Shown piece by piece: positions 1 through 64,000 of a stretch of DNA of 64,000 nt (its first letter is position 1; every line of letters starts with the position of its first letter). Made by a program: the position numbers and the translations under genes. The DNA comes from Oleisolibacter albus. GTDB lineage: Bacteria; Pseudomonadota; Alphaproteobacteria; Azospirillales; Azospirillaceae. A model generated the notes under the pieces. That model searched no databases. It was not told where the DNA came from and worked only from the letters and a program-made list of their open reading frames with translations. The stretch is from contig NZ_QGNJ01000017.1 in the NCBI RefSeq assembly GCF_003336875.1, forward strand, positions 1-64,000, in the 5' to 3' direction.

Positions 1-1
1 C

Positions 2-91
2 GACTACCTGAGCCCGGTGGAGTTCGAGGCACAGGACGAACCACCAGTGCCGCCCGGCCGGGCGGCACTGGTGGCGGAAACCATGCTGTAG
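2..91 (+). CDS. IS3-family transposase, C-terminal fragment (cut by window edge)
   Basis: Only the last 29 codons are inside the window. They read DYLSPVEFE followed by a short Pro-rich tail and TAG. A tyrosine-leucine-SPxEFE ending is typical of the rve integrase domain of IS3-family OrfB transposases, which cut and join the element ends. The coding end holds a perfect 34-bp palindrome (listed separately), and the element terminus follows about 35 bp later. Whether the rest of the gene is intact cannot be seen. Confidence 0.75.
   Translation, partial: DYLSPVEFEAQDEPPVPPGRAALVAETML
41..74. repeat. 34-bp perfect palindrome inside the transposase 3' end
   Basis: Two 17-bp arms beginning CCACCAGTGCC meet with no loop, and the whole 34 bp equals its own reverse complement. 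It lies within the last codons of the transposase gene. Such a structure could act as a hairpin terminator or block read-through into flanking DNA. It has no T-run, so a terminator role is only inference. Confidence 0.7.
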
Positions 92-110
92 CTTTTGCGA
101 CATGTCTCAA

Positions 111-127
111 TGATGGGGTGCAGTCCA
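111..127. mobile_element. Probable right terminal inverted repeat of the IS3-family element
   Basis: The sequence ends ...GGGGTGCAGTCCA. Its reverse complement begins TGGACTGCACCCC, which has the TG start and C-rich run usual for IS3-family ends. It lies just after the transposase stop codon, where the right end is expected. The left end is outside the window, so pairing cannot be confirmed. Confidence 0.5.
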
Positions 128-197
128 GTGTCTCCCCTTGCTTTGTGCCATCGTTTCATCAACGCACCGTCAGGGCGGCGCGGTCCGGCCCGGGAAA

Positions 198-563
198 TCA
201 GGTGGCCAGCTGACGCTGGATGGCGGCACAGAAGGCCTCGGCCCCGGGCCAGCTGGTGATGCGGCCACGCAGCCTGCCGCGGTGGAAGACGAAGAAGGCC
301 GGAATCCCGTGCAGGCCGAAGCGGGTGGCCATCTCGAAATCATCATAGACATTGTCATGCAGCCAGCGGACGCCCGGCCAGGAGAAGCGGGCGGGATCGG
401 CCAGCAGGGCATGCTTGGCCAGATCGCAGTTCGGGCAGTCACGGCCCCACAGGAACAGGATATCGAGCGCCTCCGCCTCTGGTTCGGCCAGAACCGCGTC
501 GAGGTCGGCGCTGAAGACGGGGCGCATAGGGAAACGCCGGAAGAAGTCGGGCGGTGGCGGCAT
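198..563 (-). CDS. Thioredoxin-fold family protein
   Basis: A 121-residue protein with a thioredoxin-like CPNC active-site motif after a WGRD segment near residues 42-50, and a later GIPAFFVFHRG stretch holding the cis-proline seen in thioredoxin folds. It is probably a cytoplasmic thiol-disulfide protein, since no signal peptide is visible. The chosen ATG begins MPPPPDFF; the frame stays open upstream but that part is Arg/Pro-rich and unlike coding sequence. It is divergent from the chemoreceptor gene. It is not the classical trxA (no WCGPC), so its partner is unknown. Confidence 0.8.
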   Translation of the reverse strand: MPPPPDFFRRFPMRPVFSADLDAVLAEPEAEALDILFLWGRDCPNCDLAKHALLADPARFSWPGVRWLHDNVYDDFEMATRFGLHGIPAFFVFHRGRLRGRITSWPGAEAFCAAIQRQLAT

Positions 564-774
564 GACATCGGTCCTGGGAATACGGCAAAGCCGGAAGGGC
601 TTCTGAGGTGGTGGCCCTGGCCGGCGACGGAAAGGGGCCGTCCCCTGCCACGCCTTCGACCGCCGCGGCCTTCGTCCAGATAGCCCATCGGATAGGCTAT
701 CCAAATTCGCGCACGCGAGCGGGCGAACGGATGTCAGTTTGGATGAGCCGTTCGCCCTGCCATGGATAAGCGTC

Positions 775-2253
775 ATGTTGAGCCGTTTCCGCCGGAATGA
801 CCGCCTGCTCGCCCAGACCGGGATGCTGGATCAGCTCAGCACCAAGGTGATGGTTGCCGATGCCGATCTGACCATCGTCTATATGAACCCGGCAGCCTTG
901 GACTTGATGCGCGAGGCGGAAGCGGATCTGCGCAAGGAACTGCCTCAGTTCCGCGTCGATACGCTGATCGGCAGCAAGATCGACGTTTTCCACAAGACCC
1001 CGGACCGGCAGCGCCATATTCTGGTGGCCCTGTCCAAGCCGCACAACGCCACCATCACCATCGGGCGCCGGATCTTCGATATCGGGATCTCGCCCGTCAT
1101 TCAGGGCGGCAAGCGCGTGGGCTTCACCGTGGAATGGACCGATGCCCGGCACCGGTTGCAGAACCGCGATTTCAGCGCCCAGATCGATGCCATCAATCGT
1201 TCCCAGGCCGTGATCGAGTTCACGCCGGACGGCACCATCGTCGCTGCCAACGAGAATTTCCTGAAAACCCTTGGGTACACGATGCCCGAGATCCAGGGAA
1301 AGCAGCACCGCATGTTCGTGGAGGCGGCATATGCCGCCAGTCCCGACTACACCGCCTTCTGGGACCGGCTGCGCGCCGGCGAGTATCAGGCCGCCCAGTT
1401 CAAGCGCATCGGCAGGAACGGCAAGGTCGTCTGGATCGAAGCTTCGTACAATCCGATCCTGGACGATGCCGGCCGCGTGGTGAAGGTGGTCAAGGTCGCC
1501 ACCGACATCACTGCCCAGGTGGAGTTGCTGGCCAATCTCAAATCCCTGATCGACCGCAACTTCGGGGAGATCTCCAGCGACATCGACCGCTCCAGTGCCG
1601 AAGCCGGGTCCGCGGCACTGGCAGCGGGAGAGGCCGCCAGCAATGTGCAGGCCGTGGTGGCGGGCGTGGATGAAATGGCCGCGTCCATCGACGAGATTTC
1701 CCGCAGCATGACGAAGTCGCGCACGGCGACCGAGGCGGCGGCCCAGCGGGCGGCGGTGGCGGAGCAGAGCACCAGCCGGCTGACCAATGCGGCGCAGGCC
1801 ATGAACGGGATCATCGCGCTGATCCAGGACATCGCCGGACAGATCAACCTGCTGGCGCTGAACGCCACGATCGAGGCGGCGCGGGCCGGCGACGCGGGCA
1901 AGGGCTTTGCCGTCGTGGCGTCGGAGGTGAAGAACCTGGCCAATCAGGCCGCCCGGGCCACGGAGCAGATCTCCGGCGAGATCGACAGCATCCAGTCCAC
2001 CTCGACCGATGTGGCCGGGGCGCTGGACGATATCCGTGCCGCCATCACCTCGGTCCAGGAACTGGTGACCACCACCGCCTCCGCGGTCGAGGAGCAGAGC
2101 GCCGTGACCCGCGGCATGCTGGGCAATGTGCAGAACGCCTCCCAGGCCGTCAGTACGGTGTCCGCCAATGTGGGCAGCATTTCCGCTGCCGTCGGTCAGG
2201 TCGCCGGCGCCGTGGGCAAGACGCGTGAGGCCGCACAGGTGCTGGTGCGCTGA
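775..2253 (+). CDS. Soluble methyl-accepting chemotaxis protein with two PAS domains
   Basis: A 492-residue receptor with no membrane helix and no HAMP domain. PAS 1 spans about residues 20-120 and PAS 2 about 135-247 ([20 protein letters not shown] and a [10 protein letters not shown] stretch). The MCP signalling domain fills about 275-492, with the conserved hairpin tip around residues 347-372 ([17 protein letters not shown]). It should bind CheA/CheW and sense an internal signal such as redox, energy state or a PAS ligand, like Aer-type receptors. No CheR-tethering pentapeptide is seen at the C-terminus. The start at 775 was chosen because GGATAAG lies just upstream; an ATG at 739 would add 12 residues. 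No che genes are adjacent. Confidence 0.92.
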
Positions 2254-2262
2254 CGGCCGGGG

Positions 2263-4086
2263 TCAGCCGGCCGCATCGTTGAAATCATCCAGCAGCGTGG
2301 CGATGCGGCCACTGTCGCTTTGGATCATGATGCTGTCGGCGCGGCGCGTGGCCTCGATCAGGTCCAGGCAGCGGGTCCGGCGCTTCACCAGCGGCAGATT
2401 GGCCGGTGCCATCGACAGTTCCCGCACACCCAGCCCCAGCAGCAGCGGCGTATAGCGCGGGTCGCCCGCCATCTCGCCGCACACGGACACGGGAATACGG
2501 CTGCGCAGGGCCGCCTCCACCGTGAACTGCACCAGCCGCAGCACCGCGGGGTGCAGCGGGTCGTACATATGGGCCACCTGCTCGTCACCACGGTCGATGG
2601 CCAGGGTGTACTGGATCAGGTCGTTGGTGCCGATGGCGAAGAAGTCGCTGACCGTCGACAGGCTGTCGGCGGACAGGGCGGCGCCGGGGATTTCAATCAT
2701 GGCGCCCAGGCGCGGCAGCACCGGCGGCAGCTTGACGCCGCGCCGGTGCAGGCGGCGGGCCACGGCGTGCAGCATGGTGCGCACGGCCCGCATCTCGGCC
2801 ATGGTCACGACCATGGGCACCAGGATGCGCAAGGGACCATGGGCCGCGGCGCGCAGCATGGCGGCCAGCTGCGTTTCCAGCAGGCGCGGCTCCTTCAGCC
2901 CCAGGCGGATGGCGCGCAGCCCCAGGGCCGGGTTGGCCGGATCGCCAAAATGCTGGCGCAGGGCGGTGGCCAGCTTCTCCCCGCCGACATCCAGGGTGCG
3001 GGCGGTAACCGGCCGGCCATCCATGCGCTCGACGATGCCGCGCAGCGTCTCGTACTGCTCGTCCTCGTCCGGCAAATCATCCCGGTTCATGAACTGGAAC
3101 TCGGTCCGCAGCAGGCCGATCCCGGCTGCGCCCAGCTCCAGCGCGGTGTCCAGTTCCCGCGGCAGTTCCAGATTGGCGTGCAGGGTCACCTCGGTGCCGT
3201 CACGGGTGATGGCCGGCAGCCGGCTGAGGGTCTTCAGCTGTTCGCGCTCGGCCCGCCAGGAGGCGCTGCGGCGGCGGTACTCGTCCAGGACCGATGTCTG
3301 GGGATTGAGATGCACCCGGCCGGACAGGCCGTCCACCACCACCATGTCGCCATTCTGGATGCCCTGGAGCAGACCGGGGGCGCCCAGCACCGCCGGCAGG
3401 CCCAGCGAGCGGGCCATGATGGCCGTATGTCCCTCGGCTCCGCCCAGCAGGGTGGCGAAACCGGCGATCCGCCGCGGGTCCATCAGCGCCGTATCGGCCG
3501 GCGTCAGTTCCTCCGCCAGGATCACCGAGCCGGCCGGCACCATGGAAAAGGCCTGGAACGGCGACTCCATCAGGTTGCGCACCAGCCGGCGCCCCACCTC
3601 CCGCACATCGGCGATGCGGGCCGACAGATAGGCGTCGTCCATGCCGGCGAAGCTCTGGGCGATGGCGTTGATCTCCGCCTGCACCGCCGCTTCGGCATTC
3701 TGGCGTTCGGCGCGGATGCGCCGCTCCACACCGCGGATCAGGCGGGAGCCGGACAGCATGGCCAGATGCGCCTCCAGCAGGATGGCCACATCCTCGGCCG
3801 CCGCCCCCGGCAACAGCGAGGCCTTGCCCTGGAGCTTGCGCAACTGGCGACGCGCCTTCTCGGTGGCGGCGGAGAACCGTTCCACCTCCGCCTCGACCGC
3901 ATCGGGCATCAGCACATATTCCGGCACCTGCACGGCGCCGGCCTCCACCACATGGGCGGGACCAATGGCGATGCCGGGCGAAACGCCGAGTCCACGCAGG
4001 ATGCGCTCCTGCCCGTGGGCAGGTTCCTGTGCGGTTCCATGGCTGGACGGATCGCCGCGGTTGCGGTCGGAACGGAATGGCGACAA
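2263..4086 (-). CDS. ptsP: Phosphoenolpyruvate-protein phosphotransferase (PTS enzyme I)
   Basis: 607 residues. The enzyme takes phosphate from PEP and passes it to HPr. The phosphorylated histidine sits near residue 220 in GGAEGHTAIMARSLGLPA. The C-terminal PEP-binding barrel contains FFAIGTNDLIQYTLA and the catalytic cysteine in VSVCGEMAGDP near residue 533. There is no N-terminal GAF domain, unlike enzyme I-Ntr of gammaproteobacteria. It is the last gene of the hprK-rapZ-EIIA-HPr-EI run, and no sugar permease (EIIB/EIIC) is nearby, so the system is probably regulatory. The first about 28 residues are not conserved, so the true start could be slightly downstream. Confidence 0.95.
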   Translation of the reverse strand: MSPFRSDRNRGDPSSHGTAQEPAHGQERILRGLGVSPGIAIGPAHVVEAGAVQVPEYVLMPDAVEAEVERFSAATEKARRQLRKLQGKASLLPGAAAEDVAILLEAHLAMLSGSRLIRGVERRIRAERQNAEAAVQAEINAIAQSFAGMDDAYLSARIADVREVGRRLVRNLMESPFQAFSMVPAGSVILAEELTPADTALMDPRRIAGFATLLGGAEGHTAIMARSLGLPAVLGAPGLLQGIQNGDMVVVDGLSGRVHLNPQTSVLDEYRRRSASWRAEREQLKTLSRLPAITRDGTEVTLHANLELPRELDTALELGAAGIGLLRTEFQFMNRDDLPDEDEQYETLRGIVERMDGRPVTARTLDVGGEKLATALRQHFGDPANPALGLRAIRLGLKEPRLLETQLAAMLRAAAHGPLRILVPMVVTMAEMRAVRTMLHAVARRLHRRGVKLPPVLPRLGAMIEIPGAALSADSLSTVSDFFAIGTNDLIQYTLAIDRGDEQVAHMYDPLHPAVLRLVQFTVEAALRSRIPVSVCGEMAGDPRYTPLLLGLGVRELSMAPANLPLVKRRTRCLDLIEATRRADSIMIQSDSGRIATLLDDFNDAAG

Positions 4087-4127
4087 GGGACTGCGAGCCC
4101 CCCTTTTTCGGGTTGGGTCTTCCGGGA

Positions 4128-4427
4128 TCAGTCTTCGTCGAACTTGCGGTCGACCAGATCCGTCAGGGCGCGCAGGACATCGTCCGCCTGGGGCCCGGAA
4201 GCGGTCAGGGTGATCGACGTCCCCGGCCCGGCGGCCAGCATCATCAGTCCCATGATGCTCTCGCCGCAGACGGAGGTATCGCCGCGCAACACCTCGACCT
4301 CCGCCTCATAGTCGGCGACCAGTCGCACGAACTTGGCGGCGGCGCGGGCATGCAGCCCGCGGCGGTTGCGGATGGTGACGACGGCCGTGCGGGCATCGCC
4401 GGCCTCGGCCTGGTCCTGGACCGTCAT
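4128..4427 (-). CDS. ptsH: HPr phosphocarrier protein
   Basis: 99 residues, close to the usual 85-90 plus a short N-terminal extension. The enzyme I-dependent phosphorylation site is the histidine of RRGLHARAAAKFV. The regulatory serine is in the GESIMGLMMLAA segment, the target of HPr kinase encoded upstream at 5815-6297. It carries phosphate from enzyme I to the EIIA protein encoded just before it. It sits 3 bp after the EIIA gene and 41 bp before enzyme I, so all three are probably cotranscribed. Confidence 0.95.
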   Translation of the reverse strand: MTVQDQAEAGDARTAVVTIRNRRGLHARAAAKFVRLVADYEAEVEVLRGDTSVCGESIMGLMMLAAGPGTSITLTASGPQADDVLRALTDLVDRKFDED

Positions 4428-4430
4428 GGC

Positions 4431-4832
4431 TCACCCATCCGCCAGCAGCGACGAGGCGACATTGATGTATTTGCGTCCGGCCTCCTGGGCCGCCTGCACC
4501 GACGCCTTCAGACCCTCGGTCTTGCGGACGCTGGCCAGCTTGATCAGCATCGGCAGGTTGACGCCGGCGATCACCTCCACCTTGGCCCGGTCCATGATGG
4601 AGATGGCCAGATTGGACGGGGTGCCGCCGAACATGTCGGTCAGGACCACGACGCCGCTGCCGCTGTCGCATTCGGCGACACGGGCCAGGATGTCCTCCCG
4701 CCGGCGCTCCATGTCGTCGTCGGGACCGATGCAGACGGCGCCGACCTGCGGGGTGGGCCCCACCACATGCTGGAGGGCGGCGATGAATTCCTCGGCCAAA
4801 CGGCCGTGCGTGACAAGGACCAAGCCGATCAT
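4431..4832 (-). CDS. PTS EIIA component, mannose family (regulatory)
   Basis: 133 residues with the EIIA-Man fold signature: MIGLVLVTHGRLAEEF at the start, where the histidine is the phosphorylation site, and LTDMFGGTPSNLA in the middle. Mannose-family EIIA normally works with EIIB/C/D permease parts, but none are present here. In alphaproteobacteria such lone proteins are read as sensors of the PTS phosphorylation state; that role is inferred here. It lies 27 bp downstream of rapZ in the same operon. Confidence 0.92.
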   Translation of the reverse strand: MIGLVLVTHGRLAEEFIAALQHVVGPTPQVGAVCIGPDDDMERRREDILARVAECDSGSGVVVLTDMFGGTPSNLAISIMDRAKVEVIAGVNLPMLIKLASVRKTEGLKASVQAAQEAGRKYINVASSLLADG

Positions 4833-4859
4833 TGGATTCCCTGAGTCTCCCTGCCCGCG

Positions 4860-5810
4860 TTACCGGCCGCCCGATGCCGCCCGCCCGGGCCGCGAACGGT
4901 CGTCCAGCGGCTCAACCGGCCCCCCCGGTTCCTTGCGGTCGAGGTCGCGGTGCCCCTCCACCACCTTATATCCATGGTCGCGCAGCCACATGGCAAGCCT
5001 GTGCGTGATGTGGACAGAGCGATGGCGGCCGCCGGTGCAGCCGATGGCAATGGTCAGATAGTGCTTGCCCTCGCGCACATAGCGCGGCAGCAGCGGCCCG
5101 ATCAGCCGGGTCAGGTTCGCGAAGAAGCCGGCATAGTCCGGGTCGCGCTCCACATAGGCGGCGACGGGCGCATCCAGCCCGCTGAGCGGGCGCAGGGCCG
5201 GTTCCCAATGGGGATTGTCGAGGAAGCGCACGTCGAAGACGATGTCGGCCTCCCGCGGGACCCCCTGCCGGTAGGAGAAGCTGGTGACGAAGATGTGGAG
5301 CCGCGGCTCGGCATCCAGCCGGAACACCTGCCCCAGGTGGCGGCGCGCGTCGTGGATGGATAGCTGCGAGGTGTCCAGCACCTCGTCGGCCGTATCCTTC
5401 AGCGGCTGCAGCAGCTGGCGTTCGCGGGCGATGCCGTCCAGCACCGGCCGGTCGGCGGCCAGCGGATGCGGCCGCCGTGTTTCGGTGTAGCGGCGCTGCA
5501 GCACCTCGTCGGAAGCGTCGAGGAACAGCAGCTTGACCGCCATGTCGTCCCGCAGCCGCAACAGGCGCAGTTCCTCCAGCAGCCCCTCGGCATCGAAATC
5601 GCGGGTGCGGCTGTCGATCCCGACCACCAGCGGCCGGTCGTGGAACTGCGAGACCAGGGCGTGCAGCAGCGACAGCCGCAGATTGTCGACCGCCTCGTAG
5701 CCCAGATCCTCCAGCGACTTCAGGGCCGTCGACAGGCCGGCGCCGGACAGGCCGGTCACCACCACCAGGGGCAGCCGGGCCGGGCCGGCCGAGGGATCAA
5801 GGGTCGTCAT
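4860..5810 (-). CDS. rapZ: RNase adapter / nucleotide-binding protein RapZ
   Basis: 316 residues. The N-terminal P-loop-like segment reads VVVTGLSGAGLSTALKSLED (residues about 15-34). The usual lysine of GxGKS is replaced (GAGLST), as is seen in parts of this family. The C-terminal domain carries IAIGCTGGRHRSVHITHRLA, diagnostic for the YvcJ/RapZ family, which binds GlcN6P-linked regulatory RNA in E. coli; the target here is unknown. The ATG at 5810 has AGGTGA upstream. The gene starts 4 bp after hprK ends, so the two are surely cotranscribed. The C-terminal tail after residue about 295 is Pro/Arg-rich. Confidence 0.95.
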   Translation of the reverse strand: MTTLDPSAGPARLPLVVVTGLSGAGLSTALKSLEDLGYEAVDNLRLSLLHALVSQFHDRPLVVGIDSRTRDFDAEGLLEELRLLRLRDDMAVKLLFLDASDEVLQRRYTETRRPHPLAADRPVLDGIARERQLLQPLKDTADEVLDTSQLSIHDARRHLGQVFRLDAEPRLHIFVTSFSYRQGVPREADIVFDVRFLDNPHWEPALRPLSGLDAPVAAYVERDPDYAGFFANLTRLIGPLLPRYVREGKHYLTIAIGCTGGRHRSVHITHRLAMWLRDHGYKVVEGHRDLDRKEPGGPVEPLDDRSRPGRAASGGR

Positions 5811-5814
5811 GGCA

Positions 5815-6297
5815 TCACCTGTGATTGCATCGCCCGTGCGCCCATCCTGCCGGGGACGGTGTCCCCGGTTCAGTGGAAATCTGGGCCATGGCCGTCGCCG
5901 CTGCAAGCCGTAGCTTCGCCGCGGCGGAGGCCTCGAAAGGGGCCAGTGACAGCCGCGGCAGGGTGACGCCGCAGATTTCCTCGTCCTGTGGTTCCGGAAG
6001 GCGCGGCACATCCGCGGGCGGCACCAGATCGACCAGCAGCAGCACCGGCGTCGGACCATCGGCCGGAACCGGCAGGATGCCCAGGCCCCGCACCTCCAGC
6101 AGTCCGGCCAAGGGCGCGGGACAGGCGGCCAGCAGCCGGTCGCCCTGCCGCGCCAGATCGACCCGGTCGTCGGCCACCAGCCGGGCACCGCCCTCGATCA
6201 GGCGCAGCGCCAGGTCGGACTTGCCGGCCCCCGAGCGCCCCCGCAGCAGCACCCCGGCCCCCGACAGGCTGACACAGGTGGCATGGATCTGGATCAT
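5815..6297 (-). CDS. hprK: HPr kinase/phosphorylase (short alphaproteobacterial form)
   Basis: 160 residues, about half the length of Firmicutes HprK; only the C-terminal kinase domain is present. Walker A is GRSGAGKSDLALRLIEGG (residues about 20-37), followed by VADDRVDL, and later a GLGILPV segment. It phosphorylates the serine of HPr and so connects the PTS to regulation. In many alphaproteobacteria the gene sits behind the chvI/chvG two-component system; here the upstream neighbour is addA. A GGGGAGAT ribosome site precedes the ATG. Confidence 0.93.
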   Translation of the reverse strand: MIQIHATCVSLSGAGVLLRGRSGAGKSDLALRLIEGGARLVADDRVDLARQGDRLLAACPAPLAGLLEVRGLGILPVPADGPTPVLLLVDLVPPADVPRLPEPQDEEICGVTLPRLSLAPFEASAAAKLRLAAATAMAQISTEPGTPSPAGWAHGRCNHR

Positions 6298-6366
6298 ATC
6301 TCCCCCGCGCAGCCGGCCCGCGCCGCCGGAGGCTAGCAGAGGCGGGCCGAAACGGCGAGGGGCGCA

Positions 6367-9300
6367 TCAGGCCGGGTCATAGGGGGCCAGCCGGTCGGGA
6401 CTGATCTCCATGGTATAGGGACCGTCGGTCCACAGCAGCACGCAGCGGATGGTCCGGCCGGGATAGACGCGGCGCAGCGCCGCCCGATAGGCCGCCATCT
6501 GGGCCAAATACAGCGGGGCCACATCCTCCTCGCGCGTGGGCGGGGGACGGTTGGTCTTGTAATCCACGATCCAGACAGCCTCGTCGGTCAGGCACAGCCG
6601 GTCGATCTGGCCCGACAGCACCCGCCCCCCGACCACGCCGACAATCGGCACCTCGGCCCGGCTGCCGGGACCGAACAGCGGCGCGAAGCGGGGGTCCTCC
6701 AGCACACGCAGGGCCTCGCCCGCGATCTCGGCCTGTTGGGCGGGGTCAAGCCCATGGGCCGGCCGGGCCAGCCAGGCGCGGGCCGCCCCGTCCCGGCGGT
6801 GCGGCTCGATCTCGGGCAGCACCTGCAGCAGCTTGTGGATCAGCGTGCCGCGGCGGAAGCGGTGGCCGTCATCGGCCCCCAGCGGCGAGCGCACCGGCGG
6901 TTCCACCCCTTCGGGGCGCGAGGGCGTCAGCGGCCGGGCCGGCGTCGGTTCCTCCGGCGCCGGGGTCCTTGCCCAGTCCGGCAGCCGGACGCTGGCCTCC
7001 GGTTCGGCCCGGTCCTTGTCGTCGCTCCGCGGCGGGTCGATCTGGGTGTCGTACAGATGCAGGCCCTTGCCCTGCCAGCCGGCGGGGCTGACCTGGGAGA
7101 AGTCGTAGTCCCGCTCCTGGGCCATGTCGGCCAGAGCCTCCTGCACCAGCGCGTACCAGGCGCCGTCCGGGGCCTTGCGGCTGCCCTCATAGCCGCAGAC
7201 CACCAGCCTGTCCTCGGCCCGCGTCAGCGCCACATAGAGCAGCCGCCGGTATTCCTGGTCGCGGCGGCGGTCGGCCGCGGCCCGCGCCGTGCGGCAGGCC
7301 GTGTCCTCCAGGGCGCGGCGGGGAGCGAACAGGGGCACCTCGCGCCCGTCCGTGCCATCGGGCCAGAGGATGCGGGGCGACTGGTCGGGCACGCCCATGG
7401 TGTCGGGCAGGATGACGAGGGGGGCCTGCAACCCCTTGGAGCCATGCACCGTCATGATGCGGACGCGGCCGCCGCCCGGCCCGCCGCCGGCATCCAGCTC
7501 ACGCTTGATCTCGGCCTGGCTGGCCTCCAGCCAGTGCAGGAACCCCTGCAGCGACGGCACATGCTCGCGCTCATAGGCCAGGCAGGCGGTCAGGAACTCG
7601 TCCAGCGGGTCCACCGCCTCCGACCCCAGCCGGGCCAGGATGGCCCGGCGGCCCGACCCGCCCACCTCCAGCCGGGGATCGGCCGGGCAGGGGCGGGAAA
7701 GCAGACCGGCAAACAGCTCGAACGGCGCGTGGAAATCGGTTTCCGCCAGCAGGCCGTGCAGCCAGTCATGGGCCGGCCGGAAGGCGGCGTCCTCCTCGGC
7801 CTTGCGGGCCAGGGCCGGCCACAGCCGGCCGCTGCGGTCATGGGCGATGGCGAACAGCTGCTCCTCACCGAACCCGATCAGCGGTGATTTCAGCACCGTG
7901 GCCAGGGTCAGGTCATCGTCCGGCAGCAGCAGGAAACGGCCCAGGGCCATCAGGTCCATGACCGCCAGCTGTTCGGTCAGCACCATGCGGTCGACACCGG
8001 CCACCGGCACGCCCCGATCCTTGAGGTCGCGCACCAGCTGCTGCACGAACTGGTTGCGGCGGCGCACCAGCACCATGATGTCGCCCGGCCGCAGCGGCCG
8101 GCCGCGGGCCGGCAGCATCTCGCCGCTGTCGAGCCAATGGCGGATCTGGTCGGCCACCAGCGTGGCCAGCCGCGCCATGGGCCGGGCCGCCTGTTCCGGC
8201 GTCAGCGGCAGGGCCCAGGGTTCCGCCTCCGCCGTCTCGGCCGGGCTGACCAGGGGCCAGACCTCCACGGTCCCGGCCATGCCGCGGCGGAAGGGGACGT
8301 GCCGGATCTCCTGGCCGGGGGCGATGACGCCGTCGCGCGCCGCTTCGCGCAGGAACACGGCGTCCACCGCCGCCAGAACGGCCCGGACCGAACGGAAGGA
8401 GATCTGCAGGTCGATGCCGCTCCAGCGGCCCGACGCCGCGGTGATGCGCGTCTGGAAATGCCGGCGCATGCGCGCGAACTCGGCCGGGTCGGCGCGCTGG
8501 AAGCTGAAGATGGACTGTTTGTCGTCGCCCACCACGAACAGGGTGCGGCTGCCGGATGCTCGCGCGGGCGACTCGGCCCCGTCCCCGGCGAAGAACTCCT
8601 CGGCGATGACCTTGACCACCGCCCATTGCTCCGGGTTGGTGTCCTGCGCCTCGTCGACCAGGATGTGGTCCAGGCCGCCATCGAGCTTGAACAGCACCCA
8701 GGCGCAGGCATCGCGCTGTCCGCCCAGAAGCTGGCTGGCCGTCAGGATCAGATCGTCGAAATCCAGCAGCGCCCGCCCGTCCTTCAGCCGGCGGTAGGTC
8801 GCCAGGATGGCTTCCGACAGGGTCAGCAGCGCCGCCGTGCTGCGGGCCACGCTGACGCAGCGCAGCCGCTCCATCACGGCCATCAGCCGCCCGGCCTCGG
8901 CCTGCAGGGCCGCCAGCGCCGCCGGATCCTTCTCCGCCGCCTTCTTGCCCAGCAGGGCTTTCCGCATGTCCCCGTCGCGGGTCAGGAACAGCAGCCCGTA
9001 CTCCTGGAACCCATGGATGCGGCCGTCCGCCCGGTCCAGCCAGGCCTGGATGCCGATGCCGCGCTCGCCGTCGGTCTTGCCGCTGTCCGCCAGGGCCCGG
9101 CAGGCGGCGCGCAGGCCGGCGTCGTCGAACGCCCCGTCGCGGCAGGCTTCCCGCACCACGTCGGCTTCGGTGGTGCCGGGCGGCACATCGAGGGTGCGGC
9201 CGATGGCGGCGATGGCGCCGGACAGACCGCCATGACGGTCCAGGATGCGGCGGATGCGGCCGCGCTCCATGGTGATGTCCTGCAGCAGCCGGCCGAATTC

Positions 9301-9912
9301 GTCCTCCGACACCGCGGCGGCCAGCACGGCCACCGCCTGTCCCAGCGCCCCGTCCGGATCGAGTCGGGCCGCCGTCAGCACCTCCTGCTCCGCCTCGGCC
9401 AGCAGCTCGGCCGCGGTGCGGTCGTCCATGACCTCGAAATTGGGGGCGAGGCCGGCTTCCAGCGGGAAGCGGCGCAGCAGCGACTGGCAGAAGGCGTGGA
9501 TGGTCTGGATCTTCATCCCGCCCGGCGCCTCCAGCACCCGGGCGAACAGGCGGCGGGCCGCGGTGACCTCGTCCACCGTGGGGGCGCTGCCGGTCAGGTC
9601 GCGCAGCTGGCGTTCCAGTGCCGCCTCGTCGGCCACGGCCCAGCCGGACAGGCGGGCGGCGATGCGGTTCGCCATCTCCGCCGCCGCCGCCTTGGTGAAG
9701 GTCAGGCAGAGGATGCGGGCCGGCGCCGTGCCGGCCAGCATCAGCCGCAGCACCCGGTCGGTCAGCACCTTGGTCTTGCCGGTCCCGGCCGAGGCCCCCA
9801 CCCAGACCGAGGCGGTGGGGTCCGCCGCCCGCCGTTGCAGCACATTGGGATCGATCCGGTCGGCATCGGCCGGTTCGGCGGGACCAGGGGGGAAGAGATC
9901 GACGGCGCTCAT
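6367..9912 (-). CDS. addA: Double-strand break repair helicase-nuclease subunit AddA
   Basis: 1181 residues. UvrD-type helicase with Walker A GASAGTGKT at residues 39-47, LCLTFTKAAAAEM, and the Walker B DEAQDT near residue 417. A PD-(D/E)xK nuclease ends the protein, with WIVDYKTNRP near residue 1117. AddA with AddB resects DNA ends for RecA repair. The ATG at 9912 (MSAVDLFPP) was chosen because the upstream reading is not protein-like. addB, normally directly upstream of addA, is absent here; the upstream neighbour is the divergent cysK. See findings. Confidence 0.95.
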   Translation of the reverse strand: MSAVDLFPPGPAEPADADRIDPNVLQRRAADPTASVWVGASAGTGKTKVLTDRVLRLMLAGTAPARILCLTFTKAAAAEMANRIAARLSGWAVADEAALERQLRDLTGSAPTVDEVTAARRLFARVLEAPGGMKIQTIHAFCQSLLRRFPLEAGLAPNFEVMDDRTAAELLAEAEQEVLTAARLDPDGALGQAVAVLAAAVSEDEFGRLLQDITMERGRIRRILDRHGGLSGAIAAIGRTLDVPPGTTEADVVREACRDGAFDDAGLRAACRALADSGKTDGERGIGIQAWLDRADGRIHGFQEYGLLFLTRDGDMRKALLGKKAAEKDPAALAALQAEAGRLMAVMERLRCVSVARSTAALLTLSEAILATYRRLKDGRALLDFDDLILTASQLLGGQRDACAWVLFKLDGGLDHILVDEAQDTNPEQWAVVKVIAEEFFAGDGAESPARASGSRTLFVVGDDKQSIFSFQRADPAEFARMRRHFQTRITAASGRWSGIDLQISFRSVRAVLAAVDAVFLREAARDGVIAPGQEIRHVPFRRGMAGTVEVWPLVSPAETAEAEPWALPLTPEQAARPMARLATLVADQIRHWLDSGEMLPARGRPLRPGDIMVLVRRRNQFVQQLVRDLKDRGVPVAGVDRMVLTEQLAVMDLMALGRFLLLPDDDLTLATVLKSPLIGFGEEQLFAIAHDRSGRLWPALARKAEEDAAFRPAHDWLHGLLAETDFHAPFELFAGLLSRPCPADPRLEVGGSGRRAILARLGSEAVDPLDEFLTACLAYEREHVPSLQGFLHWLEASQAEIKRELDAGGGPGGGRVRIMTVHGSKGLQAPLVILPDTMGVPDQSPRILWPDGTDGREVPLFAPRRALEDTACRTARAAADRRRDQEYRRLLYVALTRAEDRLVVCGYEGSRKAPDGAWYALVQEALADMAQERDYDFSQVSPAGWQGKGLHLYDTQIDPPRSDDKDRAEPEASVRLPDWARTPAPEEPTPARPLTPSRPEGVEPPVRSPLGADDGHRFRRGTLIHKLLQVLPEIEPHRRDGAARAWLARPAHGLDPAQQAEIAGEALRVLEDPRFAPLFGPGSRAEVPIVGVVGGRVLSGQIDRLCLTDEAVWIVDYKTNRPPPTREEDVAPLYLAQMAAYRAALRRVYPGRTIRCVLLWTDGPYTMEISPDRLAPYDPA

Positions 9913-9981
9913 GCCGCCAGCGTAGCGGCAGGGGCGGGCAGGGGTCCAGGGCATAGGCCCATCGGCGAACTTTCTCTGCTT

Positions 9982-10007
9982 CCCCTTTGTGCGGCGGCAC
10001 AAAGGGG
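9982..10007. promoter_or_regulatory. Perfect 11-bp inverted repeat upstream of cysK (candidate operator)
   Basis: CCCCTTTGTGC, a GGCG loop, then GCACAAAGGGG: perfect arms of 11 bp. The right arm abuts a TTATAT hexamer at 10009-10014, and TTTGTG at 9986-9991 lies 17 bp before it, so the repeat fills the space between candidate -35 and -10 boxes. A repressor bound here would block cysK transcription. The binding protein is unknown. Confidence 0.6.
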
Positions 10008-10014
10008 CTTATAT
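9986..10014 (+). promoter_or_regulatory. Candidate sigma-70-type promoter of cysK
   Basis: TTTGTG and TTATAT are separated by 17 bp and lie about 50 bp before the cysK start codon. The local AT-rich run TTATATAC stands out in GC-rich DNA. It overlaps the inverted repeat at 9982-10007. Confidence 0.5.
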
Positions 10015-10062
10015 ACAGCGCAGGAACGGATTTAACCGCAATTCACACTTCGGAGACGTGTT

Positions 10063-11043
<981 letters not shown>

Positions 11044-11191
11044 GACCGGTCCCCCCTTCCGGTTGCCCTCCGTTGGCTTAAGGTGACGCCAAGGCGACCT
11101 TAAGCTGACGGCAAGGCGACTAAGGTGACAGTGGCCGCAAACGATGTCGCCTGGTATGGCGTTGATGCTAAAGGAATATTTTCCTTAAGGT

Positions 11192-11230
11192 GACAAAGGT
11201 GACGGGTTTTCGACCCTGGTCGCCTTTGTC
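11192..11230. repeat. Long imperfect inverted repeat (hairpin-forming)
   Basis: GACAAAGGTGACGGG on the left can pair with CCCTGGTCGCCTTTGTC on the right around a short loop starting TTTTCGA. It lies in the spacer after cysK and may be a transcription terminator or regulatory site; there is no clear T-run. Confidence 0.5.
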
Positions 11231-11450
11231 AGCCCTGTTGCGTTAAGCTTGGTTGCGTCAAGCCTGGTTTCACATGTTCAAGATCCCGGCGTCCCGGATG
11301 GGGGGGCCGCGATCAGGGGAGCATGATATAGGATTTTTGTCCAGGGCATGATGGGCGTGGCGCCTGTCCCCCGGCTGCCCGCCTGCGCCGGCATGATGCC
11401 GCTGGCCGGTGCGGGAACATCGCGGTTCCGGCGCCGCGACGACGGGGAAC

Positions 11451-11506
11451 CGGCGGAGACAGCCCGGCAGAGACAGCCCGGCGGAGACAGCCCGGCAGAG
11501 ACCGCA
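11451..11506. repeat. 14-bp tandem repeat, four units
   Basis: Units CGGCGGAGACAGCC and CGGCAGAGACAGCC alternate (G/A at the fifth base), with the fourth unit diverging at its end. The repeat is in the spacer before the TSUP transporter gene. It is a minisatellite-like array that could vary in copy number between strains. Confidence 0.8.
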
Positions 11507-11583
11507 GCGTCCGGCGTCGGCGCAACCCACCCTTCCGTTGGCGGCATTGGGAGGAGACGCGGCTTTCCCCCTATGGTCGCCCC

Positions 11584-12375
11584 ATGGATCCGTCGCAGCT
11601 GCTCTTCCTCGTCCCCACGGCCTTTGTCGCCGGCTTCATCGACGCCATCGCCGGCGGGGGCGGGCTGATCACCATTCCGGCCCTGCTGTCCACGGGCATC
11701 GCCCCGTCGCAGGCCCTGGCCACCAACAAGCTGCAGGGCGCCTTCGGCACCATGATGGCGACGCTGACCTTCTGGCGGGCCGGGCAGATCGACATCCGGT
11801 CCATGCTGTTCCCGGTGGCCTGTGTGCTGGTGGGCGCGGCGGCGGGAACCATCGCCGTGCAGATCGTCGGCTCGGGCCTGCTGTCGGCGGTGATCCCGGT
11901 GCTGCTGGTGGCCATCGCCACCTATTTCCTGTTGAGCCCGCGGGTCGGCGACATGGAGGCGCAGCAGCGCATCTCGCTGCGGGCCTTCGGCCTGAGCGTG
12001 GGCATCGGCATCGGCTTCTATGACGGCTTCTTCGGGCCGGGGACCGGCAGCTTCTTCGCCCTGGGCTGCGTCGCCCTGCTGGGCATGACCCTGCGCAAGG
12101 CCACCGCCACCACCAAGCTGCTGAATTTCACCAGCAATGCCGTCAGTCTGGCCGTCTTCGCCCTGGGCGGGGAGATGCTGTGGAGCGTGGGGCTGGCCAT
12201 GGCCGTGGGTCAGGTCACCGGCGGCTATCTGGGCAGCCACGCCGCCCTGCGCTTCGGCGCCCGGCTGGTGCGCCCGCTGCTGGTGCTGGTCTGCCTGGGC
12301 ATGACGGTGCGGCTGGTCTCCAACCCCGACCACCCCATCTATGCGCTGGTGCGCGGGCTGTTTTCCGCGGGATGA
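11584..12375 (+). CDS. TSUP-family (TauE/SafE) membrane transporter
   Basis: 263 residues, almost entirely hydrophobic, with about seven or eight predicted helices. The N-terminal GFIDAIAGGGGLITIPALL and the repeat-like FYDGFFGPGTGSFFALG near residue 150 are the two halves typical of sulfite-exporter TauE/SafE-family proteins. These move sulfur oxyanions or small organic acids out of the cell; the substrate cannot be told from sequence. The neighbouring sulfur-related genes (cysK, moeB, DsrE) make a sulfur compound plausible. Confidence 0.9.
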   Translation: MDPSQLLFLVPTAFVAGFIDAIAGGGGLITIPALLSTGIAPSQALATNKLQGAFGTMMATLTFWRAGQIDIRSMLFPVACVLVGAAAGTIAVQIVGSGLLSAVIPVLLVAIATYFLLSPRVGDMEAQQRISLRAFGLSVGIGIGFYDGFFGPGTGSFFALGCVALLGMTLRKATATTKLLNFTSNAVSLAVFALGGEMLWSVGLAMAVGQVTGGYLGSHAALRFGARLVRPLLVLVCLGMTVRLVSNPDHPIYALVRGLFSAG

Positions 12376-12415
12376 GCGCCCGGCCCGTTTCCCAATCCCT
12401 GCCAAGGACCGCGTG

Positions 12416-13210
12416 ATGATCGACCTGACCGACTCCCAGATCGAACGCTATGCCCGGCACATCATGCTGCCGCAGGTGGGCGGCAGCGGGCAGGCCCGGC
12501 TGCTGTCGGGGTCGGTGCTGGTGGTGGGGGCCGGCGGGCTGGGGGCGCCGCTGCTGCTGTATCTGGCCGCCGCCGGCGTCGGCCGCATCGGCATCGTCGA
12601 TCACGACCATGTCGACCTGTCGAACCTGCAGCGCCAGGTGATCCACGACACGGCCGGCATCGGCCTGCCCAAGGTGGACAGCGCCGCCGCCCGCATCCGC
12701 GCCATCAACCCCGATGTGGTGGTGGAGCCCCATGCCGCGCGCCTGACCCGGGCCAACGCCCTGGACCTTCTGGCCCGCTATGACGTGGTGGCCGACGGCA
12801 CCGACAATTTCGCCACCCGCTATCTGCTGAACGACGCCTGTTATTTCGCCGGCAAGCCGCTGGTCAGCGCCGCCATGCTGCGCTTCGACGGGCAGCTCTC
12901 CACCTTCAAGGCGCATCTGGGCGAGCCGCACCCCTGCTATCGCTGCCTGTTCCGCGAGCCGCCCCCGCCCGGCACGGTGCCGAGCTGTTCCGAGGGTGGG
13001 GTCCTGGGTGCCCTGGCCGGCGCCATGGGATCGCTGCAGAGCGTGGAGGTGCTGAAGGAGCTGCTGGGCATCGGCGAGAGCCTGTCCGGCCGGCTGCTGC
13101 TCTATTCGGCGCTGGAGACCAGCTTCCGCAGCATCAAGGTGCGGCGCGACCCGGATTGCCCGCTCTGCGGCGCCCATCCGACCATCCGCGATCTGTCCGC
13201 GCATCCGTGA
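12416..13210 (+). CDS. moeB: Molybdopterin-synthase adenylyltransferase / ThiF-family E1-like enzyme
   Basis: 264 residues. The Rossmann ATP-binding motif GAGGLGAPLL starts at residue 38, followed by IVDHDHVDLSNLQRQ. Two zinc cysteine pairs are visible: CYRC in the middle and CPLC near the C-terminus. The enzyme adenylates the C-terminal glycine of a ubiquitin-like sulfur carrier (MoaD or ThiS). No rhodanese domain is fused. An upstream AAGGA and the MIDLTDSQ start match the family. Starts and ends fit tightly between the transporter and the DsrE gene. Confidence 0.92.
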   Translation: MIDLTDSQIERYARHIMLPQVGGSGQARLLSGSVLVVGAGGLGAPLLLYLAAAGVGRIGIVDHDHVDLSNLQRQVIHDTAGIGLPKVDSAAARIRAINPDVVVEPHAARLTRANALDLLARYDVVADGTDNFATRYLLNDACYFAGKPLVSAAMLRFDGQLSTFKAHLGEPHPCYRCLFREPPPPGTVPSCSEGGVLGALAGAMGSLQSVEVLKELLGIGESLSGRLLLYSALETSFRSIKVRRDPDCPLCGAHPTIRDLSAHP

Positions 13211-13217
13211 GGGAACC

Positions 13218-13640
13218 ATGCCCGACGGCACCCAGGGTCTGGCCATCATCGTCCAGTCCGGCGGCTATGACCGCGTCCATTACGCCCTTGTCCTGGCCAG
13301 TGGCGCCGCCGCCACCGGCCGGCCGGTGATCCTGTTCGTCACCGGGCGGGCGCTGCCCGTGCTGCTGGACGGGCAGGGCTGGCTGCGGCTGGATTTCTCC
13401 GACGACGGCACCAGCCCCGAAGCCCGCGACGCCATCCTGGCCCGGCGCGGAGTCGCCACCATGGAGGAGTTGCTGGAGGCGCTGCCCGAACTGGGCGTGC
13501 GCCTGATGGCCTGCGAGATGGGCTGGCGGGCTCTGGGCATCCACGATCCCCGCATCCGCCCCGGCCTGACGGTGGAGACCGCCGGCGTCGTCACCCTGTT
13601 CGGCGCCGTTCCGCCGGGGCACCAGATGCTGTTCGTCTGA
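13218..13640 (+). CDS. DsrE/DsrF-like small sulfur-related protein
   Basis: 140 residues with the DsrE-like flavodoxin-type fold pattern: hydrophobic IVQSGGYDRVHYALVLASG at the start, then GRPVILFVTGRAL, and a conserved cysteine in the LMACEMGW segment near residue 98. DsrE-family proteins carry or accept persulfide sulfur on that cysteine. It starts 7 bp after moeB, so the two are probably cotranscribed, which links it to sulfur transfer. The precise partner is unknown. Confidence 0.82.
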   Translation: MPDGTQGLAIIVQSGGYDRVHYALVLASGAAATGRPVILFVTGRALPVLLDGQGWLRLDFSDDGTSPEARDAILARRGVATMEELLEALPELGVRLMACEMGWRALGIHDPRIRPGLTVETAGVVTLFGAVPPGHQMLFV

Positions 13641-13754
13641 CGGGGGAGACGGTCCGTTCCCGTGTCAAAGCGCCCGCCCACGGCCTGGGGGGATGGGCGG
13701 ACGGAGGGAAAGGAGGTATGTCTAGGGGTCGGTGACACCCCCCGACCGGATTCC

Positions 13755-14597
13755 ATGCCTGAACTGCCCGAAGTCGAAACCGTCCGCCGTGGTCTGGCCA
13801 TGAAGCTGGAAGGCAGGGTCCTGAAGCGGGTGCGGCAATACCGGCCGGACCTGCGCTTCCCCCTGCCCGCCGATTTCGCCACCCGCATGACCGGCCGGCG
13901 CGTGCTGTCCCTGGATCGGCGGGCCAAGTACATCCTGGCCCGGCTGGATGACGGCATGGTGTGGATGACCCATCTCGGCATGTCCGGCAGCATGGTGGTG
14001 AAGCCGGGACCCGCTGGAACTCCCGCCCCCCACGACCATCTGGTGTTCGAGACCGATGACGGCTGGGTCGTGACCTATAACGATGTCCGCCGTTTCGGCT
14101 TCATGGATCTGATCGATGAGGACAGGCTGGACAGCCACCCCCTGCTGGCGTCCCTGGGGCCGGAACCGCTGGGCAACGGCTTCAACGCCACGCAGCTGTC
14201 GGACAGGCTGGCCGGCAAGGTCACACCGATCAAGGCGGCGCTGCTGGACCAGACCGTGGTGGCCGGCCTGGGCAACATCTATGTCTGCGAATCCCTGTTC
14301 CGGGCCGGCATCGACCCCACCCGGCCGGCGCAGACGGTGGCCGGGGCCGATGCCGAACGGCTGGTGCCGGTCATCCGTCAGGTGCTGACCGAGGCCATCG
14401 CGGCGGGTGGCAGTACGCTGCGGGATTTCGTACAGTCCGACGGCGAGCTGGGCTATTTCCAGCACAGCTTCACCGTGTACGGGCGGGAGGGGCAACCCTG
14501 TCCCGGCTGTACCTGCGATATGGAAAAGACCGGCGGGATCGCCCGGATTGTCCAGTCCGGCCGTTCCACATTCTATTGCCCCCGGCGGCAACGGTAG
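13755..14597 (+). CDS. mutM: Formamidopyrimidine-DNA glycosylase (Fpg/MutM)
   Basis: 280 residues. It removes 8-oxoguanine and Fapy lesions. Proline after Met ([13 protein letters not shown]) is the nucleophile and Glu3 assists; the conserved lysine lies in [11 protein letters not shown]. The H2TH region reads [20 protein letters not shown]. The C-terminal zinc finger starts CPGC but ends YCPRRQR: the fourth zinc cysteine is replaced by arginine. The DNA reads TGC CCC CGG CGG at that point. The ATG at 13755 is fixed by the need for proline at position 2 after processing. Confidence 0.95.
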
Positions 14598-14613
14598 GAG
14601 AGGAGGCAACACC

Positions 14614-15015
14614 ATGTCAGTCATCCGCCGCACCGTCCGCGCCCTGGCGCTGGCCGGTCAGATCGGCCTGGCTGGAACCGGATTTTGCGGCGCAGCCTGG
14701 GCCGCCTCTCCGGCAGCGGCACCGGCCACCTTCGTTCCGGGAACGGAGGATGTGCCGCTGGCCCCCGGCCTGACGGCCGACGGGGAACAGGCCGTGGTGT
14801 TCGACCAGCCGTCGGGGCGCATCGTGCAGGCCACCGCCAGCGGCAGCGTGGATGCCGCCGGTATCCAGCGCTTCTACGCCGAAACCCTGCCGCAGCTGGG
14901 CTGGACCAATGCCGGGCCGAGCCTGTGGACACGGGAAAGCGAACGGCTTGACATCAGCATCGAACGGCAGGGAAAGCGCATCCAGGTGCGCTTCAGCCTG
15001 ACACCGCAATCCTGA
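14614..15015 (+). CDS. Hypothetical exported protein
   Basis: 133 residues with a signal peptide (basic MSVIRR start, hydrophobic core, AAWA-A cleavage region near residue 30). The mature part (about 100 residues) contains DAAGIQRFYAETLPQLGW and ends with a beta-rich KRIQVRFSL stretch. A strong GAGGAGG ribosome site precedes the ATG. It lies 16 bp after mutM. I do not recognise the family; it looks like a small periplasmic protein. Confidence 0.8.
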   Translation: MSVIRRTVRALALAGQIGLAGTGFCGAAWAASPAAAPATFVPGTEDVPLAPGLTADGEQAVVFDQPSGRIVQATASGSVDAAGIQRFYAETLPQLGWTNAGPSLWTRESERLDISIERQGKRIQVRFSLTPQS

Positions 15016-15133
15016 CCCCCGGGCACGGCCGGACCTTGAACCTGGCCCGCCCCGAGCCTGCCCCCTGAACCGAAACCGGCAGCGACGCGGCTGATCGCGT
15101 GACAGCCGCCCCGAACCGAAGAGGAAAGTAACC

Positions 15134-15910
15134 ATGTCCTACGAGAACATCCTGGTGGAAACCCGCGGTCCGGTGGGCATCATCCGCCTGAACCGGCCCA
15201 AGGCGTTGAATGCCCTGTCGGACGGTCTGGTCACGGACATGGAGAAGGCCCTGAATGTCTTTGAGGATGACGGCAGCATCCGCGTCATCATCGTCACCGG
15301 CTCGGAGAAGGCCTTCGCCGCCGGCGCCGACATCAAGGAGATGGCCGGCTTCAGCCATATGGACGCCTATCTCCGCGACTTCATCACCAAGAAGTGGGGC
15401 CGTCTGGCCACCTGCCGCAAGCCGACCATCGCCGCGGTCAGCGGCTATGCCCTGGGCGGCGGCTGCGAGCTGGCCATGATGGCCGACATCATCATCGCCG
15501 CCGATACGGCCAAGTTCGGCCAGCCCGAGATCACCATCGGCACCCTGCCCGGCGCCGGCGGCACCCAGCGCCTGACCCGCGCCATCGGCAAGGCCAAGGC
15601 CATGGAGATGTGCCTGACCGGACGCATGATGGACGCGGCCGAGGCCGAGCGCTCGGGCCTGGTCGCCCGCGTCGTGCCCGCCGCCGAACTGATGGACGAG
15701 GCCATCAAGCTGGCCGAGCGCATCGCCAGCATGTCGCTGCCGGCGACCATGATGGTCAAGGAGAGCGTCAACCGTTCGTTCGAGGTCAGCCTGACCGAGG
15801 GTCTGCTGTTCGAGCGCCGCGTGTTCCACAGCGCGTTCGGCCTGGAAGACCAGAAGGAGGGCATGTCCGCCTTCATCGAAAAGCGCCAGCCCTCGTTCAA
15901 GGGCCGCTGA
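15134..15910 (+). CDS. Enoyl-CoA hydratase (crotonase family)
   Basis: 258 residues, normal for a monofunctional hydratase. Catalytic glutamates lie in [11 protein letters not shown] and [20 protein letters not shown]. The oxyanion-hole stretch [11 protein letters not shown] is intact. It adds water to trans-2-enoyl-CoA in fatty acid or related acyl-CoA breakdown. The exact physiological substrate is not clear from sequence alone. AAGAGGAAAG sits before the ATG. A GC-rich hairpin around 15921-15946 follows the stop. Confidence 0.93.
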
Positions 15911-16203
15911 TCCGTTGCGGACGGGGGCGGGGCATGCCCGTCCCCTGTCCCGGACAGCAGACCAGATCAAGCGTAGTTCTTATAAATCAGCCACCATATC
16001 TATGGCGATCTGCGCATTATCTCGGCGATCTCAGCGTCAAATCGGCGAAGACTCCGCCGTTCGAAATCGAAGCCGCTTTTCAATGCAACGGTGACTCACC
16101 CGCAGCACATGCGGACACCGACAAAGCGGCCTTGACGGCTGTGGCAGCCCGGATTATAAGCGCCGCTTCAACGGTACCACCTGGGTCCGCGTAAGGGTTT
16201 CCT
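15911..16203. other. AT-richer spacer carrying the rpsT promoter
   Basis: 293 bp without a gene. The first part has a GC-rich hairpin just after the hydratase stop. The middle (about 15960-16060) is notably AT-rich for this genome, with CTTATAAAT and GGCGATCT repeated at 16004 and 16024. The end holds the rpsT promoter. Confidence 0.6.
16132..16160 (+). promoter_or_regulatory. Sigma-70-type promoter of rpsT
   Basis: TTGACG at 16132-16137 and TATAAG at 16155-16160, separated by exactly 17 bp. Both hexamers are close to consensus. Transcription should start near 16167, giving a leader of about 37 nt before rpsT. Confidence 0.8.
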
Positions 16204-16467
16204 ATGGCCAATCATAAGTCCGCTGAAAAGCGCATTCGTCAGACCGAGCGTCGCACCGAGATCAATCGTGCGCGCGTCAGCCGTATCCGCACCTTCCTGA
16301 AGAAGGTCGAGACCGCCATCGCCTCCGGCGACAAGACGGCCGCCACCACCGCCTTCCGTGAGGCCCAGCCGGAGCTGATGCGCGGCGCGGGCAAGGGCGT
16401 TCTGCACAAGAACACCGTCTCCCGCAAGCTGTCGCGCCTGTCCAGCCGCATCAAGGCGCTGGCCTAA
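16204..16467 (+). CDS. rpsT: 30S ribosomal protein S20
   Basis: 87 residues, standard length and very basic. It begins [17 protein letters not shown] and ends LSSRIKALA, as typical for S20, which binds 16S rRNA early in 30S assembly. It has its own promoter at 16132-16160 and its own terminator at 16488-16517. rpsT next to dnaA is a known alphaproteobacterial neighbourhood. Confidence 0.98.
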
Positions 16468-16487
16468 GGTCTTCACCTGTACGGAAT

Positions 16488-16519
16488 GCCGCGTAGGCTC
16501 TGCCTGCGCGGCTTTTTGT
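16488..16519 (+). terminator. Rho-independent terminator of rpsT
   Basis: GCCGCGTAGGC pairs with GCCTGCGCGGC (one G-T type mismatch) around a short loop, directly followed by TTTTTG. It lies 21 bp after the rpsT stop. Confidence 0.85.
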
Positions 16520-17199
16520 TTACTCCCGATCTCTGGTCGTGGAGCGATTTGCGTTTGTAGTGCCGCTTTCGTCTGGATGAACGCGCACGAATTTTGCTTT
16601 TTGGTGCGTTCCCTATTCGGTCCCGTTGCGAGTCCCGGCGCCCCCGTCTAGCATCGTGGTCCGCGCTTGGGCGCAGATGAACCTTACAAGTCGAAAGCGG
16701 AGTCGACCACCGAATGTGCCCGGTGGACGTGGCGTCCGTGTCCGGAAGGCGGCGTGTCGATGTCGGGGGCAAATCGAACCGGTACCTATACTTCCGGGAT
16801 AGCTCGTTTTTCCCAACATTGATGGGCGGGTTTCTGTGGGGCGCTCCGCGCGGGGCGTCTTGAAGCGTCTGGTTATGCTTGTATGGATTTGTGCAGACCC
16901 CAGGGCAAGGCCGCGAACCGCGATGCCCCCCGGGGGCTGATGCGAACCCGGGTGGACAGGGGTGAAATGCCCCAGGGCAAATTGCCTCAAGGACAGAGCG
17001 TCCGGAGACAGGACGCCGCGACACAGAGGATGGTTGAGCGGACCGCGTCTGATCCTGGCGCCGGACCGCTGCACGACCAGAAGGAGTGTGCCGGTAGAGG
17101 GTGTCGCGGGACCAGGTCGGCGATCCTGGTCCGAGGGGATCGTTGGTTTGAGGATCATGCCCCGTGGCCAGGGCCATGATCAGAGAACAAGAGGGTAGG
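16520..17199. other. Long gene-free region upstream of dnaA
   Basis: 680 bp with no convincing gene on either strand. A possible dnaA promoter is TTGAAG (16860) and TATGGA (16882) with a 16-bp spacer, which would give a leader of about 300 nt. CCCCAGGGCAA occurs twice (near 16899 and 16970). No match to the DnaA box TTATCCACA was seen here. The stretch may be a regulatory leader for dnaA or hold an unrecognised small RNA. Confidence 0.5.
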
Positions 17200-18609
17200 A
17201 TGTCGGTGCAGGGTTCGCTGGATCAACAATGGGCGCGTGTCCGCGGCCGCCTCAAGGACGAGGTCGGCGAGACGGCGTACCGCAGCTGGCTGAAGCCCCT
17301 GACCGTGGCCGATTTCGAGGGCGGTCAGGTCCGTATCGTCGTGCCGACGCGCTTCATGCGCGACTGGATCCGCACCCATTATGCCGACCGCATCAAGGCC
17401 CTGTGGTCGGGCGAGAATCCCGGTGTCCAATCGGTCGAGATCGTGGTGGCCGCCCCCAGCCGGGTGGCCGAACCGGTGGGGGCGCCGGCCATCGTCGCCA
17501 ACGACAGCCCGCCGCCCCGTCATGAGCCGGAGCCGGAGCCGCTCCCGGTGTCCCACCATGGCGGCAGCGAAGACCGGGCCGACGAGCTGACGGCGCCGCT
17601 TGACCCGCGCTTCACCTTCGAGAATTTCGTCGTCGGCAAGCCGAACGAGCTGGCCTTCGCCGCCGCGCGCCGCGTGGCCGACGCCTCGTCCGTGACCTTC
17701 AACCCGCTGTTCCTCTATGGCGGCGTCGGCCTGGGCAAGACCCATCTGATGCATGCCATCGCCTGGCACATCCGCAAGAAGGACCCGCCGCGCCGGGTGA
17801 TCTATCTCTCGGCCGAGAAGTTCATGTACCAGTTCATCCGCGCCCTGCGCTTCAAGGACACCATGGCGTTCAAGGAGCAGTTCCGCTCCGTGGACGTGCT
17901 GATGATCGACGATGTGCAGTTCATCAGCGGCAAGGACAGCACCCAGGAGGAGTTCTTCCACACCTTCAATGCCCTGGTGGACCAGAACCGCCAGGTCATC
18001 ATCAGCGCCGACAAGAGCCCGTCGGACCTGGAGGGCATGGAGGAGCGCCTGCGGTCGCGCCTGGGCTGGGGTCTGGTGGCCGACATCCACCCCACCACCT
18101 ATGAGCTGCGCCTGGGCATCCTGCAGCAGAAGGCTGACCGCATCGGCGCCAAGATCCCGCCCAAGGTGCTGGAATTCCTGGCCCACAAGATCACCAGCAA
18201 TGTGCGTGAGCTGGAAGGGGCGCTGAACCGCATCGTCGCCCATGCCGAGCTGGTCGGCCGCGCCATCACCCTGGAAAGCGCCCAGGACGTGCTGCACGAC
18301 CTGCTGCGCGCCAGCAACCGCCGCGTCACCATCGAAGAGATCCAGAAGAAGGTGGCGGAGCATTTCAACATCCGCCTGGCCGACATGAGCAGCGCCCGGC
18401 GCGCCCGCGCCGTCGCCCGCCCGCGTCAGGTGGCCATGTATCTGGCCAAGCAGCTGACCCAGCGCTCCCTGCCGGAAATCGGCCGCAAGTTCGGCGACCG
18501 CGACCACACCACCGTGATGCACGCCGTGCGCAAGGTGGAGGAGCTGTGCGGCAGCGACCCGGCCTTCGCCGAGGATGTGGAACTGCTGCGGCGGATGCTG
18601 GAAGGCTGA
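17200..18609 (+). CDS. dnaA: Chromosomal replication initiator protein DnaA
   Basis: 469 residues. Domain I (about 1-85) begins [16 protein letters not shown] Pro-rich linker follows. The AAA+ core has Walker [14 protein letters not shown] near residue 176 and the DDVQF Walker B. The C-terminal DnaA-box-binding helix carries [19 protein letters not shown]. It melts oriC, here at 37.1-37.5 kb. The start at 17200 follows GAGGG; ATGs at 17164 and 17176 are possible alternatives. It points toward oriC. Confidence 0.97.
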
Positions 18610-18671
18610 CGCCGCGCGGACGGCCGGACACGCGAACCGGGCCCGCACGGCCTCCCTCCGCCGCTTGGCGA

Positions 18672-19127
18672 TCAGATGCTGAAATCGAGCTTGCTGGCCG
18701 CTTCCGAGGGGATGCCGGCCTGGTGGGCGCGGACGCACAGATCCTCGATGCTGGTGCGGTCCAGCCGCGCCATGACATCCTCCTGCAGTTCGGCCCAGAG
18801 CGGGCGCACCACCCGGCGGCCCAGATCGGCCCCGACCTCCTCCTCGATCGGGTCGGTGGCCTGTTCCAGGCTGCGCACCACACGCACGATCTCGCCCACG
18901 GTGATGCGGCGGCGTTCCTTGGCCAGCCGGTAGCCGCCCTTGGGGCCGCGCACGCCGGACAGCACCCCGGCCCGCACCAGCGCCTGCAGCACCTGTTCCA
19001 GATAGCGCTTGGGAATGCCCTGGCGCGCCGTGATCTCCGCCGACTGAACCGGGGCCGAGCCGGCGTTGTAGGCGATGTCCAGCACCGTCTCGATGGCGAA
19101 CATCAGCTTCTTGGAAATACGGATCAT
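18672..19127 (-). CDS. Rrf2-family transcriptional regulator without an IscR-type cysteine triad
   Basis: 151 residues. The winged-helix Rrf2 domain reads ITARQGIPKRYLEQVLQAL and the wing GVRGPKGGYRLAKE. Only one cysteine (in SIEDLC) is present, so the three clustered cysteines that hold Fe-S in IscR, NsrR or RirA are missing. It may instead resemble CymR-type regulators of cysteine metabolism, which work without a cluster; that is inference. It lies 22 bp downstream of dut and may share the coaBC-dut transcript. Confidence 0.88.
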   Translation of the reverse strand: MIRISKKLMFAIETVLDIAYNAGSAPVQSAEITARQGIPKRYLEQVLQALVRAGVLSGVRGPKGGYRLAKERRRITVGEIVRVVRSLEQATDPIEEEVGADLGRRVVRPLWAELQEDVMARLDRTSIEDLCVRAHQAGIPSEAASKLDFSI

Positions 19128-19149
19128 AGCGGACGCCCTCGCCTGCCGC

Positions 19150-19605
19150 TCATGCCCTGGTCCCGGTCGAGCCGAAGCCGCCGGTGCCGCGATCGGTGTC
19201 CGGCAGATTGTCCACCACCGACCAGTCGGCGCGGGCATAGCGGGCGATGACCATCTGGGCGATGCGCATGCCGCGTTCGACCGTGAAGGGCTCCGCCCCC
19301 AGATTGACCAGGATGACCCCGACCTCGCCGCGATAGTCGGCATCGATGGTGCCGGGGCTGTTCATCAGGGTGACGCCATGCTTCAGCGCCAGACCGGAGC
19401 GGGGCCGCACCTGGGCCTCGAACCCCTCGGGCAGGGCGATGGCAAGACCCGTGGGAACAAGCCGGCGCTCCCCCGGCTGCAGCGTCACCGGCTCCGCCAC
19501 GGCGGCCAGCAGGTCCATGCCGGCGGAATGGGCAGTGGCATAGGCGGGCAGGGGCAGGTCCGCGCCATGGGGCAGGCGGCGGACGGCGATGGTGGTCGTG
19601 CTCAT
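19150..19605 (-). CDS. dut: Deoxyuridine 5'-triphosphate nucleotidohydrolase (dUTPase)
   Basis: 151 residues, a typical trimeric dUTPase. Conserved motifs in order: [33 protein letters not shown], and the C-terminal [10 protein letters not shown]. It hydrolyses dUTP to dUMP, keeping uracil out of DNA and feeding dTMP synthesis. Its ATG overlaps the coaBC stop codon (ATGA type), so translation of the two is likely coupled. Confidence 0.97.
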
Positions 19606-20867
19606 GGGCGGTCGCTCTCTCGGGCTGCGAAATGCTGGGCGATGGCGGCGGCCAGACGCTGCGCCACCTCGGCCTTGGGCAGGCGCGGCCAGGTCTCGGG
19701 CTCGCGGTCGGCGCGGATGAGATGGACATGGTTGTGGTCGCCACCGAAGGTGCCGCTGCCCGGCGCCACATCGTTGGCGATGATCCAGTCGCAGCCCTTG
19801 CGGGCGCGCTTGGCCGTGGCATAGGCCACCACATCCCGGGTTTCGGCGGCGAACCCCACCACCAGCGCCGGCCGGGCCGGACCGGGGCGGGACAGGGTGG
19901 CCAGGATGTCGGGATTCTCGGTCAGGGCCAGGGCCGGGGGCCGGTCCCCGTCCTTCTTCAGCTTGTGCCCGGCTTCCACCGCCACGCGCCAGTCGGCCAC
20001 GGCGGCGGCGGCCACAAGGATGTCGGCGGGCAGGGCGGACGTACAGGCCGCCAGCATCTCCCGCGCCGTCTCCACCCGCAGCACGCGGCAGCCGGCGGGG
20101 TCGGGCAGGGCCACCGGGCCGCTGACCAGGGTGACGCGGGCGCCCAGCGCCGCCAGTGCCGCCGCCACCGCATGGCCCTGCTTGCCGCTGGAGCGGTTGG
20201 CGATGTAGCGCACGGGGTCGATGGGTTCATGGGTCGGGCCGCTGGTCACCAGCGCGTGCCGGCCGGCCAGGGGACGCGCCGCGGACACGGGCAGGGGCGG
20301 AGCGGTCTGTCCGTCGAAATGGGCCGCCAGCGCCGCCACCAGCTCCATCGGCTCGCTCATGCGGCCGGGGCCATACTCGCCACAGGCCATCGGCCCCTCG
20401 TTGGGGCCGACCAGGGTCACGCCGCGCTGGCGCAGGACCGCCAGATTGGCCTGGGTGGCGGGATGCTGGTACATGCGCACATTCATGGCCGGCGCCACCA
20501 GCACCGGCTTGTCGGTGGCCAGCAGCACCGTGCTGGCCAGATCCTCCGCCAGCCCCTGGGCCATGCGGGCCAGGATGTTGGCCGTGGCCGGCGCCACCAG
20601 CAGGACATCGGCCTGCCGCGACAGCTGGATATGGCCCATCTCGGACTCGTCGGTCAGGGACCAGAGGTCGGTATAGACCTTGTCCTCGCTGACCGCCTGC
20701 AGGGCCAGGGGCGTGACGAACTGGGACCCGCCGCGGGTCAGCACGCAGCGCACGGACGCCCCCCGCTCGCGCAGGCGGCGCACCAGCTCCGGTGTCTTGT
20801 AAGCGGCGATCCCGCCCGAGACGATCAGCAGGACATGTTTGCCCCGCAGACTTTCATACTCTGCCAC
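19602..20867 (-). CDS. coaBC: Bifunctional phosphopantothenoylcysteine decarboxylase / phosphopantothenate-cysteine ligase
   Basis: 421 residues. The N-terminal CoaC flavoprotein has [26 protein letters not shown] and the active-site cysteine in [11 protein letters not shown]. The C-terminal CoaB has [20 protein letters not shown]. Together they make 4'-phosphopantetheine for coenzyme A. The GTG at 20867 was chosen because a good promoter lies at 20910-20938, downstream of the only in-frame ATG (20957). The gene heads the coaBC-dut pair. Confidence 0.93.
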
Positions 20868-20909
20868 CGTGCGGATCCCGATAAAGAACGAACACGCAAT
20901 GTGAAATGA

Positions 20910-20938
20910 TAGATATTCGCGAATCCGCCCGCGTGCAA
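20910..20938 (-). promoter_or_regulatory. Sigma-70-type promoter of coaBC
   Basis: Read on the minus strand: TTGCAC, 17 bp, TATCTA. The start point would be near 20903, about 36 nt before the GTG at 20867. The region is AT-rich compared with its surroundings. Confidence 0.65.
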
Positions 20939-21268
20939 GCCTGGAAGGGGTGGGCATCCCGTCGCCGGCCGTTGCATATCGGGATCAGTGTAACGGCAAC
21001 ATATTGAATTCATACGTTATTTTCTGCTGCAGACACCTTGGCTCTCCGGTGCAGCCAACCGGCCTCCCTTGAAGGGAATCATGCGCACCGGTGTTGCCGG
21101 CAACGACGCCACGGTCGATGGCACGGCTGTCGGCACCTTCGCCGCCAAGGACAAGGGCCAGCACAATGGTGGCCTGACCGGTCCAGCCGGGCCGGAACGG
21201 TCCCCATGGAAACGGCGCCGCCCCGCGCCGTCCTTCATCGTTCCGTCCAGGAGAGTCCCGGCGGCGGA
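20939..21268. other. Spacer between coaBC and the FlgC-like gene
   Basis: About 330 bp. The part near 20990-21030 is AT-rich (AACATATTGAATTCATACGTTATTTT, seen over two rows) and may hold a further promoter. Open frames on both strands exist in 21017-21340 but lack ribosome sites and recognisable protein features, so I do not call a gene. Confidence 0.4.
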
Positions 21269-21697
21269 TCAGGCCAGCGTGTTGACGACCTCGCGCTGCA
21301 TGCGGTCCTGGGCCTTCAGCACCAGCAGATTGGCTTCATAGGCGCGCTGGGCCACCGTCTGCTGCACCCGCTCGCCGGCAAGATCCACAGCCGGAGCGGC
21401 CACCATGCCGTCCGCATCGGCATCGGCCGAGTCCGGCTGGTATTCAGCGATGAAGCCCGGCGCCGTGGGCTTGAACACGGCCCGCGTGCCCATGCCCTGG
21501 CCCTCCGGTCCGGCGACAGCACTCTGGACCGTTTCCACCGGCTGGTAGGGACGGCCGGCATCGGCTGCCGCCGCGGCGCCGGCGCTGCCGGGCAGCGGGC
21601 CGGTGGTGCGCACATTGGCGACATTGGACGCGGACCCCAGCAGGCGTCGGGCCTGGGCCTGCGCCCCCGACATGGCAATGGATATGACGTCGGCCAT
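21269..21697 (-). CDS. Orphan FlgC-like flagellar rod-family protein
   Basis: 142 residues, close to FlgC length. N-terminal GSASNVANVRTTG recalls the ANxxT motif of axial rod proteins. The C-terminal APAVDLAGERVQQTVAQRAY region followed by EANLLVLKAQDRM matches the FlgC family signature. FlgC forms the proximal rod of the flagellar basal body. No other flagellar genes are near, so this is an isolated copy or a paralogue with another job. The middle is Ala/Gly-rich and less conserved. Confidence 0.78.
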   Translation of the reverse strand: MADVISIAMSGAQAQARRLLGSASNVANVRTTGPLPGSAGAAAAADAGRPYQPVETVQSAVAGPEGQGMGTRAVFKPTAPGFIAEYQPDSADADADGMVAAPAVDLAGERVQQTVAQRAYEANLLVLKAQDRMQREVVNTLA

Positions 21698-21784
21698 CCG
21701 ATCCTCCGTTCCCCACCACTATCGGTCAGAGGGAAAGTCGGCGCAAGCCTATGCGGAAGAGAGGGGCCGGCCGGCCAAGACGAG

Positions 21785-22237
21785 TCAGGCCAGGCCGGTT
21801 TGCCCCTGCACGGCATGGCCGGCATGGACCAGTGCCGTCACGGCCCGGTCGAGATCAGTCTCCCGTAACAGCAGGTAATCCGTATCGAAGGTGGCAAGGG
21901 GCAGGAGGCTGATGCCGGCGGCCGACAAGGCGCCGGAGAGCGCGGCCATGACGCCGGTGACGCCGAAATCAAAGGGACCATCCACCCGCAGGATGCGCCA
22001 GCCAGCGACAACCCTGAAATCGACCGCCCCGCCCCCCGGCACATGCTCGGCCGCACAGATCAGAGACAGTTCATCAGCCGTGCGGGTGAGGGAGAGAAAG
22101 CCGGGCGCCCGCATCGCCCCGGCGATCCAGGCCGGTAGCGCGCCGCCCGGCGCCAGACTGTCCGGCGCCAGACTGTTCGGCGGCAGGCGGCAGACCGCCA
22201 GCCGGTCCGGCAGCAGGGTCAGGCTGTAGTGCGGCAT
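21785..22237 (-). CDS. ACT-domain protein
   Basis: 150 residues. It contains LTRTADELSLICAAEHVPGG and WRILRVDGPFDFGVTGVMAA, then a second hydrophobic part with LLPLATFDTDYLLLRETDL. This two-part pattern is that of small ACT-domain proteins that bind amino acids; a CASTOR-like tandem ACT fold is likely. The ligand is not known. A repeat of LAPDSLAPG near residues 24-32 looks like a small local duplication. Confidence 0.82.
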   Translation of the reverse strand: MPHYSLTLLPDRLAVCRLPPNSLAPDSLAPGGALPAWIAGAMRAPGFLSLTRTADELSLICAAEHVPGGGAVDFRVVAGWRILRVDGPFDFGVTGVMAALSGALSAAGISLLPLATFDTDYLLLRETDLDRAVTALVHAGHAVQGQTGLA

Positions 22238-22274
22238 TCCCGACCTCCTCGCCCCTCTGCAAACCCGTCCGCCG

Positions 22275-23168
22275 TCAGCGGCGCAGGATACGGTTCAGCA
22301 CCCCGTCCAGCTGGTCCAGCGTCTTGTAATGGATCTGCAGCACGCCCTTGGGTCCGTTGGTGCTGACGGTGACCTTCAGCCCCAGCACGTGCGAGACTTC
22401 CTTTTCCAGCGCCACGGTGTCGGGCGCCTTGACCTTCGGCGTCTTGGCCGCCGGCTCGGCCCCGGCCGCCACCTGCTTCACCAGCTGTTCGGTCTGGCGG
22501 ACATTGAGACCCTTTTCCACCACCAGCCTGGCCAGGGCCACTGGATCGGCCGCCGTCAGCAGGGCACGGGCATGGCCCATGCTCAACAGCCCGTCCTGCA
22601 CCATCTGCTTCACCGCATCGGGCAGGGACAGCAGCCGCAGCATGTTGGCCACATGGCTGCGGCTCTTGCCGACGGCGCGGGCCAGATCCTCCTGCGTATG
22701 CTCGAACTCGTCCATCAGCCGGCGGAAGCCCTCGGCCTCCTCCAGCGGGGTCAGGTCCTGGCGCTGGATGTTCTCGATCAGCGCGATTTCCAGCGCTTCC
22801 CGGTCCGACAGGGTGCGGACCAGCACCGGCACCTCGTGCAGGCCGGCCAGCTGGGCGGCCCGCCAGCGGCGTTCACCGGCGATGATCTCGTACTGGGTAT
22901 GGCCCGGCTGGGCCGCCGGGTCCTTGCGCACCAGCAGCGGCTGCAGCACCCCGCGTTCGCGCACGCTTTCCACCAGCGCCCGCAGTTCCTCTTCGTTGAA
23001 GTGGCGGCGGGGCTGGTACTTGCCGGGGCGGACCTGGTCGATGGGCAACAGGCGGGTCAGGCGCACCCGGTCGACCTGTTGCTCCTCCTCGCTGCCGGCG
23101 GCTTCGCCGAACAGGGCGGACAGGCCGCGTCCAAGGCCGGTCCGCGGCTGCTTCTTCGTCTCATCCAT
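22275..23168 (-). CDS. parB: Chromosome-partitioning protein ParB
   Basis: 297 residues. The N-terminal GLGRGLSALFGE box is typical of chromosomal ParB. The CTP-binding/nuclease-like domain has GERRWRAAQLAGL and ALIENIQRQDLTPLEEAEGF; the helix-turn-helix is KSRSHVANMLRLLSLP. ParB loads at parS sites; four 16-mers at 24.6-33.2 kb fit. Its ATG at 23168 overlaps the end of parA by 8 bp, so the two are cotranslated. Confidence 0.97.
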   Translation of the reverse strand: MDETKKQPRTGLGRGLSALFGEAAGSEEEQQVDRVRLTRLLPIDQVRPGKYQPRRHFNEEELRALVESVRERGVLQPLLVRKDPAAQPGHTQYEIIAGERRWRAAQLAGLHEVPVLVRTLSDREALEIALIENIQRQDLTPLEEAEGFRRLMDEFEHTQEDLARAVGKSRSHVANMLRLLSLPDAVKQMVQDGLLSMGHARALLTAADPVALARLVVEKGLNVRQTEQLVKQVAAGAEPAAKTPKVKAPDTVALEKEVSHVLGLKVTVSTNGPKGVLQIHYKTLDQLDGVLNRILRR

Positions 23169-23979
23169 AGGCAATCTGCCGCTTCCGCTCACGCTTCAAC
23201 ACCTCGCCCGCCAGATGGATATAGGCCTGGGCGCCCGCCGACTTCACGTCGTAGAGCAGCACCGGCTTGCCGTGGCTGGGCGCCTCGGACACCCGCACAT
23301 TGCGGGGGATCACCGTCTCGAACACCTTGTCGCCGAAGAAGCCGCGCACATCGGCGGCGACCATGTCGGACAGGTTGTTGCGACGGTCGAACATGGTGAG
23401 GATGACGCCGCCGATCTCCAGCGACGGGTTGAAGGCGCGCTTCACCCGTTCGATGGTGCGGACCAGATGCGACAGGCCCTCCAGCGCGTAGAACTCGCAC
23501 TGCAACGGCACCATGACGGCATCGGCGGCGGCCAGGGCGTTCAGCGTCAGCAGGCCCAGGGCCGGCGGACAGTCGATGAGGATGTAATCGTAGCCGCCAT
23601 GGGAGCGGGCCAGCGCATCCTTCAGGCGGAATTCGCGGCGGTCGATATTGACCAGCTCCACCTCGGCGCCGGACAGGTCGACATTGGCGGTGACCACATC
23701 CAGGTTGGGAATGGAGGTACGGGTGGACACCTCTTCCACCGACAGATCGGCGAACAGCAGGTCGTAGATGCCGACCTCGCGCTCGGTCTGGGCGATGCCG
23801 AGACCGGTGGAGGCGTTGCCCTGGGGGTCATTGTCGATGATCAGCACGCGCTTGCCGACGGCGGCCAGCGCGGTGCCGAGATTGATGGTGGTCGTGGTCT
23901 TGCCGACGCCGCCCTTCTGATTGGCCAGCGCGATGATGCGCGCCCGGGCGGCGGGAATGGGCAGAGGAGCGCTCGGCAC
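23161..23979 (-). CDS. parA: Chromosome-partitioning ATPase ParA
   Basis: 272 residues. The deviant Walker A is NQKGGVGKTTTTINLGTAL near residue 20; DCPPALGLLTLNAL follows. It is an ATP-dependent, DNA-binding partner of ParB that segregates the origin. The start is a GTG (23979), with AAAGG about 12 bp upstream. It is the first of the parA-parB pair and follows rsmG with a 24-bp gap. Confidence 0.96.
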   Translation of the reverse strand: MPSAPLPIPAARARIIALANQKGGVGKTTTTINLGTALAAVGKRVLIIDNDPQGNASTGLGIAQTEREVGIYDLLFADLSVEEVSTRTSIPNLDVVTANVDLSGAEVELVNIDRREFRLKDALARSHGGYDYILIDCPPALGLLTLNALAAADAVMVPLQCEFYALEGLSHLVRTIERVKRAFNPSLEIGGVILTMFDRRNNLSDMVAADVRGFFGDKVFETVIPRNVRVSEAPSHGKPVLLYDVKSAGAQAYIHLAGEVLKRERKRQIAYG

Positions 23980-24003
23980 GATGTTCTGACCTTTCGCGCG
24001 CGG

Positions 24004-24609
24004 TTATCTCGCGGAGATGTCGGAGAGGCGGAGAATGCTGCCGGCCGGGTCCGTCCGGCTGGGAAAGGCCTCGACGCGCATATTCCAGGAATCCCGGACC
24101 CCGGTCAATTCATCCTGGGCCGACCTGCCCTTCGGGAAGAGGCAGACCCCGCCGGGCTTCAGCAGCCGTGCGGCCATCGGCAGCAGCAGCGACAGGTCGG
24201 CCAGGGCGCGGGCACTGACCACATCGGCGGGGGGCAGGGCCACCTCCTCGATGCGAACGGCATGGATTGTGGCCGGCGCGCCGGTCACCCGCGCCACTTC
24301 CCGCAGGAATGCGGCCTTGCGCTGGTCCGACTCGACCAGATGCACCTGGGGCACGCCGAGGATGGCCAGGACCAGGCCGGGGAAGCCGGCACCGGACCCG
24401 ATATCGGTCAGCACCTGCACATCCGGCGGCAGCAGGGCGAAAAGCTGGGCGGAATCGGCCAGATGCCGCTCCCAGGCGTCGGCCAGCGTGGATTTGGCCA
24501 CCAGATTGATGGCCGGATTCCACTTCCGCAGCAGAGCCTCGTAAGCGGCGAGTCGGTCCAGTGTTTCACGTGAAACACGGAACAGGGACTGGAAGTCGGT
24601 CGGGGTCAT
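24004..24609 (-). CDS. rsmG: 16S rRNA (guanine527-N7)-methyltransferase RsmG (GidB)
   Basis: 201 residues. The SAM-binding motif is LTDIGSGAGFPGLVLA, and RKWNPAINLVAKST is the conserved N-terminal part. It methylates G527 of 16S rRNA. A perfect parS palindrome lies within its early codons (24562-24577), so the N-terminal residues FRVSRETL are partly set by that site. The gene is in the mnmG-rsmG-parA-parB order, with sugE inserted between mnmG and rsmG. Confidence 0.96.
   Translation of the reverse strand: MTPTDFQSLFRVSRETLDRLAAYEALLRKWNPAINLVAKSTLADAWERHLADSAQLFALLPPDVQVLTDIGSGAGFPGLVLAILGVPQVHLVESDQRKAAFLREVARVTGAPATIHAVRIEEVALPPADVVSARALADLSLLLPMAARLLKPGGVCLFPKGRSAQDELTGVRDSWNMRVEAFPSRTDPAGSILRLSDISAR
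24562..24577. other. parS site 1 (inside rsmG)
   Basis: TGTTTCACGTGAAACA, a perfect 16-bp palindrome identical to the canonical bacterial parS. It lies in the 5' part of rsmG coding sequence, about 1.4 kb from parB. Confidence 0.95.
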
Positions 24610-24666
24610 GGCGTCGTTGTAGCCCGTCCGCGGCCGGCTGGGGAGGGGCTTTTCATCGAAAAGGGC

Positions 24667-24987
24667 TCAGGCCGGGGTGAAGAGCTTCAGCCCGACGATG
24701 CCGGCCACGATCAGCAGGATACAGAGGATGCGGGCCAGATTGACCGGCTCGCCCAGCAGCACCATGCCCAGGGTGGCGGTGCCCACGGCCCCGATCCCGA
24801 CCCAGACGGCATAGCCGGTGCCCACGGGAATGGTCTTCAACGCCAAGCCCAGCAGCCAGACCGAGGCGAACATGGCCCCGCCGGTGATGAGGCTGGGCCA
24901 GAGCCGGGTGAAGCCTTCGGTGTATTTCAGCCCGATGGCCCAGACCACCTCCAGCAGTCCGGCAATGGTCAGCAGAATCCAGGCCAT
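24667..24987 (-). CDS. sugE: Small multidrug resistance protein, Gdx/SugE type (guanidinium exporter)
   Basis: 106 residues with four membrane helices. The essential glutamate is in [16 protein letters not shown], and [17 protein letters not shown] matches the SugE/Gdx branch more than EmrE. Such proteins form dual-topology dimers exchanging guanidinium for protons. No guanidine riboswitch was recognised upstream. It interrupts the common mnmG-rsmG order on the same strand. Confidence 0.92.
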
Positions 24988-25025
24988 GGTCGTCCTCCGT
25001 TCCGGGTCAGGAAGGGCGCAAGGGA

Positions 25026-26882
25026 TCAGGCGGCGGGCCGGCGCTTGACATGGCGCAGCAACGCCGTCAGCGCGGCCGGGGTCATGCCGGGGATGCGGGC
25101 GGCGGCCCCCAGGGTGGCCGGACGCACAGCACGCAGCTTCTGCCGGATCTCGGCCGACAGCGAGGCGATGCTGTCCGGGTCGAGATCCGCGGGCAGGGCC
25201 AGGGATTCGTCCTTGCGGAAGGCGCGGATGTCGGCCTCCTGCCGGTCGAGATAGCCCGCATATTTACCGTCGATCTCCACCTGCTCGGCAATGGCCGGAG
25301 ACAGGCGGGCCAGCTCCGGCCAGACCCGGCACAGGCGGGCGAAATCGATATCGGGATAGCGCAGCAGGTCCAGCGCGGTCCTGCGCACGCCGTCCTTGTT
25401 TACCTGCAGCCCGTGCTTTTCCAGCTCGTTCGGTGTAGCCGCCAGCCGGGTGACCAGTTCGCGGGCAGCCTCCAAAGCCGCCTTCTTCTCCGCCCAATGG
25501 GCGGCCCGGACGGGGCCGACGGCCCCGACCGCCAGCCCGCGGTCGGTCAGGCGCTGGTCGGCATTGTCGGCCCGCAGCAGCAGCCGGTACTCGGCCCGGC
25601 TGGTGAACATGCGGTAGGGTTCGGTGGTGCCGCGGGTGATGAGGTCGTCGATCAGCACGCCGATATAGGCGTCGGCCCGGTCGAGAACGAAGGGCGCCGT
25701 GCCGGACACGGCCAGGGCGGCATTGATGCCGGCCATCAGCCCCTGGGCCGCCGCCTCCTCATAGCCGGTGGTGCCGTTGATCTGGCCGGCCAGGAACAGG
25801 CGCGGCAGCCGCCGCGTCTCCAGCGTGTTGGTCAGCTCGCGCGGATCCACATAATCATATTCGATGGCATAGCCGGGGCGCAGCATGGTGCAGCGCTCCA
25901 GCCCCGGAATGTGGCGCAGGATCTCCGCCTGCACATCGCGCGGCAGGCTGGTGGAGATGCCGTTGGGATAGACGGTGTCGTCGTCCAGCCCCTCCGGCTC
26001 CAGGAAGATCTGATGCCGCTCCTTCTCGGCGAAGCGGACGATCTTGTCCTCCACGCTGGGGCAATAGCGCGGTCCGGTGCCTTCGATCTGGCCGGAATAC
26101 AGGGGCGCCCGGTGCAGATTGGCCCGGATGACGGCATGCACCGCCGGCGTGGTGTAGGTGATGGCGCACGCCACCTGCGGGGTGGTGATGCGGTCGGTCA
26201 GGGTGGAGAAGGGGGGCGGCGGCAGGTCGCCGGGCTGCGCCTCCAGCCCGGCCCAGTCGATGGTCTTGCCGTCCAGGCGCGGCGGTGTGCCGGTCTTCAG
26301 CCGGCCCAGCGGAAAACCATGGCGGGCCAGGGTGGCGGACAGGCCCAGGGCCGGCGCCTCGCCCACGCGGCCGGCGGGGATCTTCTCCTCGCCGATATGG
26401 ATCAGGCCGCGCAGGAAGGTGCCGGTGGTCAGCACCACGGCCCCGGCGCCGATCTGTTCCCCCGTGGCGGTGACGACGCCGGCGCAATGGCCGCCGGCAT
26501 CCACCAGCAGATCCTCCACCGCCGCGGCGACGAGGGTGAGGTTCGGCTGCTCCGCCAGGGCGCGCTGCATGGCCTGGCGGTAGAGCTTGCGGTCGGCCTG
26601 GGCGCGCGGACCGCGCACGGCCGGCCCCTTGGAGCGGTTGAGGATGCGGAACTGGATGCCGCCCTGGTCGGTGACCCGGCCCATGACGCCGTCCAGCGCG
26701 TCGATCTCGCGCACGAGATGGCCCTTGCCCAGACCGCCGATGGCCGGGTTGCAGGACATTTCGCCGATGGTGTCCAGCCTGTGGGTCACCAGCGCCGTGC
26801 GGGCTCCCGCACGCGCCGCCGCGGCAGCCGCCTCGCATCCCGCATGGCCGCCGCCCACCACAATCACGTCAAAGCTGCGCAT
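25026..26882 (-). CDS. mnmG: tRNA uridine-5-carboxymethylaminomethyl modification enzyme MnmG (GidA)
   Basis: 618 residues. FAD-binding [19 protein letters not shown] at the start; [18 protein letters not shown]; later [20 protein letters not shown]. It works with MnmE to modify U34 of certain tRNAs. The start at 26882 ([11 protein letters not shown]) was chosen because the upstream frame runs through the parS site 2 palindrome. mnmE lies directly upstream on the same strand with 69 bp between. Confidence 0.97.
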
Positions 26883-26919
26883 GGGCCGGAATGTAGGGGC
26901 GAGCCGGAGGCAAGTCCAG

Positions 26920-26935
26920 TGTTCCACGTGGAACA
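26920..26935. other. parS site 2 (between mnmE and mnmG)
   Basis: TGTTCCACGTGGAACA, a perfect palindrome that differs from canonical parS at two symmetrical bases. It lies in the 69-bp gap between mnmE and mnmG. Confidence 0.9.
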
Positions 26936-26951
26936 CCGGCCATGCGGGACC

Positions 26952-28289
26952 TTATTTGCCGATACAGAAATCGCGGAAGATCACGTCCAGCAGATCCTCC
27001 ACATCGACCCGGCCGGTGATGCGGCCCAGGGCGCGGCTGGCTAGGCGCACATCCTCCGCCGCCAGTTCCGGCAAGGGGGCGCCGAGGGCGCGCAGCAGGC
27101 TGTCGCGGCACGCCTCCAGCGCCGCCCGATGCCGGGCCCGGGTCAGCGCCGGCGCGCCGGCCGGATTGAAGCGGGCGGCCACCGCCTGTTCCAGTGCCGC
27201 CAGCAGCCCGGCCAGACCGGCCCCGGTGGCGGCGGAAACGGTCAGCGCGCCATGGCCGGGCAGGGCGGTGGCGGCACCGGGCCGGTCGGCCTTGTTCAGC
27301 ACCAGCAGGGCATTGCCGTCGGCCAGGGCCAGGGTGGCGGCATCGGGCGGCTGGGTGGCATCGAACACCAGCAGCTTCAGGTCGGCACGGCCGGCCCGGT
27401 CCAGGGCGCGGCGGATGCCTTCGGCCTCGATGGCCTCGGCCGCCTCGCGCAACCCGGCTGTGTCGGCCAGCTGGACGGGATAGCCGCCAAGGTCCAGCTG
27501 CACCTCGATGACGTCGCGCGTGGTGCCGGCCTGGGCCGAGACGATGGCGACATCGCGCCGGGCAATGGCGTTGAGCAGCGAGGATTTTCCGGCATTGGGG
27601 GCGCCGAGGATGGCGATGGCGATGCCGTCCCGCAGCCGCTCGCCGCGGCTGTTGTCGGCCAGATGTGCCGCGATCTCCGCCGCCAGTGTCTCCACCACCG
27701 GCCGCACGGCGTCGGTCAGACCGCCGGGCAGATCCTCCTCGGGGAAGTCGATCTCGGCCTCCAGATGCGCCAGGGCGCGGGTCAGGCGCTGGCGCCAGCC
27801 CTCATAGAGGCGGCCCAGCGCGCCCTCCATCTGGCGCAGGGCCTGGCGCCGCTGCGCCGCCGTTTCCGCGTCCACCAGATCGGCGATGGCTTCCGCCTCC
27901 GTCAGGTCGAGCTTGCCGTTCTCGAAGGCGCGGCGGCTGAACTCGCCCGGCTCGGCCACGCGCAGCCCCAGGGCCACCAGGGCGCGGGTCGCCGCCTGCA
28001 ACACCGCCCGCCCGCCATGCAGATGCAGTTCCGCCACATCCTCGCCGGTGAAGCTGGCCGGAGCCGGGAACCAGAGCAACAGGCCCTTGTCGATCAGCTC
28101 GCCCGCATCCGGACCCGTATCCGGGCCGGGAGCGTACAGGGCGGCCAACACCGCCTGACGCGGCGGCGGCAGGGGACGGCGGGTCAGCCGGCACAGTGCG
28201 GGGCCGGCGGACGGACCCGACAGGCGCAGCACCTGCACGCCGGCGCGGCCGGCGGCCGAGGCCAGGGCGAAAATGGTATCGGGGGTCAT
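26952..28289 (-). CDS. mnmE: tRNA modification GTPase MnmE (TrmE)
   Basis: 445 residues. N-terminal folate-binding domain (ASFTGEDVAELHLHGG); a helical part; then the G domain with GAPNAGKSSLLNA, DTAGLREA and NKAD. The C-terminus is the invariant CIGK with the catalytic cysteine. It forms the tRNA U34-modifying complex with MnmG, encoded immediately after. Confidence 0.97.
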   Translation of the reverse strand: MTPDTIFALASAAGRAGVQVLRLSGPSAGPALCRLTRRPLPPPRQAVLAALYAPGPDTGPDAGELIDKGLLLWFPAPASFTGEDVAELHLHGGRAVLQAATRALVALGLRVAEPGEFSRRAFENGKLDLTEAEAIADLVDAETAAQRRQALRQMEGALGRLYEGWRQRLTRALAHLEAEIDFPEEDLPGGLTDAVRPVVETLAAEIAAHLADNSRGERLRDGIAIAILGAPNAGKSSLLNAIARRDVAIVSAQAGTTRDVIEVQLDLGGYPVQLADTAGLREAAEAIEAEGIRRALDRAGRADLKLLVFDATQPPDAATLALADGNALLVLNKADRPGAATALPGHGALTVSAATGAGLAGLLAALEQAVAARFNPAGAPALTRARHRAALEACRDSLLRALGAPLPELAAEDVRLASRALGRITGRVDVEDLLDVIFRDFCIGK

Positions 28290-28295
28290 GACGCG

Positions 28296-28311
28296 TGTTT
28301 CACGTGGAACA
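28296..28311. other. parS site 3 (upstream of mnmE)
   Basis: TGTTTCACGTGGAACA, one base pair off a perfect palindrome. It is 7 bp upstream of the mnmE start codon and may also influence mnmE expression. Confidence 0.9.
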
Positions 28312-28319
28312 GGGGCGGC

Positions 28320-28709
28320 TCAGTCCTGGAGCGCCAGCCGGGCCAGCCGGTCGGCGGGCAGCCTGTCCTCCGGCTGCAGCAGCAAGCGCTGCACCCGCTT
28401 GCCCTCCACCAGATGGGTCTGCAGGATCTCCTCCACATCCTCGGCCGTCTGGTAGCTGTACCAGACGCCCTCGGGATAGATGACCATGACCGGCCCCAGC
28501 TCGCAGCGGTCCAGGCAGCCGGCGGTGTTGATGCGCACGGCCTTGCCCAGGCCCAGGGCCGTGGCCCGCTTCTTCATCTGGTCGCGCAGGGCTTCCGCTC
28601 CCCTGGCCTTGCAGCAGCCGCGGGGATGGCCGTCGGGACGTTCGTTGGTGCAGCAGAAGACATGGGCCCGGAAATAGGGCCGGGGATCGGGGGAGACGGG
28701 TTCGCTCAC
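28320..28709 (-). CDS. Thioredoxin-like [2Fe-2S] ferredoxin-type protein
   Basis: 129 residues. Cysteines occur as VFCCTNERPDGHPRGCC near the start and AGCLDRCELGP in the middle, the pattern of the thioredoxin-like 2Fe-2S ferredoxin family (also in NuoE and Shethna-type proteins). It is probably a small cytoplasmic electron carrier. Its start overlaps the stop of the DUF6489 gene by 4 bp. Confidence 0.87.
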   Translation of the reverse strand: MSEPVSPDPRPYFRAHVFCCTNERPDGHPRGCCKARGAEALRDQMKKRATALGLGKAVRINTAGCLDRCELGPVMVIYPEGVWYSYQTAEDVEEILQTHLVEGKRVQRLLLQPEDRLPADRLARLALQD

Positions 28710-28963
28710 TTCTTCGGGTCCTTGTTGCCGCCCATGGCGGTCGTCATCTGGCTCCAGATCAGCTTCTGGAACTGCTCGAAGCCCTGGATGCTGGCCGGCA
28801 GCCAGGTCTTCAGCATGGTTTCGGGGTCCATGGCCTGGATATTGGCCTCCAGCCGCTTCTGCAGTTGCAGCATCAGCGCATCCTGCATGGGCTTGACATC
28901 GGGAAGGCCGAGGAAGGTCCGCGCCTCGTCCGGGGTGCAGTCAATGTCGATGCTGACCTTCAT
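28706..28963 (-). CDS. DUF6489-type small conserved protein
   Basis: 85 residues beginning MKVSIDIDCTPDEARTFLGL; the mid-part DALMLQLQKRLEAN and the hydrophilic GGNKDPKK end are also visible. I place it in the DUF6489 family seen in alphaproteobacteria, from memory of its start. Function is unknown. AAGGAG precedes the ATG at 28963. It is coupled to the 2Fe-2S gene by a 4-bp overlap. Confidence 0.78.
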   Translation of the reverse strand: MKVSIDIDCTPDEARTFLGLPDVKPMQDALMLQLQKRLEANIQAMDPETMLKTWLPASIQGFEQFQKLIWSQMTTAMGGNKDPKK

Positions 28964-29165
28964 CGGAGGGACTCCTTTCGCGGCTGCCCCAGGGGAGCGG
29001 TTAAAAACCACAATAAGATCAAGGCCATTTTTCCGGCGCGTCCCAGTCTACACAAGGTTAAGCTGAGACGGAACGACGCCGGACAGGAACGGGATCGGGT
29101 GCATTTCCCGCCCCCATATGTTGTCGGTCGAGACAGTGAAGAAAACCCGTCCGAGGGAAGGAAGC

Positions 29166-31187
29166 ATGCCGATGGCCGCCAACCTGCTGGGGCAGGAGAC
29201 GAGCCCCTACCTGCTGCAACACAAGGACAACCCGGTGCATTGGCTGCCCTGGGGGCCGGAGGCCTTCGCCCGTGCCCGGGCCGAGAACAGGCCGGTGCTG
29301 CTGTCGGTCGGCTATGCCGCCTGCCACTGGTGCCATGTCATGGCCCATGAATCCTTCGAGAACCCGGACATCGCCTCCCTGATGAACAGCCTGTTCGTCA
29401 ACATCAAGGTCGACCGCGAGGAGCGGCCGGATCTCGATCAGGTCTATCAGCAGGCGCTGGGGCTGCTGGGGCAGCAGGGCGGCTGGCCGCTGACCATGTT
29501 CCTGACCCCGGAGGGCGAGCCGTTCTGGGGCGGCACCTATTTCCCGCCGGAGGGCCGTTGGGGCCGTCCCGGTTTTGCCGAGGTGCTGCGCGGCGTGGCC
29601 CGGACCTATGCCGAGGAACCGGACAAGGTGGGGCGCAATGTGGGGGCGCTGAAGGAGGCGCTGACCCAGCTGGCCCGCAACCGCCCCGGCGACGCCATCG
29701 GGCTGGAGGTCATCGACCAGGTGGCCGAGCGGCTGCTGCGGGAGGTGGACCCGGTCAATGGCGGCATCGGCGACGCCCCGAAATTCCCCCAGCCCGGCAT
29801 CCTGGAGCTGTTGTGGCGGGCCTTCAAGCGCACGGGCCGGCCGGCCTTCGCCACCGCCGTCATCCACAGCCTGGTCCGCATGGGGCAGGGCGGCCTCTAC
29901 GACCATCTGGGCGGCGGCTTCGCCCGCTATTCCGTCGATGCGCGCTGGCTGGTGCCGCATTTCGAGAAGATGCTGTACGACAATGCCCAGCTGCTGGACC
30001 TGCTGACCCAGGTCTGGCAGGAGACGCGTGACCCGCTGTTCGCGGCGCGGGCGCGGGAGACGGTGGGCTGGCTGCTGCGCGAGATGCTGGCCGAGGGCGG
30101 TGCCTTCGCCGCCACCCTGGATGCCGACAGCGAGGGACATGAGGGCCGCTTCTATGTCTGGTCGCGGGCCGAGGTGGAGCAGGTGCTGGGCGCCGAGGCC
30201 GAGCGCTTCTGCGCCGTCTATGGCGTCAGCGCCGCGGGCAATTGGGAAGGCACCAACATCCTGAATCGCCTGGACCATCCCGAGCTGCTGGATGAGCAGA
30301 CGGAAGCCACGCTGGCTGCAGGCCGGGAACGGCTGCTGGCGGTGCGCGCCGGCCGCGTGCGGCCCGGCTGGGATGACAAGGTTCTGGCCGACTGGAACGG
30401 GCTGATGATCGCCGCCCTGGCCCGAGCGGCCATGGCCTTCGCCGAACCGGGCTGGCTGGCGGCGGCCGAGCGGGCCTTCGCCTTCATCCGCACCACCATG
30501 CAGCCGGACGGGCGGCTGCGCCATGCCTGGCGCCAGGGCCGGCTGAAGCACGCCGGCACGCTGGAGGACCATGCCAACATGGCCCGGGCCGCCCTGGCCC
30601 TGTACGAGGCCACGGGGCAACCAGCCTATCTGGCGCAGGCCCGGGCCTGGGTCGATGTCTGCGACCGGCATTTCCTGGACCCGGTCGAGGGCGGCTATTT
30701 CATCACCGCCGATGATGCCGGCGATCTGATGGTGCGGCCCCGGCACGCCCATGACAATGCCGTACCGGCGGGGAACGGGACCCTGGTCGGGGTGCTGGCC
30801 CGCCTGTGGCTGCAGACCGGGGAGGACGCATACCGGCAGCGGGCGGAGGCCCTGGTCACGGCCTTCAGCGGCGAGTTGAGCCGCAACTTCTTCCCTCTGG
30901 CCGGCTATCTCAACGGGGCGGACCTGCTGCTGTCGGCGGTGCAGGTGGTCATCGCCGGGGAGCCGGGGGCGGCGGACACGGCGGCGCTGCTGTCGGCGGT
31001 GCAGAGCCTGTCGCTGCCCAATCTGGTGCTGACCCGGCTGGCGCCGGGAAGCGACCTGCCGGCAGGTCATCCCGCCGCCGGCAAGGGACCGGTCGCGGGC
31101 AGGGCCGCCGCCTATGTCTGCCGGAACCAGAGCTGTTCGCTTCCGGTCACCGAGCCGGCGGCCCTGCGGCACCTCCTGGGGGGATGA
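29166..31187 (+). CDS. Thioredoxin-domain protein of the DUF255/YyaL (SPATA20-like) family
   Basis: 673 residues. The N-terminal thioredoxin-like domain has the motif [15 protein letters not shown] (CxxC) and [14 protein letters not shown]. The rest is an alpha/alpha-barrel glycosidase-like domain with [18 protein letters not shown] and [15 protein letters not shown]. The family is found in all domains, with no firmly known reaction. GAGGGAAGGAAG precedes the ATG at 29166. It stands alone as a plus-strand gene among minus-strand genes. Confidence 0.92.
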
Positions 31188-31224
31188 GCCGGCCGGGGCG
31201 CCAGGGAGGGATCGCCGGGGCAAC

Positions 31225-31257
31225 TGGCCGGGGATTGGCCGGAGATTGGCCGGAGAT
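31225..31257. repeat. 11-bp tandem repeat, three units
   Basis: TGGCCGGGGAT, TGGCCGGAGAT, TGGCCGGAGAT in a row, just after the YyaL-like gene. The following 160 bp up to the hydrolase gene show no gene. Confidence 0.8.
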
Positions 31258-31419
31258 TGTAAGGAAAGAATCACGGTTTCTGCCGGACGGGGTGCCGCCA
31301 GGGAGCGGTGACAAGCCGGCAAGCACCTTGCTATCGTTCCGGCGAAAACCGTCCGCCCGCGTGCAATGTCCACCGGCGGCGCCTATCCCAAGAAACCGAG
31401 CAAGACCAAAGGGCAGAGC

Positions 31420-32115
31420 ATGACCGACGTGACGATCACGGCCGCCGATGGCGGCAGTTTCACCGGCTATCTGGCCAAGCCGGCCTCCGGCAGCGGACCC
31501 GGCATCGTGGTGATCCAGGAAATCTTCGGGGTCAACGATGTCATGCGCGGCCTGTGCGACCGTCTGGCCGCCCAGGGCTATGTGGCGCTGTGCCCGGATC
31601 TGTTCTGGCGGCAGGAGCCGGGGGTGCAGATCAGCGACAAGACCGATGCCGAGTGGCAGAAGGCCTTCCAGCTTTATCAGGGCTTCAACGAGACCAAGGG
31701 CGTGGAGGATCTGCTGGCGACACTGGCCTATCTGCGCACGGTCCCCGGCGTCGGCCCCAAGGTCGGCAGCATCGGCTATTGCCTGGGCGGCAAGTTGGCC
31801 TTCCTGATGGCCACCCGCTCCGATGCCGACTGCACCGTCAGCTATTACGGCGTCGGCATCGACGGCGCCCTGGGCGAGGCGGGAGCCATCACCCAGCCGC
31901 TGCTGATGCATATCGCCGGCAAGGACAAGTTCGTGCCGCCCGAGGCGCGCGAAAAGATCCTTGCCGCGCTGGGCGGCAACACGCTGGTGGATATCCATGT
32001 CTATGCGGAGCAGGATCATGCCTTCGCCCGCACCGACGGCATCCATTGGGACCCGGCGGCGGCCAAGCTGGCCAATGACCGCAGCGATGCCTTCTTTGCC
32101 AAGCATCTGAAGTAA
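31420..32115 (+). CDS. Dienelactone hydrolase family protein
   Basis: 231 residues with an alpha/beta-hydrolase fold. The nucleophile is cysteine in SIGYCLGGKLAF; Asp in AGKDKFVPPEA and His in EQDHAFARTDG complete the triad. IQEIFGVND holds the conserved glutamate. It hydrolyses dienelactone or related lactones/esters; the actual substrate is not known. The ATG at 31420 follows GGGCAGAGC; an upstream in-frame ATG at 31366 would add 18 residues. Confidence 0.9.
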   Translation: MTDVTITAADGGSFTGYLAKPASGSGPGIVVIQEIFGVNDVMRGLCDRLAAQGYVALCPDLFWRQEPGVQISDKTDAEWQKAFQLYQGFNETKGVEDLLATLAYLRTVPGVGPKVGSIGYCLGGKLAFLMATRSDADCTVSYYGVGIDGALGEAGAITQPLLMHIAGKDKFVPPEAREKILAALGGNTLVDIHVYAEQDHAFARTDGIHWDPAAAKLANDRSDAFFAKHLK

Positions 32116-32219
32116 CCACCCGGCGGGCGCCGGCGTCATCTCATGGATGGAGGTCCCCCCGGGGACAGCCCATGCCGGTGGCCGGCGCCGATCGCCCGGA
32201 AACGGAAAGTCGATTTGCC

Positions 32220-33194
32220 ATGACCCATGCCATCCGCGTCCACCAGGTGGGCGGCCCCGAAGTCCTGCGCTGGGACAGCATCGAGGTCGGCGCCCCCGGC
32301 CCCGGTCAGGTCCGCCTGCGCCATACCGCCATCGGCCTGAACTTCATCGACACCTATCACCGCTCGGGCCTGTACCCGCTGCCGCTGCCCATGATCCCCG
32401 GATCGGAAGCGGCCGGCGTGGTCGAGGCAGTGGGCGAGGGCGTGACCGAACTGAAGCCCGGCGACCGCGTCGGCTATTGCTCCGGCCCGGTGGGCGCCTA
32501 TGCCGAGGAGCGCCTGTACCCGGCCGACCGGCTGGTGAAGCTGCCGGACTGGCTGGACGAGCGCATGGCGGCCGCCATGCTGCTGCAGGGCATGACGGCG
32601 CGCTATCTGCTGCGCAAGACCTATCCGGTGCGGGCCGGCGACACCGTGCTGATCCATGCCGCCGCCGGCGGGGTGGGGCTGATCGCCTGCCAATGGGCCA
32701 ACGCCCTGGGCGCCACTGTCATCGGCACCGTCAGCACGCCGGAGAAGGCAGAGCTGGCCAAAGCCCATGGCTGCCACCACCCCATTCTCTACACCCAGGA
32801 GGATTTCGTCGCCCGCACACGGGAGCTGACCGGCGGGCGCGGGGTGGAGGTGGTCTATGACGGTGTCGGCAAGGACACCTTCATGGGCAGCCTGGACTGC
32901 CTGCGCAGCCGCGGCATGATGGTGACCTTCGGCAATGCCAGCGGCCCAGTGCCGCCAATGCCGCCGGCCCTGCTCGGCCAGAAGGGCGGCTTGTTCCTGA
33001 CCCGTCCGTCGCTGGGTCATTATGTGGCCAGCCGCGACGAGCTGCTGGAAACCGCAACCGACCTGTTCGGCGTGGTCCGGGACGGCCGGGTGAAGATCAA
33101 TGTCCACCAGAGCTTCGCCCTGAAGGATGCGGCCGAAGCCCACCGCGCGCTGGAAAGCCGGCGGACCACCGGCTCCACCATCCTGCTGCCCTGA
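32220..33194 (+). CDS. NADPH:quinone oxidoreductase (zinc-independent MDR family)
   Basis: 324 residues. The MDR fold has IGLNFIDTYHRSGLYPLPLP, GDRVGYCSGPVGAYAEER, and the NADPH-binding [16 protein letters not shown]. The zinc cysteines of alcohol dehydrogenases are missing, as in QOR. It reduces quinones with NADPH. It follows the dienelactone hydrolase on the same strand with 105 bp between. A parS-like site lies directly after the stop. Confidence 0.93.
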   Translation: MTHAIRVHQVGGPEVLRWDSIEVGAPGPGQVRLRHTAIGLNFIDTYHRSGLYPLPLPMIPGSEAAGVVEAVGEGVTELKPGDRVGYCSGPVGAYAEERLYPADRLVKLPDWLDERMAAAMLLQGMTARYLLRKTYPVRAGDTVLIHAAAGGVGLIACQWANALGATVIGTVSTPEKAELAKAHGCHHPILYTQEDFVARTRELTGGRGVEVVYDGVGKDTFMGSLDCLRSRGMMVTFGNASGPVPPMPPALLGQKGGLFLTRPSLGHYVASRDELLETATDLFGVVRDGRVKINVHQSFALKDAAEAHRALESRRTTGSTILLP

Positions 33195-33198
33195 GCCG

Positions 33199-33214
33199 CG
33201 TTTCACGTGGAACA
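33199..33214. other. parS-like site 4
   Basis: CGTTTCACGTGGAACA, matching sites 2 and 3 except for the first base. It lies 5 bp after the quinone oxidoreductase stop, about 3.9 kb from oriC, the closest of the four. Confidence 0.85.
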
Positions 33215-33300
33215 GGGGTCCCGGTGTCGGTGCGGGCGCCAGCGCCTCCCGACACCGACCTTCACGCAAGCGGCCGCTCCCGCGCCGTCATTCCGCGCCG

Positions 33301-33987
33301 TCATTCCACCTTGTCGGCGAACCAGAGCGGCGTCTTCTTGAAGCCCTTGAGGAAGGCCTCGTGCGCCGCCAGCTCGTCCGGCGGCGGCGCATGGGGCCGG
33401 GCCGCGCGGAAGGGCCGGTCGCGCTTCACCGCCTGGGCCGGGCCACCGGACTGTGACCCGCCCAGCACCAGATCGGGCTGACGCCCGCCCAGCAGCTCCA
33501 GATAGACCTCGGCCAGCAGCTGGGCATCGAGCAGGGCGCCGTGCAGGGTGCGGTTGGAATTGTCGATCTCGAAGCGCCGGCAGAGGGCATCGAGGCTGGC
33601 GGCCGCGCCGGGGAAGCGCTTGCGCGCCACCATCACCGTGTCGACCACCGGGTTGCGCAGCGGCTTCATGCCCAGACGGGCCAGCTCGGTATTGAGGAAG
33701 CCGATGTCGAACTGGGCGTTGTGGATGACCAGCTGGCTGTCGGCGATGAATTCCAGGAAGTCCGAAACAACGGAGGCGAACACCGGCTTGTCCGACAGGA
33801 ACTCCGCCGACAGGCCGTGGACGGCGAAGGCCTCCTGCGGCATGTCGCGTTCGGGGTTGATGTAGACGTGGAAGGTGCTGCTGGTGGAGACGTGATTGAT
33901 CATCTCCACACAGCCGATTTCGACGATACGGTCGCCGTTCAGCGCGTCGATGCCGGTGGTTTCGGTGTCGAGGACGATCTCACGCAT
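33301..33987 (-). CDS. dnaQ: DNA polymerase III epsilon subunit (3'-5' proofreading exonuclease)
   Basis: 228 residues, with the three exonuclease motifs: [20 protein letters not shown], and [16 protein letters not shown]-terminal tail follows, with [18 protein letters not shown]. It proofreads for DNA polymerase III. The ATG at 33987 gives [12 protein letters not shown]. It overlaps the end of coaE by 8 bp and ends the ppsR-maf-aroE-coaE-dnaQ run. Confidence 0.96.
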
Positions 33988-34654
33988 GGGAAGAACTCGT
34001 GCGGCGGGGGGCGGGGAAGCGGGCTGTCCGGGGCCGGGCGGCAACCGGGGGCCAGACCCGGCCACGCTGTGACCGCAACAGTCTGACGATGGCGGCCAGG
34101 CACTGCAAGCTGTAGCGCCGGCCAAGGCCGGTGGGGACCACGAAATCGGCCCGGCGCCGTTTTTCCCGGTCGGGCATCTGCCGGGCCAGGATCAGGGCCA
34201 GCTTGTCCGCCGTCATACCGGGACGGGCCAGCACCCGCCGGCGCTGGACGAAGGCGGGGGCGCTGACCACCACCACCCGGTCCACCCGGTCCTGTCCGCC
34301 GGTCTCGAACAGCAGCGGGATGTCCAGCACGGCCACGGCCACGCCCCGGCGGGCGGAGCGGCGCAGGAAATCGTCGGCCGCCTTGCGCACCAGCGGATGC
34401 ACCACCGCCTCCAGCCGTTTCAGCGCCGCCGGATCGCCCAGGATCAGGGCCGACAGACGGGCCCGGTCCACGGCGCCGTCGCGGATGGCCTCGGGGAACA
34501 GGGCGGCGATGCGGGGAACGGCGGCACCGCCGCGGGCGTAGAGGCGGTGGACCGCGGCATCGGCATCATGCACCGGGCAGCCCAGGCGCCGCAGCATGGA
34601 CGCCGCCGTGCTTTTGCCCATGCCGATGGAGCCGGTCAGGCCGAGGACGATCAA
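33980..34654 (-). CDS. coaE: Dephospho-CoA kinase
   Basis: 224 residues. P-loop [13 protein letters not shown] at the start; [12 protein letters not shown] in the middle. It phosphorylates dephospho-CoA in the last step of CoA synthesis. The last about 28 residues ([18 protein letters not shown] onward) are Arg/Pro-rich and beyond the usual end of CoaE; the tail reads into the start of dnaQ. Its ATG overlaps the aroE stop by 4 bp. Confidence 0.95.
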
Positions 34655-35517
34655 AGCCCCTCCAGCACGAAACGGCGCAGATCCGGCGTCACCGCCGGCA
34701 TCTGCCCGAACCAGGCGGCGAAGCCCGGCCGGGCCTGGTGCAGCAGCATGCCCAGCCCGTCGACCACAGGATTGCCGCGCGCCTGCGCCGCCAGCAAAAG
34801 CGGGGTCAGCAGCGGGGTATAGACGATGTCGGTGACCACGGACCGTGGCGGCAGGCGGGTCAGATCCAGGTCCAGCGCCGGCTGGCCCTGCATGCCCAGG
34901 GTGGTGGTATTGACCAGCAGGGCGGCATCGGCCAGGGCCGGACCGCGCTGGTCCCAGGGAATGACGTCGATGGCACCGCCCGGACCAGTGGCCGGACCAG
35001 TGGCCAGATCGGCGGCCAGATCCTCCGCCTTGGCCGCGGTGCGGTTGATGAGGCGCACCGTGGACACACCGGCATCCAGCAGGCCCAGGACCACGGCGCG
35101 GGCGGCACCGCCGGCCCCCAGCACCACCGCCGGGCCGGCATCGGCCCGCCAGGACGGTGCGCCGTCCGAAAGGTTCGCCATGAAGCCGAAGCCGTCGGTG
35201 TTGCGGCCCTCCAGCGTGCCGTCGGGCTGCACGATGATGGTGTTGACCGCCTTCATGCGCCGGGCGGCCTCGTCCAGCCTGTCGACGCAGCGGAACGCCG
35301 CCTCCTTGTGCGGAACGGTGACGTTGCAGCCGCGAAAGCCCAGGGCGGGCAGGGCGCGGATGGCCTGTTCGATACGGTCGGGCGCGACGGGCAGGGGGAT
35401 ATAGGCCCCGTCAATGCCGTACTGCCGCAGCCAATAGCCATGCAGCCGCGGACTGCGGGAATGGCCCACCGGCCAGCCCATCACCCCGGCCACCCCGGCC
35501 TTGCCGCTGAGGATCAT
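34651..35517 (-). CDS. aroE: Shikimate dehydrogenase
   Basis: 288 residues. Substrate-binding [12 protein letters not shown]; catalytic lysine in [23 protein letters not shown]-binding [14 protein letters not shown]. It reduces 3-dehydroshikimate to shikimate for aromatic amino acids. GPATGP near residue 175 is a small direct repeat. It follows maf after 99 bp and is overlapped by coaE. Confidence 0.96.
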
Positions 35518-35616
35518 GGTGCTTCCCCCTGTCTGGCCCCTGTCTGGTCCCCGTGCCGGGGCCCGACCGGCCTAGTCACCCGCATCAGTAGCGCCGGCGG
35601 AGCAGGGGGGCAAGGG

Positions 35617-36231
35617 TCAGTCCGGCAGCACACCGCGGGCGCGCAGGAAGCCAAGCAACGGCAGCAGCGGCAGGCCCAGGATGGTGAAATGGTCGCCGCG
35701 CACCTGGCTGAACAGCTGGGCGCCCAGCCCTTCCAGATGATAGGCACCGACGGAGCCGCAGACAGCGTCACCGGCCGCGTCGAGATAGCGGTCGAGGAAG
35801 GCGTCGCTCAATGGCCGCATGGTCAGGATGGCCTGATCGACCGTGTGCCAGACCCGCTCGCCCCCGTGGAAGACGACGGCGGCCGAGATCAGCCGGTGAC
35901 GGCGGCCGGACAGCCGACGCAACTGCGCGGCGGCACCCGCCCGGTCACCAGGCTTGTCGAACCAGTCGCCCTCGCACTCCAGCATCTGATCGGCGCCGAT
36001 GACATAGGCGTCGGGATGCCGGCGGGCGACCTTGGCGGCCTTCAGCTCGGCCAGGGCCTCGGCCACCGCCTCCGGCGGCATGCCGCCGGCACGGCAGGAA
36101 TGCTTGACCTCGTCCTCGTCCACGGCGGCGGTCTCGACCCGGACGGCAAGACCCGCCGCCTCCAGCATATGCCGGCGGGTCACGCTGCCGGAGGCCAGGA
36201 TCACGGGCTGGCTGGACAGGACCATGCTCAT
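35617..36231 (-). CDS. Maf-like nucleoside triphosphate pyrophosphatase
   Basis: 204 residues. LASGSVTRRHMLEAAG is the Maf nucleotide-binding start, and YVIGADQMLECEG carries the conserved catalytic aspartate. Maf/YceF proteins hydrolyse modified or non-canonical NTPs. Its ATG overlaps the ppsR stop by 4 bp. Confidence 0.93.
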   Translation of the reverse strand: MSMVLSSQPVILASGSVTRRHMLEAAGLAVRVETAAVDEDEVKHSCRAGGMPPEAVAEALAELKAAKVARRHPDAYVIGADQMLECEGDWFDKPGDRAGAAAQLRRLSGRRHRLISAAVVFHGGERVWHTVDQAILTMRPLSDAFLDRYLDAAGDAVCGSVGAYHLEGLGAQLFSQVRGDHFTILGLPLLPLLGFLRARGVLPD

Positions 36232-37136
36232 GCCGGGCCGCCACCGGAGCGGAACGGGCCGGGTTTGCCGAGCGGCAGGCTGAGATCGCTGGAAAAGGCC
36301 GCATTGGGCCGCCGCCGCGCCAGGATCATCATGATTTCCGCCGCCGTCTCCTCGATCGAACGGCGGGTGACGTCGATCACCGGCCAGCCATTGCGGGTGA
36401 ACAGGCGCCGCGCCTCCAGCAGTTCGGCCCGCACATGTTCGGGATCGGTGTAGCTGGTCTCCTCGCCCTGGTTCAGCAGGCGCAGGCGGTTGCGGCGGAT
36501 CTGCACCAGCCGCTCCGGGTCCTTGGTCAGACCGACGATCAACGGCTTGGTCAGGGTGTACAGCTCATCCGGCAGCGGCACGCCGGGCACGAACGGGATG
36601 TTGGCGGCCTTGATGCCACGGTTGGCCAGATAGATGCAGGTCGGCGTCTTGGAGGTGCGGCTGACGCCGACCAGAAGCACATCGGCATCGTGCAGGTTCC
36701 AGCCGCTCTGCCCGTCATCATGGTTGAGGGCGAAGTCCATGGCGTCGATGCGGCTGAAATATTCGGCGTCCAGCGTGTGCTGCCGGCCGGGCTGGCTCTG
36801 GCTTTCCAGGTCCAGATAGGCCGCCATGGCATTGATCAGCGGATCCAGCACGGGGATGCAGGGCACCGCCATGTCACGGCAGCTGTCCTGCAGCTTGGCG
36901 CGCAGCCGGTCATTGACCAGGGTGAACATCACCAGGCCGGGATTATCGCGGATGCCGTCGACCACCATGTCCAGCTGCCGTTCGGTCCGGACAAGATTCC
37001 AGAAATGCTCGATCGGCTGCACGCGGTCGAACTGGCTGACGCAGGCGCGGGCCACGGAGTTGATGGTCTCGCCGGTGGCGTCCGACACCAGGTGGAGATG
37101 GAAGGTTTTCGGCATCTCGGGCGGGGATGTGGACAT
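36228..37136 (-). CDS. ppsR: Pyruvate, phosphate dikinase / PEP synthase regulatory protein (DUF299)
   Basis: 302 residues. The P-loop-like motif VGVSRTSKTPTCIYLANRG near residue 155 is diagnostic of the bifunctional kinase/phosphorylase family that switches PPDK or PEP synthase off and on. The start at 37136 reads MSTSPPEMPKTF. This gene next to oriC and hemE is the RP001 homologue of the conserved alphaproteobacterial origin cluster described for Caulobacter and Rickettsia. Confidence 0.93.
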   Translation of the reverse strand: MSTSPPEMPKTFHLHLVSDATGETINSVARACVSQFDRVQPIEHFWNLVRTERQLDMVVDGIRDNPGLVMFTLVNDRLRAKLQDSCRDMAVPCIPVLDPLINAMAAYLDLESQSQPGRQHTLDAEYFSRIDAMDFALNHDDGQSGWNLHDADVLLVGVSRTSKTPTCIYLANRGIKAANIPFVPGVPLPDELYTLTKPLIVGLTKDPERLVQIRRNRLRLLNQGEETSYTDPEHVRAELLEARRLFTRNGWPVIDVTRRSIEETAAEIMMILARRRPNAAFSSDLSLPLGKPGPFRSGGGPA

Positions 37137-37539
37137 CTTGGGGGCACCCCAGGGAAAAGCGATGGGAGTCCATACACCGGAAACATCCATCCCGGAAACA
37201 GGGTGCATCGGTCCCTGTGGAATCCCACCCGTGCGAAATCGCAGCAGCCTTACGGGAGAGTCCGGGACGAATCACCTGTGGACAGGTTTTTTCCCCGACT
37301 CCCCACAGGTGGGAACCCCAGTGTTTCCGCCGATTCGGGAAAAATCTCCCCAAGACTTGTCCACAGCCCGGCGCAACGGCCCCCCTATGACTCTGGTCCT
37401 GTGGACAAAAATGCGGACAGAATAGAATTCACGTTATCCACACAACCCACCATCACCCCATTCCTTTCAAAGAGTCAGTCAAGGTAAAAGGGGGGCCTGG
37501 GATAACTGGGCGGGTACCGCCCGAACGTGATCGGAAGCC
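37128..37539. other. Chromosomal replication origin (oriC)
   Basis: 403-bp gene-free region between ppsR and hemE. DnaA boxes: a perfect TTATCCACA at 37434-37442; TTGTCCACA at 37357-37365; TGTGGACAA at 37400-37408; TGTGGACAG at 37277-37285; and a weaker TGTGGACAT at 37128-37136. There are AT-richer runs (AGAATAGAATTCACG) among the boxes. hemE-oriC-ppsR order is the established origin layout in alphaproteobacteria. Confidence 0.92.
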
Positions 37540-38616
37540 ATGAGCGAGAAGACCGCGGCACCCGCCGCCAAACCGATGCTGCGCGCCCTGGCGGGGGAGG
37601 TGCAGCCGCGCCCGCCCTTCTGGCTGATGCGGCAGGCGGGCCGCTATCTGCCGGAATACCGGGCCGTGCGGTCCCAGGCCGGCGGCTTCCTCGATCTCTG
37701 CCTGAACCCGGAGCTGGCCTGTGAGGTGACACTGCAGCCACTGCGGCGGTACGGCATGGATGCCGCCATCCTGTTTTCCGACATCCTGACCCTGCCGCAC
37801 GCCCTGGGGCAGACTGTCGGCTTCGCGGAAGGCGAGGGGCCACGGCTGACCCCCATCCGCGATCTGAAGACGCTGGCGCAGCTGGACCGCGGGCGCCTGC
37901 ATGAGCGCGCCGCTCCGGTCTATGAGGCGGTGCGGCGCATCCGCGCCGCCCTGGACAGGGATTTCCCGCAGACGGCGCTGATCGGTTTCGCCGGCTCGCC
38001 CTGGACCGTGGCCTGCTACATGGTCGAAGGGGCCGGGTCGAAGGAGTATCTGCATGTCAAACGCTGGGCCTTCGGCGATCCGGCCGGCTTCCAGCAGCTG
38101 ATCGATCTGGTGGCCGACAGCACCGTCGATTACCTGTCGGCCCAGGTCGAGGCAGGGGCCGAGGTGCTGCAGCTGTTCGACAGCTGGGCCGGGGCCCTGC
38201 CGTCGGCGGAGTTCGGCCGCTGGGTGGTGCAACCGACGCGCCGCATCACCGCCGCCCTGAAGCAGCGGCACCCCGGTGTGCCGATCATCGGCTTTCCGCG
38301 GCAGGCCGGGCTGAACCTGCTGACCTATGTGGACGAGGCCGGCGTCGATGCCGTGTCTCTGGACCCCGGCGTGCCGCTGCTGTGGGCGGCCCGGACACTG
38401 CAGAGCAAAGTGGCCGTGCAGGGCAATCTGGACCCGGTGCATCTGGTCACCGGCGGCAGCAGCCTGGAGCAGGCAGCCCGCGCCGTTCTGGACACGCTGG
38501 GTGATCGGCCCTTTGTTTTCAATCTGGGCCACGGCATCATCAAGGAAACCCCCCCTGAGCATGTGGCGCAGCTGGCAGACTTGATCCGGACCTGGCCCGC
38601 TCTACGTAGGGGATAG
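37540..38616 (+). CDS. hemE: Uroporphyrinogen decarboxylase
   Basis: 358 residues. LMRQAGRYLPEYR near residue 28 and LFDSWAGALP, plus VQGNLDPVHL, match HemE. It removes four carboxyls from uroporphyrinogen III in heme synthesis. It flanks oriC on the plus strand, so it is transcribed away from the origin, and hemH follows after 17 bp. Confidence 0.97.
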   Translation: MSEKTAAPAAKPMLRALAGEVQPRPPFWLMRQAGRYLPEYRAVRSQAGGFLDLCLNPELACEVTLQPLRRYGMDAAILFSDILTLPHALGQTVGFAEGEGPRLTPIRDLKTLAQLDRGRLHERAAPVYEAVRRIRAALDRDFPQTALIGFAGSPWTVACYMVEGAGSKEYLHVKRWAFGDPAGFQQLIDLVADSTVDYLSAQVEAGAEVLQLFDSWAGALPSAEFGRWVVQPTRRITAALKQRHPGVPIIGFPRQAGLNLLTYVDEAGVDAVSLDPGVPLLWAARTLQSKVAVQGNLDPVHLVTGGSSLEQAARAVLDTLGDRPFVFNLGHGIIKETPPEHVAQLADLIRTWPALRRG

Positions 38617-38633
38617 GTTTCTTTCCGAACCGC

Positions 38634-39740
38634 GTGAGACACATTGTGACCGATTCCGTTTCCGTCGCCCGTCCCGCCACCGGCGGCCGGCGCAAGATCG
38701 CCATCGTCCTGTTCAATCTGGGCGGGCCGGACCGGCCGGAGGCGGTGCGGCCTTTCCTGTTCAACCTGTTCAACGACCCCGCCATCATCCGGGTGCCGAA
38801 CCCGGTCCGCTTCCTGCTGGCCAAGCTGATCTCCGGCCGCCGGGCCAAGGTGGCGGTCGAGATCTATGCCAAGATGGGCGGCGGCTCGCCGCTGCTGCCC
38901 AACACCGAGGCCCAGGCCCGCGCCCTGGAAACGGCCCTGTGGGATGAGGGGGAGGTGCGCTGCTTCACCTGCATGCGCTATTGGCATCCCATGTCGGAGG
39001 AGGTGGCGCTGGCGGTGCGGGACTGGAACCCTGACGAGATCCTGCTGCTGCCGCTCTACCCCCAGTTCTCCACCACGACGACGGCATCCAGCCTGCGGGT
39101 CTGGAACCAAGCGGCCGCCCAGGCCGGCCTGGACAAGCCGACGCGGCTGGTCTGCTGCTACCCGACGGAGCCGGGCTTCATCCGTGCCAATGCCGACCTG
39201 ATCCGCACGGGCTTGGCGGAGGCCGCTCCCCATGGCAAACCGCGTGTGCTGTTCTCCGCCCATGGGCTGCCGGAAAAGGTGGTCAAGGACGGCGACCCCT
39301 ATCAGTGGCAGTGCGAGCGCACGGCCGAGGCGGTGGTCAAGGAACTGGGCATTCCGGGTCTGGACTGGGTCAGCTGCTATCAGAGCCGCGTCGGTCCGAT
39401 GACGTGGATCGGCCCCTCCACCGAGGAGGAGGTCCACCGCGCCGGCAAGGACCGGGTGCCGCTGGTCGTGGTGCCCATCGCCTTCGTGTCCGAACATTCG
39501 GAAACGCTGGTGGAGATCGGTGACGAATACCGCCATCTGGCCGGGGAACTGGGCGTGCCGCACTTCGTGGCCGTGCCGACGGTGATGACCCATCCGGCCT
39601 TCATCCAGGGCCTGGCCAATCTGGTGCGGCAGGTGCGGGCCGGCGGCGGCAGTGTCTGCAACGCCTTCGGTACCCGCCAGTGCCCCAGCAGCTTCAGCGG
39701 CTGCCCGCATGCGGCGGGCGGCCTGCGGGCGGCGGGATAG
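38634..39740 (+). CDS. hemH: Ferrochelatase
   Basis: 368 residues. VLFNLGGPDRPEAVRPFL at the start; FSAHGLPEKVVKDGDPY with the catalytic histidine; PIAFVSEHSETLVEIGDEY near the metal site. It inserts iron into protoporphyrin IX. Start codons are GTG only (38634 or 38646). The C-terminus is cysteine-rich (VCNAFGTRQCPSSFSGCP), compatible with a [2Fe-2S] cluster as reported for some bacterial ferrochelatases; that is inference. Confidence 0.95.
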   Translation: MRHIVTDSVSVARPATGGRRKIAIVLFNLGGPDRPEAVRPFLFNLFNDPAIIRVPNPVRFLLAKLISGRRAKVAVEIYAKMGGGSPLLPNTEAQARALETALWDEGEVRCFTCMRYWHPMSEEVALAVRDWNPDEILLLPLYPQFSTTTTASSLRVWNQAAAQAGLDKPTRLVCCYPTEPGFIRANADLIRTGLAEAAPHGKPRVLFSAHGLPEKVVKDGDPYQWQCERTAEAVVKELGIPGLDWVSCYQSRVGPMTWIGPSTEEEVHRAGKDRVPLVVVPIAFVSEHSETLVEIGDEYRHLAGELGVPHFVAVPTVMTHPAFIQGLANLVRQVRAGGGSVCNAFGTRQCPSSFSGCPHAAGGLRAAG

Positions 39741-39756
39741 GCCACCACCAAAGGCG

Positions 39757-40992
39757 TCAGTCCCGCCCGAAGACCTCCACCGGGTCCTGCAGCCCTTTGA
39801 CGGCATGCAGGCCCAGGCTGCGCAGCCCGCCCTCCGGGCAGGCCGCGGCGAAGGCGGCGGATGTCAGCAGCGGCCGGTCCAGGGCGCGGGTCAGCCCTTC
39901 CAGACGGGTCACCAGATTGACCGCCGGGCCGATGACCGTGAAGTCGAGACGGTCGGGGGCACCGATATTGCCGTAGAGCACGTCACCCACATGCAGGGCG
40001 ATGCCGGCACCCAACAGCGGCTGGCCCCAGGCCGCGCGCTGGGCATTAAGGCTGGTCATGCCGGCCATGGCCTCGTCCGCCGCGGCCAGCGCCTCGGCGC
40101 ATTGGCGCGCCAGTTCGTCCGGTCCGTTGCCGGCGCCGATGGGGAAGATCGCCAGCAGGGCGTCGCCGACGAATTTCAGCACTTCGCCGCCGCGGCGCTG
40201 CACGGCGCCGCCCATGATCTCGAAATAGCCGTTCAGCAGGGCGATCAGCGCCCCGATCTCCAGCCGGTCGGCCAGGGGCGTGAAGCCGCGCAGATCGCAG
40301 TACCAGAGCACGGCCGAGAGGGTCATGCCGCTGCCACGGCGGATATCGCCGTCCAGGATGCGCTGGCCGGCCGCCGGCCCGACATAGGTGTTCAGCAGGG
40401 TGGTGGCCAGCAGGCGCAGCGCCCGCGCCTCCAGCAGCACACTCAGCGCCGGCAGGGCGCCGTAGAGCATGCCGAGATCGGCGGCGGAAAAGCCGCCGGG
40501 ATGGCGTGTGGCGAAAGTCACGGCGTTGCGGCGGCCATTGGCGCCGACCAGTGCCATGGCTGTGTAGTCGCGGAAGCCCTGGTCCCAGAGATCATGCAGC
40601 ACGGGGTAGGGATAAGGCGGGGCCGTGCGCTCCAGCGGCACATGGATGCCCTCGACCCCGCCATCGATGATGGCGGAGATGGGGCTTTGCCGGTAATCCG
40701 GAGTCAGTTCGATCCCGTGTTCCCGGTTGATCTGCTCGATCCCGTCGCGATCGACTCGCCAGATGTAGGTAACGGCTCTGATCTGCGGATGCAGCAGACG
40801 GACATGCAGCGTCATGCGCTCGATGGGGCAGCCGGCCTCACGCAGATGATGGGCATAGGCCTCGATCAGGGCCGGGATGTCGCCGTGGCGCACACCCACT
40901 GTCAGCAGCCAGGTTACGACGCGCATGGCCGCGGGATCGGGAACGCTGAAATCCCCGTCAGCTGCCTCTGCCGGCCGTCCTTCCCCCATCAT
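39757..40992 (-). CDS. Class III adenylate cyclase-type protein with N-terminal sensor region
   Basis: 411 residues. The C-terminal cyclase domain (about 200-370) has WYCDLRGFTPLADRLE with the metal aspartate, EVLKFVGDALLAIFPIG, and RLDFTVIGPAVNLVTRLEGL. Lys in VLKFVGD and Asp in LDFTVIG fit ATP specificity, with Asn and Arg for transition-state contact also present. The N-terminal 190 residues form a GAF-like sensor (inference). ATG at 40992 or 40989. It is convergent with hemH, 16 bp apart. Confidence 0.9.
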   Translation of the reverse strand: MMGEGRPAEAADGDFSVPDPAAMRVVTWLLTVGVRHGDIPALIEAYAHHLREAGCPIERMTLHVRLLHPQIRAVTYIWRVDRDGIEQINREHGIELTPDYRQSPISAIIDGGVEGIHVPLERTAPPYPYPVLHDLWDQGFRDYTAMALVGANGRRNAVTFATRHPGGFSAADLGMLYGALPALSVLLEARALRLLATTLLNTYVGPAAGQRILDGDIRRGSGMTLSAVLWYCDLRGFTPLADRLEIGALIALLNGYFEIMGGAVQRRGGEVLKFVGDALLAIFPIGAGNGPDELARQCAEALAAADEAMAGMTSLNAQRAAWGQPLLGAGIALHVGDVLYGNIGAPDRLDFTVIGPAVNLVTRLEGLTRALDRPLLTSAAFAAACPEGGLRSLGLHAVKGLQDPVEVFGRD

Positions 40993-41180
40993 CACTCCGC
41001 CGATGCGGTTCCACGCGCGGTCCCGCGCGGGGCCGCCTTGTCGATGAACGTCTTGATCTCCCGGCGCATACTGCCCACTTTCGCCCTGTCCCGCCAGCCG
41101 TAGGGGCCGCATGGGCGGCCCGCGGACCGGTTTCCGGTCACGGCAACCGTCCGGCGGCAGCAGTTCCAAGGTGCCCGATC

Positions 41181-41732
41181 ATGTTCATCCAGACCGAAGA
41201 AACCCCGAACCCGGCAACCCTGAAATTCCTGCCCGGCCGTGACGTGCTGGGCCGTGGCACGGCCGATTTTCCCGAGGCCGCCATGGCTGCCCGCTCTCCG
41301 CTGGCCCAGCGTCTGTTCGAGGTGGAGGGAGTGACCCGGGTGTTCCTGGGGTCCGATTTCGTGACCGTCACCAAGGATGGCGGCCATGACTGGTACCTGC
41401 TGAAGCCCAGCATCCTGGGCGTCATCATGGAGCACTTCACCGCAGGGCGCCCGGTCCTGCTGGAGGAGCATACCGACGACAATGCCATTGCCGAGGATGA
41501 CGACGAGGTCGTGGCCCAGATCAAGGAACTGCTGGATACCCGTGTGCGTCCCGCCGTGGCCCAGGATGGTGGCGACATCACCTTCCACGGTTTCGACCAG
41601 GGCATCGTCTATCTGACGATGAAGGGTGCCTGTGCGGGGTGCCCCAGTTCCACCGCCACCCTGAAGGCGGGTATCGAGAACATGTTGAGGCACTACATTC
41701 CCGAGGTTGTCGAAGTCCGCCAAATCCGCTAA
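41181..41732 (+). CDS. NifU-family Fe-S scaffold/carrier protein (Nfu)
   Basis: 183 residues. The N-terminal Nfu domain reads MFIQTEETPNPATLKFLPGR; the C-terminal NifU domain has AVAQDGGDITFHG and GACAGCPSSTATLK with the CxxC cluster ligands. It carries 4Fe-4S clusters to apoproteins in the cytoplasm. Divergent from the cyclase gene. The folded leader for the next gene starts soon after its stop. Confidence 0.94.
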   Translation: MFIQTEETPNPATLKFLPGRDVLGRGTADFPEAAMAARSPLAQRLFEVEGVTRVFLGSDFVTVTKDGGHDWYLLKPSILGVIMEHFTAGRPVLLEEHTDDNAIAEDDDEVVAQIKELLDTRVRPAVAQDGGDITFHGFDQGIVYLTMKGACAGCPSSTATLKAGIENMLRHYIPEVVEVRQIR

Positions 41733-41754
41733 GGTGCAAATTCACTGCCTAAAA

Positions 41755-41975
41755 ATCGTCTTAAATGGCAGGCAGAGGCAGAGCCGGGGAGCAAAGATCT
41801 CCCAGGGGTGCGATACCCCGACCGGCTCGGTCCGGCATCACGGTCAAACCCGAAGAATGGGACCGTTGACGCCGGTGGAGCCTCTATGGACCCGCGGAAC
41901 CGGCCACACTCGGCACGGCCTGGACCCAAGGGTCGACCGGAGAAGTTCCGGCACCGATAGCCGCGACGGGTGATC
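41755..41975 (+). ncRNA. Strongly folded leader, candidate riboswitch or cis-regulatory RNA
   Basis: A three-way junction is visible at 41781-41828: outer stem GAGCCGG/CCGGCTC, inner hairpin GGAG-CAAAGAT-CTCC, inner hairpin GGGGT-GCGAT-ACCCC. A second element at 41832-41875 pairs CCGGC with GCCGG and CGGTC with GACCG. A further hairpin ACGGG-TGATCCG-CCCGT lies near 41966. The element precedes a glucosaminidase gene. Parts of the text recall the c-di-AMP (ydaO) riboswitch core, but the 3' half does not match well. See findings. Confidence 0.5.
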
Positions 41976-42025
41976 CGCCCGTGCGATCGGTATCGCTTGG
42001 AAACGGGTACGGGAGTGAGGTGTAC

Positions 42026-43114
42026 ATGCCGACGGACAAGACCGAGGGCCATTGCGGCCCCCGATGGCCGACCTTGTGCGCCATCCTGTTGGCGGTCACG
42101 GTGGTGTTTCCCTGCAGCCTGTGGCGCATCGGGAAAGCCGAGCCGGCCGCCGATGTGGCCGCAACGGCAGAGGTCGCACGCGCCGCGTCGACCGCCGTTG
42201 AGGCCGGGGATGACGAGGTCGCGCTGGCCATGCCCGCCAAGGCGGTCAAGCGGATCGCCGCGCGTCTGGACGCGCGGTCGCTGCTGGATCTGTTCCACGC
42301 CGCCGACTACCACATCGACCAGGTGCGCAGCGGCAGCATCGCCGTGCCGCGGCTGGTGCTGGCGGATCTTCCCCACGATATCGACCGGCTGGAATCCAGC
42401 GATGACCGCAAGGCGGTTTTCGTGAAGACCATGCTGCCGCTGATCCTGCTGGCCAATGAACGGATCGAGGCCGACCGTGACCGCCTGTCGAAACTGCATC
42501 AGATCCGCGAAAGCGGGCAGGCCCTGGCACCACAGGACCGGCTCTGGCTGGCGGATCTGGCCGAGCGCTATGGGGTCGAGGTCGAAGGTGAGGTGGATAC
42601 CAAGGATCTGCTGAAGCGCGTTGATATCGTGCCGCCGTCCCTGGCCCTGGCCCAGGCCGCCGAGGAGAGCGGCTGGGGAACCTCTCGCTTCGCGCAGAAG
42701 GCCAATGTGCTGTTCGGTCAGCTGACCTGGAAGGCCGAGGATGCCGGCGTGACTCCGCGCAACCGCCAGCCCGGCCAGACCCACCGCTACCGCGCCTTCG
42801 ATGACCCGAAGGCCAGCGTCGAGGCCTATATCCACAATCTCAACACCCACCGGGCCTATGAAGGGTTCCGGCGCCTGCGTGCGTCGCTGCGCACCCATGG
42901 CAAGCCCCTGGACGGCGTCCAGCTGGTGTCCACGCTGGAACGCTATTCGGAGCGCGGTGCGGATTATGTCCACACCCTGCAACGCCTGATCCGCAGCAAC
43001 AAACTGGCCGATTTCGATCAGGCGGTGCTGCGTGATCTCGAACTGCCGGCTGCGGCGGATGGGGATGAGGCGGTCGGTGACACGGCGGCGGTCCTGCCGC
43101 TGGTTGTGCGCTGA
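42026..43114 (+). CDS. Glucosaminidase-domain (Bax-like) peptidoglycan hydrolase
   Basis: 362 residues. One membrane helix (about residues 14-32, LCAILLAVTVVFPCSLW), then a helical region, then the Bax/glucosaminidase domain with QAAEESGWGTSRFAQKANVL and HRYRAFDDPKASVEAYIHNL. It should cut glycan strands in the periplasm while anchored to the inner membrane. The ATG at 42026 is preceded by GGGAGTGAGGTG. It is preceded by the folded leader. It is not in an obvious operon. Confidence 0.87.
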   Translation: MPTDKTEGHCGPRWPTLCAILLAVTVVFPCSLWRIGKAEPAADVAATAEVARAASTAVEAGDDEVALAMPAKAVKRIAARLDARSLLDLFHAADYHIDQVRSGSIAVPRLVLADLPHDIDRLESSDDRKAVFVKTMLPLILLANERIEADRDRLSKLHQIRESGQALAPQDRLWLADLAERYGVEVEGEVDTKDLLKRVDIVPPSLALAQAAEESGWGTSRFAQKANVLFGQLTWKAEDAGVTPRNRQPGQTHRYRAFDDPKASVEAYIHNLNTHRAYEGFRRLRASLRTHGKPLDGVQLVSTLERYSERGADYVHTLQRLIRSNKLADFDQAVLRDLELPAAADGDEAVGDTAAVLPLVVR

Positions 43115-43453
43115 CGATCCTTCGGTCGAGAACAGCCGGCGACCGCCGGCGCCACCATGGGTGGTGTGTGGCTCTGTGAACTGAATACCTTGTTTTGTTC
43201 ACAGTATCGGTGGCCCTCGAACGCGGCAGAATCCTGGCCCGGGATGGCGACGCCATGCTCGTGGGCGCTGGACGCAGGGCGGCTGCCGCCAGATGACGCT
43301 TCCCGTGCGCTTGCCGGCCATGGCATAGCCAAGGGGATTGGTGAGGCCGGACGACCGGCCCCGACGGCACCCGTCGGCGGTCCCACGCTTTGGACAGCGC
43401 ATGGCCCTGTCTGGTAGGGGCCGACCGGCAGCAGGCAGGACGTAAGTACGACG
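43115..43453. other. Spacer between the glucosaminidase gene and tsaB
   Basis: 339 bp. Two hairpins: GCCGGC-GACC-GCCGGC at about 43134-43149, and CTGTGAAC at 43174-43181 with its reverse complement GTTCACAG at 43197-43204. The latter lies in an AT-rich patch and may be a promoter operator or terminator. No convincing gene; an 86-codon open frame at 43157-43417 has no ribosome site or family likeness. Confidence 0.5.
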
Positions 43454-44152
43454 ATGATCACCCTGGGCATCGACACCGCCACCAGCGCCTGTGCCGTGGC
43501 GGTCTGGTCCGCGGCGCAGGCGCGGGCGCTGGCCGTCCGCACCGAGCTGATGAGCCGCGGACAGGCGGAACGCCTGGTCCCCCTGATCATGGAAACGCTG
43601 GCGGATGCCGGCGTCGATTTCGCCGCCATCGACCGTTTCGCCGTGACGGTCGGACCCGGCACCTTCACGGGCTTGCGCATCGGTCTGGCCGCGGCGCGCG
43701 GTCTGGCCCTGGCCGCCGGACGACCGCTGCTCGGTGTCACCAGCTTCGAAGCCGCGGTGCGCGGGCTGCCGCCGGCGCAGCGGGCCGGGCGAACGCTGCT
43801 GGCCTGTATCGAAAGCCGGCGCGATGACCTGTTCCTTCAGGCCTTCTCGTCTGAGCTGCAACCGCTGACCGGGCCGGCCGATGTGTTGCCGACGGATGTT
43901 CCCGCCTTTGTCTCCGGGCAACTGCCGAAGGGACCGTTGCTTCTGGTCGGCGATGCCGCGGAACGGGCCGCTGCCGCCCTGGATGCCCGTCCGGTGGATC
44001 TCCCGGTCGTGACAACCACCGGTGCCGCCGAGGCGCTGGCTGCGGCACGGCTGGCTGCGACCCTGACCGATGCGGAGATCGCCGCCCGGCCGGCGGACCC
44101 CTTCTATCTGCGACCACCCGACGTGACCCTGCCCGGTGGGAAGAGAGCGTGA
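43454..44152 (+). CDS. tsaB: tRNA threonylcarbamoyladenosine biosynthesis protein TsaB
   Basis: 232 residues. TLGIDTATSACAVAVW and VTVGPGTFTGLRIGLAAARG are the two conserved ASKHA motifs of TsaB. It is the scaffold partner of TsaD and TsaE in making t6A on tRNA; tsaE is in this window at 61.3 kb. The rimI start overlaps its stop (GTGA). Confidence 0.94.
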   Translation: MITLGIDTATSACAVAVWSAAQARALAVRTELMSRGQAERLVPLIMETLADAGVDFAAIDRFAVTVGPGTFTGLRIGLAAARGLALAAGRPLLGVTSFEAAVRGLPPAQRAGRTLLACIESRRDDLFLQAFSSELQPLTGPADVLPTDVPAFVSGQLPKGPLLLVGDAAERAAAALDARPVDLPVVTTTGAAEALAAARLAATLTDAEIAARPADPFYLRPPDVTLPGGKRA

Positions 44153-44613
44153 CCAGCATCCTGGTGCATGGGCCGGAGGCGGCATCGCTGCTGGCAGCGA
44201 TGCATGCCGAGGCTTTCGCCGATCCGGGTGTCACCGGTCCCCCCTGGAGCGCCTCCGCCTTTGCCGACCTGCTGGTCCTGCCGGGAACTGTGGCGCTGGT
44301 GGCAGCGACGGACGGGCAACCGCAGGGGGTGCTGCTGCTGCGCACCGTGCTGGATGAAGCCGAGATTCTGACCGTGGGGACACGGCCCGCCGCCCGGCGT
44401 CTGGGCATCGGCCGCTGTCTGGTCGAGGCCGCTGCGCGGCATGCCGCCGCCGCCGGGGCCGGTGTCCTGTTCCTGGAAGTAGCCGAGACCAATACAGCCG
44501 CGCGGTTGCTCTATGCCGTCTGCGGCTTTGGTCCCGTTGGGCGGCGCAAGGGATATTACCATCTCGACGGCGCCGCCGTGGATGCGCTGATCCTGCGCCG
44601 TCCGCTCTCCTGA
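44149..44613 (+). CDS. rimI: Ribosomal-protein-alanine N-acetyltransferase RimI
   Basis: 154 residues of GNAT fold. The acetyl-CoA motif is GTRPAARRLGIGRCLVEAA; the end reads VAETNTAARLLYAVCGF as in RimI. It acetylates the N-terminus of ribosomal protein S18 and others. GTG start overlapping the tsaB stop implies coupled translation. Confidence 0.9.
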   Translation: MTSILVHGPEAASLLAAMHAEAFADPGVTGPPWSASAFADLLVLPGTVALVAATDGQPQGVLLLRTVLDEAEILTVGTRPAARRLGIGRCLVEAAARHAAAAGAGVLFLEVAETNTAARLLYAVCGFGPVGRRKGYYHLDGAAVDALILRRPLS

Positions 44614-44622
44614 TTCGGGAAC

Positions 44623-44865
44623 TCAGCTTCTTCTCACCATCATTCGATGTATGCCATCCGGTCGCGCCGCATTTTCCGGTGACAGCGACAGCACCACATG
44701 ACCGTGTTCCGTCAAGGTACGAGGCACATTGACCAGAGGCTCACCGGAATTCATACGAACTTCAAGCACTTGGCCGGCAGACAAGCGTTCCACGGCCAAT
44801 TTGGTCCGGACGAATGTCATCGGGCAGACCAGCGATGTGATGTCGAGGAAATAATCCGGTTCCAT
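44623..44865 (-). CDS. TusA-family sulfurtransferase
   Basis: 80 residues, standard for TusA/SirA. The persulfide cysteine is in DITSLVCPMTFVRTKLAVE, where the CP motif is preserved. TusA passes sulfur to tRNA thiolation, molybdenum cofactor or other pathways. It is divergent from mucR with a promoter region between; its partners are not adjacent. Confidence 0.9.
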   Translation of the reverse strand: MEPDYFLDITSLVCPMTFVRTKLAVERLSAGQVLEVRMNSGEPLVNVPRTLTEHGHVVLSLSPENAARPDGIHRMMVRRS

Positions 44866-44907
44866 ATCCTGACCTGCGTTTTCCTACTCTATGGGAGTAA
44901 AACGTTA

Positions 44908-44936
44908 TTGCGTGAAACAGCGGAAAGACTTATATG
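44908..44936 (+). promoter_or_regulatory. Sigma-70-type promoter of mucR
   Basis: TTGCGT at 44908-44913, 17 bp, TATATG at 44931-44936. The start point would be about 44943, 26 nt before the ATG. The neighbouring TTTTCCTACTC / GGGAGTAAAA stretch at 44879-44903 is a weak inverted repeat in an AT-rich patch that could be the MucR autoregulation or tusA site. Confidence 0.7.
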
Positions 44937-44968
44937 ACAGGAAAGTTCCTCATCTGGAGCAAAGATAG

Positions 44969-45388
44969 ATGTCCACTGCCTCGCCGTCGAACGAGCTTTT
45001 GTCTCTCACAACAGAAATCGTGGCCGCACACGTTTCGAACAATACGGTGGCCATCTCTGACCTGCCTTCCCTGATCGAACAGGTGTATAAGAGCCTGTCC
45101 AATGTGGGACAGGAGCCTGTGCCCCAGGTTGAGAAGTTGCAGCCTGCCGTCGCCATCAAGAAATCGGTCACGCCGGAATATATCATCTGTCTGGAAGACG
45201 GTAAAAAGCTGAAGATGCTGAAGCGGCATCTGAAGACGGCCTACAACATGACCCCCGAGGAATATCGCGATCGTTGGGGTCTGCCGGCTGATTACCCGAT
45301 GGTTGCGCCCAATTATGCCAAGCAGCGCTCCAGCCTGGCCAAGCAGATCGGCCTCGGCACGCGCGCCCGTCGCGGCAGCAGCATCTGA
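44969..45388 (+). CDS. mucR: MucR/Ros-family transcriptional regulator
   Basis: 139 residues. The Ros-type zinc finger reads IICLEDGKKLKMLKRHLKT; the YRDRWGLPADYPMVAPNYA region follows. MucR/Ros proteins are alphaproteobacterial global regulators and nucleoid-like proteins acting on AT-rich promoters, controlling surface polysaccharides, motility and cell cycle. The N-terminal 45 residues likely drive oligomer formation. It has its own promoter and a clean terminator. Confidence 0.94.
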   Translation: MSTASPSNELLSLTTEIVAAHVSNNTVAISDLPSLIEQVYKSLSNVGQEPVPQVEKLQPAVAIKKSVTPEYIICLEDGKKLKMLKRHLKTAYNMTPEEYRDRWGLPADYPMVAPNYAKQRSSLAKQIGLGTRARRGSSI

Positions 45389-45415
45389 GCTCCAGAGCGT
45401 CAAGATGCAAGATCG

Positions 45416-45449
45416 GGGGTCGGCTGCGCATGCCGACCCCTTTGTTTTT
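45416..45449 (+). terminator. Rho-independent terminator of mucR
   Basis: GGGGTCGGC pairs perfectly with GCCGACCCC around TGCGCAT, followed by TTTGTTTTT. It lies 28 bp after the mucR stop. Confidence 0.92.
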
Positions 45450-45617
45450 CGTGGTACCGGGGTCACGTTCAGCCTGGACCGGTGAAACTTTCGTGAAACC
45501 GGGGGGCAAGGCCCATGCAGGCGGTTGACCGTGCGCCTGCGCTTTGTGGTATCCCAATGGGCCGAGACGTGGAAGTCCACACCGGACTGGCCCACGCCAG
45601 CGACCGTGAACGAGAGC

Positions 45618-46433
45618 ATGGCAGACATCACCATCGATGCGCTGACATCCGGCGATCTGAGATCAGGTAGCCTGGAAGTCCGTCTTGCCGAGACCTCGGC
45701 CGAGATTCTGGCCGCGCAGCAGCTGCGCTATCGCGTTTTCTACGAGGAGATGCAGGCCCGCCCCACGGCGGACATGGCGGCCCTCAAGCGCGATTTCGAC
45801 CATTTCGACACCGTCTGCGACCATCTGCTGGTCATCGACCGCAATGTGGGCGAAGGCGCGGCCGGCGTGGTCGGCACCTACCGGCTGATCCGCCGGGCCG
45901 CTGCCGCACGGATCGGGACCTTCTATTCCTCGGACGAATACGACATCTCGCGGATCGAGGAATATCCCGGCGAGGTGCTGGAACTGGGTCGTTCCTGTGT
46001 CGACCCGGCCTACCGCACCCGTGGCAGCATGCAGCTGCTGTGGCGCGGCATCGCCGCCTATGCGGTGCTCTACGACATCCACCTGATGTTCGGCTGCGCC
46101 AGTCTGCCCGGCATCGACCCGGCCCAGCTGGCCATGCCGCTGTCCTATCTCTACTACCATCATCTGGCGCCGCCGGCGCTGCGGCCGGTGGCCCTGCCGC
46201 ACCGCTTCGTCGACATGCGGATGCTGGACGAGCATGAGGTCGATCCGCGCCGCGGCATCAACGAGCTGCCGCCGCTGATCAAGGGCTATCTGCGCCTGGG
46301 CGGTTTCGTCGGCGACGGGGCCGTCGTCGACCACCAGTTCAACACGACCGATGTGTCCATCGTCGTGAAGACCGACCTGATCACCGACAAATATCTGCGC
46401 CACTATGAGCGGCGCGGCACCGCGCTGCTCTGA
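45618..46433 (+). CDS. olsB: Ornithine-acyl-ACP N-acyltransferase (OlsB, first ornithine-lipid enzyme)
   Basis: 271 residues. LRYRVFYEEMQARP near residue 35, CDHLLVIDR, VLELGRSCVDPAYRTRGSMQ and YLYYHHLAPPALRP match the OlsB/GNAT-hemolysin family. It N-acylates ornithine with 3-hydroxyacyl-ACP to give lyso-ornithine lipid. The start at 45618 was taken at MADITIDALTS; the frame is open upstream to 45525. olsA follows after 29 bp. Confidence 0.9.
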   Translation: MADITIDALTSGDLRSGSLEVRLAETSAEILAAQQLRYRVFYEEMQARPTADMAALKRDFDHFDTVCDHLLVIDRNVGEGAAGVVGTYRLIRRAAAARIGTFYSSDEYDISRIEEYPGEVLELGRSCVDPAYRTRGSMQLLWRGIAAYAVLYDIHLMFGCASLPGIDPAQLAMPLSYLYYHHLAPPALRPVALPHRFVDMRMLDEHEVDPRRGINELPPLIKGYLRLGGFVGDGAVVDHQFNTTDVSIVVKTDLITDKYLRHYERRGTALL

Positions 46434-46462
46434 CACCGGAACGGCGGAGGCCGAAGGACGCA

Positions 46463-47311
46463 ATGGATATCGGCTCCTCCCTGCGCGGCATCGTCCGTCT
46501 GGTGATCTATGGGATCTGGACGGCCGCCTGCATTCCGGTGCAGGCGGTCATCCTGGCCTGCCGGTTACCGGTCGATCATCGGTTCCCCCGCTTCTACCAC
46601 GGCGTCTGCTGCCGGATGCTGGGGATCGAGGTGGTGGTGCGTGGCACGCCGTCGCGGGTGCAGCCGACGCTGTTCATCTCCAACCATTCCTCCTACCTGG
46701 ACATTCCGGTGCTGGGATCGCAGTTGCCGGTGTCCTTCGTTGCCAAGGCGGAGGTGGCGGGCTGGCCGCTGTTCGGTCTGCTGGCCAAGCTGCAGCAGAC
46801 TGTCTTCATCCAGCGCGAGCAGCGGCAGAAGGCCCAGGAACAGCGCGACAGCATGGCCGGGCGGCTGCAGTCCGGGGACAATCTGGTGCTGTTTCCCGAG
46901 GGCACCAGCAGCGACGGCAACCGCACCCTGCCCTTCAAGACCGCCCTGTTCGCCGTGGCCTCGACCCGGATCGACGGCGCGCCGGTGACGGTGCAGCCGG
47001 TATCGGTCACCGCCACCCATCTGGACGGGCTGCCGCTGGGCCATATCTGGCGCTCGCTCTATGCCTGGTACGCCGATATGGAGCTTCCGCCCCATCTCTG
47101 GCGCATGGTCCGGGCCGGGCGGCTGCGGGTGACGGTGGAGTTCCATGCCCCGGTGACGGTGGAGCAGTTCAGCAGCCGCAAGGCCCTGGCCGACCATTGC
47201 TGGCAGCAGGTGGCCGCCGGTGTCGACCGGGCCGTGGCCGGGCGCGCTGACCGGCCGACCACAATCACGGTTGAACAGCCCGGCTCGGTCGAAGAGGCCT
47301 ATGCCGGTTGA
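46463..47311 (+). CDS. olsA: Acyltransferase OlsA / 1-acyl-glycerol-3-phosphate acyltransferase family
   Basis: 282 residues with an N-terminal membrane segment. The catalytic SNHSSYLDIPVLG contains the HX4D motif, and VLFPEGTSSDGN is the second acyltransferase motif. After olsB in the same direction it should add the second acyl chain to lyso-ornithine lipid. The same fold also serves PlsC; the operon context favours OlsA. Confidence 0.88.
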   Translation: MDIGSSLRGIVRLVIYGIWTAACIPVQAVILACRLPVDHRFPRFYHGVCCRMLGIEVVVRGTPSRVQPTLFISNHSSYLDIPVLGSQLPVSFVAKAEVAGWPLFGLLAKLQQTVFIQREQRQKAQEQRDSMAGRLQSGDNLVLFPEGTSSDGNRTLPFKTALFAVASTRIDGAPVTVQPVSVTATHLDGLPLGHIWRSLYAWYADMELPPHLWRMVRAGRLRVTVEFHAPVTVEQFSSRKALADHCWQQVAAGVDRAVAGRADRPTTITVEQPGSVEEAYAG

Positions 47312-47410
47312 CCCTGGGTCCTGGCTCCCGGTCGCGTAAAGATCGCTGCACGGGCGGCGTCCGATCCCCTAAAGTCTGGACCTCGCCCGGTACAACAGGA
47401 TTGGTTTGGT

Positions 47411-48691
47411 ATGCGTCCGGTTTTGGTTCTGGCAGCCGGCGTGTCGCTGTTGGCATTGACAGCGTGCGCCAGCGACGTCACCCCCGTCGCCCCGGCCTCC
47501 GCGGCCGCGACGGCCGCCGCCCCGAAGACAGCGGCATCGCCATCGGCCGGTGAGCGGCCCCTGCCCGACGCGTCGGGATTCCCGGCCTGGCTGGACCGGT
47601 TCCGGCAGGACGCCCTGGCCGCCGGCATCTCCAAAGCCACGCTCGACCGCAGCCTGACCGGCATCCGCTTTGATGACGCCATGGTGCGGCGCGACCGCAG
47701 CCAGCCCGAGACGGTGCAGGCCTTCGTCGATTACTTCGACCGGGCGGTCAACCCGACCCGGGTGGCCAAGGGCCAGGAGATGCTGCGCACCCATGCCGCG
47801 CTGCTGGACCGGATCGAACGCCAGTATGGCGTCCCGCGCGAGGTGCTGGTGGCGTTCTGGGGCATGGAGACCAATTACGGCAGCATCCTGGGCGGCAACA
47901 ACACCTTCCAGGCCCTGGCCACCCTGGCCTATGAGGGGCGCCGCGGCCCCTTCTTCACCGGTGAACTGATGGCGGCCCTGCGGCTGGTGGACCTGGGCTG
48001 GGTGCAGCCCGACCATCTGGTCGGCAGTTGGGCCGGTGCCGTCGGCCACACCCAGTTCATGCCCTCGGTCTATCTGAAATATGCGGTCGACGGCGACGGC
48101 GACGGCCGCCGCGACCTGCGCACCAGCGTGGCCGATGCCCTGACCTCCGCCGCCCGCTTCCTCCAGGCCTTGGGCTGGGACAAATCCGTGCCCTGGGGCC
48201 AGCAGGTGGTGCTGCCGGCCAGCTTCGACTATCACCGCACGGATCTCGCCAATGCGCGGCCGGTGCGCGACTGGCGGGCCATGGGCGTGCGGGGCCTCGG
48301 CGGTCCCCTGCCCGTCGGAGAGGCGCCGGCGGCCATCATCGTGCCGCAGGGCCACACCGGCCCGGCCTTTCTGGTCTATGCCGCCAATTTCAAGGCGACC
48401 ACGGGCTGGAACGCCGCCATCAGCTATGCCCTGGCCGTCGGCCACCTGTCCGACCGCCTGAAGGGAGCCCCCGCCTTCGCCGGTCCCCGCCCGGCCGAGG
48501 CGCCCTTGACCCGGACCCAGGTGATCCGGTTGCAGACGCTGATCCATGACCAGGGCATCGCCAGCCTGGAGCCCGATGGTCTGGTCGGACGCGGCACGCG
48601 TGAAGCGGTGCGGCTGGCCCAGCAGGCGGTCGGGCTGATCCCCGACGGCTATCCCACGCCGGAACTGATCCGGAAGCTGGAGGCGCGCTGA
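47411..48691 (+). CDS. Lytic murein transglycosylase (MltB/SLT 3 family) lipoprotein
   Basis: 426 residues. The signal sequence ends in a lipobox, LLALTACAS, so it is probably lipid-anchored. The transglycosylase domain (about 50-345) has the catalytic glutamate in FWGMETNYGSILGG and WAGAVGHTQFMPSVYLK. A peptidoglycan-binding domain ends the protein (about 370-426). It cleaves MurNAc-GlcNAc bonds, forming anhydroMurNAc. That sugar could feed AmgK/MurU. Confidence 0.93.
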   Translation: MRPVLVLAAGVSLLALTACASDVTPVAPASAAATAAAPKTAASPSAGERPLPDASGFPAWLDRFRQDALAAGISKATLDRSLTGIRFDDAMVRRDRSQPETVQAFVDYFDRAVNPTRVAKGQEMLRTHAALLDRIERQYGVPREVLVAFWGMETNYGSILGGNNTFQALATLAYEGRRGPFFTGELMAALRLVDLGWVQPDHLVGSWAGAVGHTQFMPSVYLKYAVDGDGDGRRDLRTSVADALTSAARFLQALGWDKSVPWGQQVVLPASFDYHRTDLANARPVRDWRAMGVRGLGGPLPVGEAPAAIIVPQGHTGPAFLVYAANFKATTGWNAAISYALAVGHLSDRLKGAPAFAGPRPAEAPLTRTQVIRLQTLIHDQGIASLEPDGLVGRGTREAVRLAQQAVGLIPDGYPTPELIRKLEAR

Positions 48692-48709
48692 CGCGCCGGC
48701 CGCCGCGGC

Positions 48710-48997
48710 TCAGACGTTGAGGTTCAATTGGGTGCCGCGGCGCCTTGGTGTCTGGGCCCGGACAGCCCCCGCCTCAGTGTCGACGGTATAGCCGGAGAAG
48801 GTGGAGGACTGGTCTTCCCGACTGGCTTCGGCCTTGCCGGTGGCCGCGGCGGCGCGGGTTGTCTGCGTCGCCACCGGCTTCGCCAGCTTCTGTGCTGCGA
48901 CCATGGCCGAGGCCAGCGCCGCATTGGCCTGCGGCGAGTGCTGGGGCGCCTGGGCGGTCACAGGGACCGGCGGCGGCATGGTCGGCGGGATCAACAT
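48710..48997 (-). CDS. Hypothetical protein, 95 residues
   Basis: Pro/Ala-rich N-terminus (MLIPPTMPPPVPV), a helix-prone ANAALASAMVAAQKLAK stretch, then SGYTVDTEAGAVRAQ and a basic end. No known family is seen. Codon use at third positions is G/C-rich as in its neighbours. A GGAGG lies 13 bp before the ATG, rather far. It is convergent with the transglycosylase gene. Real but unknown gene is likely. Confidence 0.55.
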   Translation of the reverse strand: MLIPPTMPPPVPVTAQAPQHSPQANAALASAMVAAQKLAKPVATQTTRAAAATGKAEASREDQSSTFSGYTVDTEAGAVRAQTPRRRGTQLNLNV

Positions 48998-49111
48998 GCT
49001 TCAGTAGATCGCCTCCCCGGCGGATATGTCAAGGCGATGGGCTGCGCCGATCCGGCACAGCCCTGGAGCCGCCCCATGGCGCCATCCCATGGCGCCGGTG
49101 GTGGCGCCGGA

Positions 49112-50017
49112 TCACGCCGGCAGGAACAAGGCCCGGTTGGCGCTGAAGAAATCGCGCAGGCTCTGCGGCGCCTGCCCGGTCAGGGTCTTCACGGCGTCGC
49201 TGACGATGTCGATGCGCCCGGCGCGGGTGTTGGTGTCGAAGGAGGCCAGGACAGGTGCGAAGAAGGCCGGCACCCCGGCCGCCTTCAGCCCCTCCTCCAA
49301 CTGCGCCTCGCTGACCGGGATGACCTGCAGCGGCCGGCCGAGGACAGAGCTGGCCAGGGCGGCGATCTCGGCCGTGGTCAGGGCCTCCGGGCCGGTGATG
49401 TCATACCGGTGGTTGCCGCTGTCCTGACTGGCCAGAGCGGCGGCGGCGGCGCGGGCACAATCCTCCCGCGTGACATGGGTGACGCGCCCGTCTCCGGCGG
49501 CGCTGTACCAGTGTCCGCTGGCCAGAGCGTGCGGCAGCGACGCCAGCAGGTTTTCGGCGTACCAGGCGTTGCGCAGCACCGTCCAGCCCAGGCCGCTGGC
49601 CGCCAGGGCCTGTTCCGTCCCGTAGTGATCCGGTGCGAACGGGATCGGCGATCCCGGTTCCGGATTGGGCATCGAGGTGTAGACCAGATGGCGGACGCCG
49701 GCCTTCACGGCCGCGGCGATGGCGGCCTTGTGCTGGGCCAGACGGCGGCCCGGCCGGTCAAGGGCATCGGTCGAGACGATCAGCAGCCGGTCGACCCCGG
49801 CAAAGGCCTGGGCCAGATCGGGATCGTCGAAATCCACACGGCGGGTCTCGGCACCTTTGGCGGCCAGATCAGCCAGCTTGGCCGGGTCGCGGGACCCGGC
49901 GATGACGCGGGTTCCGCTCACGGCAGTCCCATGCTGGGCGAGCAGAAGCTCGACGATCCGGCGGCCCAGATGCCCGGCGGCGCCGGTGACGAGAAGGGTC
50001 CGCTTGCCGATGCTCAT
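49112..50017 (-). CDS. NmrA/QorB-like NAD(P)H-binding oxidoreductase
   Basis: 301 residues. N-terminal VTGAAGHLGRRIVELLLAQ is the NAD(P)-binding site; LIVSTDALDRPGRRLAQHKA and GWTVLRNAWYAENLL match QorB (YtfG)-type quinone reductases of the atypical SDR group. CAGGAGA precedes the ATG. Divergent from an HxlR regulator, the same pairing as ytfG/ytfH in E. coli. Confidence 0.88.
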   Translation of the reverse strand: MSIGKRTLLVTGAAGHLGRRIVELLLAQHGTAVSGTRVIAGSRDPAKLADLAAKGAETRRVDFDDPDLAQAFAGVDRLLIVSTDALDRPGRRLAQHKAAIAAAVKAGVRHLVYTSMPNPEPGSPIPFAPDHYGTEQALAASGLGWTVLRNAWYAENLLASLPHALASGHWYSAAGDGRVTHVTREDCARAAAAALASQDSGNHRYDITGPEALTTAEIAALASSVLGRPLQVIPVSEAQLEEGLKAAGVPAFFAPVLASFDTNTRAGRIDIVSDAVKTLTGQAPQSLRDFFSANRALFLPA

Positions 50018-50142
50018 GGTCTGTCTCCTGGTTTGAGGCCGGCCGAGGGGCCGCATCCTCCTATGGTCTCTTTTCGAGAGTAAGGCTAAGATAGAGACAT
50101 TCAGGATATGCGGAAGACGGCAGTTATTTGGGAGATAGGCAC
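50018..50142. promoter_or_regulatory. Shared control region of the QorB/HxlR divergent pair
   Basis: 125 bp. AT-richer patch at about 50060-50100 contains GTCTCT and AGAGAC as separated arms (near 50067 and 50093) and TTTTCGAGAG between them. This is where an HxlR dimer would be expected to bind. Confidence 0.45.
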
Positions 50143-50643
50143 ATGCAAGGAACCACCGCCCCCGCCTGTGCGGCGGCCCTGACCGACGGACCGGATGCGG
50201 CGGCCAGTGCCCGTGCGCTGCATGACGGCCTGCGCGGCTGGCGGGCCAAGTTCCCGGCCCTGACCGATTGCCCCGTGCGCGATGTGCTGGACCAGATCGG
50301 CGGGAAATGGAGCACGCTGATCCTGACGGAACTGGGCGGCGGCCCGCTGCGCTTCGGCGCCTTGCGCCGGACCCTGCCGGATATCTCCCAGCGCATGCTG
50401 ACCCAGACCCTGCGCGATCTGCAGCGGGACGGGTTGATCCAGCGGCAGGTGTTTCCCACCGTGCCGCCGGCCGTGGAATACAGCCTCACCCCCCTGGGCC
50501 AGGGGCTGTTGCAGGCCATGTCCACCCTGATCGGCTGGGCCGATCGCAATCATGCGGCCATCCGGGCGGCCCGCCTGGACTTCGATGCCCGCGCCGCCGA
50601 CCTGCAGGAGGAGGCGCCCGTGCGTCTGGTTCAGAACCGGTAA
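50143..50643 (+). CDS. HxlR-family transcriptional regulator
   Basis: 166 residues. The winged-helix domain starts [20 protein letters not shown] and continues [20 protein letters not shown]. The cysteine in DCPV is at the position that senses aldehydes or quinones in several HxlR proteins. It likely represses or activates the divergent quinone reductase gene. ATG chosen at 50143 after GGGAGATAGG; an ATG at 50128 is also possible. Confidence 0.9.
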
Positions 50644-53330
50644 CAGACCTCGACGATGCCGTGGTCGTCGGGATTGTCGTGCTGGACGAAGCCCAGTTCG
50701 CGGCACAGCGCCAGCATGCCGGTATTCTCGCGCAGCACCTCGCCGAACACCTCCTTGATGCTGCGGCTCTGGGCATATTTCAGGATCTCGGTCATCAGGA
50801 TGTGGCCAAGTCCTTTGCCTTTCATGTCACTGCGCACCAGCACGGCATATTCCGCCCGCTCATTGTCCGGATCGGCGGTGATGCGGACCACACCATAGAT
50901 GGGGTCCGGTCCCTCCTGCCCTTCGTTGAAGGTGGCGACCAGCGCCATCTCGCGGTCATAGTCGATCTGGGTCAGGCGCGCCGCCATCTGGTGCGACAGG
51001 CGCTTCATCGGCGCGAAGAAGCGCAGCCGCAGATCATCGATGCTGGTATGGGCCACCTGGTCGTGGATCAGCGGCTCGTCCTCCGGCCGGATGGGACGGA
51101 TCAGGAACTCGCGGCCGTCCCGCAGCCTGGCCTTATGTTCCAGACGCTTGGGATAGGCGCGGATGGCCAGGCGCGAGCGGGCCCGGTCGTCGGCCGGAAC
51201 AACGCGGATGCGGGCGTCCAGGGCCAGAACGCCGTTCTCGTCGGCGAACAGCGGGTTGATGTCCAGTTCGGCGATCTCGGGGAAATCCGTCACCAGCTGG
51301 CTGACCTTGACCATGGCCAGGGCGATGGCGTCCAGATCGGCGGCGGGCTGGTTGCGGTAGCCCTGCAGCAGCTTGTAGATGCGGGTGCGGGCCATGGTCT
51401 CCCGCGCCAGATTGAGGTTCAGGGGCGGCAGGGCCAGGGCCTTGTCCGCCACCACCTCCACATGGGTTCCCCCCTCCCCGAACAGCAGCACCGGACCGAA
51501 CAGCACGTCGTCGATCATGCCGACGATCAGTTCCTGGGCCCCTGGCCGATGGGCCATCTCCTGCACGGTGAAGCCCTCGATCCGCGCATCCGGCAGGGCG
51601 GTGCGGATGCGCTCCAGCATGGCCTCGGCCTCGCTCCACACCTGGTTCGGCAGCAGGTTCAGGGCGACGCCGCCCATGTCGGACTTGTGGGTGATGTCAT
51701 GGGACAGGATCTTCAGGGCGATGCGCCCGCCCAGCCGCTTGGCCGCCCGCTCCGCCTCGGCCGGTGTGGCGGCGACCACGGTCCGCACGCAGGGGATGCC
51801 ATAGGCGCGCAGCACCTCCTTGGCCTCGAACTCGGTCAGCCAGGGCCGGCCTTCCGCCAGCGCGGCCTCGACCTGGGCGCGGGCCGCCGCCATGTCCACG
51901 TCGAACTGCTCCGGCACGCTGGCCGGCGTCTCCATCAGCATGTCCTGGTTCTTGCGGTAGCGGACCAGGTGCAGGAAGGCGCGCACGGCCTGGTTGGGCG
52001 TGGGATAGTCGGGAATGCGGCGCTGGGCGAACAGCCGGCGCGAGGCGGCGGCCTGATGCTCCCCCAGCCAGCTGGTCAGCACCGGCACCTTGCGGCCGCC
52101 GCCGGGCTGGCTGTGATGGGCCTGGATCTCCGCCAGCACCGACTGGGCGGCATCCTGGCTGTCGGCCACGGCGGCCGGGCAGTTCAGCACCAGCACCGCG
52201 TCCAGGTTGCGGTCCTCCAGCATGATCCGCAGCGCGTCGGCATAGCGCTTGCCCGGTGCGTCGCCGATGATGTCGACGGGGTTGCCCTTGCTCCAGGTCG
52301 GCGGCAGCACCGCGTCCAGCTTGGCGATGGTTTCCGGCGCCAGCTGGGCCAGCCGGCCGCCGCCGGTAATCAGCGCGTCGGTGGCCAGCACGCCGATGCC
52401 GCCGCCATTGGTCAGGATGCCCAGCCGGTCGCCGCGGATCTGCACGCCGGTGGCCAGGGTCTCCACCGCGTCGAACAGCTCGTCCAGCTCGGTCACGCGC
52501 AGCATGCCGGCGCGGCGGAAGGCGGCGTCATAGACGGCGTCGGTCCCGGCCAGGGCGCCGGTATGGCTGCTGGCGGCCTTGGCCGCCTCCTCGCTGCGGC
52601 CGGCCTTGATCACCACCACCGGCTTGGACCGGGCGGCGGCACGGGCGGCCGACATGAATTTGCGGGCTTGGGTGATGGCCTCGACATACAGAAGGATGGC
52701 GCGCACGCCGCTGTCCTGGGCCAGATAGTCCAGAAGATCGCCGAAATCGACGTCGGCCATGGACCCCAGCGAGATCAGATGGGAAAAGCCGATGCCCCGC
52801 GGCGTGGCCCAGTCGACGATGCTGGTGACCACGGCGCCGGACTGCGCCACCAGGGCGATGTCACCCTTCAGGGGCGGCACATGGCAGAAACTGGCATTGA
52901 GCCCGTGGCCCGGCACCATCACGCCCAGGCAGTTGGGGCCGATGACGCGCAGCAGGTGGGGCTTGGCGGCGTCCAGCAGCTCCTGCTGCAGCTTGCGCCC
53001 CTCCTCCCCCATTTCGGCGAAGCCGGCGGTGATGACCACGGCGGCCTTGGTGCCACGCTCGCCCAGTTCCTGGATCAGGGCCGGAATGGTCTGCGGCGGG
53101 GTGGCGATGACGGCCAGATCCGGCACCACCGGCAGGTCGCCGACCGACGGATAGGCCAGCACGCCCTCGATCGAGCGCTCACGCGGATTGACCGGCATGA
53201 TCGGCCCGTCGAACCCGGCATTGAACAGGTTCCGGGCCACCACCTGGCCGACGGACCGTTCGCGGCGGCTGGCGCCGATCAGCGCGATGGAGGCGGGCTT
53301 CAACAGCCGGTCCAGGTTGCGGATGGTCAT
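50631..53330 (-). CDS. Pat-type protein acetyltransferase: acyl-CoA synthetase-like domains fused to GNAT
   Basis: 899 residues. CoA-binding N-terminus ([20 protein letters not shown]); ligase-CoA part ([32 protein letters not shown]); ATP-grasp part (about 500-700); GNAT end with [20 protein letters not shown]. Such proteins acetylate lysines of acetyl-CoA synthetase and others and often answer to cAMP or CoA status. It overlaps the HxlR 3' end by 13 bp, tail to tail. Confidence 0.92.
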
Positions 53331-53516
53331 CGCGTGCGTCTCCCGTCCATGAGCGCGAGGGTGGGCGAAGGGGCGAGAAGGCGTAGGAAACGGATTGTCG
53401 GAAAACCGTGCGGTCCCGCCACCGTAAACCGGTTTCGTTGCACGACAATGACCTAACTCAAGGCCGTCGGGAAACACTCCATCCGATACAGGATCGTCAG
53501 GCCCGGCCGCGATGGG

Positions 53517-54023
53517 TCAGCGTCCCCGCGGAACGGCATCCAGGGCCAGGATCGCCCGCCGGTGGCCCTCCGCGGCGGCCTTGCCCAGCCAATAGCGGGC
53601 GGCGGCAAAGTCCTGGGGGACGCCCCGCCCTTCCAGATGCATCACCCCCAGCCGGAAGGCGGCTTCGGGGTAACCCGGTTTTGCCGGAAGCTCGCCCCGG
53701 GGCGAGCCTTGTCCCGGCGTGGCCACGGCGGCCAGCCGGTACCAGCGCGAGGCCAGACCGGGATCTTCGGGAAGACCGACCCCGCGCTCCAGGCTTTCCC
53801 CCAGGATCAGGGCGGCGGCCTTGTCGCCGCGGCAGGCCTCCAGCAGGGCGGCGCCCAGCAGCGGCGCGCGGCGGAAGCTGCCCTGGTGTGCCGCGATCTG
53901 GCCGGTGTCGGTACAGGGATCGGCGAAGCGGCACTGCTCCAGGCCGGGGCAGATGCTCTCCTGGGCATTGTCGGCGCAGGCGGTCAGGGCCAGCAGGAAC
54001 AGGATCGGTAGGCGACGATGCAT
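53517..54023 (-). CDS. Sel1-repeat lipoprotein
   Basis: 168 residues. Signal sequence with lipobox LLALTACADN, then cysteine pairs (CPGLEQC, CTDTG), and Sel1 repeats: ALILGESLERGVGLPEDPGL and EAAFRLGVMHLEGRGVPQD with ARYWLGKAAAEGH. Sel1 proteins are helical scaffolds for protein binding. Probably in the cell envelope; binding partner unknown. Confidence 0.85.
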   Translation of the reverse strand: MHRRLPILFLLALTACADNAQESICPGLEQCRFADPCTDTGQIAAHQGSFRRAPLLGAALLEACRGDKAAALILGESLERGVGLPEDPGLASRWYRLAAVATPGQGSPRGELPAKPGYPEAAFRLGVMHLEGRGVPQDFAAARYWLGKAAAEGHRRAILALDAVPRGR

Positions 54024-54100
54024 CGGCACACCCGGGCCACGGCGGATTTCCACACCACGCTACGCCTCCAGCACGGGTCGGCTCAACGGGTGCGCTGCAA

Positions 54101-54140
54101 AGCAAACGGCCGGAGGGGTCGCCCCGCTCCGGCCGTCGTT
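54101..54140 (-). terminator. Rho-independent terminator of ppa
   Basis: Read on the minus strand: ACGGCCGGAG pairs with CTCCGGCCGT around an 11-base loop, then a TTTGCTTTG run. It starts about 50 bp after the ppa stop. Confidence 0.8.
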
Positions 54141-54187
54141 GATCTGGATCGCGGATCGTCCGCGCCCTGCCGCCGGTCCGGAGACCG

Positions 54188-54730
54188 TCAGTCGGTGGTG
54201 GGCGGGTTGCTGACGCGGGCCATGGATTCCTGGATCAGACGGGCCGCCACATCCGCGTCGTCCCACTTGACGATGCGGACCCACTTGCCGTGCTCCAGGT
54301 CCTTGTAGTGCTCGAAGAAGTGGGCGATCTGCTCGACCAGGATCTGCGGCAGCTGCTTGTAGGTGGTCACGTCCTTGTAGAACGGGTGCAGCTTGTCCAC
54401 CGGCACGGCCAGGATCTTCTCGTCCATGCCGGCATCGTCTTCCATGACCAGCACGCCGATGGGACGCGAGCGCAGCACCACGCCCGGAACCACCGGGGTG
54501 GTTCCCACCACCATGCAGTCCATGGGGTCGCCGTCCAGCGCCAGGGTGTGCGGGATGAAGCCGTAGTTGGCCGGATAGAACATCGCCGTATGCAGGAAGC
54601 GGTCCACGTAGAGCGCGCCGCTTTCCTTGTCGAGTTCGTACTTAACGGGCTGGCCGCCCTGCGGGATTTCAATGACGACGTTGATGTCCCACGGCGGATT
54701 CTTGCCGACGGGGATCTTGGTGATGTCCAT
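54188..54730 (-). CDS. ppa: Inorganic pyrophosphatase
   Basis: 180 residues, the usual family I size. PQGGQPVKYELDKESGALYV at the start, then the metal site GDPMDCMVVG and EDDAGMDEKILAVP. It hydrolyses pyrophosphate in the cytoplasm. Two copies of CAAATTGGCGGGAC stand just upstream. The terminator follows downstream. Confidence 0.97.
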   Translation of the reverse strand: MDITKIPVGKNPPWDINVVIEIPQGGQPVKYELDKESGALYVDRFLHTAMFYPANYGFIPHTLALDGDPMDCMVVGTTPVVPGVVLRSRPIGVLVMEDDAGMDEKILAVPVDKLHPFYKDVTTYKQLPQILVEQIAHFFEHYKDLEHGKWVRIVKWDDADVAARLIQESMARVSNPPTTD

Positions 54731-54749
54731 GGTGCGGCCTTCTCACTGG

Positions 54750-54777
54750 CAAATTGGCGGGACCAAATTGGCGGGAC
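54750..54777. repeat. 14-bp perfect tandem duplication upstream of ppa
   Basis: CAAATTGGCGGGAC repeats exactly at 54750-54763 and 54764-54777, 20 bp before the ppa start codon. It lies in the likely leader or promoter of ppa and could be a regulator site or a recent slippage event. Confidence 0.85.
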
Positions 54778-54845
54778 GCGGGTCCCGGCGTCCGGCGGGG
54801 CGCAGTTTACGCGAGTGCATCTGCGAAATGAAGCCGTCCGAAGGT

Positions 54846-54881
54846 CCTGCCCGCCGTCTTCTTCCGGCGATGGCGGGCAGG
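54846..54881 (-). terminator. Hairpin after the PfkB kinase gene
   Basis: CCTGCCCGCC pairs with GGCGGGCAGG around a 16-base loop. It lies about 20 bp downstream of the kinase stop on the minus strand. No T-run, so terminator activity is uncertain. Confidence 0.5.
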
Positions 54882-54902
54882 TCTCCGGTACGGGGGTACC
54901 GG

Positions 54903-55904
54903 TCAGCGGCCCATCTTGCCCGCCACCAGGGCGGTCAGATCGACCTGGGAGCGCGGGCCGTACTGGCCGATGATCTCGCCGGCGCAGATGGCGCCCATGC
55001 GGGCGCAGTCGGCCAGGTCGCGGCCGCTGGTGAAGCCACGCAGGAAGCCGGCGGCGAACAGGTCGCCGGCGCCGGTGGTATCCACCACCTGGGCCACCGG
55101 CTCGGCCGGGATGGTGACCACGCGCTCACCGGCCAGCACCACGGCCCCATGCTCGCCGCGGGTCAGCACCGCCACCTCGCAATGGGTCTTCACGGCGGCC
55201 AGGGCCTGGTCGAACCCGGTCTGGTACAGGGCCGTGATCTCGCTCTCATTGGCGAACAGGACGTCCACATGGCCGGACACCAGATCCAGGAAGCTGTCGC
55301 GGTGGCGGTTGACGCAGAAGGCATCGGACAGGGACAGCGACACCTTGCGCCCGGCGCCATGGGCCAGACGGGCGGCCTTGAGGAAGGCCTCCTTGGCGGC
55401 GGGACGATCCCAGAGATAACCCTCCAGATAGGTCACCTGGGACGCTTCGATGGTGGCGGCATCCACATCGTCCGGGGTCAGCACCACGCAGGCGCCGAGG
55501 AAGGTGTTCATGGTGCGGTGGGCATCCGGCGTCACCAGGATCAGGCAGCGGCCGGTCGGGGTGCCGTCGGTCAGGTCCGGCGTGTCGAACACCACGCCGG
55601 CGGACCGCATGTCGTGACGGTAGACCTTGCCCAACTGGTCGTCGGCGACCTTGCCGATGAAGGCGCCCTTGCCGCCCAGCCCGGCCAGACCGGCCATGGT
55701 GTTGCCGGCAGAGCCACCGGACATCTCCAGCCCCGGCGCCATCTTGGCATAGAGGCTTTCCGCCTCGTCCGCCTCGATCAGGCGCATCCCGCTCTTGATC
55801 AGATCATTGTCGCTGAGGAACGCATCCGTGGTCTGGGCAATCACATCGACAATCGCATTGCCGATCCCCACCACGTCAAACAGAGCCGCCACGGAGGCCT
55901 CCAT
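54903..55904 (-). CDS. PfkB-family carbohydrate/adenosine kinase
   Basis: 333 residues. GIGNAIVDVIAQT at the start, SGGSAGNTMAGLAGLGGKG in the substrate site, and DTTGAGDLFAAGFLRGF with the catalytic aspartate. The overall likeness is to the alphaproteobacterial adenosine kinase group. The start at 55904 (MEASVAALFDVVG) was chosen over an upstream in-frame ATG. The substrate is not proved. Confidence 0.9.
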   Translation of the reverse strand: MEASVAALFDVVGIGNAIVDVIAQTTDAFLSDNDLIKSGMRLIEADEAESLYAKMAPGLEMSGGSAGNTMAGLAGLGGKGAFIGKVADDQLGKVYRHDMRSAGVVFDTPDLTDGTPTGRCLILVTPDAHRTMNTFLGACVVLTPDDVDAATIEASQVTYLEGYLWDRPAAKEAFLKAARLAHGAGRKVSLSLSDAFCVNRHRDSFLDLVSGHVDVLFANESEITALYQTGFDQALAAVKTHCEVAVLTRGEHGAVVLAGERVVTIPAEPVAQVVDTTGAGDLFAAGFLRGFTSGRDLADCARMGAICAGEIIGQYGPRSQVDLTALVAGKMGR

Positions 55905-56003
55905 GAAGTCTTGAAACGCGGCGCAGTATAGGCAGGCGCGGCCTTGCAGCAAGGGCCGCCTTGCTTCTAGATGGTGCGGCGCACGCAAGGGACGTCCGGA
56001 CCG

Positions 56004-56684
56004 ATGATTTCACATTTTTCCCGCGCCATGGCCCAGTTGCCCGATCCGGCGTTCCGCCGTGTGGTCTGGCGCGCCGCCCTGGGCACGCTGCTGCTGTTCA
56101 TGCTGTTGCTGGGGCTGACCGGCTGGACCCTGGCCCGCCTCAGCCTGTTCCAGATCGGCTGGCTCGACACCGGCATCGATCTGCTGGGCGGGGCGGCCGT
56201 GCTGATCCTGTCCTGGCTGATGTTCCCCGCCGTGATGATCACCATTTCGTCGCTGATGCTGGACCGCATCGTGGAGGCGGTGGAGGCACGCCACTATCCC
56301 GGTCTGCCGCCGCCGCGGAAACAGTCGCTGCGTGAGGAGCTGTGGAATTCCCTGAAATTTCTCGGCCTGGTGGTTCTGTTGAACCTGTTGGCCCTGCCGC
56401 TGTATTTCATCCCGGGCGTGAACCTTTTTCTTTACTACTCGCTGAATGGATACCTCCTTGGTAGAGAATACTACGAACTTGTCGCGGTCAGGAGATTGTC
56501 ACGCGACAGCGTTCGCCTCCTCCGCTCGGAAGAATCACTGAGACTTTTTGTGGCAGGCGTCATTATTGCCTTTATTTCCGTGCTGCCGATCGTGAATCTC
56601 TTCGCACCCGTCGTCGCAACGGCATTCATGGTGCATTTGTTCGAACAGTTGCGCCGGGGCTTGCCGCACCCGGGGCCTGCGTGA
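56004..56684 (+). CDS. EI24-domain membrane protein (CysZ-like)
   Basis: 226 residues with about four to six membrane helices. ALGTLLLFMLLLGLTGWTLA and YFIPGVNLFLYYSLNGYLLG followed by REYYELVAVRRLS fit the EI24/CysZ domain. CysZ forms sulfate channels, but most EI24 proteins in alphaproteobacteria have no tested function. The second half (from about 56410) is clearly AT-richer than its neighbours (TTTTTGTGG, TTTATTTCC), unlike the rest. Confidence 0.85.
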   Translation: MISHFSRAMAQLPDPAFRRVVWRAALGTLLLFMLLLGLTGWTLARLSLFQIGWLDTGIDLLGGAAVLILSWLMFPAVMITISSLMLDRIVEAVEARHYPGLPPPRKQSLREELWNSLKFLGLVVLLNLLALPLYFIPGVNLFLYYSLNGYLLGREYYELVAVRRLSRDSVRLLRSEESLRLFVAGVIIAFISVLPIVNLFAPVVATAFMVHLFEQLRRGLPHPGPA

Positions 56685-56753
56685 TACCCCGGACGTGCTC
56701 GGCCAAGCGACGACACGCCGTTCATCCCGCGCTTGATTTGGGGGCAGACTGCC

Positions 56754-57458
56754 ATGTTCCGACGCACCAAACCGCCCGTCCCGCCGGTTCCGGCGAGCAC
56801 TCCGACCCCGCCCGCAGACAACCGGCCGGTGGAGGCGACGACTGCGGAGACTGCCCCGCGCTCGCCCGTTTCCGCTGACAGGGGTCCCGACACTTCCACG
56901 AGGCCGTCCATGAACATTCCGACCACCCAGCCCGGCGGCATGCCGGCGCCCGGTACCACCACTGCGACCGGCGCCCCGCTGGCGCAGGGCTTCAAGCCCG
57001 ACATCCCGCGCCGGGTGGTGGAGATCCCGGGCACCCCGCCGAAGCGGGTCGCGCCCACGGGCACCGAGGGCAATGCGGCGGCCAGCACCGAGATGCGCAA
57101 GCTGATCGTCGGCCGCGACATCAGCCTGTCCGGCGAGATCGCCGCCTGCGACGTGCTGGTGGTCGAAGGCACGGTCGAGGCCAAGCTGCGGGACGGCCGC
57201 GTCATCGAGATCGCCGACAGCGGCCTGTTCAAGGGCTCGGTGGAGATCGACGACGCCGACATCGGCGGCCGTTTCGAGGGTGACATCACCGTGCGTGGCA
57301 CGCTGAAGGTGCGCGGCACCGGCCGCATCACCGGCAGCATCCGCTACGGCACGCTGGAAGTGGAGAATGGCGGCCAGCTGTCCGGCACCATCGAGGTGCT
57401 GACCGGCGGCATCAAGCCGGCGGCGCCGAAGGTGGCCGAGACCGTCGCCGGCGAGTGA
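56754..57458 (+). CDS. Bactofilin family cytoskeletal protein
   Basis: 234 residues. The N-terminal 110 residues are Pro/Thr-rich and disordered. The bactofilin beta-helix (about 115-225) has LIVGRDISLSGEIAACDVLV, IADSGLFKGSVEIDDADIGG and TLEVENGGQLSGTIEVL repeats. It polymerises without nucleotides and acts in cell shape or wall synthesis. Start at ATG 56754 (MFRRTKPPVP). A terminator follows. Confidence 0.93.
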   Translation: MFRRTKPPVPPVPASTPTPPADNRPVEATTAETAPRSPVSADRGPDTSTRPSMNIPTTQPGGMPAPGTTTATGAPLAQGFKPDIPRRVVEIPGTPPKRVAPTGTEGNAAASTEMRKLIVGRDISLSGEIAACDVLVVEGTVEAKLRDGRVIEIADSGLFKGSVEIDDADIGGRFEGDITVRGTLKVRGTGRITGSIRYGTLEVENGGQLSGTIEVLTGGIKPAAPKVAETVAGE

Positions 57459-57502
57459 TCGCCGCGACGCGGACCGTCAAGGCCCCCGCACCATCGCCCG
57501 AA

Positions 57503-57548
57503 GCCCCGCCCTCTCTCCCCGAGGGGGCGGGGTTCTTCATTTCAGGCT
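57503..57548 (+). terminator. Rho-independent terminator after bactofilin
   Basis: CCCCGCCC pairs with GGGCGGGG around a short loop, followed by TTCTTCATTT. It lies about 45 bp after the bactofilin stop and may also serve nth from the other side. Confidence 0.7.
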
Positions 57549-57579
57549 GCTGGACTTCGGGTCTCCGGTGCCAGGGACG

Positions 57580-58251
57580 TCAGGCCTCGGCCGCTGCGCG
57601 GCCCTTGGACAGTTCGTCGGCCGTGGTCTTGGCGGGATAGGCGCAGAGGTCGCGCACGGGGCAGGGCGGGCAGTCGGGCTTGCGCGCCTTGCAGATGTAA
57701 CGGCCGTGCAGGATCAGCCAATGATGGGCATGCTGGCGGTAAGCCTTTGGCACCACCTTCAGCAGGCCCTGCTCCACCGCCTCCGGGTCCTTGCCCGGCG
57801 CCAGTCCGGTGCGGTTGGAGACACGGAAGATGTGGGTGTCCACGGCGATGGTCGGCTCGCCGAAGGCCACGTTCAGGACCACATTGGCGGTCTTGCGTCC
57901 GACGCCCGGCAATTCCTCCAGATCCTCGCGCCGGCGCGGGACCTGGCCGCCATGCCTGTCCAGCAGCATCTGCGACAGGCGGATGACGTTGGCGGCCTTG
58001 GTCTTGAACAGCCCGATGGTTTTGATGTGGTCGCGCACCGTGGCCTCCCCCAGGGCCAGCATGGCGGCGGGGGTGTCGGCAAGGGCGAACAGCGCCCGGG
58101 TCGCCTTGTTGACGCCCACATCGGTGGCCTGGGCCGACAGCACCACCGCCACCAGCAGCGTGTAGGGGTTGCTGTACTCCAGCTCGGTCTTCGGCTCGGG
58201 GTCACGGGCCGACAGGCGGCGGAAGAACTCTTCGATGGCGGCGCGCTTCAC
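57580..58251 (-). CDS. nth: Endonuclease III
   Basis: 223 residues from the GTG at 58251. Helix-hairpin-helix ELPGVGRKTANVVLN carries the catalytic lysine, and AVDTHIFRVSNR the aspartate. The C-terminal 4Fe-4S loop is CKARKPDCPPCPVRDLC. It excises oxidised pyrimidines from DNA. A longer reading from a GTG at 58335 adds 28 non-conserved residues. Confidence 0.95.
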   Translation of the reverse strand: MKRAAIEEFFRRLSARDPEPKTELEYSNPYTLLVAVVLSAQATDVGVNKATRALFALADTPAAMLALGEATVRDHIKTIGLFKTKAANVIRLSQMLLDRHGGQVPRRREDLEELPGVGRKTANVVLNVAFGEPTIAVDTHIFRVSNRTGLAPGKDPEAVEQGLLKVVPKAYRQHAHHWLILHGRYICKARKPDCPPCPVRDLCAYPAKTTADELSKGRAAAEA

Positions 58252-58411
58252 GGGATCGGACCCCTGGCTTGCTGAAATCCGCTGCGGGACCGGGCGACTG
58301 TAGCCAGCGCTCCCCGTCGGGGCAATCGCGGCCACCGGACGGGCCGGCTGCGGCGGTGCGCCCCACCTTCGCGGGCTTGTGCAGTTCGGTCACCGAACAT
58401 ATCATCCCGGC

Positions 58412-58930
58412 ATGATCGAGCTGGTTCCCCCGTCATCGGCAGCACGTCCGGTGTTCTTCCGGGCCATCCTGCATCCGCACCGCAGCCTCAGCCCGGCCGG
58501 GTTCCGGCGGCTGATGCTGGCGATCACCGCGCTCAGCCTGGGTGTGGGCACGCTCTTCTTCCTCAACGGAGCCTGGCCGATCGTCGGCTTCCTGGGGCTG
58601 GACGTGGCCCTGGTCTATTGGGCCTTCCGGGCCAGCTACCGCAGCGCCCGCCTGTACGAGACGGTCGAACTGGACGAGACCGCCCTGACGGTGGAGCGGG
58701 TCGAGGCCGAGCGCCCGGTGCGGTCCTGGCAGTTCCAGCCGGCCTGGCTGCGTGTCTCCCTCGACGGGCCGGAGGAGGGGGCGGGTCACGTCCTGCTGTC
58801 CAGCCATGGCCGGCATCTGGTGGTGGGCGGCTTCCTGCCGCCGCAGGAACGCCAGGATCTGGTCCAGGACCTGACGGCGGCCCTGCACCGCTGGCGGCTG
58901 CCGCCGCATCTGCAGGGGCAGCCGGTCTGA
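58412..58930 (+). CDS. DUF2244 membrane protein
   Basis: 172 residues. Two membrane helices (LMLAITALSLGVGTLFFL and IVGFLGLDVALVYWAF), then a cytosolic domain with LDETALTVERVE and GRHLVVGGFLPPQER. This matches the DUF2244 family, often near electron-transport or nth genes in alphaproteobacteria. Function unknown. Confidence 0.88.
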   Translation: MIELVPPSSAARPVFFRAILHPHRSLSPAGFRRLMLAITALSLGVGTLFFLNGAWPIVGFLGLDVALVYWAFRASYRSARLYETVELDETALTVERVEAERPVRSWQFQPAWLRVSLDGPEEGAGHVLLSSHGRHLVVGGFLPPQERQDLVQDLTAALHRWRLPPHLQGQPV

Positions 58931-59007
58931 GACCGGCGACGCGCAAGAAGCGGGTGGGGCCGGCCCGGTCAAGGCAGGCATGGTGGTGTCCCGGATTGGA
59001 GGATACC

Positions 59008-59931
59008 ATGCTGCGCCCCCACACCGCTGCCGAGTTGCGGATGCCGACCCCGCCCGCCCCGCCGCCTGTCGCCGATGAGGACGATCCCCGCGCCCTGCGG
59101 GCCGTGGCCGCTGCCATCGAGCGTCTGGCCCGCGACTGGCAGGCCCCGCCGGGCCTGGACCAGCTGGCGGCCGAGGCGGGCCTCAGCCCCTGGCACTTCC
59201 AGCGCCTGTTCAAGCGGGCCGCCGGCATCAGCCCCAAACGCTTCGCCCAGTTCGTCACCCTGGGCCATGCGCGCCGCCTGCTGCGCCAGGACGGGACGGA
59301 CCTGCTGGGGGCATCGCTGGATCTCGGCCTGTCCGGCCCGTCGCGCCTGCACGACCTGTTCGTGGTGGCGGAGGCCGCCACCCCCGGCGAGTACAAGGCC
59401 GCCGGCGCCGGGCTGGAGATCCGCTGGGGCATGCACCAGACCGGGCTCGGCCGCGCCCTGCTGGCGGCCACGCCCCGCGGGATCTGCTGGTTGAGCTTTC
59501 TGACGGAGGCGGAGCCGGGGCCGGAGCGGCATCTGGCCGAACTGGCCCTGGACTGGCCGAAGGCGCGTCTGCTGGAGGACCCCGGCGCCACCGCGGCAGT
59601 GGCGGCTCGGGCCTTCCTGCCCGGCGGGGACGGACAGGGGCCGGTGACGCTGCACCTGAAGGGCACCAACTTCCAGATGAAGGTGTGGCAGGCGCTGCTG
59701 ACCATCCCCTTCGGCCAGGTCGCCACCTATGCCGAGATCGGCCGGCGCATCGGCAGCCCAACGGCGGCCCGCGCCGTCGGCAATGCCGTCGGCGCCAATC
59801 CCGTCAGCTTCCTCATTCCCTGCCACCGCGTCATCCGCGGCACCGGCGTGCTGGACAATTACCGCTGGGGGCCGGCGCGCAAGCGCGTGCTGCTGGCCTG
59901 GGAGGCCGCCCGGCTGGAGGAGCCGGCGTAG
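59008..59931 (+). CDS. AraC-type domain fused to methylated-DNA-cysteine S-methyltransferase (Ada-like/Ogt)
   Basis: 307 residues. The AraC-type helix-turn-helix (about 40-125) reads LAAEAGLSPWHFQRLFKRAA. The Ogt domain (about 150-300) has the acceptor cysteine in SFLIPCHRVIRGTG. It removes O6-methylguanine and may regulate its own synthesis. The N-terminal zinc Ada domain (phosphotriester repair) is missing. TTGGAGGATACC precedes the ATG. Confidence 0.93.
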   Translation: MLRPHTAAELRMPTPPAPPPVADEDDPRALRAVAAAIERLARDWQAPPGLDQLAAEAGLSPWHFQRLFKRAAGISPKRFAQFVTLGHARRLLRQDGTDLLGASLDLGLSGPSRLHDLFVVAEAATPGEYKAAGAGLEIRWGMHQTGLGRALLAATPRGICWLSFLTEAEPGPERHLAELALDWPKARLLEDPGATAAVAARAFLPGGDGQGPVTLHLKGTNFQMKVWQALLTIPFGQVATYAEIGRRIGSPTAARAVGNAVGANPVSFLIPCHRVIRGTGVLDNYRWGPARKRVLLAWEAARLEEPA

Positions 59932-60152
59932 CGTCCTTTCGCCCTGCACGGGCGGGCATCCGGGCTCCTGGGGACGAGGGTCGCGCCCGGGATCCTGGAT
60001 CCTCCGCCTTCGCGGAGGATGACGCGGGAAGGGCTGGAGGATGACGCGGCGAAGGCGGCGGGGGGCATCGGAGAATGGACGGCGGGCCGCGCCACCACCC
60101 GCCATCCGGTCCCGGCCGCAATCCGGGTTGCCGTCCGGACCGGGTCCCCGGA
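59932..60152. repeat. REP-like palindromic spacer
   Basis: 220 bp with a strong hairpin ATCCTCCGC-CTTC-GCGGAGGAT at about 59998-60019, preceded by GGATCCTGGATCC and followed by GGAGGATGACGCGG as a second copy. A related CTCCGCATGCGCGGAG hairpin lies at about 63645. These look like dispersed intergenic palindromes. No gene. Confidence 0.6.
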
Positions 60153-61172
60153 TCAGGCGCCGGGGACGCCCTTGCTGGTGCTGTACTCGAAATGCAGGGC
60201 CTCGCCCGGATGCACCAGCGGGCGGATGGCGTGGGCGGCCATGGCGGCTTCGGCGAAGCCGCACAGGATCAGCTTCAGCTTGCCGGGATATGTGGCGATG
60301 TCGCCGATGGCATGGATGCCGGGCAGGGAGGTGGCCAGCGTGCGCTGATCGACGGCGACATGCCCCTTTTCCAGCGACAGTCCCCATTCGGCGATGGGCC
60401 CCAGATTCATGGCCAGACCGAAGAAGGGCAGCAGCACGTCGGCGTCCAGCAGCCGCTCCTTGTCGTCCAGATCGGCCACGCGCACGCCGGTCAGGCGACC
60501 GTCGGTCCCCTCCAGACCCGAAAGCTGGTAGGGGATCACCATCTCGATCCGGCCTTCGGCGGCCAGCGCTTCCATGCGGCTGACGCTTTCCGGTGCGGCG
60601 CGGAACTTCGGCCGGCGGTGCACCACCATGACATGGGCCGCCACCTCGGCCAGGCTCACGGCCCAGTCCACGGCGCTGTCGCCGCCGCCGGCGATGACCA
60701 CGCGCTTGCCGGCGAAATCCTGACGCCGCCGGACCAGATAGTGGATGCCGTGGCCCTCATACTGCTCCAGCCCGTCCAGCGGGGGCTTGTTGGGGCCGAA
60801 GGCGCCGGCGCCGGCCGCCACGATCACGGCCCTGGCGTCGATGACCGTGCCCTTGTCGGTGGTCACGCGCCAGCCATCCTCGCCCTGCCGGGTCAGCCCC
60901 ACCACCTGTTGCCCCAGATGATAGGTCGGGTTGAACGGCGCCGCCTGCTGGGCCAGCCGGTCGATCAACTCGGCGCCTTCGATGGCGGGGTGGGCCGGGA
61001 TGTCGTAGATCGGCTTTTCCGGATACAGGGCCGCACACTGGCCGCCGACCATCTCCAGCGCATCCACCACATGGGTGCGCATCTTCAGCATGCCGCATTC
61101 GAACACGGCGAACAGGCCCACCGGGCCGGCGCCGATGATGACGACATCGGTGGAATGGACGGATTCAACCAT
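60153..61172 (-). CDS. Thioredoxin-reductase-like ferredoxin--NADP(+) reductase
   Basis: 339 residues. FAD site VVIIGAGPVGLFAVFECGML; NADP site VVIAGGGDSAVDWAVSLAEV. There is no CxxC redox pair, which separates it from thioredoxin reductase and places it with TrxR-like FNRs. It passes electrons between NADPH and ferredoxin or flavodoxin. Start taken at MVESVHSTD (61172). Confidence 0.92.
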   Translation of the reverse strand: MVESVHSTDVVIIGAGPVGLFAVFECGMLKMRTHVVDALEMVGGQCAALYPEKPIYDIPAHPAIEGAELIDRLAQQAAPFNPTYHLGQQVVGLTRQGEDGWRVTTDKGTVIDARAVIVAAGAGAFGPNKPPLDGLEQYEGHGIHYLVRRRQDFAGKRVVIAGGGDSAVDWAVSLAEVAAHVMVVHRRPKFRAAPESVSRMEALAAEGRIEMVIPYQLSGLEGTDGRLTGVRVADLDDKERLLDADVLLPFFGLAMNLGPIAEWGLSLEKGHVAVDQRTLATSLPGIHAIGDIATYPGKLKLILCGFAEAAMAAHAIRPLVHPGEALHFEYSTSKGVPGA

Positions 61173-61305
61173 GGTGCGGCACGTCTCGTGATCTGGGGAA
61201 AGCGGCTGGTCTGTTCCTGCCCCGATTTGTTCCCGCAATCAACCCTGATGCCCGCCTGGTCAGGATGCTTGCGGGCGCATGGCGGGATGACCAGTATAGG
61301 CGCCC

Positions 61306-61806
61306 ATGACCGATGTGCCCAGATACGCGCAACCCATGACCGCCGCCACCCTGAGCCTGGATCTGCCCGATGAGGCCGCCACCGCCGCGCTGGCCGCGCG
61401 GCTGGGACCGCTGCTGCGCCGTGGGGACATGGTGGCGCTGCGCGGCGATCTGGGCGCCGGCAAGACCGCCTTCTCCCGCGCCCTGGTGCGGGCCCTGTCC
61501 GGCGATCCGGCGGAGGAGGTGCCCAGCCCCACCTTCACCCTGGTGCAGACCTATGATCTGCCGGACCTCAGCCTCTGGCATTTCGACCTCTACCGCCTGA
61601 CGGCCCCGGAGGAGGTGCTGGAACTGGGCTGGGAAGAGGTGCGGGCGGAGGGCTGCGCCCTGGTGGAATGGCCGGACCGGCTGGGAGCCTGGCTGCCGGC
61701 CGAGCGGCTGGACCTGACCCTGCGCATCGCCGGGCCGACGGCGCGTGTGGCCGAGATCAGCGGTTACGGTTCCTGGGCGCCCCGCGTCTCGGCGCTGGCC
61801 CGCTGA
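61306..61806 (+). CDS. tsaE: tRNA threonylcarbamoyladenosine biosynthesis ATPase TsaE
   Basis: 166 residues. Walker A RGDLGAGKTAFSRALVRAL; SPTFTLVQTYDL; WHFDLYRL. It is the ATPase of the TsaBDE complex for t6A synthesis. An alternative ATG is at 61336. It begins the tsaE-amgK-murU run. Confidence 0.94.
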   Translation: MTDVPRYAQPMTAATLSLDLPDEAATAALAARLGPLLRRGDMVALRGDLGAGKTAFSRALVRALSGDPAEEVPSPTFTLVQTYDLPDLSLWHFDLYRLTAPEEVLELGWEEVRAEGCALVEWPDRLGAWLPAERLDLTLRIAGPTARVAEISGYGSWAPRVSALAR

Positions 61807-61841
61807 CCGCCGGTACCAGACCAGGACCACAGGGATCATCC

Positions 61842-62867
61842 ATGTCCGAGCGCGATCAGACCATCACCGCCTTTCTCGCCGCCGCCGGCTGGGGCGCCGC
61901 CGCGCGCCGGCCCATGGGCGCCGACTGGTCCAGCCGCCGCTATGAGCGGCTGGCGCGCGGGGTCGACCGCGCCATCCTGATGGATGCGCCCGGCGAGGCG
62001 GCGGCCCAGGTGCCACCCTTCGTCCGCATCTGTGCCCTGCTGCGCGGCGTCGGCCTGTCGGCGCCGCTGCCCTATGCCGAGCAGGCGGAGGACGGGCTGC
62101 TGCTGCTGGAGGATTACGGCGACGACAGCTTTGCCGCCCTGCTGCAGCGGGGGGACGATCCCTGGCCGCTGTACCGTCTGGCCACGGATGTGCTGGTCCG
62201 GCTGCACGACCGCTTCGACACGGCCGCCGCCATGGCCGCCGCCCCGGGCCTGCCCCGCTACGATGCCGCCCTGTTCCGCGACCAAGTCATGCTGTTCGCC
62301 GATGCCTATGTGCCCGCCGCCCGCGGCCGGGCGCTGGAGCGGACGGCCCGTGCCGCGCTGGCCGCGGCCTGGGATGCGGTGCTGCCGGCGGGATTGGCCG
62401 TGCCGGACAGTCTGCTGCTGCGCGACTATCATCCCGGCAACCTGATGCTGTTGCCGGAACGGCCAGGGGTGGAGGCCTGCGGTCTGCTGGACGTGCAGGA
62501 TGCCGGCATCGGCCCCATCGCCTATGACCTGCTGTCGCTGCTGGAGGATGCACGCCGCGATGTGGCACCGGAGATCCAGGCGGCCATGCTGGAGCGCTAC
62601 CGCGCGGCCCGGCCGGCGGTGGACGCGACAGCCTTCGCCGCCAGCTATGCCGTGATGGGCGCGGTGCGCCATGCCCGCATCCTCGGCCGCGTGGCCCAAC
62701 TGGCCGCCGGTGGCGGCAGCGCCCGCCAGCTGGCGTTCCTGCCGCGGGTCTGGGGACAGTTCGCGGCCAAACTCGACAGCCCGGCGCTGGCCCCGGTGGC
62801 GGCCTGGGTGGCGGACCATCTGCCGGCGGACGGTGCGGTGGTCCGGATCTTGGGAAGGGAGGAATGA
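61842..62867 (+). CDS. amgK: N-acetylmuramate/N-acetylglucosamine kinase AmgK
   Basis: 341 residues of the aminoglycoside phosphotransferase fold. LLLEDYGDDSFAALLQRG in the N-lobe; catalytic LLRDYHPGNLMLLPE and VQDAGIGPIAYDLLSLLEDA. It phosphorylates MurNAc at the anomeric carbon for direct recycling to UDP-MurNAc. Its stop overlaps the murU start. Confidence 0.93.
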   Translation: MSERDQTITAFLAAAGWGAAARRPMGADWSSRRYERLARGVDRAILMDAPGEAAAQVPPFVRICALLRGVGLSAPLPYAEQAEDGLLLLEDYGDDSFAALLQRGDDPWPLYRLATDVLVRLHDRFDTAAAMAAAPGLPRYDAALFRDQVMLFADAYVPAARGRALERTARAALAAAWDAVLPAGLAVPDSLLLRDYHPGNLMLLPERPGVEACGLLDVQDAGIGPIAYDLLSLLEDARRDVAPEIQAAMLERYRAARPAVDATAFAASYAVMGAVRHARILGRVAQLAAGGGSARQLAFLPRVWGQFAAKLDSPALAPVAAWVADHLPADGAVVRILGREE

Positions 62868-63604
62868 TGTCTGCCGTGCCCGCACGGGCCATGGTCCTGG
62901 CCGCCGGCCTGGGCCTGCGCATGCGCCCGCTGACGCTGACCACGCCGAAGCCGCTGATCGCCGTCGGCGGCCGCACCATGCTGGACCATGCGCTGGACCG
63001 TCTGGCCGCGGCCGGGGTGCGGCAGGCCGTGGTCAATGCCCATTGGCTGGCCGACCGGATCGAGACGCATCTGGCCGCCCGCACGGCGGAACCGCCGACC
63101 CTGCTGTCGCGGGAGGAGGCGGCGCTGGAGACCGGGGGCGGGGTGAAGAAGGCCCTGCCGCTGCTGGGGGACGACCCGTTCTTCGTGGTCAATGCCGACA
63201 TCGTCTGGCTGGACGGGCCGGTGCCGGCGCTGAAGCGCCTGGCCCAGGCCTGGGACCCGGCCCGCATGGATGCGCTGCTGCTGATGGTGCCGCTGGCCCG
63301 CGCCATCGGCTATGACGGCCGCGGCGACTACCATATGGACCCGGCCGGCCGCCTGACCTTCCGCAGCGCGCAGGATCTGGCGCCCTTCGTCTTCGGCGGC
63401 GTCTGCATCATGAGCCCGGCGCTCTATCGCGACACGCCCGACGGGCCGTTCTCCAATCTGGTCCTCTGGCACAGGGCCGAGGCCGCCGGCCGGCTCTATG
63501 GCCTGCGCCACGACGGCCCCTGGTACCATGTGGGCACGCCGGAGGCGGTGCCGCTGGTCGATGCCGCCATGCGCAACCCGCGCGGCCCCGACGTGGAGCC
63601 CTGA
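62864..63604 (+). CDS. murU: N-acetylmuramate alpha-1-phosphate uridylyltransferase MurU
   Basis: 246 residues. Nucleotidyltransferase start AMVLAAGLGLRMRPLTLTTP with PKPLIAVGGRTMLDHALDR, then FFVVNADIVWLDG. It converts MurNAc-1-P to UDP-MurNAc, bypassing de novo synthesis and giving fosfomycin tolerance in Pseudomonas. Coupled to amgK by a 4-bp overlap. In many alphaproteobacteria addB-addA follow; here they do not. Confidence 0.94.
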   Translation: MMSAVPARAMVLAAGLGLRMRPLTLTTPKPLIAVGGRTMLDHALDRLAAAGVRQAVVNAHWLADRIETHLAARTAEPPTLLSREEAALETGGGVKKALPLLGDDPFFVVNADIVWLDGPVPALKRLAQAWDPARMDALLLMVPLARAIGYDGRGDYHMDPAGRLTFRSAQDLAPFVFGGVCIMSPALYRDTPDGPFSNLVLWHRAEAAGRLYGLRHDGPWYHVGTPEAVPLVDAAMRNPRGPDVEP

Positions 63605-63702
63605 CGGACGCTCAGGACCCGGGGGCAGCCGTGCTCCCCCGGGCTCTCCGCATGCGCGGAGGAGGACGCGACAGGGCGCGGAGGCTGACCCCGCCGCCGT
63701 CG

Positions 63703-64000
63703 TTACAGGGCCAGGTCCACCAGCACCGGCACATGGTCGCTGGGCTTGGGTTCCCAGCCGCGGGCCTCGCGCAGGACGCGGGTGCCGGTCAGGGCCGGGG
63801 CCAGGGGCGGCGTGACCCAGACATGGTCCAGCCGCCGGCCGCGGTCGCTGGCGGCCCAGTCCGCCGACCGGTAGGACCACCATGTATAGAGCTTCTCGCT
63901 GTCCGGCACGAAGCGGCGCACGGCATCGACCCAGTCCAGCGACCGTTGCAGCGCCGTCAGCTTCTCCACCTCCACCGGTGTGTGGCTGACCACGTCCAGC
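63703..64000 (-). CDS. Exodeoxyribonuclease III family protein, C-terminal part (cut by window edge)
   Basis: The visible 98 codons include RSADWAASDRGRRLDHVWVT and the ending KPSDHVPVLVDLAL, which are the last two active-site motifs of ExoIII/AP-endonuclease. The N-terminal part lies beyond 64000. It would act on abasic sites or 3' ends in DNA repair. It is convergent with murU. Confidence 0.88.
   Translation of the reverse strand, partial: LDVVSHTPVEVEKLTALQRSLDWVDAVRRFVPDSEKLYTWWSYRSADWAASDRGRRLDHVWVTPPLAPALTGTRVLREARGWEPKPSDHVPVLVDLAL

Follow-up and report, generated by a model that had tools for sequence, protein, structure and literature searches.

A genus-restricted candidate leader RNA with covarying stems between nifU and a Bax-like glucosaminidase gene in Oleisolibacter albus

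The spacer between nifU and the gene for a Bax-like glucosaminidase in Oleisolibacter albus very likely encodes a folded RNA leader. The spacer comprises 293 bases (41733-42025 of the window, which is the whole stretch of 64,000 nucleotides that was analysed), and both flanking genes are on the same strand. Comparison among relatives identifies the leader as a real, previously unlisted and lineage-specific structured RNA, which belongs to a known kind, the cis-acting leader RNAs. Lineage-restricted structured leader candidates are a familiar outcome of comparative genomics. The nifU-bax leader resembles them in having covarying stems upstream of one gene family; it differs in that no Rfam family is found in the window at gathering score, and in a promoter-like motif that is embedded in the upstream stop codon. 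When Rfam matches with E up to 10 were admitted for the region 41600-42150, three low-scoring matches were obtained, of which two are on the opposite strand and the third is in nifU, and with E up to 1 nothing was found in the leaders of 13 loci. A literature search found no publication on the nifU-bax leader.

The features of the locus are collected in Table 1. The Bax-like protein matches the NCBIfam model 'protein bax' (NF007681) with an E-value of 3.7e-43, yet remains under its cut-off (147.7 of 193 bits). On the minus strand 5' of nifU, an ORF (39757-41169) shows an adenylate/guanylate cyclase domain match which is weak yet above cut-off (PF00211, E 2.8e-5).

Table 1. Features of the nifU-bax region, with positions in the window.
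Feature	Position	Strand	Basis or occurrence
nifU, NifU/Nfu-type Fe-S scaffold (Nfu_N and NifU domains)	41181-41732	+	Pfam PF08712 (1.8e-31), PF01106 (3.5e-29)
-35-like TTGTCG, inside nifU codons GTT GTC GAA	41707-41712	+	20 of 20 nifU-bax leaders
-10-like TAAGGT, its TAA being the nifU stop codon	41730-41735	+	TAnnnT at spacing 17 in 20 of 20
P0, possible 5' hairpin CTGCC/GGCAG	41745-41749/41767-41771	+	sequence
5' structured domain (model R1)	41772-41891	+	covariation count, alignment-fold z -6.0, genome searches
P1, outer helix AGAGGC/GCCTCT	41774-41779/41880-41885	+	computed fold
P2, stem GAGCCGG/CCGGCTC of the three-way element	41781-41787/41822-41828	+	sequence, computed fold
Ha, hairpin inside P2	41788-41791/41799-41802	+	
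Hb, hairpin inside P2	41805-41808/41816-41819	+	
P3, stepped stem	41832-41875	+	computed fold
P5, hairpin CCGGA/TCCGG	41937-41951	+	most widely conserved leader sequence
P6, variable stem, ACCGAT/ATCGGT in the window	41953-41991	+	sequence, predicted fold
CTTGGAA, single strand 5' of the ribosome-binding site	41996-42002	+	similar in relatives, by eye
Candidate Shine-Dalgarno GGGAG / GAGG	42011-42020	+	sequence, by eye
Bax-like glucosaminidase gene (362 aa), led by the leader RNA	42026-43114	+	PF01832 (1.7e-16)

Both structures that the initial annotation had described in the window were recovered. The three-way element (41781-41828), with a 7-bp stem and two inner hairpins, and the stepped stem (41832-41875) are present and are contained in the minimum-energy folds. 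The statement that all helices are perfect Watson-Crick holds for the pairs of the stepped stem, but this stem also has a bulge and an asymmetric internal loop. What had been overlooked is the outer helix P1, which encloses the three-way element and the stepped stem and thus makes them one domain, as well as the possible hairpin P0 and a pair of hairpins on the 3' side, upstream of the ribosome-binding site. P0 is absent from the minimum-energy fold of the window, and relatives have comparable hairpins of other sequence, as judged by eye. Taken alone, the fold of the window is only moderately beyond chance, and the size of the effect depends on the stretch chosen: a stretch of 131 nt gives z -2.44, a stability attained by 4 of 200 shuffles, the 271 nt of the original finding give -0.88 (attained by 42 of 200), and the 299 nt that extend from the stop codon of nifU to the ATG of bax give -2.93 (40 shuffles). 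For 11 other leaders, single-sequence values range from -1.39 to -5.31.

A Bax-like protein is found in 21 of the 82 genomes of the family, namely in 10 of the 11 genomes of the window's genus (its own included) and in 11 from five other genera. The bax-like gene directly follows nifU in 20 of these 21 genomes; G013 is not counted among the 20 leaders because its bax match (L026), which lies inside an open frame of 1172 aa, and nifU are not adjacent. In G005, the eleventh genome of the genus, neither bax nor the leader nor a nifU match at 1e-60 was found, and the absence of the leader is uninformative there because the bax and nifU matches are also missing. Within the genus, the spacers are 293-316 nt long and strongly divergent in sequence, and when the window's leader was searched as DNA against 40 genomes, it retrieved itself and one further genome, the latter over 82 bases.

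Searches at the level of structure were based on R1, a covariance model of the 5' domain that was built from nine sequences and then fitted to ten genomes. Among the 82 family genomes, R1 found exactly one copy in each of the ten bax-bearing genomes of the genus (E 5e-26 to 2e-4), and in all ten, including that of the window, the copy is directly upstream of the Bax-like gene. The 5' domain is much altered in G004, a genome of the same genus that was not used in building R1, where the match is weak (30.7 bits). Seven further matches occurred in six of the 82 family genomes (E 0.002 to 0.09), and a search of 385 genomes drawn from the class returned only the three genus members drawn and one 26-bit match; the weak matches of both searches (seven and one) were treated as chance. 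Weak R1 matches of 24-27 bits in other genera are those at L044, L045 and L086. At most 45 candidates per genome were scored in the family search and at most 9 in the class search, with strict filters, and therefore weak relatives of R1 can be missed. At this sensitivity the 5' domain is, as judged from its matches, genus-restricted and tied to one gene.

The initial annotation had proposed a check for covarying pairs upstream of bax-like genes in relatives, and such pairs exist: the stems vary in sequence while pairing is kept. The counts come from an alignment (A5) that was fitted to R1's own structure and in which the relatives are not independent; across its 30 pairs, ten genomes and 290 cells, 83.8% of the cells are paired as compared to a shuffle mean of 75.6%, double changes with pairing kept affect 11 of the 30 pairs (shuffled mean 6.0) and 23 cells (shuffled mean 9.6), and none of 500 shuffles reached any of these values. 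If the partners are slid by 1-3 columns, 35-48% of the cells are paired. Covariation is clearest in P1, which reads GAGGC/GCCUC in the window, GAAGC/GCUUC in G001, AAUGC/GCAUU in G002 and G009, and AUGGC/GCCAU in G008; other members of the G008 subclade have variants, some with a bulge or mismatch.

As the R1 alignment had been fitted to the structure, a second test was run on MAFFT alignments of the ten genomes, comparing the consensus-fold energy with that of 100 column shuffles. The full leader has a z value of -8.4; the 5' domain reaches -6.0 and the 3' part -2.9. Among four neighbouring controls, the nifU end gave -0.9 and the 300 bases after bax -0.6, and it has to be kept in mind that two coding controls themselves reach -2.0 (bax start) and -1.6 (bax middle). 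Together, the two alignment tests demonstrate a 5'-domain fold that is conserved by compensatory change. They do not separate the strands: z is -7.6 for the gene strand versus -6.6 for its complement, G-U pairs occupy 14 cells versus 12 for A-C, and on the opposite strand of three leaders R1 gives weak matches (E 0.02 to 0.4). The strand, which the pairing pattern does not settle, is taken from the gene direction and from the promoter-like motif, and transcription of the leader is likewise inferred.

This motif is carried by the 3' end of nifU, stop codon included. The pattern TTGTCG-N17-TAnnnT, in which the TA belongs to the TAA or TAG stop codon, is found in all 20 nifU-bax leaders, which represent five genera. 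All 20 share the valine codons GTT GTC that underlie TTGTCG. A degenerate amino acid is invariant in 71 columns, but the codon is fixed as well in only 4 of them, two of these being this GTT and GTC. At six other valine columns within the last 75 nifU codons (13 genomes), GTT accounts for 7 of 73 codons. As controls we used 21 nifU genes without adjacent bax (16 of g12 and 5 of g8), after loci had been obtained for 30 of 80 matching genomes and 9 from bax-bearing genomes had been left out; GTTGTC occurs in none of the 21, and 20 of them have TGA as stop codon. The promoter motif was also not found at L003 and L004, more distant loci where a Bax-like gene likewise follows nifU. Agreement of the hexamers with the sigma-70 consensus is partial, the -10 half being weak, and a simple promoter scan gave no hit. 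The alphaproteobacterial sigma-70 motif is CTTGAC-N17-CTATAT according to PMC2873474; the nifU-end motif is similar to the promoters described there in its TTG.C core and N17 spacing, whereas its -10 half (CTAAGG) is weak compared to that consensus and is constrained by the nifU stop codon. A promoter in the nifU end probably accompanies the leader, with a predicted RNA start near 41742.

In the 3' part, the P5 motif CGGA-N3..8-TCCGG occurs in 20 of 20 leaders from five genera, at a distance to the ATG of 73-89 nt in 13 leaders and of 112-116 nt in the seven of genus g2; by chance it appears in 156 of 4000 shuffled leaders (3.9%). A stem comparable to P6 was counted in 8 relatives, not including the window. 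In some genomes the CTTGGAA strand could, tentatively and read by eye, close P5 and P6 by pairing with an upstream CCAAG (CCAAG/CUUGG). R2, which models the 3' part and was built on eight genomes (the window and G004 not being used), matches those eight and neither the window nor G004. For the 19 pairs of P5 and P6 in the eight genomes, the covariation score is 0.261 as compared to 0.148 after shuffling (reached by 0 of 500), while the number of double-change pairs is unremarkable (5 versus 3.6 shuffled, reached by 88 of 500), P5 being invariant. Access to the ribosome site was predicted from the leader and 60 coding bases in the ten genomes; the mean unpaired value varies from 0.17 to 0.64 and therefore no common on/off state is visible.

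Two observations concern relatives. The seven species of genus g2 (L027-L033) have a different leader before the Bax-like gene, with a stretch of more than 200 nt that is nearly unchanged. It contains a long hairpin (GCCAUGCC/GGCAUGGC) and a helix that encloses P5 and P6 before the ribosome site, and its fold z value is -7.9 for the complement as compared to -6.5 for the gene strand. In addition, three relatives have a Guanidine-II riboswitch match some 1.3 kb beyond bax on its downstream side (L012:3939-3988, L013:46-94, L014:13-62), two of the three being over cut-off. In G010 the match is followed by a 105-residue ORF (L087:168-485), which resembles an SMR exporter.

It had been proposed that the region is a new cis-regulatory RNA. 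Of this, the conserved and covarying structure, always upstream of the Bax-like gene, was confirmed, while the regulatory role itself is suggested at the level of sequence. We consider it fairly probable that a cis-acting structured 5' leader tunes the output of the glucosaminidase once transcription is under way, rather than that the 5' domain senses a small molecule. Transcription would start near 41742, from the promoter that overlaps the last nifU codons and stop codon, and would yield a leader of about 280 nt. This would consist of a closed 5' domain (P1 around P2/Ha/Hb and P3), probably preceded by P0, and of a 3' part (P5, P6) that ends just before the bax ribosome-binding site. Transcribed together with bax, the leader may set the amount of the wall hydrolase via ribosome access and mRNA stability. 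The probabilities that we assign to the alternatives, which are taken here in descending order, overlap one another and that of this best explanation.

The leader might be a structured spacer for RNA processing which protects the bax mRNA end or marks a site of RNase cleavage, with no regulated response. Shape being kept more than sequence, stems that differ between genera (by eye) and the common direction of nifU and bax all agree with such a spacer, which we consider unlikely but worth keeping in view; the sequence of P5 and its distance to the ATG are kept over five genera, which exceeds the needs of a mere spacer. It is distinctly unlikely that the nifU promoter drives a separate small RNA or dual-function RNA which acts in trans, bax being merely downstream. 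This RNA could rely on its own promoter-like motif and on a compact 5' domain of about 120 nt, but no terminator-like site was found by a sequence scan of 41600-42100, all 10 genomes have the domain 5' of bax, none of the 21 examined nifU genes without bax has the promoter motif, and the 3' part toward the ribosome site is also structured (z -2.9).

Also doubtful is a new ligand-sensing riboswitch, in which the three-way elements would form the pocket and the 3' part would switch ribosome access. It could draw on the compact multi-branched fold directly before a wall hydrolase gene, on the wide conservation of P5, on alternative pairings that CTTGG near the ribosome site might form in competition (by eye), and on a precedent at a wall peptidase gene, as a c-di-AMP riboswitch before nlpC exerts control in Corynebacterium glutamicum according to PMC9960051. 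However, within the 5' domain conservation is lower in unpaired than in paired columns (mean 0.64 versus 0.81 in ten genomes), and 3 of 55 unpaired columns are invariant versus 23 of 60 paired ones, although the loop alignment is uncertain and misaligned loops may lower the figures. This is the reverse of what a ligand pocket needs, and therefore shape seems to outweigh sequence in the 5' domain; as far as the aligned loops can be trusted, their poor conservation speaks against a ligand pocket there. The limitation of the domain to one gene and one genus, and its much altered form in G004, are further points against this riboswitch. A related proposal, to which we give little credence, is a sensor leader class that times the glucosaminidase and would combine a fast-evolving, shape-only 5' domain, a conserved P5/P6 junction by the ribosome site and a promoter sharing the nifU stop.

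Control of bax by a translated short ORF in the leader is very unlikely. In a listing of ATG starts, two frames of 13-14 and 21-22 codons, with lengths that differ by whole codons, recur in G003, G006, G007, G008 and G010 (leaders L011-L015), and the second shares the reading frame of bax and terminates a short way upstream of its ATG, but neither is present in the window, G001, G002, G004 or G009. The window has three other ATG frames (24, 34 and 38 codons), for which no clear counterpart is seen in the nine relatives, as judged by eye. Chance folding of a G+C-rich spacer, with which the single-sequence value for the 271 nt of the original finding (z -0.88) would agree, has a slim probability and is rejected, since compensatory changes are present and the alignment z values are far past those of the four neighbouring controls.

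The resemblance to the c-di-AMP (ydaO) riboswitch, noted by eye for GCCGGGGAGC...GGGGTGCGAT, did not hold up: a covariance-model search of 41600-42150 that admitted E-values up to 10 gave no match to RF00379, the similar-looking stretch lies in a paired region whose sequence differs between relatives, and diadenylate cyclase (PF02457) was found in none of the 11 genus genomes by a search that matches 11 of 14 control genomes, so that a divergent form of this riboswitch has next to no probability and is ruled out as far as sequence allows. In the 11 genus genomes, RF00379 matches all stay below cut-off; there are seven of them, in four genomes, and the one in the window (E 1.3) lies within the bax coding sequence. 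Compared to the ydaO/kimA riboswitch (RF00379) as presented in PMC9960051, the common feature is a folded leader before a wall hydrolase gene, whereas the nifU-bax leader is without a covariance-model match and its genus without a detected c-di-AMP synthase; for these reasons the C. glutamicum precedent is an analogy of position only.

The apical loop AGGAA in relatives had raised the idea of CsrA control. This was rejected, as CsrA (PF02599) was found in 0 of 11 genomes while 3 of 14 controls match; the window's own apical loop, GAAGAAU, is without GGA.

In summary, the nifU-bax leader illustrates how shape may be retained while sequence turns over, and how synonymous codons together with a stop codon may fix a promoter-like motif. 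Most of what is known about leader RNAs that control wall hydrolases concerns c-di-AMP riboswitches, which belong to other phyla. In a genus where no c-di-AMP synthase was found, a large structured leader at a glucosaminidase gene would make it possible to test directly whether RNA governs wall cutting in Alphaproteobacteria.
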